A stretch of 38,197 nucleotides of DNA from Phycisphaerae bacterium (GTDB lineage Bacteria; Planctomycetota; Phycisphaerae; Sedimentisphaerales; Anaerohalosphaeraceae): positions 1 through 38,197 of the forward strand of contig JAHDQI010000221.1 of the NCBI GenBank assembly GCA_018433925.1, in the 5' to 3' direction. The translations under genes were made by a program, and so were the position numbers. The notes under the pieces are model-generated. The model ran no database searches. It had not been told where the DNA came from and worked only from the letters and a program-made list of their open reading frames with translations. This document shows, one piece after another, positions 1 to 38,197 of the stretch. The first letter of the stretch is position 1. Every line of letters starts with the position of its first letter.

Positions 1-138
1 CTTCTCATCCGTCTGCCGGCTTGCCGTCTCGGGAGCGACCGCACAGCCGTACAGAACAAACACCGCCGTCATCAGGCAAAGGCCCATGCGGACCCACGGG
101 AGATCCTTTTCCGTCTCATTTCGTTTGCTGGTTTTCAT
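1..138 (-). CDS. Putative lipoprotein, N-terminus only (cut by window start)
   Basis: Only the first 46 codons are present. They encode a charged start (MKTSKRNETEK), a hydrophobic stretch and a lipobox-like LYGC at residues 32-35, so the product is probably a lipid-anchored envelope protein. The ATG lies 19 bp after the stop of the membrane fusion protein gene on the same strand, so the two are probably co-transcribed. Genes just downstream of HlyD-type proteins often encode TolC-like outer membrane factors, many of them lipoproteins. That identity is inferred from position only, because too little sequence is visible to recognise a family. Confidence 0.6.
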   Translation of the reverse strand, partial: MKTSKRNETEKDLPWVRMGLCLMTAVFVLYGCAVAPETASRQTDEK

Positions 139-157
139 GGGAAGAAAAAAGGGGCCG

Positions 158-1321
158 TCAAATACCCCGGACCCCGACCTGTTCATTAGGCACAAGCCAC
201 ATTTCCGGATGCACCAAAATCAGCACCGGACGCCCCCACTGCGGCACGGCCGGATCAGCCCAGAGCCGCTCCGGCATCAATTCAATCATCGGCCCGACCT
301 CGGAAACCTCCGAACGGAGAATTTGTCGGGGAACCGATGTCTTAACGATCTCCACCGGCTGACGGGGCGAAAGAACGGCCCCGGCTTCCTGCCTGACCCA
401 GGCCATAATCCGGTCCGGAGAGGACGCCGTCACGGTAAGAATCGGAAGATCGCCGACAACCGGTGACCCTTCTGAATAAAAAATCGCGGCTACAATCCCG
501 TCAAAAGGAGCCGTCAACGTCACTTCGTACTGCGGCACAAACAACTCTGCAAGACGCCGCTCCTGCACGCTGATTGCCTTCCGCAACGGCTGGAGTATCG
601 TCTCGGCCTCCTCTGCTACCGGCTCAGCTCCGCGAAATCCCTCCAGCCGCCGGCGGGCGGACTCCAGGTCCTTTTGCCCCTGGGCCAGCCAGTCCTCCAG
701 CCGGGCAATTTGCTCGGCCATGGCATCGGCCTGGGCCTCGATTTTCTGAAGTTCATAAAGCTCCACGGCTTTCCGGGCCACCAGGTCCTCAAGCACCCGC
801 CGTTCAAGGTCCAGGTCCCGCCAGTGAATCCTCAGCGGCTCCAGCGTCGTCCGGATTTCAAGAATCTCAAGCCGGGCCTTCTCCACATCCAGCGCAAGCT
901 GATGATCGCGGTAATACTGTTCCATCTCTCGTCGCGACCGCTCCAGCGCCAGTCGCTGTTCAGTCGCGGCCGCCTCCGCCTTCAGATAGTCCAGTTCCGC
1001 CGTCGCCGTGGCTTTTTCCGCTTCAAAGCGGGCCTGGGTGTACTGCTGCTGGGCATCCGGATAGAGCCGCACCACCGCCAGCGGCTGGCCCTTGCGAACT
1101 TCCTGATAGAGCCGAACCGGCAACGATGTCAGACAACCCGACTGCCCGACCGAAAGCTCGGCCGTTTGCGAAGTCGCAATGCCGACTACATGAAAACTGC
1201 CCGACCGATAGACATAGAGCCCCACCACGCCGCCAACCGCGACGAGCCAGACAAGAATCGGAAGGACCCGGGTCATTACCCGGCCTTTCCGCAACGTATG
1301 TCCTATTCGTTTAAAGCTCAA
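158..1321 (-). CDS. HlyD-family membrane fusion (periplasmic adaptor) protein
   Basis: The protein has one membrane span near residues 17-36. A short beta segment carries a lipoyl-like half (VGQSGCLTSLPVRLYQEVRKGQPLAVV). A long charged alpha-helical, coiled-coil region follows at about 85-240, and then a second beta part (PQYEVTLTAPFDGIVAAI). This is the layout of HlyD/EmrA-type adaptors, which link an inner-membrane partner to an outer-membrane channel. The start is taken as TTG at 1321 because AGGAG precedes it at 7 nt; it overlaps the end of the DUF4956 gene by 11 bp. An ATG at 1276 (residue 16), also with a fair binding site, is the alternative. No transporter ATPase or permease is visible, so the partner may be the DUF4956 protein or may lie beyond the window. 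Confidence 0.85.
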   Translation of the reverse strand: MSFKRIGHTLRKGRVMTRVLPILVWLVAVGGVVGLYVYRSGSFHVVGIATSQTAELSVGQSGCLTSLPVRLYQEVRKGQPLAVVRLYPDAQQQYTQARFEAEKATATAELDYLKAEAAATEQRLALERSRREMEQYYRDHQLALDVEKARLEILEIRTTLEPLRIHWRDLDLERRVLEDLVARKAVELYELQKIEAQADAMAEQIARLEDWLAQGQKDLESARRRLEGFRGAEPVAEEAETILQPLRKAISVQERRLAELFVPQYEVTLTAPFDGIVAAIFYSEGSPVVGDLPILTVTASSPDRIMAWVRQEAGAVLSPRQPVEIVKTSVPRQILRSEVSEVGPMIELMPERLWADPAVPQWGRPVLILVHPEMWLVPNEQVGVRGI

Positions 1322-2009
1322 GAATCTGCTCCTGCAGGGTCAGACTGAGGTTCTCAATCCCTTCAATTTGCTGCAATTCCGAAAGCATCTGCTGGTTCTT
1401 TTCAGCGCTGCGGATGGTAATCTGATACGCATAGTCCATTACCGAACGGTCAGGCCCCGTGGCCTGCGAAGACATCAGGACGACGGACTTGCAAAAACGC
1501 TCCAGCACCTTCAGCAACGGATGCTGCGGAGAAAGACGGCCGTGAAACGTAAACCGAAGAAACGCGTTGCTCGACCGATGCACTCCGAAATCGGCGAGAT
1601 ACAGATACAGCAGCACCAGCACCAGCGCAACGGTGCCGATAATCGCCACCGCGTACCGCTGCGAACCGCACGCCATTCCCAGCACCAGCGCGCAGAAGAG
1701 AAACGCAATGTCCCGCGTATCTTTGATAATATTGCGAAACCGGATAATGGAAAGCGCTCCCATCAGCCCAACGGCTACGACAAAACTGCCTGCAATCGTG
1801 GCCATCACCAGCGCCACGACAATCGTAATCACAATCAAAGACTGGACAAACGATTTGGAATAAGACAGCCCGTGATGCGTAAAGGAATAGACCCACGCCA
1901 GCACCTGGCCGAGAACAAACGCCAGCAGTAGAGACAGAATCACCGCCCAGGCATCTGTATCCGACCGGCTCGAATACCCATCCAAAATGTGCCAGATTCG
2001 ATCAATCAT
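1311..2009 (-). CDS. DUF4956 family membrane protein
   Basis: The 232-residue protein has four or five hydrophobic segments, at about 21-41, 55-88, 100-114 and 118-138. The family signature SIIRFRN (87-93) is followed by KDTRD (96-100) on the loop before the third span. The C-terminal 90 residues are soluble and ferredoxin-like in pattern. The biochemical role of DUF4956 is not established, but the family is repeatedly found beside VTC-domain proteins, as here. The start overlaps the VTC stop as ATGA, so translation is probably coupled. A role in polymer synthesis or export is inference from neighbours. Confidence 0.85.
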   Translation of the reverse strand: MIDRIWHILDGYSSRSDTDAWAVILSLLLAFVLGQVLAWVYSFTHHGLSYSKSFVQSLIVITIVVALVMATIAGSFVVAVGLMGALSIIRFRNIIKDTRDIAFLFCALVLGMACGSQRYAVAIIGTVALVLVLLYLYLADFGVHRSSNAFLRFTFHGRLSPQHPLLKVLERFCKSVVLMSSQATGPDRSVMDYAYQITIRSAEKNQQMLSELQQIEGIENLSLTLQEQILEL

Positions 2010-2983
2010 TCGAGGTAATACGGAAACACCGTCTGAAGACCGGCCTGTTTTGACTCCTTGACTGAGGTCACGTATTTCGACATTGAAGAACGATTCAGGT
2101 TAAACACATGCACCATCCGGCGAAGCCAGGCCGGGTAATTGTTTGTAAACTTAATTTCAAGAATCACGAACGGGATCGGAATCCGATGCCATCCGTGACC
2201 GTTCATCACCACCTCCGCCGCGGTGACTTTTTTATAACAAAGCTGTCGGTCAAACGTCACTCGAACCCGATGATCGCCCTGGCCTTCAAACGGCTCCCGC
2301 TGATACCGAACCAGCACAACCGGTCGGCCGAGGATCACCTGCTTGTAATACAGAAACTGATCGAGGGCTTCCTGTTCGGCCGGGCAGTCGGCCTGGTATC
2401 GCATCGAACCGTTCAGCACAGACGCCAGGTGCGGCCGCTCCACCCTGGCGCGGCTTTTCAGAATCACCTTATCTACACGGCGCTTGATCTCAAAAAAAAC
2501 AGGATTCTCCGGATTGTCGTCATAAGCACGAATTCGCAGCTTAAAGCGATTGGCCTTCCCCGAAAGAGTTTCTTTGCAAAGATCCAGATTTCCCGAATCC
2601 AAATACAAGCTCGAAATCGGATATTGCCCTTCCGGATGCAGCACGGCATAACGATCCATCGGAAGGAAATTTTGTACATACGCCTTGATCGCGCGGGCTT
2701 TGCCCTCTGTAATTCGATATTTCAGCTCATACCGGCAAGAAAGCAAGTCCTGTTTGGGCCGGGATGAACGGGATACCGTTTCCAGCCGCTGTTTTTGTTG
2801 CGACGCTGCCGTCCCGGAAACAGGGCTGGTCTCCGAAGGATTAAGAATCGCCGGTAATGAAGAGGTTTCATCTCCCGTTAATTCGGCCGAACCGGGATCC
2901 GGTTTTCGGAGTCCCAAATTAACAAAACCATGTCGATGCGTGGTTTGTTTGTTTTTTTTTAATATGTCTTTAAAAAGTGCCAT
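2006..2983 (-). CDS. VTC-domain protein (polyphosphate-polymerase-like)
   Basis: This belongs to the triphosphate-tunnel (VTC) fold, which in yeast Vtc4 makes polyphosphate from ATP. From ATG 2983 the first 80 residues are polar and probably disordered. The tunnel domain then shows paired charged strands: ELKYRI (Lys88), FKLRIRAYD (Lys148, Arg150), FFEIKRR (Lys167), VRYQREPF (Arg226), VRVTFDR (Arg241) and ILEIKF (Glu276). These basic residues plus a terminal acidic one fit an intact active site. A TTG at 3019 would add 12 residues; the ATG is preferred, although neither has a strong binding site. It heads the unit with DUF4956 and the HlyD-like gene. Bacterial members next to DUF4956 have no settled substrate, so polyphosphate synthesis is a family-level expectation. 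Confidence 0.8.
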   Translation of the reverse strand: MALFKDILKKNKQTTHRHGFVNLGLRKPDPGSAELTGDETSSLPAILNPSETSPVSGTAASQQKQRLETVSRSSRPKQDLLSCRYELKYRITEGKARAIKAYVQNFLPMDRYAVLHPEGQYPISSLYLDSGNLDLCKETLSGKANRFKLRIRAYDDNPENPVFFEIKRRVDKVILKSRARVERPHLASVLNGSMRYQADCPAEQEALDQFLYYKQVILGRPVVLVRYQREPFEGQGDHRVRVTFDRQLCYKKVTAAEVVMNGHGWHRIPIPFVILEIKFTNNYPAWLRRMVHVFNLNRSSMSKYVTSVKESKQAGLQTVFPYYLE

Positions 2984-3514
2984 CTGATACCGTCTTAAAC
3001 CCCACTTCGATGCATCCAATACGACTATCAGCTACACCCAATTAGCTCAACATTCTGCATCTGGTATTACCAAATTGCAGTCAACAATCAAGCTATCACA
3101 CTCTTATTGAACGACCCGATAGGGAATTGCCCCTACCTGTGAAACAGGAAAATTACTTGTAAACAATCCTGACTTCAAAAAACAATATTTTCAAACACAA
3201 TTCTAACAGAATTATAGCATAATCGTATAAAAAAATCAATCAATATCAAAACGAATAAAAGATAAAATAGTATTTATATATATATAGATAATAAAGATAT
3301 GTAATTCTATATTAAAGAATTCGAGCAATTGCTGTTATTTTGGGCAAAATAAAAGAATATAGACACATAAATAAAGATATGATATAAATATATTATAGCG
3401 GATCAGAAAGATACCCGCACGGAAAAGAACTAATCACCTCCGCGCGGGTCTATCCATGTGTCAGCAGGAAATGAGTTATCTGACTTTATACTGCGATTTT
3501 ATTGGACTCGCATC
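2984..3514. other. AT-rich intergenic region
   Basis: No gene is visible. The core (about 3160-3410) is strikingly AT-rich, with runs of alternating T and A near 3272-3290 and the motif AATAAAGATATG occurring twice. The region lies between the end of the polysaccharide locus and the start of the VTC unit, both on the minus strand, so it should hold the VTC-unit promoter. I could not single out one -35/-10 pair among many TA-rich candidates. A small perfect hairpin (CCTGT-GAA-ACAGG) lies near 3137-3149. Confidence 0.6.
3413..3449 (-). terminator. Probable terminator at the end of the polysaccharide locus
   Basis: On the minus strand ACCCGCGCGGA pairs with TCCGTGCGGGT (11 bp, one G-U pair) around a 15-nt loop. 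ATCTTTCTGATC follows, which has only a modest U content. It lies about 65 nt after the last glycosidase stop, where a transcript end is expected. The stem is strong and the tail weak. Confidence 0.6.
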
Positions 3515-4669
3515 TCAATAATTTCTCATTACAGCCAATTCCCACGGCAGGTCATCGTAAACGAAATTGTCACCAATACCGTCCGCATCAAACGCCTGGA
3601 ATACAAGATCCAGATTCAAATCATCGATTTCCATCTTCTGGTTATATCCCGAGCGGAGAAGCGTAAAATGACTGACCTGGTCATATTTGGACCGTGATCC
3701 GTCTTCGTTGTAAAGTCGGCCGGGGTCTCCGGCAAACTCGTTTCGCTGCGGCTCGACCCGGTCCCAGGGTCCCTCGATTCGGTCGGCCATCAATGCAAAC
3801 ATGAACCGATTACGGCTGTCCCAATACGGCGCCCTTGTCGGATGCGGACGCACCGCTTCGGCCAGGGCCAGGTATTTATCAGCGGATTTGACGTAATATA
3901 CGCTTACCGCTTCGTGAAGACGCCACCGGCCCCTGGCATCTTCCCCCCACTCGGTCAGCACAGTCTCTCCCATCCCGTGGTCAGGCCCTCGCCCCATCCG
4001 CGAACGAACGGCCTTGTCAAGTCCCTGAGGAAATTCACCCAGCGGACATTCGATTCGAAACAGCGAACCCCGATGATCCGTGTAAAAAAGATGGGCTTTT
4101 TTCTCATCGCAAATGACCCGAAAATCAATCCAGAACTGCCCGGCCGGGGGAGGCGGAAGCAAATCCTTCGGGTTCGACCAGCCGTACACATTTTCAATAT
4201 CCGGGTTTGTCAGGTAAATCGGAACCAGATCATACTTTTCCGGAACATTTCGATGCGCCACGATGTACCAGAGCTTGTGCGGTTCAAAATAAAAAACCTG
4301 CGGCGCAATGACCACTTCATTGACGATCGCGCTGAGATTGTAGCGTTTTGCGTGCTTGAGCTCTTCCAGCGAAGGGGCCGATACATAGCCGGTTCCCGAA
4401 CGGCTGACGGGGACCGGAACCCCCTGCTCTTTTAAAGCCGCTGCCGTTTCGCGCTGAAATTTAGTCGTATAGAACAGATGATAATTCCCCTTGTAATAGA
4501 CGATCGTCGGGTCCTTGACAGCCACATCGTCAAAGCTGCCTTTCGGCCCGGCCTGCAAAATGGGTTTGCTGACCGTCCATTTGTCATATTGCAGGGCATT
4601 CTTTTCAGCCCGGCAGCCCATCGTCACAGACATAAACATCCCGATCATGAGTAATCTGTTTAATCGCAT
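3515..4669 (-). CDS. GH62-like alpha-L-arabinofuranosidase, secreted
   Basis: The 384-residue protein has a signal peptide ending near VTMGC (Cys19), so it may be a lipoprotein. The five-bladed beta-propeller pattern of GH62 is recognisable: VKDPTIVYYKG (Asp53, expected base), APQVFYFEPHKLWYIV, TNPDIENVYGWS, FWIDFRVICD (Asp182, expected pKa modulator), RIECPLGEFP and LHEAVSVYYV (Glu253, expected acid). GH62 enzymes remove L-arabinofuranose side chains from arabinoxylan. AGGAG sits 7 nt before the ATG. It is the last gene of the locus and a paralogue of the gene at 7893-9005, sharing a 15-residue exact stretch (IAPQVFYFEPHKLWY). A related clan-F family cannot be excluded without structure prediction. 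Confidence 0.8.
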   Translation of the reverse strand: MRLNRLLMIGMFMSVTMGCRAEKNALQYDKWTVSKPILQAGPKGSFDDVAVKDPTIVYYKGNYHLFYTTKFQRETAAALKEQGVPVPVSRSGTGYVSAPSLEELKHAKRYNLSAIVNEVVIAPQVFYFEPHKLWYIVAHRNVPEKYDLVPIYLTNPDIENVYGWSNPKDLLPPPPAGQFWIDFRVICDEKKAHLFYTDHRGSLFRIECPLGEFPQGLDKAVRSRMGRGPDHGMGETVLTEWGEDARGRWRLHEAVSVYYVKSADKYLALAEAVRPHPTRAPYWDSRNRFMFALMADRIEGPWDRVEPQRNEFAGDPGRLYNEDGSRSKYDQVSHFTLLRSGYNQKMEIDDLNLDLVFQAFDADGIGDNFVYDDLPWELAVMRNY

Positions 4670-4722
4670 TTTAAGACTCCTGTAAAAGTTTCCTGATTCT
4701 ATGCCGCCTCAGTGGACATCCT

Positions 4723-7700
4723 TCATCTTGCTTCCGGGAAGGGTCCACCCGATTCTGTTGTTATAGGAGCCGGTCGGGGTACGCCGCGACTGGCCTTGCC
4801 AACTAATAATCCCTGCTCGTCAAATCCAATCGGATCAATACAGACAAACCGGTCAAAGTCCAGCTGGTCGGTTCGCTTCTGATGATAAACCAGCCACATT
4901 TGACCCCGGCCGTCTTTGATTACGCTGCCGTGCCCGGGACCAAAAACATGGCCCTCTCGGCGGACAATCGGGTTATTGACCGCCCGCCTGAACGGACCCA
5001 TCGGACTGTCGGCAACCGCATATCCTATCGCGTAATCCGGCGATTTCGTATGCGTCCCGCTGTACAGCAGGTAATACTGCTGATTCTGCTTGAGCATCCA
5101 CGGCCCTTCCGTCACCTTATCCTGTCGCATCTCCCAATCGCTTTCCGGCTGCAGGATGACAACGGGCCGGCCCTGCGGTTCCGTTGGACTTTTCATGGGC
5201 TGAACCGTGATCTTAAAACCGGGGAATTTCACATAATACAGGTAAAGCCGTCCGTCCTCATCACGGAACAGATGTCCGTCAATCGCACGGCTTACGAATG
5301 AACGCACATCCTCAAAAGGCCCCAGCGGACTGTCGGCAACGGCCGCGCCAACTTCTTCATTCACTGTCCAGTAAAGATAAAACCGGCCGGAATCCGGATC
5401 TTTCCAGACATCCGGCGCCATCACCCGGGCTCCTTCTCTGCGGTAAACAGCCGGGCCCGGCTCCCAGTGGACCAGGTCCCGGGACGTATACACGCGGTAC
5501 CCCCCGGCGACCCCGCCCGTCGGGTACAGATAATACATACCCTCATGGAATAGAACCGATGGGTCCGCCAGGTGATCGATCACGGGATTGACATAAAAGT
5601 CTTTGTCCTGGCCGCCGGCCGCCTCAAGAAGTCCGACATCAATAAATTGTCCGCCTCTTTGATTCCCGCAGAAAACAGCCATTACATTTTTGCCTGTGCG
5701 GAGGGCATTTTTCCCGGCCGTTGACACATCACTGAGCGTATATTCATTTGTCCATCCGGACAAGCGGGCCGCCTCTGCGCCGTTAAGATAGACGGTCGCT
5801 TCATCATCGTGATGAATCGAAAGAAAAAGTGTTTCCAGGTCCGCCCGGGTCAGTTCAAATTCCCGGCGAAGCCATATTTCAGGCGTATTCCAGATCGTGC
5901 CTATGCGTGCCCCCCGGGTTCCTTCCGTGCCGAACCCGCCCGGTCCGGCTTTCCAGTCCGACGCGTCAAAATCAGGCAGCACCCATCCCGGGGACGGTTT
6001 TTCAAACGTATAGTCCCATGAACATGACCCTGCCCCGGCATTGGGCAGCACTGTCCTGACAACCGGAGGGCTTTTATACAAGCTCCGATTCAGAGGGGCA
6101 ATCACGTCCGGAGCCATTTTTATCACCGCCCTGTCGTAGGTCATCAGGCCGTTTACCTCGACTTCCACATCCGTCGTCTGGGTATAGACCGCAGCCGCCA
6201 GACCTTCCCCCACCAGATAATTCAGTTTCCGGATCAGTTCCGCATAGGCCTCCGTCAGGGCCTCCGCTGTTGTATAGCTCCGGTATCCCCACATGTCTTC
6301 ATCCTGCCAGGTGTGTCCGCTGACCGGCAGCCCCAGCCCCCCGAACTCGCCGAGAACAACGGCCCGGTCTTCCTCGAGGGCCGGCTTTGCCGGGCCGGGA
6401 TACTGATGAACATCATGGATATCGCCGACCTTTCGATCTGTCCAGCCGCTGGCATTAATAACCAGCCGCGTCGGATCCAGTTCCTTCGTCCACTCCGTAA
6501 TGCGGCGCGTATCGAACTGCCCCCACCCCTCATTAAAAGGTACCCACGTCACAATGCTCGGATGATTGCCGAATGACTCAATGAGTCTCCGGTATTCATA
6601 TTCATATTGCTGTGCCGAATGCGGACTTCGATTCAGGTCGGGCATGTCGTGTCCAATGTGCCCGTCCCCGTTGGGCATATCCTGCCAGACCAGGACCCCG
6701 ATTCGATCGCACCAGAAATAGAACCGCTGGGGCTCGACCTTGACATGCTTGCGAAGCATATTAAAACCCAGTTTTTTGGTCATCTCCACATCATACCGCA
6801 GCGCCGCATCGGTCGGGGCCGTATAGAGACCGTCCGGCCACCAGCCCTGATCCAGCAGGCCGTACTGAAACAGCGGCTGATGATTCAAAAACAGCCGATT
6901 GATGCCGCCGGCATCCTTTTTCATCTCAATCTTGCGCATTCCGAAATAGCTTCTGACTTCATCAACAACCTCCGCGCCGCGTGTCAGACGAACAACCAGG
7001 TCATACAGAAACGGATCATCCGGCGACCACAGGCGGGGATCGGCGATATCCACCGTCACCGTTTTATTCGAGGCGGCTGCCTTTGCGGAAAAGCCGCCGC
7101 CCGTAACGACAGCCGTAACAGACAGATTCTCGGCCTCTCCGCGGGCGGCTGCTTCGATGACAACACGGCCGCGATCGAGATCCGGAGTGATCTTCAGCCC
7201 GGCCATTGAGGTCTCAGGAACCGGCTCCAGCCAAACCGTCTGCCAGATCCCGGTTACCGAAGTGTACCAGATCCCCTTCGGATCCCTAACCTGTTTGCCG
7301 CGCGGCTGATATCCCGCGTCCGTAGGATCCCAGACGGAAACAACAAGCTCCTGCGATCCGCTGCCTCGCAGCGCACGGGTGATATCCAGTGAAAACGGAT
7401 CGTATCCCCCCTGGTGCCTGCCCATGTGCATACCGTTAACCCAGACATCCGTCTGCCAGTCCGCCGCGCCAAAATGCAGCAGGAGCCGCCGGTTCCGCCA
7501 TGCCGCCGGCCGCTCAAACGTCCGCCGGTACCAGAGCCGCTTGTCGGCCCCTACACGCCTGCCGACGCCTGACAGCGCCGATTCAACGGGATAGGGCACG
7601 AGGATGCGGCCTTCATACACATCGGGACACTCCGCCGTGCGGGGCAATATCGCATACTCCCACAAGCCGTTCAGGTTCAGCCAGTCCGGCCGCACCATCA

Positions 7701-7845
7701 GCGGACGCGGATACTCCGGCAGCGCGTTATCCGGCGAAAGCTCCGCCGCCCAGCGCGTCATAATCTTCCCTTCCACCGGTCTCCAGTCCCCGGGGCAAAG
7801 CCCGCTAAAAACACAACCAATCACCGCACAGGCAAATAACCTCAT
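4723..7845 (-). CDS. GH2-GH43 fusion glycoside hydrolase, secreted
   Basis: Two enzymes lie in one chain. From ATG 7845 (AGGGAGG 5 nt upstream decides this start over 7872) there is a signal peptide (about 1-19). A GH2 sugar-binding domain, an Ig-like domain and a TIM barrel follow. The barrel carries VPFNEGWGQ (Glu439, acid/base) and VLGEFGG (Glu500, nucleophile). A galactose-binding-like segment (about 600-745) comes next. Last is a GH43 propeller with HLADPSVLF (Asp761), RAIDGHLF (Asp856) and VTEGPWM (Glu913). Both sets of catalytic acids appear intact. The exact glycosidic specificity of the GH2 half (beta-galactosidase, glucuronidase or alpha-L-arabinopyranosidase type) cannot be read from sequence. 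The pairing suggests release of two consecutive or adjacent side-chain sugars. Confidence 0.88.
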
Positions 7846-7892
7846 ACAAACCTCCCTGCAAGCATAACCCAATCAGATCGTTCCTTATCCGT

Positions 7893-9005
7893 TCACTTGT
7901 TTTTCATAATGGCCAGTTCCCAGGGCAGCCGGTCATAGTGATAATCAGGCGGCGTATCGGATGCGTCAAAGGACTGGAAAATCATTTGAACAGCGTTCAG
8001 GTCTTCAATTTCCAGCCGCTGATTGTACCCGGCACGAATGATCTCCGGATGACTGACCTGCGTATAGCGGCATCGCCCGCCGTCTTCACGCCGCAGCGAT
8101 TTGGACTGGGCCCAGTATTCATTTTCTTCGCGTTCAATCCTCCTCCAGGGCCCTTCCAGCCGGTCTGCTTCCAATCCGATGACAAATCGCTTTCTTGAAT
8201 CCAGGGGATACGGATTCGTTCCCTCGCCGCGACGATAAGCGCATTCGGCCAGCATGAAATACGTATTGGTTTTTTTAACACGATAAACATGCTGGGCCTC
8301 AAACATTCTCCAGTATCCCTTCTCATCCTGCCCGGAAATCACAAACGCCTCCTCTTCAGCGGCCTCCGCAAGCCCGGCCGGAAAAGTCTCAATCGGGCAC
8401 TGCATCCTCAGCACCGCTCCCTTCTGGTTGGAATAGAAAAAGTGAGCATTCGTGTCATCACAAATAACCCAGAAATCAATCCAGAATTCATCCCGCGTTT
8501 TCCCCGTCCGGATTAATTCCGGCGCAGACCATCCATACACATTTTCAATATCCGGATTGGTGCTGTAAACCGGGGCCAGATCGGTACCGCTCGTCACCTT
8601 GATATGCCCCACCAGATACCACAGCTTGTGCGGCTCAAAATAAAACACCTGCGGAGCAATGAATTCCTTGCCCAGGATCTCGGCCATTTCATATCGCCGG
8701 GCCTGATTGAGTCCCTCCAGCGTCTGTGCCGAGACATATCCCAGTGCCGTTCGGTATTTTCGATCCGTTATTTTTTGCTTGGATGTATAAAACAAATGGT
8801 ATCGACCCTTATAGAATACAATCGAAGGGTCTTTGACGGCCACATCATCAAAGGCCCCCTCCGGCCCGGCCTGAAACACCGGACCGCGGACGGTCCATTG
8901 GTCATACGAATACGATCCGGAATCCAGCGACGCATGACAGCCCGTCATGCAAACAATTGTGACGGCCGCCGTAAATAAGCTCATCATTCCAATCATCCTG
9001 CGCAT
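7893..9005 (-). CDS. GH62-like alpha-L-arabinofuranosidase, second copy
   Basis: This is a paralogue of the gene at 3515-4669 with the same order of motifs: VKDPSIVFYKG (Asp59), APQVFYFEPHKLWYLV, TNPDIENVYGWS, FWIDFWVICD (Asp177) and MFEAQHVYRV (Glu236). The ATG at 9005 is chosen because AGGAG lies 7 nt upstream; it gives a signal peptide ending in CMTGC, a lipobox-like site (Cys23). The ending RLPWELAIMKN matches the other copy. The two copies flank the GH2-GH43 gene, so they arose by duplication within the locus or by insertion between them. Divergence is large enough for different side-chain preferences, for example mono- versus di-substituted xylose, which is inference. Confidence 0.8.
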   Translation of the reverse strand: MRRMIGMMSLFTAAVTIVCMTGCHASLDSGSYSYDQWTVRGPVFQAGPEGAFDDVAVKDPSIVFYKGRYHLFYTSKQKITDRKYRTALGYVSAQTLEGLNQARRYEMAEILGKEFIAPQVFYFEPHKLWYLVGHIKVTSGTDLAPVYSTNPDIENVYGWSAPELIRTGKTRDEFWIDFWVICDDTNAHFFYSNQKGAVLRMQCPIETFPAGLAEAAEEEAFVISGQDEKGYWRMFEAQHVYRVKKTNTYFMLAECAYRRGEGTNPYPLDSRKRFVIGLEADRLEGPWRRIEREENEYWAQSKSLRREDGGRCRYTQVSHPEIIRAGYNQRLEIEDLNAVQMIFQSFDASDTPPDYHYDRLPWELAIMKNK

Positions 9006-9055
9006 AAGAAAACTCCTGATAAAAATAACTTGTTCATTCAATTATCATCCCCTCA

Positions 9056-10192
9056 TTATTGTACGGAAAACCGGAGCAGGCACGTCTCTTCGTACCGCTC
9101 TCCGGGTTTCAAAATCGCAGTGGGAAAATACGACTTGTTGGGGGAATCGGGGAAGTGCTGCGTTTCCAGACACAGCGCATGGTATTTTTTATAACGAACG
9201 CCGTCTTTTCCCGTCACGGTACCATCCAGAAAGTTACCGGAATAAAACTGGATTCCGGGCTGCGTGGTCAGGATTTCCATCCTGCGTCCGCTTTGCGGGT
9301 CATACAGCACCGCCGCCCGGTTCAGCCCCCGATCACACCCCGGTTTGCTGAGCACATAGTTGTGGTCATATCCGCCCGCGACCCGGTCAATCCGGGATCC
9401 GATTGCGGCCGGCTTCGTAAAGTCCATCGGCGTTCCCTGAACACGGAGAATTTCGCCGGTCGGGATCAGGCCGTCATCCACCGGCAGATAGTAATCGGCA
9501 TTGAGCGTCAGCTTATGCTCTAAAATATCCCGCTTGGCGCCCCCCGACAGATTCCAGAATGTATGATTGGTCAGATTCACCGGAGTCGGCTTATCCGTTG
9601 CCGCCTCATAATCAATCCGCAGTTCATTGTCATTCGTCAGGGTATACACAACCGTACATTCCAGGTTGCCGGGATATCCCTCTTCGCCGTCGCGGCTCCT
9701 GTAACGAAGCCGAACGCCCGCAGAAGAATCTGTGCGGAACGCCTCGCTGTCCCAGACGACTTTATTAAAACCCTTCACCCCGCCGTGCAGGTGATTTTCA
9801 TTGTTGTTCGTTGCCAGCGTATATTCGGCTCCGTCCAGAATGAACTTTCCCTTAGCAATCCGATTGGCATATCTGCCGATCGTGGCGCCGAAGTAATTTC
9901 GATTTCGCACATACTCATCCAGCTCTGCATACCCAAGGGTCACATCCTCGGCCTTTCCGTGCCGATCCGGCAGTTCCAATGAATACAAAATCGCCCCGTA
10001 ATCCATAATTTGTGCTTTTACGCCCCGGCTGTTGCGCAGCGTATACAGCGTAATCGGTTTGCCGTCCGCAACACCGAAATGCCGCGTATCGATCCTGTCC
10101 CCGGACCGAATCGCCGGCCCGGAACAAGATGAAAATACCGCCGCCAAACAGAGCAGCGGCAGAACCCGGAATAAAATTTGTTGTGTCTGCAT
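9056..10192 (-). CDS. galM: Aldose 1-epimerase (mutarotase), lipoprotein
   Basis: This enzyme interconverts alpha and beta anomers of free sugars. Starting at ATG 10192 (AAAGGA 7 nt upstream), residues 1-23 form a lipoprotein signal with VFSSC (Cys23). The catalytic set is present: NENHLHGG (His134/His136), NLTNHTFWNL (His210), GYDHNYVL (Asp276) and the base in CLETQHFPDSPN (Glu343). At 378 residues it has the family length. The envelope location, beside arabinose-releasing enzymes, suggests that it equilibrates released arabinose or galactose before uptake. A longer reading upstream to 10441 would run into the GH51 coding end and is not supported. Confidence 0.92.
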   Translation of the reverse strand: MQTQQILFRVLPLLCLAAVFSSCSGPAIRSGDRIDTRHFGVADGKPITLYTLRNSRGVKAQIMDYGAILYSLELPDRHGKAEDVTLGYAELDEYVRNRNYFGATIGRYANRIAKGKFILDGAEYTLATNNNENHLHGGVKGFNKVVWDSEAFRTDSSAGVRLRYRSRDGEEGYPGNLECTVVYTLTNDNELRIDYEAATDKPTPVNLTNHTFWNLSGGAKRDILEHKLTLNADYYLPVDDGLIPTGEILRVQGTPMDFTKPAAIGSRIDRVAGGYDHNYVLSKPGCDRGLNRAAVLYDPQSGRRMEILTTQPGIQFYSGNFLDGTVTGKDGVRYKKYHALCLETQHFPDSPNKSYFPTAILKPGERYEETCLLRFSVQ

Positions 10193-10301
10193 TGGCCTGT
10201 CCTTTATCAAATGTATCAATGGCTTACACCCTGTCCGGGCCGCTGAGAGCCGCCAAATCACCGGCAGCAGCCGTCCGGATTGTCCTGTCATGTCTCGCGG
10301 A

Positions 10302-13300
10302 TCAGGGAAACCCGACCTGCAGCCAGCTTTCGGCACAGGCCGCCAGGTCATGAATTGTAACCTCGCCGCTTTGATCCAAATCGGCCCCTCGGCACCACTG
10401 ATTGTCCGCCGCACAGGTCTCTTGAAGCCAGTGGCCGGCAAACAGAGAAAAACCGGTTAAGTTAATATCCGAAATATCAACCCGAACCACCGAGCAGGCC
10501 GGCAGGTCAACTGTCATCACCCCGCCTTCCACCAGAAGAGAATGATTCGTTATCTGAAATTGCCGGGGCATTTCCCAGGTTTGCGCAGCCATGCAATGGG
10601 GCGTGTAATCCAGGAAATCCTCACCCACGGAAAAAACTGAAAGATGGGCCTGCCTGGGTCCTGTCATTGTCTCCAGTTCAATCGCCGTCTGGTAGCCGGA
10701 AGTAAGAGAACGGTTGATAAGGAACAATACGATTTGATTGTTGTCGATATCCCGAAGAGCGACTGCATCTAAATAGGGAAGATCGCTGACGGTCTGCATC
10801 TGGGTCACCGGTCGGGCCATATCAAAGGTATCGCAAACCACCTCGGTTTCAAGAAGCCGGTCAGCGCTGACCTGGCTGTATAATCGGGCGACCGCATTCC
10901 GCGGAGAGGGCGGCACCTCCCGGCTGTTGATAAAAGCGCTGAAATCATGGCTGCAACTGATCCGTGCAAAATCGCCGTTGCGGAGAAACACATTCAGCAT
11001 TCCGGCATAAAAGACGGCATTGGCCTGCGACCAGGAATGCGGCAGTCGAGGAGTTCGCACAGTCAGGTACTGCGCCCACTCGGTAACCGCAAGCTTTACA
11101 TCCGGCAGGTCATACTGCTCCGGCTTGGTCAGCTCCCTGATTGAGCCGACCACAACCGTTTCATATTGGCTTGGATACGAAAGATAAATCTCGGCCAGAT
11201 GAGTCAGGTCCCAAAGTTCCAAATCGCTTTCGTTGCGAATTCCCCGAACATATCGATGAATATCCATAGTATCCATCTTGTCACCGATGATCTGAAAAAG
11301 CGTCTTGTTCCATGCATTCTCGTCATCGGTATGATACCCCGGATCCCGGCCCATCGCCATCATTTTAATCGTGGGATCGGCGGCCTTCATCGCGTCATAA
11401 TAATCCAGGTACCGGGTCGCATAGTCGGCCGCATCGGTATGCCCGATTTGATAGCTGCCGTACACCTCATTGCCCACCTGCCAGATTTCAATCGCATAGG
11501 GATCATACCGACCGTTTTGGGCCCGCAGCGCCCCGTAATAGGTCGTTTCAGGACAGCCGTTTACATACTCAACCCACGCGGCCGCCTCCGAAACCGAAGC
11601 ATAGCCGAATCCCACACAAATGATCGGCGTCAGGCCCGCAATCTCGCAAAACTCCAGAAACTCATCCGTTCCCACATGGTTATTTTCAAGACCCGCCCAG
11701 GCGAGATTCGGCCGGGTCGGCCGCTGATCGACAGGACCAATCCCATCCTGCCAGTGATACCCGCTGGCAAAATTCCCACCCGGCCACCGGATCGTTGTCA
11801 CGCCTGCATCCCGCAACACCTCAATCGTCTCCGGGTTATAACAGCCGTTTACGGCATCGGTCGGAAAAATCGTCATCTGGTCAAGCAGAAGCATTCCGGA
11901 ATCGCGGGTAACCACCGCCAGTTCATAGATGCCCTGCCGGCCATAACGCCTTGAGGCGGCCCGATGACCGCGGAGATTCAAAAGCCCTTCGACGGGCTGC
12001 CACTGCGACGAAGCCGGAAACGAAACGCTGTCCACAATCTCTTTGGTTCCATAATCTCTCAGCAGAATTTCGATTTGCTCAACCGTTTCCTCCGCCTTCA
12101 CGAAGAGCCGAACCCGATACTGATCGGTGCGGTAATCCGGAAGCATGATTCGTTGGGCTACGCCGACCGGGGCGTCTCCTGTGCCCATCGTGTGAACGAT
12201 CTTCTGGGCAGTCTCTGAATTCAACGAATCCGAAGACAATTCAAACAACGGATTGGATTCAACGCCGAACGGCTCCCACGGGTAAGCAACTCCTTCGGTC
12301 TCTTCAACATCACGAAAGACCAGCCATTCCTTGACATCCTTGGCCGGAGTCGGAGAGCTCTCATCCTTATGATACCACGGCTCAAACGAGGTATTAACCA
12401 GATACTGCTCATAAATCCCCGGGTACACATCGCTGCCGTGATGCTCAAAAAAACGTCCCCAGAGCCGCCGATCGGCCGACCAGGAAGAGTACCTGTCGAC
12501 CTTGACCTTTACGGACGCTTCTTTGCTGAGCATCTGTGCTGAAACGATGGTCGTATCCTCGGTACTGTCATATTCAATCCGCACCTGACCGGTACCGTTA
12601 TAGGCCATGACCATTCCGGCATCGACAGCTTCCTGAATGCTCACAGACACATCCGAATCAAGAATCAGCTTCCCGTCGCTCCGGATATTAATACTGCCGT
12701 TTGCCCGGAGCGTCAATGCTCCCGCTCGAATCGTTCCGCCATCAAGCTGCACGTGGCCGCCCCGGCTGTCCCATCCCCCGATTCTCAGCTCCGTCCCGAT
12801 CTCCAGCAGGCCGTCATGCATCTCCAGAATCGCCCGCCCTTTTGACGTACCCGCGATCAGCCAGAACTCCTCGCTCACTGAAAGCGCTCCTCCTTCCATG
12901 GTCATCACCGTAGTCTGGGAGTCCGGCGGTTCAAAACGAATCCCCCTGGCCACAAGGGTTTCATAGCCGGGCGGAGGCGTCATGTCGGCCGTAATGACCG
13001 GACCTCTCTTGCCGACGGCCAGTTCCCGGATACTGACCCTCGTCTCATCGTTTTCCGGCATACTGCCGCTCGACCAGTTCTGTCCGGTCGTCCACAGACT
13101 GTCAACCCCCTGGTCATTCCACTCCTGTTGGAATATCGCGGTATCCGCAACGGCTCGAAGGGTTGTAAACCCGGCTAGGGTCTGGTCAAAATCATAAACA
13201 ACGGCGCCATTTCCGCCAAATGCCGTAATGGCGCCTTCCTGGATATAGCCCTGAATGGCCGCAGTCTGGTCTCCCGACACATGAAAGACCGCCGCCTCGC

Positions 13301-13820
13301 TGCTGATGTCCAGAAGACCAGAGCCGGAGAAGATCGTAAGGCCGCCTGTATGAACCGCCGCGTCACCGGAAAGCAACAGCCGGCCTGGATACCCCGAACC
13401 GATTCGGATTTGATCAAGCGTGGTAAGGGTCCCGCCGCTCATGTTGATTACCGCCAGGCCGCTGCCGGCTCCCGCCCCCAGGCGAATGCCGTCCCCGCCG
13501 CTGTTCTGGCTGCAATACAGTGACCCGCCCGTCATTTCTACCTCGATGTACCCGGCCGCCGCCTCCAGCGCCAGCATTTTGATCTCGATGTCCATTCCCT
13601 CGCGGATCACCGGCCCCCGCCCCCCCGCTGCCAGGTCCGCATAACGGATATACGTCGTATCACTGGAAACCGGAGGCGCATTGCCGTACCCGGCATCCCA
13701 GTTGGCCGCGGTTGTCCAATCGCTGCCGGGCCCGCCATCCGTCCAGCGGGCCACCGCAAAAAGATCACATGGTATAAATACCGCAAAAAGTGCGATCAGG
13801 GAAATCGTCTGCTTATTCAT
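10302..13820 (-). CDS. GH51 alpha-L-arabinofuranosidase with two solenoid modules and dockerin
   Basis: This 1172-residue secreted enzyme has a signal peptide (1-22). Two tandem copies of the locus-specific Gly/Ser/Thr-rich module follow (about 24-225 and 232-428), each opening with a W-N/D...W...NW pattern and ending in a short beta tail. The GH51 region (about 433-1110) has RWPGGNFASGYHW, the acid/base in WQVGNEVYG (Glu785) and the nucleophile in LAVTEWAQY (Glu914). The C-terminal 58 residues are dockerin-like: a degenerate first half (INLTGFSLFAGHWL) and a clear EF-hand-like second half (DLDQSGEVTIHDL), linked by a Cys-bearing spacer. GH51 enzymes release terminal arabinofuranose from arabinan or arabinoxylan fragments. 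The long N-terminal modules are unusual for this family. Confidence 0.9.
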   Translation of the reverse strand: MNKQTISLIALFAVFIPCDLFAVARWTDGGPGSDWTTAANWDAGYGNAPPVSSDTTYIRYADLAAGGRGPVIREGMDIEIKMLALEAAAGYIEVEMTGGSLYCSQNSGGDGIRLGAGAGSGLAVINMSGGTLTTLDQIRIGSGYPGRLLLSGDAAVHTGGLTIFSGSGLLDISSEAAVFHVSGDQTAAIQGYIQEGAITAFGGNGAVVYDFDQTLAGFTTLRAVADTAIFQQEWNDQGVDSLWTTGQNWSSGSMPENDETRVSIRELAVGKRGPVITADMTPPPGYETLVARGIRFEPPDSQTTVMTMEGGALSVSEEFWLIAGTSKGRAILEMHDGLLEIGTELRIGGWDSRGGHVQLDGGTIRAGALTLRANGSINIRSDGKLILDSDVSVSIQEAVDAGMVMAYNGTGQVRIEYDSTEDTTIVSAQMLSKEASVKVKVDRYSSWSADRRLWGRFFEHHGSDVYPGIYEQYLVNTSFEPWYHKDESSPTPAKDVKEWLVFRDVEETEGVAYPWEPFGVESNPLFELSSDSLNSETAQKIVHTMGTGDAPVGVAQRIMLPDYRTDQYRVRLFVKAEETVEQIEILLRDYGTKEIVDSVSFPASSQWQPVEGLLNLRGHRAASRRYGRQGIYELAVVTRDSGMLLLDQMTIFPTDAVNGCYNPETIEVLRDAGVTTIRWPGGNFASGYHWQDGIGPVDQRPTRPNLAWAGLENNHVGTDEFLEFCEIAGLTPIICVGFGYASVSEAAAWVEYVNGCPETTYYGALRAQNGRYDPYAIEIWQVGNEVYGSYQIGHTDAADYATRYLDYYDAMKAADPTIKMMAMGRDPGYHTDDENAWNKTLFQIIGDKMDTMDIHRYVRGIRNESDLELWDLTHLAEIYLSYPSQYETVVVGSIRELTKPEQYDLPDVKLAVTEWAQYLTVRTPRLPHSWSQANAVFYAGMLNVFLRNGDFARISCSHDFSAFINSREVPPSPRNAVARLYSQVSADRLLETEVVCDTFDMARPVTQMQTVSDLPYLDAVALRDIDNNQIVLFLINRSLTSGYQTAIELETMTGPRQAHLSVFSVGEDFLDYTPHCMAAQTWEMPRQFQITNHSLLVEGGVMTVDLPACSVVRVDISDINLTGFSLFAGHWLQETCAADNQWCRGADLDQSGEVTIHDLAACAESWLQVGFP
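12537..13751 (-). repeat. Tandem solenoid modules inside the GH51 gene
   Basis: Copy 1 spans about 13146-13751 and copy 2 about 12537-13127. Both follow the same order: a W...W...NW opening, an IR or SIREL strand ending in G(R)GPVI, a MTGG or MEGG turn, INMSGGTL or LEMHDGLL, and a terminal Y-D strand. Similarity is clear in protein but weak in DNA, so this duplication is older than the one at 19440-20276. Confidence 0.7.
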
Positions 13821-13842
13821 AGTCCATTACCTTACGCTGCTC

Positions 13843-16800
13843 TTAAATCTCATTCAGCCACTGCAAAGCATACTCGGCAAAATCCGCCAGGCCCGCAAAA
13901 CCATCCCGGTCAAAATCAGCCCCGCGGCACCAGGTATTCTCATCACGGCAGTCTCCCCGAAGCCATTGTCCGGCAAAAACAGAAAGATCCGCGGCATCCA
14001 CCTTCCAGTCAGAGTTCAGATCCCCGCTCGATTGGCGGATTTGAAAATTGTCTACCACGCAGGAAATCCGGTTATCCGCGTTGCTCGTATAGGCCGTGAT
14101 CAAAACAAAATAATCGCTGTCCTTCAGCCCCGGCGCCAGAACCTGACCCCGCTTGATGTCATCGAGATAATACTCCGCCAGCCCGTCGGCATTGTGAAAT
14201 TTGACCTTCAGAGTGCCTGATGCGGCGGAAAACGGAATCGAAGAAACCGTCACCACCCCATCGTTGCAGACAACCGTCTCCAATTTGTCCCCATCCTGAT
14301 CATCAGTCTGCCGGACCTCAAACCAGTTATATAAATCCTTCCGCAGGCGAAGTCCGATCGCCGCCCGCGCTACCCCCGTCGCATGGGCCAGCAAAGAATC
14401 AAAATCAAACTCCGCCATGCTGTTGCCCCATATCGGCCGGTTGTATTTCAGGCCCCGGCCATACCAGACACTATCGTCATCGCCTTTTTCACTTCCGGAA
14501 AACTGCAACCGGCCATTCGATTCCTGGATCACAATATCCGGCAAAGTATTATGCTGCTCTTTGGTGATATCCTGCTTGTGCAGCGGTACCTGCCGCCAGA
14601 GCGGGCGAAACAGCCCATCCTCAAACGCATCCGCCATCAAAACCTCTTCGGCCGGGCTGTTCCCATATTGAGACCCCAGCCGAAACGCAGTCATCCCGTT
14701 AAAGACCGCCGATCCATTTTCCGTAAACAGCCCGACCTGCGCAGAAGACCAGGCATCCGGAACCGTAGCCTTCAGCTTTCCATCGACAAATATCCGGATG
14801 CCGTCTTCCCGCCGGATCAGTCGCAGATTATAACTGTTTGCGGCGTCCACAGAACAATCAAAAAATTCTGTCTCGACGCCGCCGCATTTGCCCAACCCAA
14901 CCAGTCGGTTTTCAATCAGATCAATCCCCGCCTTCAGCCAGTTTTGTGCATCCGTATACACCGCATACAGACCCATCCGATGAACGTTTCCATCCGGCAA
15001 AACCGTTGATGAACTCGTCATTTGGGCCATAAATTCATATTGCTTTAGCAAGTCCCCTTTAAAAATACGGCCGCTCCCTTCTTCATCAGATGACTCCAGC
15101 CCGTCCGGGCCGACCTGCCAGGTGCCGCCGGACGCAGTTCCGCAGGCCGCCTGTCCCCAGCCCGTGATGCCATGATCCCATTCATCCCAGCCAATAGTAT
15201 AAATAAATCCGTCAAACGAGGCACGTGCTTCCTGGGTATAAAGCCCCGGCAGCCCCTCCCCTGCAAAATTCGTCGAAATCACAGGATTTGCAGGCGCCGG
15301 ACGCTGGTCAATCCAGACATCAAACCGATTATGATTTTTTGTAACCCGTATATTATGATAGATATTATAATCAAACTCTGCTGGCAGAGGATACCCAACG
15401 ACTGTGGCTGCCCCTGCTTCCATTTTGTATGAATACCAGGCCCCGTTCTTTTGATCCAGCGCCACCGCCAGCCAGTTGTCCGCATCCTCGTAGTAGGCCA
15501 TAAGCCCCGCTTTTTCTCCGGGCGGATACACATCGGTCAGCTTGATATTGACCTCCGCCAGGTAGTGCCGGGCAGGCTGACTCCTGCAAATCGCCATGTT
15601 GTGCGAGCCGGCGGGCTGAGTTTGCCGCCCCTGACCGTTCGAAACATCCCATACCCCTGACAGGATGTTCCAGTGGCCGGCCAGGGCCGTTCCTTCATGA
15701 AACAGATCTCCCAGCGTCGGTGCTGCCGGCGGCGGGGTATACGTCCCTTCCGAATAGTCCGGCAGATTGCAGCTCGGCCCGGTCACATGAAGCGTGCGGT
15801 CAAAAAACAAAATACGATCAATGGCCTGACTTTTCGCACTGTCGTCATACCTGGCAAAATACACCAGCCACCACTCAAAGCCGTTCGGACCGCGCACCAC
15901 ACTGGGCTGACCGATATGGGTGATCGAACGGCCGCCCCGCGTCGCTGAGGCAAGCACGGGATCGGGATATTTGTCCGCATTCGTAAATCCAAGCGGACTG
16001 TCGCTGACCGCGCAGCCGATCGAATAATTCGGATTCCACGTGGCATTGGCGTTATAGAGCATGTAATACTTACCGCGATACGTGATCACGAAAGCCGCTT
16101 CATTGACCCGCTCCGGGCCGACCCATTCCCAGGCCGGATACCCGGTTGACGGCAGCCAGAGCAATTTCTGATCCGTCCCCGTCAAGGTCCACGGATCCGT
16201 CATGGGCTGGCCGTAAACGGTGTTTCCATGAGGAAATTTTACCGTATAGAAATAGCAGGAACCGTCATCATCCCGAAAAAGATGCGCATCGATATAGTCG
16301 GCAAAATGCGTGCTTGTCACCGGTTCCGTATAAGCGCTGAGCGGGTCGTCTTGCGTCACCGCGTGCCCGATGTGCCTGACCCCGATGTCGCTGCGATTGA
16401 CCGACCAGTACAGATGAAACACCCCATCCTGGTAGGAAATATCACAGGCGTGAATCTCATTGTCCTCCCCCGCCTCGCCCACAGCCCACTCATTATTCAT
16501 GGAAAAGACATGCTCTCGCGGACCCCAGTTGACCAGGTTGTCCGACCGTCTCATGTCGCCGCTGCTGCCGGTACCGAGGATGTAATACTCCCCGTTGTAC
16601 TTCATCACCCCGCTGTCAGCCAGTTTATAAATCACGGGATTGGGAACCGCATGGCCCATCGGCGACTGCCTCTCCGTGCCGCCGACAGTCCATATCACGG
16701 TCTTTCCCGGTTCGCTTTCGTCATAGTCATAGCGGATCTTGTCCGCCTCTCCGGCACCGGTCAACACCCCGGCATCCAGATACCCCTCAATCACCGTTCG

Positions 16801-17376
16801 ATGATCCCCGGCAAGGATGATCCGGGCACTATCCCGCAAGTCAACAACACTGTCCGTATCGACGGCAATCAGCAGGGCCCGCGCGGAGACGGTCGCGTCA
16901 TTGGACATGTACATTTCCCCGGTATAGCCATACCCCACGCGAACCAACCCGTCGGCGCCGTTGTCCTGATCCACCGTCAGCAGGCCGCCGCTCATGACAA
17001 AGACGGCCCTGCCGCTGCCGGACCCTGCGCCAAGGCGAAAATAACAGTTCGTCGCCCCGGGATGGTAAAGCGTCAGCGTCCCCCCTGTCATGGTGATCTC
17101 CACCACGGATCCGCTGCCGACTTCCACAGACAAATTTCGGGCCACGGCATGGATCCCGTCCTGGATCAATGGCCCCTGCCCCCCGGAAACCAGGTCTGAA
17201 AACCGGACATATGTCGTATCCGAGGACGTCGGCGGCCGGTAGGAACTGGCGGCTGTCCAGTTGTTCGGATTGTTCCAGAGATGATCGCCGCCCCCATCAT
17301 TCCAGTAAGCCACAGAAAAGACATCACACGACAAAGCCAGTACGATCATCAATGAGGTAATCTGAATCCTGCGCAA
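13843..17376 (-). CDS. GH43 enzyme with solenoid module, LamG-like domains and dockerin
   Basis: The start is taken as TTG 17376 (GGGAG 6 nt upstream), which directly precedes a clean signal peptide; an upstream ATG at 17430 would overlap the pseudopilin gene. Residues about 24-230 are the shared module. A GH43 propeller (about 240-545) carries KLADSGVMKY (Asp254; Ser replaces the usual Pro after the Asp), YIDAHLF (Asp363) and RVNEAAFV (Glu426). Three concanavalin/LamG-like beta domains follow to about 1110. Two dockerin repeats end the chain (DLNSDWKVDAADL and DFDRDGFAGLADF). It is probably an arabinofuranosidase, arabinanase or xylosidase; the linkage is not readable. The LamG-like domains probably bind carbohydrate. 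The gene is 22 bp from the GH51 gene. Confidence 0.87.
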   Translation of the reverse strand: MRRIQITSLMIVLALSCDVFSVAYWNDGGGDHLWNNPNNWTAASSYRPPTSSDTTYVRFSDLVSGGQGPLIQDGIHAVARNLSVEVGSGSVVEITMTGGTLTLYHPGATNCYFRLGAGSGSGRAVFVMSGGLLTVDQDNGADGLVRVGYGYTGEMYMSNDATVSARALLIAVDTDSVVDLRDSARIILAGDHRTVIEGYLDAGVLTGAGEADKIRYDYDESEPGKTVIWTVGGTERQSPMGHAVPNPVIYKLADSGVMKYNGEYYILGTGSSGDMRRSDNLVNWGPREHVFSMNNEWAVGEAGEDNEIHACDISYQDGVFHLYWSVNRSDIGVRHIGHAVTQDDPLSAYTEPVTSTHFADYIDAHLFRDDDGSCYFYTVKFPHGNTVYGQPMTDPWTLTGTDQKLLWLPSTGYPAWEWVGPERVNEAAFVITYRGKYYMLYNANATWNPNYSIGCAVSDSPLGFTNADKYPDPVLASATRGGRSITHIGQPSVVRGPNGFEWWLVYFARYDDSAKSQAIDRILFFDRTLHVTGPSCNLPDYSEGTYTPPPAAPTLGDLFHEGTALAGHWNILSGVWDVSNGQGRQTQPAGSHNMAICRSQPARHYLAEVNIKLTDVYPPGEKAGLMAYYEDADNWLAVALDQKNGAWYSYKMEAGAATVVGYPLPAEFDYNIYHNIRVTKNHNRFDVWIDQRPAPANPVISTNFAGEGLPGLYTQEARASFDGFIYTIGWDEWDHGITGWGQAACGTASGGTWQVGPDGLESSDEEGSGRIFKGDLLKQYEFMAQMTSSSTVLPDGNVHRMGLYAVYTDAQNWLKAGIDLIENRLVGLGKCGGVETEFFDCSVDAANSYNLRLIRREDGIRIFVDGKLKATVPDAWSSAQVGLFTENGSAVFNGMTAFRLGSQYGNSPAEEVLMADAFEDGLFRPLWRQVPLHKQDITKEQHNTLPDIVIQESNGRLQFSGSEKGDDDSVWYGRGLKYNRPIWGNSMAEFDFDSLLAHATGVARAAIGLRLRKDLYNWFEVRQTDDQDGDKLETVVCNDGVVTVSSIPFSAASGTLKVKFHNADGLAEYYLDDIKRGQVLAPGLKDSDYFVLITAYTSNADNRISCVVDNFQIRQSSGDLNSDWKVDAADLSVFAGQWLRGDCRDENTWCRGADFDRDGFAGLADFAEYALQWLNEI

Positions 17377-17423
17377 TACGCTCTCCCGCTCAAAAAGAGA
17401 TGGCAAACCGGTTCCGATCAATA

Positions 17424-18170
17424 TTACCACCAGAAATAGGGACTGTTAGATTTTTTATACCGCAGGCCCATCCGGTCAAAATGCCGCCATTCCACATGGT
17501 TGTCAACAAACAGAATATTGCCCCCGGCCGGCTTGAGATTTCGGGCCATATGGCTGGTCTTATTCTGGTCCCCGATAACGGCCAGAAAATCATGGTCGTC
17601 CGAGTTATACTCCTCCGAACCGACCAGTTCCGAAAGCGTCGAATCCGCAACCAGTTCCACGGTTCCGGCGTTGGATACGTCCGTCATTTTCGCGATGAAA
17701 TTCCGCTTTGGCTGATCGAGAGGGTCATTGCCGTTGACCTGAATCGGGCCCTTCAGCCAGGTCCCTCTCTCAATCATCCAGACATATTGCGTCACCCGAT
17801 ACCCGCCGTATTCGAGATTGACCCGGTAATTCCACTTCCGTTCGAGTTCGTCCGGTGTGAGATAATTGGACGGGCAATAAAACGTTTCCTTCGTTCCCCC
17901 GCTGTTCATCACTTCGTCCACAATCCGCACCGAGGCATCCCACATCCAGTGCGACTGATCATACCGGTCCGCCGGAAACCTGCCGTCATTGCCATGCGCA
18001 TAAACCGCCAGGGCCAGCCCCACCTGTTTGAGGTTATTGCCGCAGACCGACCGTCGCGCAAACTCCTTGGCCTTATTCAGCGAAGGCAGAAGAATGCTCA
18101 GCAATGTAGCGATCACCGCAATGACCACCAGCAGTTCGATCAGAGTAAATCCCTTGGCAGCAGTTTTCAT
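17424..18170 (-). CDS. Type II secretion-like pseudopilin (prepilin-type N-terminus)
   Basis: The start [16 protein letters not shown] is a textbook prepilin peptidase site, with cleavage after Gly7 and Glu at +5, followed by a hydrophobic helix to about residue 30. The globular part ends with [12 protein letters not shown], the H-x9-DG-like ending common to the many prepilin-like proteins of planctomycetes. GAGAGG sits 5 nt before the ATG. Its place between secreted dockerin proteins suggests a surface or secretion-apparatus component dedicated to this locus. Planctomycetes encode dozens of such proteins and their individual roles are unknown. Confidence 0.9.
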
Positions 18171-18221
18171 ATAAACCTCTCTCTATCAAATAATACGTTC
18201 CGTCCGTTCCTTCCGGATCAA

Positions 18222-18259
18222 TTCGTGTGCCCGGCATACCCGTCCGCCGGGCACACGAA
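18222..18259 (-). terminator. Strong 14-bp hairpin inside the locus (attenuator or processing site)
   Basis: TTCGTGTGCCCGGC and GCCGGGCACACGAA form a perfect 14-bp stem around a 10-nt loop, 19 nt after the stop of the dockerin protein gene. On the transcribed (minus) strand there is no U-run after the stem; the A/T run lies on the other side. It therefore more likely protects upstream mRNA or reduces read-through than terminates fully. Confidence 0.6.
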
Positions 18260-18277
18260 AAAAACAGCATTGGGCGA

Positions 18278-19705
18278 TCAGGGCACGGGAATCGGCGCCG
18301 TCAGCGCATACTCCTCAAGCCACTTGGCAGCGATCGCAGCAAAGTCATTCAGGTCAATTATACAATCCCCCGTTAAATCTTCCGGATTCAGCGCCGCCTG
18401 CCCCGCTCCGATCCGGGCCGCCTGGCAGGCATCCGCATACACGTTGATGACCACCGCGTCAGATACAGACGGATTGGATTCATCCTGCACAGTCACGGTC
18501 AGCGATACCGCACCCGCGGGGTAATCCACAGAAACGGTCGGATTGGCAATCGAAGGATCGGAAAAGACCGCATTCGGATCATCGGCCTCCCACAAAATCG
18601 TCAAATCCGAAGCGCCGTCGTCGTCGATCACAGCGCTGAGCGATACGGGTTCATCCGCCCACGTAATCATATCCGGCCCGCCGCTGACGGAAGGAGGCAG
18701 ATCTTCCACCGCGTAAAACAGGTAGACAAATCCTTCGGTCACTGAGGACGGCTCGGTCGTGCCGTAAATATAAGAATCCACCTGCCAGTAGTAGGTTCCT
18801 TCCACAGGGGCCTGTACCGTCGTGCTGGTCATATTCTGGCCGAGGGTGACCACTTTCTCATAGGTCGCCGGATTCAGCTTATTGGGATCGGTCCCAAACC
18901 AGACATCCACATAGACATCATCACCCGGCATGTTCGGTTCATAATTCGTCCAGTTCAGTTCAACATCACCGGCCACGACATATTCACCCATGCCGGGACT
19001 GACGATCCCCGGAACGCCCCGAATGGTCGTAAAGCCCGGGTTCGTCACGTCATAGTCCACCAGAACCGTTCCGCTTCCGCCCCAGGCCGTCAGCGTTCCG
19101 GCTCCAATATAACCCTGCATGGCCGATCTTTTATCGCCGGCCAGGATAATCTGGGCATTGTCCCTCAAATCAACAAAACTGTCCGTATCAACAGCAATCA
19201 ACAGGGACAGCGCATAGACGGTCGCGTCATTGGACATGTGCATTTCCGCGGTATAGCCATACCCCACGCGAACATATCCATTGGCCCCGTTATCCTGGTT
19301 GACAGTCAGCACGCCGCCGCTCATATTGAAAACGGCTTTGCCGCTGCTCGTTCCGGCTCCAAAGCGGAAATAACAATTTGTGGCGCCGGGACTGTAGATC
19401 GTCAGCGTCCCCCCGGTCATCGTCAACTCAATCAGATCTCCGCTGCCGACTTCCACGGACAAATTCCGCACCGTAGCATCGATCCCGTCCTGGATGATCG
19501 GTCCCTGGCCGCCTGCGACCATATCCGAATATCGGATAAACGTCGTATCCGAGTGAACAGGCGGACGATAAGAACTGTCCAGCGTCCAGTTGTCCGGATT
19601 GCTCCACAGAGAATTGCTGCCGGCATCATTCCAATAAGAGGCAGAATACGCAGACCCGGCCAGGGTCAATACCGCAATCAATAACAGATTCATCCATTTT
19701 TTCAT
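18278..19705 (-). CDS. Secreted solenoid-module protein with Ig-like domains and dockerin
   Basis: The 475-residue non-enzymatic protein has a signal peptide (1-22). The shared module (about 23-230) is followed by two beta-sandwich domains: a fibronectin/Ig-like domain (about 232-330, ending TYYWQVDSY...TEGFVY) and a PKD/cadherin-like domain (about 335-425, PSVSGGPDMITWADEPVSLSA). A single dockerin-like half (DLTGDCIIDLNDFAAIAAKWL) lies near the end. AGGAG lies 8 nt before the ATG. With no catalytic domain, it may be a spacer or binding subunit displayed with the enzymes. The Ig-like part may bind glycan or cell-surface material; this is inferred from domain type. Confidence 0.82.
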   Translation of the reverse strand: MKKWMNLLLIAVLTLAGSAYSASYWNDAGSNSLWSNPDNWTLDSSYRPPVHSDTTFIRYSDMVAGGQGPIIQDGIDATVRNLSVEVGSGDLIELTMTGGTLTIYSPGATNCYFRFGAGTSSGKAVFNMSGGVLTVNQDNGANGYVRVGYGYTAEMHMSNDATVYALSLLIAVDTDSFVDLRDNAQIILAGDKRSAMQGYIGAGTLTAWGGSGTVLVDYDVTNPGFTTIRGVPGIVSPGMGEYVVAGDVELNWTNYEPNMPGDDVYVDVWFGTDPNKLNPATYEKVVTLGQNMTSTTVQAPVEGTYYWQVDSYIYGTTEPSSVTEGFVYLFYAVEDLPPSVSGGPDMITWADEPVSLSAVIDDDGASDLTILWEADDPNAVFSDPSIANPTVSVDYPAGAVSLTVTVQDESNPSVSDAVVINVYADACQAARIGAGQAALNPEDLTGDCIIDLNDFAAIAAKWLEEYALTAPIPVP

Positions 19706-20276
19706 AATTCATTCTCCTGATTATCGTTTACCGTTTTCTGTACGAAAAGATCAATCCGCCCAGCCCCAGCAGCGCCAGCGTGCCGGGTTCCGGTATCGCC
19801 GTAATGGTAGTCAAATTCGCCTGTGAATCATAGCCATACGCCACATTTTTGACCGTACCGCCGTTTGAGGTCAGTACCTCGGCCGCGATGAAACCCTCAA
19901 TCGCCGCCGTTTTGTCGCCGGCCAGAATAATTCGGGCGTTATCACTCAAATCGACGAGACTGCCCGTATCGACGGCAATCAGCAGATCCAGCGCCGTAAT
20001 CGTCGCATCATTGGACATGTGCATCTGGCCGGTGTAGCCATATCCCACGCGAACGTAGCCGTTGGCCCCGTTGTCCTGGTTGACCGTCAGCTCGCCGCCG
20101 CTCATATTGAAAACGACCGTGCCGCTGCTGGCCCCCGCCCCCAGGCGGAAATAACAGTTCGTAGACCCGGGATTATAGATCGTCAGCGACCCCCCGGTCA
20201 TCGTCATCTCAACCAGCGATCCGCTGCCGACTTCCACGGACAAATTCCGCACTGTAGCATCGATCCCGTCCTGGAT
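19440..20276 (-). repeat. Near-identical 56-bp segments in adjacent module genes
   Basis: Positions 19440-19495 and 20221-20276 match at 55 of 56 bases, within the modules of the dockerin protein and the PEP-CTERM protein. A third related segment lies near 17111-17166 in the GH43 gene but is more diverged. Another 20-base string (16891-16910 and 19220-19239) is identical between the GH43 and dockerin genes. This indicates recent duplication or gene conversion. Confidence 0.85.
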
Positions 20277-20492
20277 CAGGGGCCCCTGGCCGCCCGCTAC
20301 CAGATCCGAGTACCTGATATAGGTCGTATCCGCAGCCAGCGGCGGCGCGTTGCTGCTGGCCGCCGTCCAGTTATCCGGATTGCTCCACAGGTGATCACTG
20401 CCGGCGTCGCTCCAGTTCGAAGCACCCCATGCGCCGCTCGAAAAGACAACTAACAATACTGTCACAACCAACATGTTCATCAGCTTTTCCAT
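19728..20492 (-). CDS. PEP-CTERM protein consisting of a single solenoid module
   Basis: From ATG 20492 (AGGAG 7 nt upstream) there is a signal peptide (about 1-23), one copy of the shared module (about 25-231) and a C-terminal sorting signal: IPEPGTLALLGLGGL, then FSYRKR. PEP-CTERM signals are processed by exosortases, and the proteins are usually released or attached to the surface or to exopolysaccharide. The module is thus present here with only a sorting tail, and as the first structural gene after the regulators it is probably the most abundantly made product. It could be the surface anchor to which the enzyme-borne modules dock; that is a hypothesis. Confidence 0.87.
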   Translation of the reverse strand: MEKLMNMLVVTVLLVVFSSGAWGASNWSDAGSDHLWSNPDNWTAASSNAPPLAADTTYIRYSDLVAGGQGPLIQDGIDATVRNLSVEVGSGSLVEMTMTGGSLTIYNPGSTNCYFRLGAGASSGTVVFNMSGGELTVNQDNGANGYVRVGYGYTGQMHMSNDATITALDLLIAVDTGSLVDLSDNARIILAGDKTAAIEGFIAAEVLTSNGGTVKNVAYGYDSQANLTTITAIPEPGTLALLGLGGLIFSYRKR

Positions 20493-20573
20493 CTTTCCAC
20501 TCCTCATAAAAGTTAACATGTAATTAGAACTCTTTTCAAGTCCATGAGTTCGCTGCCACACCTCACACGATAT

Positions 20574-22265
20574 TTATTCGATTTTCAAAACGGGATTTCC
20601 CCACACACACCAGTCATTATAACGCGGCCCTTCCTCCTGTTCTTCCACTGAAGCAGGGGCCGGGCCTTCCGTGGTAACCAGCGTTAGAAATTGATCTGAA
20701 TCGGAAAGCGGGATCGTTACCGTTTCCGCCTGGTGAATCGTCACGTTTCTTCGACTGAACCTGAGTTCACCGTCCACCAGAATCCAAAAATCGGCATACG
20801 GCTGCACAAGCTTGTTCGCGTAGGAATCCGAAATCCCATATACAGCACGAAACTCCGTGATGGAACGGTCCGGAAACGATTGCCGGATCGCATGAAGGTC
20901 AAAGGTAATTCCCAGGTTTGAATGCATCAGCAAAGCCGGCTGCTCGGCGGTCCCGTACAGGATTCCATCCAGTACAATCGAGCGGCCTTTTTCCGCTTCC
21001 CAGTTGATTACACCGTACCAGTATTCTCCCGTAGTAACCGGAGCCCCTTCAAATACATGGCCCGCGGAACTGATCTCAATCGGCCCGTTCCGGCCATTCG
21101 GCACAAAAATCCCGTCAATATAAGAACTGGACAAGACCGGCTTGTATTCGGTATCGTCTGTTCTATATCCGGGGCCTCCGCGATCCCCCGGAAAGACGGT
21201 CAATGGAGCCGTCATGCCCACCTGAGGATCGATACAGGAACCGCGTACACCGCCGCCCAGCCCATTGCCGCCTCCGACAAGATCCGCCAGACTGACGGTG
21301 CCCTGCCCGCGCCAGATGGTATTTGTTTCCGAATGAATCGAGCGTACAAAGGCCTCGCTGCGGATCGGAATCTCCTCAATCCGGCCGCCGTCGGAAGCAA
21401 TCCGCCGGGCCTGTTCCTGCAATACTGTCTGGCTGCTTTTGGCCAGCCAGGAACTGCCCGAAACCAGCGTGGTCTTGCCATCATAAACATGCAGTTCAAT
21501 CTCCCCTTCGACCTCCGCCTGAATCCCGAACTCCGTCCCCAGATCAATGATCTTTGAATTGGGGGCGTTGACCGTAAACCCGATGCCCTGCGGGGAAACC
21601 CGGGCATAGGCCCGGCCGAAATCCAGTTGCAGGTCCGCGTTGGGCATCAGCTCAAACCCGGCGGGTCCTTCAATCGTCAGGGCAACTCCCTGGTCGGTCA
21701 GGATCGAAACAATCCCTTTGGCCAGATAAAACGGCTGATTGCTGAAAATACGGTCCTTGTTGTGGATCGACAGCCCTGAGTCCGCCCATTTGACATCCAA
21801 ACTGTCGGTCAGGGTTCCCACCTCAACGCCGACGCTGCGGGGAGACAAGTGAGCGTAAGCAATCAAAAAGAGCAAGGCCGCCGCGGAAAGAAATAACGTG
21901 TACAGGGAAAGCTTGCTGACTTTTGTGGGATTTTTTCGATCCACCATCGTCTCCGCCTGTTCGGGCTGCGGTTCGTCGGGGGGCAATTCCACCGACGGGG
22001 CATTCTTTTCCTGCCGTTTCAGCGCGTCCCAGACCGCCACGTCAAAATGACTGTCCAGCGAGGAGCCGTACGCATGCTCATTCTGCCCTGCAATCTGGTT
22101 TCGGATAATCGCGTAATCCTGCAAAAGACCTTGATAGACCCGGACGGCGTTTGGGTCCTGGCGGGACCATTCGATCAGGATATCGCGCTGGGCATCGTTC
22201 AGATCGTTATCCAGCAGGCGAATCAGAAGGGTTTGTATATCCTTGTCTTTTGTCAGGTTCGGCAT
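20574..22265 (-). CDS. FecR-family transmembrane regulator (probable anti-sigma)
   Basis: The 563-residue protein has a cytoplasmic N-terminal region (1-118) resembling FecR anti-sigma segments. One membrane span (121-140) follows, and then a periplasmic FecR domain (about 145-280: VALTIEGPAGFELM, FTVNAPNSKIIDLGTEFGI). A beta-rich C-terminal extension (about 320-563) has an NPCBM/carbohydrate-binding look (AVYGISDSY, WILVDGELRF). FecR proteins pass a surface signal to an ECF sigma factor. The extension is longer than in classical FecR and could sense a glycan directly. Its ATG follows the sigma stop with no gap (TAA-ATG), so translation is almost certainly coupled. Confidence 0.88.
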   Translation of the reverse strand: MPNLTKDKDIQTLLIRLLDNDLNDAQRDILIEWSRQDPNAVRVYQGLLQDYAIIRNQIAGQNEHAYGSSLDSHFDVAVWDALKRQEKNAPSVELPPDEPQPEQAETMVDRKNPTKVSKLSLYTLFLSAAALLFLIAYAHLSPRSVGVEVGTLTDSLDVKWADSGLSIHNKDRIFSNQPFYLAKGIVSILTDQGVALTIEGPAGFELMPNADLQLDFGRAYARVSPQGIGFTVNAPNSKIIDLGTEFGIQAEVEGEIELHVYDGKTTLVSGSSWLAKSSQTVLQEQARRIASDGGRIEEIPIRSEAFVRSIHSETNTIWRGQGTVSLADLVGGGNGLGGGVRGSCIDPQVGMTAPLTVFPGDRGGPGYRTDDTEYKPVLSSSYIDGIFVPNGRNGPIEISSAGHVFEGAPVTTGEYWYGVINWEAEKGRSIVLDGILYGTAEQPALLMHSNLGITFDLHAIRQSFPDRSITEFRAVYGISDSYANKLVQPYADFWILVDGELRFSRRNVTIHQAETVTIPLSDSDQFLTLVTTEGPAPASVEEQEEGPRYNDWCVWGNPVLKIE

Positions 22266-22793
22266 TTACAGATCCAACAGAGTTCCATAACGTTCCATAC
22301 AGCCGCGAAGGGCCTTGATGATATTCGAATAACTGTGATACAGACTGTCCAGCGAGCGGCCCGTGGTTTGAGAGATTTTTTTTATCGAAATGTCTTTTTT
22401 GAATCGCATGGAAAGGAGGGTTTTGTTTTTTTCGGAAAGTTTTTCGAGGCAAAACTGAAGGGCTTCCGATCGACGCGAGGCCTCCTTCGATTTCTTCTCC
22501 GCGTACCGGGACACCTCATCATAAAAACGGTCATCAAAAATCATCCGGGTATTCCTGTTCTTGCGCAAAAACTCCAGCGATTTATTCCGGGCAATCGTAA
22601 TCGCCCAGGCCCCGAAACTTGTCCCTTCCTCAAATTGATCGAATTTCTCCAGCAGAATGGTGGCCGTTTCCTGGAGAAGATCCTCCGCGTCATTGGCATT
22701 GTGAACCACGGTCAGCAAATAAGAATACAATCGGACCTGAACGCTGTTGTATAACTTGAAAAAGCGTGAATTTCTCGAATAATTATTTGTCAT
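22266..22793 (-). CDS. ECF-type RNA polymerase sigma factor
   Basis: The 175-residue protein shows sigma region 2 (VHNANDAEDLLQETATILLEKFDQF; the DAEDLLQET core is diagnostic). Region 4 (LSEKNKTLLSMRFKKDISIKKISQTTGRSLDSLYHSYSNII) is the -35-binding helix-turn-helix. It resembles the planctomycete/Verrucomicrobia ECF group that is typically paired with FecR proteins. The ATG at 22793 is preferred over a TTG one codon upstream; no strong binding site is visible. It is the first gene of the locus and is expected to activate the polysaccharide genes when released by its FecR partner. Autoregulation is likely but no motif was identified. Confidence 0.93.
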   Translation of the reverse strand: MTNNYSRNSRFFKLYNSVQVRLYSYLLTVVHNANDAEDLLQETATILLEKFDQFEEGTSFGAWAITIARNKSLEFLRKNRNTRMIFDDRFYDEVSRYAEKKSKEASRRSEALQFCLEKLSEKNKTLLSMRFKKDISIKKISQTTGRSLDSLYHSYSNIIKALRGCMERYGTLLDL

Positions 22794-23109
22794 CAATCCG
22801 CATCCCGATTCTAATTGATTGCTTCAGTACTATATGATTTTTATAGGAGTTTTCTGAAAAAAAATCTGAAAAAACTGTTTTTTTTCACATGGATCGACGA
22901 TCTCGGCCCAAACGTATCGTTTTCGGATTTCTCCCAATTTCTGCAAGGAAACAATTATGATATTTGCAGGTATTCATAGGATGCTATATCGCTATTGCAC
23001 TATGAGCCGTCGGGGGGAGGCGATTTGATGAACTGTATTTGATAAAACGCTGAAAACCGCATTTGGGGGCTGGAAACGCGGTTTTTTAGGTATTTTTCCT
23101 GACGCCAAG

Positions 23110-23227
23110 TTTGTCCGTTCCTTTTCCTTTTTTGTCCCCTCTTTGTTCTGTTTTGTCCGCTTTTTGTCCAAAAATTGCCGCTTTTTTTCCTGTTTTTTCC
23201 GAGTTTTGCCACGATTTTGGCAGTTTT
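23110..23227. other. Helically phased T-tracts (predicted curved DNA)
   Basis: TTTGTCC or a one-base variant starts at 23110, 23131, 23142, 23152 and 23163, that is at intervals of 21, 11, 10 and 11. T-runs then centre near 23185, 23195, 23205, 23216 and 23225. The spacing stays close to one helical turn for about 115 bp. This may be intrinsically bent DNA or a decayed short tandem repeat. The lysine-rich reading frame it creates has no other sign of being a gene. Confidence 0.5.
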
Positions 23228-23239
23228 GAATTGTGGAAA

Positions 23240-23319
23240 TCGCCTTCGGCGAAAGCTAATTTTAAACCCCCTCCCTTTCGGTGCCGGCCCTTCGTAAGCC
23301 GGTGGGCTAAGAGCCCACC
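23240..23319. repeat. Cluster of short perfect hairpins (REP-like)
   Basis: Three hairpins are packed together: TCGCC-TTC-GGCGA (23240-23252), CCGGC with GCCGG (23284-23302) and GGTGGGCT-AAG-AGCCCACC (23301-23319). There is no coding content and no U-tract. The style matches the cluster at 31819-31920. Confidence 0.55.
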
Positions 23320-23529
23320 CTGCCGCTTTTATCTCTTCTGCACTTTTCAAAAAGCCCCTGGCCTTCCCGGGGGGTATTATCCCATAAAAATATTAAGTAA
23401 CAAGTATAAAATATTATATATTTGAAATTTCATGAAATATAATTCTACATTACAGATTGTTAAACACTGATTTGTGCGGAGGAGGGCGAGAGCAGGAGGA
23501 CATGGAATTTGGCCGTTTTCATATTGACT

Positions 23530-24651
23530 TTATTGGGGGGAAAATGTATAAGAAATCCGCTCCGGGCCCATAGACTCTACAGAGTCATGCCGATCCGCGT
23601 CCTCATATTCCTGCATGATTTTTTGGATGAGTTGTTTGACCGATACGATTTCGCTGCAACGCCAGGCATTACTGCCGGCAAAAGCAAATGCCTGATCCAT
23701 TTCTCCCTCTGCGGCTCTTGCTAATACTTCTGCAATACAGTACGGCGCTGTCGATGGATTGCATGTTCGAAGACATCGATATTTGCACTTGAAGGGAATC
23801 GTATGGCCTTGATTTATCTTTTCTACGAACGCATTCCGGATCACCCTGCCCGGTAATCCCACCGGACTGTTAATCAGAGTAATATCCTCAGGCCGAGCCC
23901 CGAGGTAAGTCTGCTTAAACCTGATGTTCGCATCGCATTCTTCGGTGCAAACAAACCGGGTAGCCATCTGTACCCCTGCGGCCCCTGCCCTGAGATAGTG
24001 TGCCATTTCGTGTCCTGTAAAAATTCCCCCTGCCGCAATAACCGGAATTGGCTTCGGCAGTTGTCTTGTGAACTGCAGAACATCGGCAATCGTTTCATCT
24101 AATGCGGGATTATTCCGCTCAAGCTGCTCCAGACTGTATCCAAGATGGCCGCCGGCCTTCATGCCTTCCACCACCACCGCATCGGGACAGCGATTAAACT
24201 CTTTCATCCATTTGCGATGAATGATCTGGAGTGATCGTACCGACGAAACGACCGGTACTAATTGAATATTGGTTCCGGCGGTATAGGCCGGCAAATGCAG
24301 GGGCAGCCCGGCTCCGGAAATGATCATGTCTACATTTTCCTGAACACAAACCCTGACCAATGATTCATAATTTGACAAGGCCACCATCGCGTTGACCCCG
24401 ATGACCCCCGAAGTCCTTTGGCGTGCCTTTCGAATTTCATCCCTTAAGGCAATCCGGTTCACTTCTTCAAAGTCTGCACCCGGAGCATGTTCATAGGCAC
24501 CCAGGCCCACACTGGCAATCACGCCAGCGCATCCTTCGCTGGCGACCGCAGAAGCGAGATTGGCCCTGGATATTCTCACTCCCATGCCGCCCTGAATGAT
24601 TGGAGGATTAATGCTAAGATAACCAATCCTAAGAGGAGCTATTTTTTGCAT
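23530..24651 (-). CDS. Nitronate monooxygenase / 2-nitropropane dioxygenase family flavoprotein
   Basis: This is a FMN-binding TIM-barrel oxidoreductase. Visible signatures are PPIIQGGMGVRIS at the N-terminus, the substrate-site motif EGMKAGGHLGY (about 173-183), the phosphate-binding VIAAGGIFTGHEM and GVQMATRFVCTEECDA. A four-cysteine segment (KCKYRCLRTCNP...PYCIAE) is typical of a subfamily found in anaerobes. ATG 24651 is chosen because AAAGGA precedes it at 7 nt and the family signature begins soon after. Members oxidise alkyl nitronates, or act as FabK-like enoyl reductases; the sequence alone does not decide. It is a single-gene unit. Confidence 0.88.
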   Translation of the reverse strand: MQKIAPLRIGYLSINPPIIQGGMGVRISRANLASAVASEGCAGVIASVGLGAYEHAPGADFEEVNRIALRDEIRKARQRTSGVIGVNAMVALSNYESLVRVCVQENVDMIISGAGLPLHLPAYTAGTNIQLVPVVSSVRSLQIIHRKWMKEFNRCPDAVVVEGMKAGGHLGYSLEQLERNNPALDETIADVLQFTRQLPKPIPVIAAGGIFTGHEMAHYLRAGAAGVQMATRFVCTEECDANIRFKQTYLGARPEDITLINSPVGLPGRVIRNAFVEKINQGHTIPFKCKYRCLRTCNPSTAPYCIAEVLARAAEGEMDQAFAFAGSNAWRCSEIVSVKQLIQKIMQEYEDADRHDSVESMGPERISYTFSPQ

Positions 24652-24657
24652 AAAAAA

Positions 24658-24673
24658 ATCCTTTAATAAGGAT
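24658..24673 (-). promoter_or_regulatory. Hairpin covering the ribosome binding site of the flavoprotein gene
   Basis: On the minus strand ATCCTT-ATTA-AAGGAT is directly followed by a run of six T and then ATG. The right arm contains the AAGGA ribosome binding site, so folding would hide it. Stem plus U-run also resembles a small attenuator. The stem is only 6 bp, with four A-U pairs. Confidence 0.4.
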
Positions 24674-25335
24674 ACTATGATCTTCCCTAACAAGTATGGA
24701 AATGGCTGGGGCTGACATATAGAGGACTGTTATTGTCCGGAACAGGTCAATTCGAACCACTCATTAAAGCGGCCGTATCATTTCATTATGCCGCTATCAC
24801 CAACCCATTATCTTTTATTACCAGATATTTTCAAGTGAATCTTTTTTTCTATGAAAGCTTACTGATTTGTCGATAAACTCAGGCATTGTCCCTTTTTTGT
24901 ACCAACTTCCGCAGGAGAGTTTACCACATTTGCTATCGTTTACGCTGCTGCCCAGGCCGCCTAAACAGCTTTAACGGGGACCGCCTTGTATCGTCTTTCA
25001 TGGGTCATTTCACTCCCTTTCCTCTTGCCTGCTGCATCCATCCGTTTTGCATCGTATCATATGCTGTTCGTATCGAGAAAAGGATACGGCTCTACAGGAA
25101 TGCAACCGGAGCAGGCCGCAACTCATTGATTTGAGATCTGAGATTCTTATGAATGGCTCCTATGCAGACGTGGGGTGAGGTTGGGGTTGAGAGATTGGGG
25201 GCTGGTTTTGTTCTTGTTTTTTTGGAGGGTGATTATATGCTATCTTTTAAGGAGAGGGTTTTTGGCGGCTATTTGCCGGCGCGGTGAAATCGGCCGGCAG
25301 GACCGATAATATGCCCTATATGAAGGGGTTCAGTC
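24674..25335. other. Intergenic region between divergent genes
   Basis: The flavoprotein gene leaves leftwards and the PilZ gene rightwards, so promoters for both are expected here. I see no convincing gene; a short open frame near 24886-25134 is Cys/Arg-rich without family features or a binding site. A GT-rich stretch lies near 25165-25230. GCCGG and CCGGC arms occur near 25275-25299, upstream of the PilZ gene. Confidence 0.5.
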
Positions 25336-25650
25336 ATGGAAGAACGAAGGAAACACGAACGGTATAAGGCCCTTGAGGGGCTGGCGACGGCGATTTGCGC
25401 GGAGGACTCCGATCTGCATACGGAGGGTCTGGTGCTGAACATCAGCCGAGGGGGCGCCTATATTTTCGCCGATTCCATTCCTTTCGAGACGGGACAGGTG
25501 ACGTTTGAACTGAAGGACGGGCGGCATATCCAGCGCCGCTGCCGCCGCATTTATCCCCATCAAACCGGGTCCCGCGGGCAGGCGGTGGCGTTTTTGGAGG
25601 CGCTGGACGAGAGCGAGCTGGAGGCGCTGAAGGCACCTGTTTTTGAGTAA
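25336..25650 (+). CDS. PilZ domain protein (c-di-GMP-binding type)
   Basis: This 104-residue single-domain protein carries both PilZ binding motifs: an N-terminal RKHER (Arg5 and Arg9 of RxxxR) and NISRGG (Asn35, Ser37, Gly40 of [D/N]xSxxG). The spacing between them and the beta-rich remainder fit a minimal PilZ receptor for cyclic di-GMP. AAGGGG lies 7 nt before the ATG. It stands alone and converges on pgpA, so its target (motility, adhesion or exopolysaccharide) cannot be inferred. Confidence 0.9.
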   Translation: MEERRKHERYKALEGLATAICAEDSDLHTEGLVLNISRGGAYIFADSIPFETGQVTFELKDGRHIQRRCRRIYPHQTGSRGQAVAFLEALDESELEALKAPVFE

Positions 25651-25661
25651 GCGGGGCACCG

Positions 25662-25685
25662 AGCGGCCGGGGCCGTTGTCTTTTT
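25662..25685 (+). terminator. Likely terminator after the PilZ gene
   Basis: AGCGGC-CGGG-GCCGTT (6 bp, one G-U pair) is followed by GTCTTTTT. It starts 12 nt after the PilZ stop and lies in the short convergent gap before pgpA. Confidence 0.5.
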
Positions 25686-26163
25686 ATCCAAACCAGGCGG
25701 GAAGCCAGCGAATACAGAGGGCCGCGATGAGGGCGGCGAAGGCGCCGGCGGCCAGGTCATCGGCGAGGATGCCCCAGCCGAGGGGGAGTTTTTCGAGTTT
25801 GCGGATGGGCCAGGGCTTGGTGATATCAAAGAGGCGAAAGAGGGCAAAGCCGAGAACGGCCGTATTGCAGATGTTGAGGGGGCGAAGGAGTGTAATGACG
25901 AGCATGGTCAGGGCCTGGCCGGCGGTTTCGTCGGCGACGATGCGGCCGGGGTCGCTGTTTCCGGTGGCGGCGATGACGGCGGGGGAAAAGCGGACACAGA
26001 TCCAACTGAACAGGATGATCAGGGCGGCCATCGCCCAGGGACCGGCCGCGGGATAGAGGTAGCCGAGGACCTGGTAGAGGACTACGGGGGGCAGCGAGCC
26101 CCATGTGCCGGGGGCAATCGGGAGTCGGCCGAGGCCGAAACAGGTTGTCAGCCAGTCTTTCAT
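25684..26163 (-). CDS. pgpA: Phosphatidylglycerophosphatase A
   Basis: The enzyme dephosphorylates phosphatidylglycerol phosphate in the inner membrane to give phosphatidylglycerol. Family motifs are present: a GLGRLPIAPGTWGS start, DPGRIVADETAGQ with its metal-binding Asp and Glu residues, FRLFDITKPWPI and GWGILADDLAAG. The protein has several hydrophobic spans and the usual length (about 160 residues). The start is ATG 26163 with AAGG upstream. It is the last gene of the lipoprotein/HIT/dGTPase unit, after a 71-bp gap. Confidence 0.93.
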   Translation of the reverse strand: MKDWLTTCFGLGRLPIAPGTWGSLPPVVLYQVLGYLYPAAGPWAMAALIILFSWICVRFSPAVIAATGNSDPGRIVADETAGQALTMLVITLLRPLNICNTAVLGFALFRLFDITKPWPIRKLEKLPLGWGILADDLAAGAFAALIAALCIRWLPAWFG

Positions 26164-26234
26164 CGTCACCTTTCCAAGGGTTATCACCGGGCGTATCCGG
26201 TTTGCTTATTCTACGTTTCTGAAAAGGATTGGGT

Positions 26235-27332
26235 CTATAATTCTTCGAGCAGAGAGAGGGCGAAGCGGTCTGTCATGCCCGCGATGTAGTCGCAGACGAT
26301 CCGTTCAAGGCCGTCTTTTTCGATCAGGTTGCGGAAGTACGTGGGCATTCGGCCGGGATTCCGGCAGAGCCCTTCAAAAAGAGACCTGAGCCAGGGTTCG
26401 ACCTTTTGATCGACCTGTTTGAGCAAGGGATGACGGTAGAGGTTCCGCATCAAGAAGGATTCGAGCTCTTTGAGGTTTCGGTCGGTTTGGCCGCTGAGGG
26501 TAATGAGCGGCCGGGGGCCGCGGCAAACGTCGTCGAGGGACCGGACGGCGGCTTCTTCGATGGCTTTTCGGCTGGTTTCGAGGACATCGCTGACGAGGGC
26601 GTCGAGGATGGCCTTGGCGGTTCGCGTACGGCGGATGACAAAATCGTCAATCGTCTCGGCGCGTATTTTTTGCTGCGCATCGCGGAAGAGGGTGACGGTT
26701 TGGGCCTGGGGTTCTTCGATAAGCCGGGCTCGGATGCCGTCTTCGAGGTCGTGGCAGTTGTAGGCGATGCGGTCGGCCAGGTCGGCGATCTGGCCTTCGA
26801 GGGAGCAGCGGCCGGGAGGAAACCGGCAGTCGGCCTGCGGGCAGTCGTAGGGGCTGTGATGGGCGGCCAGGGCGTGGCGTGTTTCGTACATCAGGTTCAG
26901 GCCGGGGAAGTCGGGATAGGGATGTTCGAGGAAGTCAACGATGCGCAGGGCCTGGCGGTTGTGCTCGAATCCGCCGGCGCCGCTGAGGAGATTGTTGAGG
27001 ATTTTTTCGCCGCAGTGGCCGAAGGGGCTGTGGCCGACGTCGTGGGCCAGGCAGACGGCCTCGGTGAGGGATTCGTTGAGATTGAGGGCGCGGGCGAGGG
27101 TGCGTCCGATCTGGGCGACTTCGATGCTGTGGGTCAGGCGGGTTCGGTAGTGATCGTTGAGGCCGGTGGTGAAGACCTGGGTTTTGCCTTCGAGGCGGCG
27201 GAAGGCGGCGGAGTGGATGACTCGGTCGCGGTCGCGCTCGAATGGGCCGCGATAGGGATGGGGCGGCTCAGGATAGGTTCGGCCGGGGCTGCGGTCTTCG
27301 CTGACGGCGTATGGGGCACGGGAGGCGTTCAT
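26235..27332 (-). CDS. dgt: dGTPase-like HD-domain deoxynucleoside triphosphate hydrolase
   Basis: The 365-residue protein has the signature sequence of dGTP triphosphohydrolases: RVIHSAAFRRLEGKTQVF, then RLTHSIEVAQIGR (His68), CLAHDVGHSPFGHCGE (His97, Asp98, His101) and DLADRIAYNCHDLEDG (Asp187). Metal ligands are complete. Such enzymes cleave dNTPs to nucleoside plus triphosphate and shape dNTP pools. The size matches the shorter type common outside enterobacteria. The start at 27332 overlaps the HIT stop as ATGA; frame upstream of it belongs to the shadow of the HIT gene. Confidence 0.93.
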   Translation of the reverse strand: MNASRAPYAVSEDRSPGRTYPEPPHPYRGPFERDRDRVIHSAAFRRLEGKTQVFTTGLNDHYRTRLTHSIEVAQIGRTLARALNLNESLTEAVCLAHDVGHSPFGHCGEKILNNLLSGAGGFEHNRQALRIVDFLEHPYPDFPGLNLMYETRHALAAHHSPYDCPQADCRFPPGRCSLEGQIADLADRIAYNCHDLEDGIRARLIEEPQAQTVTLFRDAQQKIRAETIDDFVIRRTRTAKAILDALVSDVLETSRKAIEEAAVRSLDDVCRGPRPLITLSGQTDRNLKELESFLMRNLYRHPLLKQVDQKVEPWLRSLFEGLCRNPGRMPTYFRNLIEKDGLERIVCDYIAGMTDRFALSLLEEL

Positions 27333-27868
27333 GTTTGCCGGCCGGGTAAGTGGTGCTGCCGTGAGAGTTCGATCAGCCGGTCGTATAATTCGGTCATGCC
27401 CTGGCTGATGACATCGGTGCCGCCGCAGACGGCCATGAAGTTGGTGTCGCCGTCCCAGCGGGGAACCACGTGGATGTGCATGTGTCCGGGCAGGCCGGCG
27501 CCGGCGCATCGGCCGAAATTCGCGCCGACGTTGAAACCGTGGGGGCTGATGGCCTCGGAGAGAACCTGCTGGCTGTCGCAGATGAGGTTCATCATGTCCC
27601 TCCTCTCCTCGGGGTCGGCTTCCCGGAGGGTGGGGATGTGCCGCAGGGTCGCGATGAGCAGGTGGCCGTTGTTGTAGGGAAAGCGGTTGAAGACGACCAG
27701 GCAGCGGCCGGTGCGCCAGAGGACCAGATTGTCGCGGTCCCGCTCGGGGGTTTGGATGTAATCGCAGAGGAAGCAGGGACTTTTTTGTGACAGTCCCTGG
27801 ATGTAGCGGATGCGCCACGGGGCCCAGAGATTATTGCGCTGCACCGATTTGTCCTTGTCCGGGGTCAT
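27329..27868 (-). CDS. HIT-family nucleotide hydrolase/transferase (Ap4A-phosphorylase-like)
   Basis: This histidine-triad protein has LWAPWRIRYIQG near the start, a CFLC pair (32-35), NRFPYNNGHLLI, and the triad GHMHIHVVPRW (His129, His131, His133). The LWAPWR start and length of 179 residues place it with the actinobacterial/planctomycete Ap4A phosphorylase-like branch of HIT proteins. Substrates are nucleoside phosphoesters; which one is unknown. The ATG overlaps the preceding lipoprotein gene by 38 bp, and a GTG at 27844 is an alternative start. Its stop overlaps the dGTPase start, suggesting a shared nucleotide-housekeeping function. Confidence 0.92.
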   Translation of the reverse strand: MTPDKDKSVQRNNLWAPWRIRYIQGLSQKSPCFLCDYIQTPERDRDNLVLWRTGRCLVVFNRFPYNNGHLLIATLRHIPTLREADPEERRDMMNLICDSQQVLSEAISPHGFNVGANFGRCAGAGLPGHMHIHVVPRWDGDTNFMAVCGGTDVISQGMTELYDRLIELSRQHHLPGRQT

Positions 27869-28868
27869 TGTCCAGCCGCTCGATTGTGATGGATTGTCGA
27901 ACCGTCAGGGTCGGGAGACTCTGGCCGAGAGGCAGAATAAAATCGGCACGGGTGACGAGGGTATAGTCCTGGCGGTCCTCCTGAAGAATTCCGTCGGTCA
28001 GGTTGTAGACCTGGGTGCCGGAGCCCTCGATGGATTCGTGGCGAAAGTTGCGCAGAACGGAAAAGAGCGATCCCTTGATCTGAAACGATCCCTCGTAGGG
28101 CATGGGAAAATTGAGGACGGGTTTTTCGCGCAGTTGGTAGCGGCTGTCAATGACGGCGGTCTTGCGGGTGTCCGTTTCGCTGATTTCCCGGACGGTGTAG
28201 GTGGTCACGCGGCTGGGGATGTTTCGGATGGGGGCCGGCCAGGGCATGAACTGCTCGCTCTGCCAGGAGGAGCCCTGCCGGATGCCGGCCAGGGGTTTTG
28301 GATTGGAGGCCGAAACATCCCAGAGGGCGTACTGGAAGAAAATCCAGTCGAGGATCATGTCGGGATTTTTGATGTTCTGGTCGGGGCTTGCGCTGGAGAC
28401 AAAACTCTTGCGTCCGATTTCCTTGAGTAGGGTCTCGAAGGTGCCGAGCTCTTCCACCTGTCCGGTCGGGGAGACCCGGATGGTATAGCTTTTGCCTTTG
28501 AGGGATTCCATGGCATCGGCGGCGAGGCCTTTGCCCGAAAAGGAGGTTCTGCTGACGCGGACATCGCGGCAGGTAAATTCGAGGGTGGACAGGCCGTAGG
28601 GATCGATCTGAACGGGGCTGATGTCCATGACCATCTCGATGGACTCGGTGGAGGTTTTGGCGTCCTCTTTTTTTCCGTCGGGGCCGGCGGTCAGGAGGAT
28701 CTCGACCTCCCGTGAGGATACAAACCGGTATCGCAGCGGTGTGCGGGGCTGAAAATCAATGGTCATATAATCGCCGCGCGGGGCCGGGCGACACCCGGCC
28801 AGCAGTCCCAGTCCTGTAAGCATAACCGCCGCAAGCAGCAGGTCCGTCCGCTTTGCTATTCTGTCCAT
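27831..28868 (-). CDS. Lipoprotein, DUF6263-like, second of two paralogues
   Basis: The 345-residue protein has a lipoprotein signal ending in LLAGC (Cys26). The remainder is beta-rich: YRFVSSREVEI, SYTIRVSPTGQVEEL, then TYTVREISETDTRKTAVI and a final VRQSITIERL. It shares this layout with the upstream gene (SYTVRLSPDGKAEAL, VYTLSEIKTQDDKRTAVI). GGGAG lies 5 nt before ATG 28868. Family assignment is by pattern only. The function is unknown; paired lipoproteins of this type are probably envelope proteins. An apparent extension up to 29273 is an out-of-frame shadow of the neighbouring gene. Confidence 0.8.
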   Translation of the reverse strand: MDRIAKRTDLLLAAVMLTGLGLLAGCRPAPRGDYMTIDFQPRTPLRYRFVSSREVEILLTAGPDGKKEDAKTSTESIEMVMDISPVQIDPYGLSTLEFTCRDVRVSRTSFSGKGLAADAMESLKGKSYTIRVSPTGQVEELGTFETLLKEIGRKSFVSSASPDQNIKNPDMILDWIFFQYALWDVSASNPKPLAGIRQGSSWQSEQFMPWPAPIRNIPSRVTTYTVREISETDTRKTAVIDSRYQLREKPVLNFPMPYEGSFQIKGSLFSVLRNFRHESIEGSGTQVYNLTDGILQEDRQDYTLVTRADFILPLGQSLPTLTVRQSITIERLDNDPGQGQIGAAQ

Positions 28869-28888
28869 GATGTCTCCCGGCTGTTCGT

Positions 28889-29863
28889 TCAATCGATTCG
28901 TTTTCGTTCCACCCGCTGAATGAACCGGATGATGAGGGTGTCCGGCCCCTGTTCGGGCGAGGCACTGGGGTTGCGTTCCTGGGCGATGTAGGAACTGACG
29001 AGGGTTTCGTCGTATTCCCGGATTTTTCCGGTGTCCAGGTCCATGACGAGCTTGCCGGTGTATTCGTCTTCGTTGTCGAGCATTTTGGCAAAGATTCCCA
29101 GTCCGCCCTGCCCGTCGAGTGTATCCTCGGCGGGCACCGCGCTTTCGGAGGCGGCCATGGTGATGACGGCGGTGCGTTTGTCGTCCTGGGTTTTGATCTC
29201 CGAGAGGGTATAGACTTTGCGGAAGGATTTGGAGGAGAGCAGTCCGGGCGGGGAGGGGACGATGCGTTCCCATTCGGCTCCGGGTTTGACCGCGGCCGGG
29301 GCGTCGGGCAGGTCCAGAACTTCATGCCGCTTGACGATTTCCTCTTCGGCGAAAAGGCGCTTGGCCAGACGGCCTTCGAGTCCGGGGATGCCCGTGGTTT
29401 TGAAACCGCTTGCATCGAGGGCTTCGGCCTTTCCATCGGGGCTGAGGCGGACGGTATAGCTTTGTCCGAGCAGTTTTTTGAGGGGATTGTCCGGCTCGTT
29501 GGGCCGGGCGCTGTCGTAGTCGATCTGGACTTCGTTTTGTTTGATCATTTTGCAGGCGAGGTCGCGGATGGTGACGGTCGCGATCGCCCAGCCGTCTTCA
29601 TCGATGCTGCTGATGGTCTGATCGACCTTCATGCGTACCTCGGTGGTCGTTTCCTCCTCTCGCAGTTTGCTGAGGGCCGGCTGCTCAAACTTGAAATCCT
29701 TGGTGACCGTGACGGCGACTTCATAGGTCTCGTCGTCCTGCGGAGTAAACTGCTGAGATACCTGGATGGTTTGTTTCCGCGCCGGCGTCCCGCAGCCGGG
29801 GATCGACAGAGCGGTCATTGCGACAGCGAGAACAGTCGTTCCGATGAGTACTGAGCGATGCAT
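28889..29863 (-). CDS. Lipoprotein, DUF6263-like, first of two paralogues
   Basis: The 324-residue protein has a lipoprotein signal ending in SIPGC (Cys24). A beta-rich domain follows with SYTVRLSPDGKAEAL (about 134-148), KPGAEWERIVPSPPG and VYTLSEIKTQDDKRTAVI, ending in FIQRVERKRID. GGGAG sits 6 nt upstream of the ATG. It heads a five-gene minus-strand unit and is separated from its paralogue by 20 bp, consistent with tandem duplication. No catalytic motif is visible and the function is unknown. Confidence 0.8.
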   Translation of the reverse strand: MHRSVLIGTTVLAVAMTALSIPGCGTPARKQTIQVSQQFTPQDDETYEVAVTVTKDFKFEQPALSKLREEETTTEVRMKVDQTISSIDEDGWAIATVTIRDLACKMIKQNEVQIDYDSARPNEPDNPLKKLLGQSYTVRLSPDGKAEALDASGFKTTGIPGLEGRLAKRLFAEEEIVKRHEVLDLPDAPAAVKPGAEWERIVPSPPGLLSSKSFRKVYTLSEIKTQDDKRTAVITMAASESAVPAEDTLDGQGGLGIFAKMLDNEDEYTGKLVMDLDTGKIREYDETLVSSYIAQERNPSASPEQGPDTLIIRFIQRVERKRID

Positions 29864-30072
29864 TGGGCTCTCCCTTCAATATGGACATTCCGTTTTCATT
29901 TCATCCTTAAACTGCCTAAGAAATGGCCATTATAGACCCGCCGAGCGGGCTTGACAACAGGAAATTCGTCGGAGAAAGAAAAATTATGGGGAAAATGGAA
30001 ATAGAATAAACAGTTTTGCCGGATGGAGCGGGTTGATTTTTCGATTTTCGGGTATCGGGCGTTAATTCCGGT

Positions 30073-30081
30073 TGTTATAAT
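30073..30081 (+). promoter_or_regulatory. Extended -10 promoter candidate for ilvD
   Basis: TGTTATAAT is a perfect extended -10 (TGnTATAAT) 53 nt before the ilvD start. No good -35 lies at the standard distance, as is usual for extended -10 promoters. Confidence 0.45.
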
Positions 30082-30134
30082 GCCGGTTTTGGAAACGAAA
30101 CGAACAGACAGTATTTGCTTGCGGGAGAATTGGT

Positions 30135-31805
30135 ATGAACAGCGACAGGGTCAAAAAAGGATTTCAACGGGCGCCGCATCGGGGTCTTTTGCGGGCCTGC
30201 GGGCTGAAGGACAGCGAACTGGATAAGCCGTTTATCGCCGTTGCAAATAGTTACTGTGATATCGTGCCGGGACATGTGCATCTGCATGAGGTGGCCCAGG
30301 CGGTCAAGGCGGCGATTCGTCAGGCCGGGGGCGTGCCGTTTGAATTCAATACGATTGCCGTCTGCGACGGGATCGCGATGGGGCATACGGGGATGAAATA
30401 TTCGCTGGCGTCGCGGGAAATCATCGCCGACGCGGTGGAAACGATGATTCGTGCCCATTGCTTTGACGGGATGGTCTGCATCCCGAATTGCGATAAAGTG
30501 GTGCCGGGGATGCTGATGGCCACGATGCGGCTGAATATTCCGACGCTGTTTGTCTCCGGGGGGCCGATGATGGCGGGCAAGACAAAAGACGGAAAGACGA
30601 CGGATTTAATCAGCATTTTTGAGGGGGTCGCTGAGTTTAAGATGGGTAAGATAAGCGAGGATCGTCTGTATGAACTGGAATGTTCGGGTTGTCCTACGCA
30701 GGGAAGCTGTTCGGGGATGTTTACGGCCAACAGCATGAACTGTCTTTGTGAGGCCATTGGAATGGCCCTGCCGGGGAATGGTACGATTCCGGCGGTGGAC
30801 CCGCGGCGGATGGAACTGTATCAGCAGGCCGGTCGGCGTGTGGTGGAACTGGTCAAAGAGGATCTGCGGCCGAAGGCGATTGTGACGGAAAAAGCCATTG
30901 ATAATGCCTTTGTGCTGGATATGGCGATGGGCGGCTCGACCAATACGGTGCTGCATACGCTGGCCCTGGCCAGCGAGGCGAAAATCGCCTATGACCTGGA
31001 CCGGATTAACCGGATCAGCGAAAAATGCCCGAACATCTGCAAGGTTTCTCCGTCGAGCCATTGGCATGTGGAGGATGTGAACGCGGCCGGGGGCATCAGC
31101 GCGATCTTGAAGGAAATCAGCAAGTCGGACGGCCTGCTGCATACGGACTGCATGACGGTATCGGGGGTGACGCTGGGCGAGCGGATCGGCAATGCGGAGA
31201 TCAAAAACCCCGACTGCATCCATCCGCTGGAGAAGGCCTATTCGAAGACCGGCGGGCTGTCGATTCTGCGGGGCAACCTGGCGCCGCAGGGGTGCGTGGT
31301 CAAGACGGCGGGGGTTTCGGAAAAGATGCTCCGGCATACCGGCCCGGCGGTGATCTTTGAAAGCCAGGAGGAGGCCTGCGAGGGCATCCTGGAGGGGAAG
31401 GTCAAGGCCGGCGACGTGGTGGTGATTCGGTATGAAGGGCCCAAGGGCGGGCCGGGTATGCAGGAGATGCTTTCACCGACGAGCTATATCATGGGGGCCG
31501 GGCTGGGCGAATCGGTGGCGCTGATTACGGACGGCCGGTTTTCGGGCGGGACGCGCGGGGCGTGCATCGGGCACATCAGCCCGGAGGCGGCCGTGGGCGG
31601 ACCGATCGGACTGATTCGCCAAGGGGATATGATTGAAGTGGACATTCCCAATCATCGCCTGCGTGTGGACCTGACGGAGGAGCAATTGGCCGAGCGGAAG
31701 AAAGCATGGAGACCGCCGGCGCCCCGGATTACCGAGGGATGCCTGGCTAAATACGCCTCGATGGCCACCAGCGCGGATACGGGGGCGGTTTTGAAGTGGG
31801 ATTAA
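30135..31805 (+). CDS. ilvD: Dihydroxy-acid dehydratase
   Basis: This catalyses the third common step of valine/isoleucine synthesis, dehydrating 2,3-dihydroxy acids to 2-oxo acids with an Fe-S cluster. Visible signatures are [29 protein letters not shown] (Cys119), [19 protein letters not shown] (Cys192) and [19 protein letters not shown] near the C-terminus. At 556 residues it is the compact form found in many anaerobes and archaea. GGGAG lies 7 nt before the ATG. Other branched-chain genes are not next to it. Confidence 0.96.
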
Positions 31806-31818
31806 AGATCGATTTATT

Positions 31819-31920
31819 GAACCCCTTACGGGGTTCTTGAAGGGGGGGACGGCGGGGTCCACGGGTTTCGGCCTTCGGCCTTCACCCGCGGCTATTGCTA
31901 TTCAATCCCTTGCGGGATTG
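31819..31920. repeat. Cluster of short hairpins after ilvD (REP-like)
   Basis: GAACCCC-TTAC-GGGGTTC (31819-31836), a nested CGGGT...ACCCG with inner GGCC-TTC-GGCC (31862-31888), and CAATCCC-TTGC-GGGATTG (31903-31920) follow one another. There are no U-tails, so they are not typical terminators, though the first could mark the ilvD mRNA end. A partial copy of the last element (TCCTTGCGGGATTGG) recurs at 31996-32010 just before the YkgJ-type gene. Confidence 0.6.
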
Positions 31921-32052
31921 GGAGTGGCTGTGAATGCGGGTGTTGCCGCTGAGTTATTATGGGATTGATTATAAAGGCGAAGGATGCTGTTTGAGTCCTT
32001 GCGGGATTGGTTGAGGCAGAATTATGGCATGGTACAAAGGGAATCATCGTTG

Positions 32053-32484
32053 ATGGAAAAAAGAAATCATTTATGGTATTCGTGCGGTCTGTCTTTTGAG
32101 TGCCTTGGGTGCGGCAACTGCTGCGCGGGGCCGGATGAGGGGTATATCTGGATCCGCCGCGGGGAGATTGAATCGGCGGCGGCGTTTTTGAAGATGAGCG
32201 AAGGGGCGTTTCGGAAAAAATTTCTGCGTCGGATCGGCCTTCGTCACAGTCTCATCGAGCACCCGGCGACCAAGGACTGTATCTTTCTGACGGATTTGGG
32301 CGGGGGCAAGCGGGGCTGCGCGATTTACCCGGTTCGGCCGACGCAGTGCCGGACGTGGCCGTTCTGGACGGAGAATCTTCGGTCGCCGGATACCTGGAAT
32401 ACGGCGGGGCTGAAATGCCCCGGAATCAATCGTGGTCCTGTTTTTCCGATTGAAGACATTGAACAGCGACGAACCCAAAAATAA
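32053..32484 (+). CDS. YkgJ-family cysteine-cluster protein (CxxCxxCC)
   Basis: The 143-residue protein has the family hallmark FECLGCGNCCAG (Cys17, 20, 23, 24), then KRGCAIYPVRPTQCRTWPFW and a last Cys in LKCPG. Such proteins are thought to bind zinc or an iron-sulfur cluster; their reactions are unknown. The start is set at ATG 32053 because homologues begin close to the first cysteine motif and AAAGGGA lies upstream. Codons before it to 31984 would translate part of a hairpin repeat, which argues against them. The 3' end overlaps a second gene of the same family. Confidence 0.8.
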   Translation: MEKRNHLWYSCGLSFECLGCGNCCAGPDEGYIWIRRGEIESAAAFLKMSEGAFRKKFLRRIGLRHSLIEHPATKDCIFLTDLGGGKRGCAIYPVRPTQCRTWPFWTENLRSPDTWNTAGLKCPGINRGPVFPIEDIEQRRTQK

Positions 32485-32920
32485 CATCGGCCTGAGAGAG
32501 AGCCGACTGCCGATTCTGCGGGACGTTCGCCGGATTTATGAGCGGCTGGATGCGCGGATCGCGGCGGAGCTGAAACCGGCCTGCCGAATCTGCGGAGTCT
32601 GCTGCGACTTTGACGGCTACGGCCACCGGCTGTATGTGAGCACACCGGAGCTTTTGTATTTTCTGAGCCACCTGGACAAAGAATTGCGGTTTATGACCGA
32701 CGGGGTTTGCCCGTACCTGGAGGAGGGCCGGTGCGGGGCGTACCGGTTTCGATTTGCGGCCTGCCGTATTTTCTGCTGCACAACAGAGAGCCGGAAGCAG
32801 CACGAACTGAGCGAGGAGGTTGTCGGGCAGTTCAGGCGAATTTGTGAAAAATACAATTTGCCTTATCGGTATCTTGATTTACAATATGCCCTGAGCCGGC
32901 CGGAGTTGTGGATCGGTTAG
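32432..32920 (+). CDS. Second YkgJ-type cysteine-cluster protein
   Basis: The motif KPACRICGVCCDFDGYG gives CxxCxxCC (Cys51, 54, 57, 58), followed by VCPYLEEGRCGAYRFRFAACRIFCC, so both cysteine-rich halves of the family are present. It is diverged from the gene before it, which overlaps it by about 50 bp in another frame. Possible starts are GTG 32432 or TTG 32450; neither has a strong binding site, so the first 10 or so residues are uncertain. Function unknown beyond probable metal binding. Confidence 0.75.
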   Translation: MVLFFRLKTLNSDEPKNNIGLRESRLPILRDVRRIYERLDARIAAELKPACRICGVCCDFDGYGHRLYVSTPELLYFLSHLDKELRFMTDGVCPYLEEGRCGAYRFRFAACRIFCCTTESRKQHELSEEVVGQFRRICEKYNLPYRYLDLQYALSRPELWIG

Positions 32921-33013
32921 CCCGGTTAAAATCGTTTTGGGCCCAACACATTGGGAGAAGCGGCCCCGCGTTTTGATAGAACCGTATCCATGAGAAAACG
33001 AAAGGAGACGAAG

Positions 33014-33646
33014 ATGGAGGCACATGCCCTGCGAGGAGGAACGCAACACACTCGAAAAATGCCCGGCGGAGGCGCCCTGCTATGGGTGATTCTTCTGGGG
33101 ATCCTTGTGGTCGGCGTCATTACGGTCGGCCAGAAATTTCTGGGCTGGGGCTCGCCGGGAGATCCGGATGAATGCCCGTGGCTGGAAACGGATCGAATTG
33201 TCGGATTCGGGGGTTCCGTTGCCCTGCCCGCGGCCCCGAAACCCGATCTGAAGAAGTGGAGCAGTTTTCGCGTCAGCGCCCTTTGCGAGGGTCAGCCGCA
33301 GGGCCATTTGCAGGTGGAGATCAGCGAGGAAGGACTTGTGACCGGAGGATGGAAAGCCGAGTATGAAGAGAACAAAAGAACGTATACCTTTGACGCAGGT
33401 TTTGCCGGCAACGTGGATGTAAGCAAGACCTATGTCGATGCAAGCGGCCACGAGGATCCTTCCCAGCTTTATCTCATCGCACAGGGACGATATACCAAAC
33501 AGGCCTACAGCAAATCGGCCTTCAGCGGCGTGGGCGGCGGAGAGGCGTACCTGACCGGCTGGCTGGGTCCGGACGGCAAAGGGCACGGGAAAATCACCCT
33601 CGTCTTTGACAAGAAAGTGACCAAACTGCTGACCTGGGAGCGTTAG
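33014..33646 (+). CDS. Unknown single-span membrane protein
   Basis: The 210-residue protein has a short polar N-terminus, one hydrophobic span (about 20-39, LLWVILLGILVVGVITVG), and a soluble part of about 170 residues containing paired short strands such as LQVEISEEGLVTGGWKAEY and a final KITLVFDKKVTKLL. It was not recognised as a known family. ATG 33014 is chosen from its strong AAAGGAG at 6 nt; an upstream ATG at 32990 is possible. It follows the YkgJ-type genes by about 90 bp and could share their transcript. Confidence 0.7.
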   Translation: MEAHALRGGTQHTRKMPGGGALLWVILLGILVVGVITVGQKFLGWGSPGDPDECPWLETDRIVGFGGSVALPAAPKPDLKKWSSFRVSALCEGQPQGHLQVEISEEGLVTGGWKAEYEENKRTYTFDAGFAGNVDVSKTYVDASGHEDPSQLYLIAQGRYTKQAYSKSAFSGVGGGEAYLTGWLGPDGKGHGKITLVFDKKVTKLLTWER

Positions 33647-33979
33647 GCGGATTGCTCCCTGCACAAAACTGACTGATGGGGCGAAGGGGTCCCGGAAAGG
33701 AGTCCGTGCCGGCCGCTGAAACAGAAACGATCCAGCGGCACGCGCGGGATTTCTACGATCCGTCTGTCCGGAACCGTTTTGAACCCGCACTTCCATGAAT
33801 ATTCCCTTGCCGAATTCCTCAATAATTTTCATTTCTCACAGTGAACAACTCATTTATAATGACAGAGTCTAAGACAGCATCAGGGATTCACTGGAATTGA
33901 TCCGGGTTATGCAGTTCCCCCGGTTGTCGGGGTTTCTGTGTATTACATGTTACCCATTTTATCCTAAAGGAGTTAAACA
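33647..33979. other. Intergenic region before mscL
   Basis: No gene is visible. A TATAAT at 33855-33860 (no convincing -35) may serve mscL. A small hairpin CCCCG-GTTGT-CGGGG followed by TTT (33918-33935) would then lie in the mscL leader, or terminate an upstream transcript. The first 180 bp show nothing I can interpret. Confidence 0.4.
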
Positions 33980-34396
33980 ATGGGACTCTGGAAAGAATTT
34001 AAGACATTTGCAATGCGCGGGAATGTAATGGACATGGCAATCGGTATCATTATTGGGGGAGCATTCGGTAAAATCATCGCTTCCCTGGTTAATGATGTCC
34101 TGATGCCGCCGATCGGGATGCTGCTGGGGAATATGGATTTTTCAAATATGAGCATCGTGCTGAAGAAGGAAACCCTGGATGCGGCAGGCAGCACGGTTCC
34201 AGCGGTGACAATCGGTTACGGGATGTTTATCAATACCCTCATCAATTTCATCATTATCGCCCTTGCGATCTTCGCGGTTGTCAAGATGATGAATCTGGCG
34301 AAGAAGAAAGAGGAAGCGGCCCCGGCTGCTCCGCCCGCCCCAACCAAAGAAGAAACACTTCTGGCGGAGATTCGGGATATCCTGAAAACCAAATAG
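33980..34396 (+). CDS. mscL: Large-conductance mechanosensitive channel
   Basis: MscL is a homopentameric inner-membrane pore that opens under osmotic downshock. Family features: [41 protein letters not shown] covers the amphipathic start and first span. A periplasmic loop, a second span (about 78-103: [22 protein letters not shown]) and a charged C-terminal helix ([12 protein letters not shown]) follow. The length (138 residues) is normal. The ATG has an ideal AAAGGAG 7 nt upstream. Confidence 0.97.
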
Positions 34397-34449
34397 GATC
34401 TTCCCGGAACTGTACTGTGTGTTCCTTGGGGCCCAGAGGCACCGGATTC

Positions 34450-36318
34450 TTATTCGACGGTGACGCTCTTGGCCAGGTTGCGGGGCTTGTCCACATCGTG
34501 TCCGCGCAGGACGGCGGCGTGGTAGGCCAGTATCTGCAGGGGCACGACCGTCAGCAGCGGCTGAAGCTGGTCGCAGGTTTCCGGCACGGTAATCAGGTGG
34601 TCGGCGTAGGGCTTGATGTGTTCATCGCCTTCGGTGGCGACGACAATGGTTTTTCCGCCCCGGGCGCGGACCTCCTCAATATTGCCGATGATTTTTTCGT
34701 ATTGCGAGCAGCGTGTGGCGACGAAAACGGCCGGCATGCGGTCGGTAATGAGGGCGATGGGGCCGTGCTTCATCTCGGCGGCGGGCAGTCCCTCGGCGTG
34801 GATGTAGCTGATTTCCTTGAGTTTCAGGGCGCCTTCGAGAGCGACGGGGTAATTGAATCCGCGGCCGAGAAACAGCCAGTTTTCGTGGTCCTTGTTGGCC
34901 TGAGCGATCTGGCGGATGTAATCGGTCTGGGCCAGGATCCGCTTGATCTTGGCCGGAATTTCCATCAGTTCCCGGAGCAGGGACTGGACGGCGTCGGTGC
35001 TGAGATGGCGGCGGCGGCCCAGTTCGATGGCCAGCATTGACAGGACGGCAACCTGCGCGGTAAAGGCCTTGGTGCTGGCCACGCCGATTTCGGGTCCGAC
35101 GCGCAGATACACGCCGGCATCGGTCAGCCGGGCAATGGAGGAACCGACCACGTTGACGACGCCGAGAACCAGGGCTCCTCGGTCGCGGGCCTGCTCGATG
35201 GCCGCGAGGGTATCGGCTGTTTCGCCGGACTGGCTGATGGCGATGACGACCGTGCCTTCTTCGAGGATCGGGTTGCGGTAGCGGAATTCGCTGGCGTATT
35301 CGACCTCGGCGGGGATGCGGGCAAGCTGCTCAAAGAGAAACTCCCCGACCAGGCCGGCGTGCCAGGCCGTTCCGCAGGCGGTCAGGATAATCCGCTTGGT
35401 GCGGGTCAGTTCGCGAAGATATTGCGAGACGCCGCCGAGGATGATCCGCCCGTTCTTGACATCGACGCGGCCGTTGAGGCAGGTTTCAAGCGAGACGGGC
35501 TGCTCGGCGATTTCCTTCTGCATGTAATGGTCAAATCCCTCCAGCTCGATCTGATCCAGAGAGATTTCGATTTCTTTGAGTTCTTTTTGGACCTCTTTGT
35601 TGGTGATGGTTTTGGTGTAGAACCCATCGGAGTCGATGATGGCCATTTCGCCGTCGGACAGGTAGATGGCCTGTGTGGTATGCTGGACGATGGCCGAGGC
35701 GTCGGAGGCGATGATGTATTCATTTTTGCCGACTCCGAGGATCAGGGGGCTGCCCTTTTTTACGCCGATCATCATATCGGGGCAGTCCACGCAGAGAATG
35801 GCCATGCCGTAGGTGCCGTAGATTTCGCTGAGGGCCTGCTGCACGGCCCATTCGAAGCGGTTGCAGTCTTTGGGAGCGAAGCGGCCGTTTCGGTCCTGAT
35901 TTTTGTCATAGAAATAGCCGATCAGGTTGGCGACAACCTCGGTATCGGTTTCGCTCTGAAAGGCGCATCCTTCCTTGATGAGCCATTTTTTGAGGGTGGC
36001 GTAGTTTTCGATGATGCCGTTATGGACCAGTGCGATTTTGCCGGTGTAATCCACATGGGGGTGGGCGTTGATCTGGTTTGGCTGGCCGTGGGTGGCCCAG
36101 CGGGTATGGCCGATGCCGACAGTGGAATCGGATTCGTATTCGGGCAAATTCTCCTCGAGGGCGCTGATGCGGCCGGGAGTCTTGGTGATGTTAAAGGCAC
36201 CTTTTTCGAGCAGCGCCACCCCCGCCGAGTCGTAGCCGCGATATTCAAGACGTTTAAGCCCTTCAATTAAAATGGGCTGAGCGTGTTTTCTACCGAAATA
36301 AGCAACAATTCCGCACAT
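34450..36318 (-). CDS. glmS: Glutamine-fructose-6-phosphate aminotransferase (isomerizing)
   Basis: This makes glucosamine-6-phosphate, the entry to cell-wall and amino-sugar synthesis. The Ntn-type glutaminase begins with the nucleophile Cys2 (MCGIVAYFG) and has RLEYRGYDSAG and HTRWATHG; two SIS domains follow (TACGTAWHAG, ISQSGETADT, GVASTKAFTAQ, FLGRGFNYPVALEGALKLKE). It ends in the canonical PRNLAKSVTVE. All catalytic regions are intact at 622 residues. AGAGGA lies 7 nt before the start. No glmS ribozyme is visible upstream. Convergent with mscL. Confidence 0.98.
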   Translation of the reverse strand: MCGIVAYFGRKHAQPILIEGLKRLEYRGYDSAGVALLEKGAFNITKTPGRISALEENLPEYESDSTVGIGHTRWATHGQPNQINAHPHVDYTGKIALVHNGIIENYATLKKWLIKEGCAFQSETDTEVVANLIGYFYDKNQDRNGRFAPKDCNRFEWAVQQALSEIYGTYGMAILCVDCPDMMIGVKKGSPLILGVGKNEYIIASDASAIVQHTTQAIYLSDGEMAIIDSDGFYTKTITNKEVQKELKEIEISLDQIELEGFDHYMQKEIAEQPVSLETCLNGRVDVKNGRIILGGVSQYLRELTRTKRIILTACGTAWHAGLVGEFLFEQLARIPAEVEYASEFRYRNPILEEGTVVIAISQSGETADTLAAIEQARDRGALVLGVVNVVGSSIARLTDAGVYLRVGPEIGVASTKAFTAQVAVLSMLAIELGRRRHLSTDAVQSLLRELMEIPAKIKRILAQTDYIRQIAQANKDHENWLFLGRGFNYPVALEGALKLKEISYIHAEGLPAAEMKHGPIALITDRMPAVFVATRCSQYEKIIGNIEEVRARGGKTIVVATEGDEHIKPYADHLITVPETCDQLQPLLTVVPLQILAYHAAVLRGHDVDKPRNLAKSVTVE

Positions 36319-36337
36319 AAGAACATCCTCTGATTGA

Positions 36338-36365
36338 ATTATAAGTTTGATTTATTATCGGCCAA
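36338..36365 (-). promoter_or_regulatory. Promoter candidate for glmS
   Basis: On the minus strand TTGGCC (36365-36360), a 16-bp spacer and TATAAT (36343-36338) form a sigma-70-like pair. The implied 5' leader is only about 13 nt and still includes the AGAGGA binding site. Confidence 0.5.
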
Positions 36366-36456
36366 TCCTCGTCTGCTGTAAAGTTAAAATATACAGGAGA
36401 AAAACAGCATTTTTTGGAAAAAAAGGCAAAACTCAATAATATTCTTAAAAAAGCAC

Positions 36457-36485
36457 TTGAAAAGTTAGGATTAACTAACTATATT
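36457..36485 (+). promoter_or_regulatory. Promoter with embedded operator for the regulator-feoAB unit
   Basis: TTGAAA (36457-36462), a 17-bp spacer and TATATT (36480-36485) make a good sigma-70-type promoter. A perfect inverted repeat AGTTAG-N6-CTAACT (36463-36480) fills the spacer, so a bound repressor would block polymerase. The TTAG/CTAA half-sites resemble DtxR-family boxes. Confidence 0.7.
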
Positions 36486-36511
36486 TAATGTACCTAATTT
36501 TTGAGACGTAT

Positions 36512-37036
36512 ATGACCTCAGGAAAAATTGAAAAACTCAGCGCCTCTCTGGAGGATTATCTGGAGGCGATTTTTAACCTGCTATCGGGGAAAACGGTGGC
36601 GCGAAGCAAGGATATTGCTGAAACCCTGGGGGTGACACGGGCCTCTGTGACGGGGGCACTTCGAAATCTGGCCCAAAAGGGTCTGATTCATTATAAACCC
36701 TATGGATATGTGACATTAACGGAACAAGGGAACCGTCTGGCTTCCCGTGTGGCGCGGCGACACGCGGTGCTGCATTCCTTTTTTTCGGACATTTTGGGAC
36801 TGGAAGAAGGGATTTCTCAGGAGGCGGCCTGCCGGGCGGAGCATTTGCTGGGGCCGGAGATCATCAATCGACTGACGGTTTTTATGGAGTTTGTGACTCG
36901 GCCGGATACCGAGGGAAAAGATGTTGCCGCGGAGTTTGAGGCGTTCTGCCGGGACGGCGGCCAGGACTTTCAAGGAAACCACACATCCGGGACGGCCGGT
37001 AAGGGATACAACGATGAACACAAAATCAAGCGCTGA
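36512..37036 (+). CDS. DtxR/MntR-family metal-dependent repressor, without SH3 domain
   Basis: The winged helix (SKDIAETLGVTRASVTGALRNL, about 32-53, with a TEQG wing) and the dimerisation/metal part are those of the DtxR family. Candidate ligands: His84 in RRHAVLH, and Cys107, Glu110, His111 in AACRAEHLLG, the Cys-x2-Glu-His of iron-sensing DtxR/IdeR rather than the Glu at that place in MntR. At 174 residues it lacks the C-terminal SH3 domain of DtxR. The start is ATG 36512: an upstream ATG at 36488 would lie before the expected transcription start. The gene overlaps feoA by 23 bp, so it probably controls iron uptake and itself. Confidence 0.88.
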   Translation: MTSGKIEKLSASLEDYLEAIFNLLSGKTVARSKDIAETLGVTRASVTGALRNLAQKGLIHYKPYGYVTLTEQGNRLASRVARRHAVLHSFFSDILGLEEGISQEAACRAEHLLGPEIINRLTVFMEFVTRPDTEGKDVAAEFEAFCRDGGQDFQGNHTSGTAGKGYNDEHKIKR

Positions 37037-37271
37037 ACAAATCCTGTTTCCGCTGTCTAAGGTGCCGGCCGGCCGTACGGTTCGGCTGGTCAGCGTAGAG
37101 GCCGGCGAGGGCCTCAAGAGCCGCCTGGCGGCGATGGGGCTGCTTTCCAACGTGAGTGTTTACGTGATGCGGAATGATTTCTGCGGGCAATTGATCGTGC
37201 GGGTGAAAAATACGAAGGTGGTTCTCGGACGCGGCATGTCGCAGAAAGTGCTGGTTCGGTCCATTTCGTAA
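37014..37271 (+). CDS. feoA: Ferrous iron transport protein FeoA
   Basis: This 85-residue SH3-like protein (LSKVPAGRTVRLVSVEAGEGLKSRLAAMGLL, then VVLGRGMSQKVLV) is the small cytosolic partner of FeoB. It has the family pattern of a charged beta-barrel with the conserved RLAAMGL turn. ATG 37014 has AAGGGA 7 nt upstream and overlaps the regulator gene. FeoB starts 8 nt after its stop. It probably regulates or assembles the FeoB pore. Confidence 0.94.
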   Translation: MNTKSSAEQILFPLSKVPAGRTVRLVSVEAGEGLKSRLAAMGLLSNVSVYVMRNDFCGQLIVRVKNTKVVLGRGMSQKVLVRSIS

Positions 37272-37278
37272 CGGTCGG

Positions 37279-38197
37279 ATGGAAAAGACAACGGAAAAAG
37301 AGGGTTCTGTGAAACAAGAGATTCTGGTTGCCCTGGTCGGCAATCCGAACAGCGGAAAGACCACGGTCTTTAACGCGCTGACGGGCACCCGCCAGCATGT
37401 GGCCAATTATCCCGGGGTAACCGTGGAACAGAAAGAGGGCTTCCGCCGGGTTGGAGAGCAGCGGCTTCGTATCGTGGATCTGCCGGGGACGTACAGTTTA
37501 ACGGCCTACTCCGAGGAGGAACTGGTCGCGCGTCATTTTATTCTCGATTCCCATCCGGATGTTGTCGTGGATATTCTTGACGCGTCAAACCTTGAACGAA
37601 ACCTGTACCTGGCCTCGCAACTGATTGAGATGAAGGCCCCGCTTGTGCTGGCGTTTAATATGAGCGATATTGCCAGACAGCGAGGGCTGGAATTTGACCT
37701 GGGCCAGTTGAGTGTTCTGCTGGGGGCGCCGATTGTTCCGCTTGTGGCCAGCAAAAAGCAGGGGATTGAGGACTTGCTCAAGACAATCCTTGAGGTTGCC
37801 GACTCGCCGTCTCCCTCAAAGGTCCGCATTCATTACGGGCATGAGATCGAAACGGAACTGGAAAAACTGTCGGCGGCGCTGGATGCGGACAGTCCGGCAG
37901 CCGTCAAATACGGACGCCGATGGGCGGCTCTTAAACTGCTGGAGGGGGATCCGGAAATTTTAAACGAGTCGTTATCCGACGATCTGAAGCAGACGCTGGA
38001 GCGCAGCCGGAGTCACCTGGAAACGATCTTTGCCGATTCGCCGGATATTTTGATCGCTGACCGGCGCTACGGGTTTATTTCGGGGGCCTGCCAGGAGGCG
38101 GTTCGTGATACGGTGGAGGTGCGGCATGACATCAGCGATAAAATTGACGCGCTCCTGACGCACCGGTATCTGGGGCTGCCGATTTTCGCGGGGATGA
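37279..38197 (+). CDS. feoB: Ferrous iron transporter FeoB, N-terminal part (cut by window end)
   Basis: 306 codons of the G-domain end of this large inner-membrane Fe(II) transporter are present. GTPase motifs: G1 GNPNSGKTT (21-29), G2 Thr48 in NYPGVTVEQ, G3 DLPGTYSL (67-74) and G4 NMSD (127-130). A helical regulatory domain follows (about 195-290). The membrane channel lies beyond the window. ATG 37279 is used; a GTG at 37309 with AGAGGG upstream would give a start closer to the usual FeoB N-terminus. Reading frame is open to the last base. Confidence 0.95.
   Translation, partial: MEKTTEKEGSVKQEILVALVGNPNSGKTTVFNALTGTRQHVANYPGVTVEQKEGFRRVGEQRLRIVDLPGTYSLTAYSEEELVARHFILDSHPDVVVDILDASNLERNLYLASQLIEMKAPLVLAFNMSDIARQRGLEFDLGQLSVLLGAPIVPLVASKKQGIEDLLKTILEVADSPSPSKVRIHYGHEIETELEKLSAALDADSPAAVKYGRRWAALKLLEGDPEILNESLSDDLKQTLERSRSHLETIFADSPDILIADRRYGFISGACQEAVRDTVEVRHDISDKIDALLTHRYLGLPIFAGM

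Follow-up and report, generated by a model that had tools for sequence, protein, structure and literature searches.

A dtxR-feoA-feoB operon with a conserved operator inside its own promoter: a predicted metal-responsive circuit in a Phycisphaerae bacterium

How a planctomycete might control a FeoAB importer from the gene just upstream, and with which metal, is the question raised by the end of the DNA analyzed here (the window, 38,197 nucleotides of a Phycisphaerae bacterium, which makes up the entire contig C148 of a draft assembly). A promoter and three co-directed genes occupy its final 1.7 kb; the genes encode a DtxR/MntR-family regulator, FeoA and FeoB, with feoB cut at the contig end. 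The features of this region are as follows:

36457-36462, plus strand: -35 hexamer TTGAAA, assigned from sequence; its spacing is conserved in homologous promoters
36463-36480, plus strand: predicted operator box 1, AGTTAG-GATTAA-CTAACT, with perfectly complementary arms AGTTAG (36463-36468) and CTAACT (36475-36480)
36480-36485, plus strand: -10 hexamer TATATT, assigned from sequence and conserved in homologous promoters
36484-36497, plus strand: predicted operator box 2, TTTAATGTACCTAA, 19 bp downstream of box 1 and over the -10/+1 region
36512-37036, plus strand: DtxR/MntR-family regulator gene, 174 aa, two domains (Pfam PF01325, PF02742) and an unconserved tail, stop codon at 37034-37036
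37014-37271, plus strand: feoA, ATG at 37014 (Pfam PF04023); gene order is the same in homologous loci
37279-38197, plus strand: feoB, 5' part only (Pfam PF02421, PF17910); an alternative later start, GTG at 37309, is possible

Pfam matches to a FeoA domain in the ORF after the regulator, and then to FeoB_N, identify the downstream pair as a FeoAB importer. The regulator gene overlaps feoA by 23 nt, an overlap already described in an earlier note on this DNA. An in-frame ATG lies at 36488, upstream of 36512; a start there would fall within box 2, and homologues of the regulator align from the ~36512 start. The nearest named relatives of the regulator come from a Planctomycetota MAG (58% identity) and a Phycisphaerales MAG (53% identity). 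The divergent neighbor on the minus strand (34450-36318) was judged by eye from its sequence to be glmS-like (glutamine-fructose-6-phosphate aminotransferase), with its start ~139 bp upstream of the dtxR-feoA-feoB promoter. With a probability of about three in four, we read dtxR-feoA-feoB as an autoregulated operon of a metal-dependent repressor, with Fe(II) as its main effector and possibly also Mn(II). Points that count against this reading include three Fur-family proteins encoded in the genome and a DtxR-FeoA paralogue that might recognize the same boxes.

The perfect inverted repeat reported in the earlier note between TTGAAA and TATATT was found as described; box 1 fills the 17-bp spacer between the -35 and -10 hexamers and has one base in common with the latter, and its core, TTAG-N6-CTAA, spans 36465-36478. 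An inverted repeat by itself proves nothing, because such repeats are common in shuffled intergenic sequence: when the 193-nt intergenic stretch was shuffled 2000 times, 66% of the shuffles contained some perfect repeat with 6-bp arms and a gap of 0-12, and 11% contained one with a gap of exactly 6. Although the latter frequency would be compatible with an A+T-rich promoter forming such a repeat by chance, we give this explanation hardly any weight, given the position-by-position conservation in 31 loci, where the flanks are saturated, and the enrichment of the box over a reversed control across the order.

The promoter alignment behind this comparison consisted of 30 homologous loci and the window, lined up on box 1. 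Box 1 was in the same position at all 31 loci, and its core match averaged 7.77 of 8 (2.26, sd 0.61, at other offsets), a score that is partly by construction because the alignment was anchored on this box. Its fixed place relative to the -35, the -10 and the gene is not by construction, and neither is box 2, which the earlier note had overlooked. At exactly +19 bp, box 2 matched with a mean of 6.77 of 8 over the 31 loci, compared to 2.26 (sd 0.61) at other offsets, and its right arm YTAA, located outside the promoter hexamers, was present in 23 of 31 loci compared to ~0.4 at other offsets. The copy of box 2 in the window is degenerate (6/8 core match, with the left arm affected). Conserved alignment columns read CTTG..AA, GTTAG, CTAAC, TATATTA and a further YTAA, with almost no information in the flanks, and the -35/-10 spacing was 17 bp in 26 of the 31 promoters and 16-18 bp in all of them. 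From the score at +19 and the position of the right arm outside the hexamers, we infer that the operator unit comprises a site in the spacer and a second one, in tandem, over the -10/+1 region.

To what extent this operator is shared was assessed with sequence patterns and a promoter profile trained on the 31 sequences. The profile had one match in the source genome (E 7.5e-10) and matched 66 of 118 genomes from the order, usually at a single place per genome, and some of the matched genomes (G035, G280, G320, G326) were outside the training set. Box 1 can be considered real because of these matches and its conservation in every aligned locus. No second site was found in the source genome by the promoter profile, in a scan that used patterns and this one sequence profile only; this is expected, since the profile was trained on a double-box promoter. 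In a search for the repeat elsewhere in the genome, as the earlier note had proposed, exact AGTTAG-N6-CTAACT had a single copy in the whole genome. A TTAGGTGCACCTAA box lies just upstream of the genome's other feoB (contig C419), a boxed locus that had been missed.

Among 298 genomes of the class, 14 contained a strict pattern, with one match each, all within the order (reversed control, 0 matches), and the exact palindrome AGTTAGGNNNNCCTAACT from 28 of 161 genomes (reversed control, 2 sites). The gene behind the exact box was dtxR in 18 of these 28 loci and feoB in 7 (within ~45 nt); the remaining boxes preceded, one each, an OprB porin gene (G044, L159), a PEP-CTERM/prepilin cluster (G052, L156) and a CbiX gene (G335). 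In genome G336, a box matching at 13 of 14 positions was found before the CbiX gene, with a flavodoxin gene next, and a second dtxR was equipped with a double box as well, at the same 19-bp offset. An operator-like AATAAGGTGCGGCTAACT (two mismatches) also precedes a PEP-CTERM/prepilin cluster on C419 of the source genome (L001:7503-12335), which is homologous to the G052 cluster and encodes a PEP-CTERM protein, a prepilin-like protein, two proteins lacking a Pfam match, and an OprB porin. Exact TTAG-N6-CTAA matches on contigs C82 and C397 of the source genome, with no metal gene in the adjoining ORFs read, are probable noise, and near matches on C212 and C326 lie within or beside non-metal genes.

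The arrangement dtxR-feoA-feoB with a predicted self-operator is thus one that recurs widely in the order. An autoregulated dtxR-feoA-feoB repressor is well supported because the boxes are conserved and because exact boxes precede dtxR and feoB elsewhere, and we consider the operator very probably autoregulatory. The proposals of the earlier note that the operator lies within the regulator's own promoter, that the circuit is autoregulated and that feoAB is under its control are supported.

The boxed second feoB (feoB2, L001 5009-7075 on C419) is accompanied by a gene for a DtxR-FeoA fusion (4316-4954) and adjoined by a ZnuA-type ABC importer. This fusion has 78% identity to a fusion of another genus in the family (G034) and is absent from the same-genus genomes compared, which suggests transfer or a mis-binned contig. 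That the boxes are read mainly by this paralogue, and that the window regulator controls something else, would fit with the TTAG-N6-CTAA box before feoB at the paralogue locus and at those of its relatives in G034 and G006. However, the paralogue's own promoter has a different repeat, ATAAG-N6-CTTAT, and in most relatives with a boxed promoter the short regulator is the only or best DtxR match, which means that box and short regulator go together. We therefore regard a main role of the paralogue as very improbable, and retain the window regulator as the likely reader of its own operator.

The regulator itself belongs to the DtxR/MntR superfamily (PF01325, 57.8 bits, cut-off 26; PF02742, 58 bits, cut-off 27). 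Pfam gave no match to an SH3-like or FeoA domain within it, in agreement with the earlier note, and a separate feoA is next. The structure model (mean pLDDT 72, from a three-sequence alignment, and thus fit for the fold and not for metal-site geometry) was closest to Bacillus subtilis MntR (Z 16.8, rmsd 2.9, 129 residues aligned), with DtxR entries at Z 12-14; pLDDT was <50 in the tail (residues 152-174). Matches to the NCBIfam MntR equivalog models were below cut-off (84 bits vs 153 and 78 vs 138), as was the match to the NCBIfam DtxR model.

With the start at 36512, the DtxR-like Cys107-x2-Glu-His motif reads Cys107-Arg-Ala-Glu110-His111, and the predicted metal ligands are Asp15, Glu18, His84, Cys107, Glu110 and His111. 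All were present in 31 of 31 homologues with the exception of Glu110 (30 of 31). This is the ligand set of MntR with Glu99 changed to Cys (31/31), leaving five of six MntR ligands present and near-invariant. The primary site of DtxR/IdeR (Met10, Cys102, Glu105, His106) is incomplete, with Cys, Glu and His present but Asp in 31/31 at the position of DtxR Met10, and so is the DtxR ancillary site: His79 is kept, but the window has His in place of Glu83 (Glu in 8/31) and Gln in place of His98 (His in 2/31). The DtxR sequence used in this alignment was checked against PDB 1bi0 and had one difference in 140 residues. The 'iron-type' label that the earlier note had given the regulator thus finds partial support at best: Cys107-x2-Glu-His is DtxR-like, but Asp15, Glu18/His84 and the two-domain build are MntR-like and do not vary within the family.

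A further change concerns DNA recognition. The sole direct hydrogen bond of IdeR to a DNA base comes from Gln43, which contacts the leading C of CCTAA (PMC8464063). The corresponding position is Gly in 29 of 31 homologues, and the inner base pair that matches it in the box shows degeneracy (G in 22/31 on the left, C in 7/31 on the right), with an outer G:C gained. Exchange of Gln43 for Gly and degeneration of the inner base pair would form a coherent fit between protein and site. Because the recognition helix differs from that of IdeR, the pairing of protein and operator is drawn from conservation only.

Fe(II) is favored over Mn or a dual response by roughly three to one. What tips the balance toward iron is the predicted regulon (feoAB, feoB alone, an OprB/FeoP-type porin and CbiX-flavodoxin), whereas the cysteine does not decide the matter. 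The boxes before OprB porin genes speak for iron since such porins are linked to feo genes elsewhere, as in Acidithiobacillus, where the OprB porin FeoP occurs with feoABC under Fur (feoPABC; PMC2631029), and in Geobacter, where an OprB porin is linked with feoAB (PMC545781). The same circuit could instead have manganese, or manganese and iron, as effector, with FeoAB serving or being tuned by manganese in the manner of PgMntR and FeoB2, and the MntR-type ligands and two-domain build of the window regulator would be in line with this. The published account of PgMntR, a protein with the same mixed Asp/Cys/Glu/His site, describes it as a Mn regulator and Porphyromonas gingivalis feoB2 as a Mn transporter; the operon promoter of PgMntR is bound better by the metal-/Mn-loaded protein than by apo-PgMntR, high Fe(II) is inhibitory, and Cys108 is required for full Fe(II) binding (PMC4805248). 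In addition, TroR of Treponema denticola responds to both metals (PMC2628430), and the ZnuA-type ABC importer adjoins the DtxR-FeoA paralogue. We nevertheless consider a manganese effector unlikely: boxes precede CbiX-flavodoxin and OprB porin genes, Met10 and Cys102 raise the Fe selectivity of IdeR (PMC10317159), and no recognized Mn transporter gene was found beside the exact boxes in the 28 loci read, where annotation was limited.

In the favored, iron-responsive circuit, an adequate supply of Fe(II) in the cytoplasm, and possibly of Mn(II) as well, would load a regulator dimer at its MntR-shaped, one-cysteine site, and the metal-loaded dimer would bind TTAG-N6-CTAA. One dimer may occupy box 1 in the -35/-10 spacer and a second one box 2, which lies 19 bp further along over the -10/+1 region, and together they would keep RNA polymerase off the single promoter, such that regulator, FeoA and FeoB drop together; when metal falls, the promoter would open. 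This mechanism is ordinary for the family, a variant of a well-known switch, and what is unusual is the mixed metal site, the detached FeoA and the tandem half-site operator. A literature search of partial coverage returned nothing on a DtxR-feoAB circuit in planctomycetes. The locus offers a testable planctomycete metal regulon, with one conserved operator, whose probable reader is a short protein of the DtxR family, and with FeoAB, and probably also the porin and flavodoxin, as predicted targets. It also offers a natural test of metal choice in the DtxR/MntR family, with one Cys in an otherwise MntR site.

The detached FeoA is not the rule in all relatives. Three of them (L019, L022, L029) have a regulator with a FeoA domain joined to it, and L019 also keeps a separate feoA. 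In four genera of one family within the order, fusions of ~440 aa, in which one chain combines a DtxR regulator with an entire Fur domain and a FeoA domain, were observed ahead of feoA-feoB:

L087:824-2155 (G055): DtxR-Fur-FeoA fusion
L088 (G047), minus strand: DtxR-Fur-FeoA fusion
L089:664-1980 (G058): DtxR-Fur-FeoA fusion
L090:576-1904 (G043): DtxR-Fur-FeoA fusion

The domain matches were obtained with Pfam on three fusions tested. In L089 and L090 an OprB-like gene, judged by eye, lies between the fusion and feoA-feoB. The promoters of L087-L090 keep a dyad between -35 and -10 with changed arms, for example GTTCGA-N4-TCGTAC in L089/L090, a pattern that would fit a joint change of operator and regulator. 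The literature search, again of partial coverage, returned no paper on a DtxR-Fur-FeoA fusion, and this triple fusion is stranger than the circuit in the window. One conceivable role for the detached FeoA would be to act in trans as the repressor's missing SH3-like third domain, with a transporter subunit tuning the repressor. Both this idea, against which the loss of DtxR ancillary ligands in the window regulator's family speaks, and its extension, that the DtxR-FeoA and DtxR-Fur-FeoA fusions are joined versions of the regulator/FeoA pair, are in our view long shots. Irrespective of function, the occurrence of split, fused and Fur-fused forms within one order offers a natural test of how the FeoA/SH3 domain was gained and lost.

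Compared with known systems, the regulator resembles B. subtilis MntR in fold, length, the ligands Asp8, Glu11, His77, Glu102 and His103 and the lack of a FeoA/SH3 domain, but Glu99 of MntR is Cys107 here, and the operator is TTAG-N6-CTAA with feoAB as target. Side-by-side MntR dimers have a precedent in mneP, where four 18-bp sites extend over 84 bp (PMC11275975). With DtxR/IdeR it shares Cys102-x2-Glu105-His106 and a box equal to the one-dimer IdeR half site, and it differs in having Asp for Met10 and Gly for Gln43, in not keeping Glu83 and His98, and in lacking an SH3/FeoA domain. In the 19-bp IdeR box, one dimer contacts repeats 1 and 3 and the other repeats 2 and 4, and the half site TTAG-N6-CTAA (repeats 1 and 3) binds one dimer with a Kd of 78 nM (PMC8464063). 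Because IdeR repeats 1 and 3 spell TTAG-N6-CTAA, the planctomycete boxes are likely single-dimer sites; the two-dimer box TTAGGTTAGSCTAACCTAA is absent from the window promoter, which has two single-dimer sites only. The two dimers of DtxR/IdeR are 5 bp apart on their 19-bp box (the IdeR offset as read off the consensus), whereas the two sites here are 19 bp apart. PgMntR is alike in its mixed Asp/Cys/Glu/His metal site and adjoining feoB gene, and unlike in being described as a Mn regulator with two C-terminal FeoA domains, whereas the window regulator has none and feoA is separate. Fur-controlled feoAB/feoPABC operons provide the parallel in regulon content, with a metal-repressed ferrous iron importer and an OprB-type porin.
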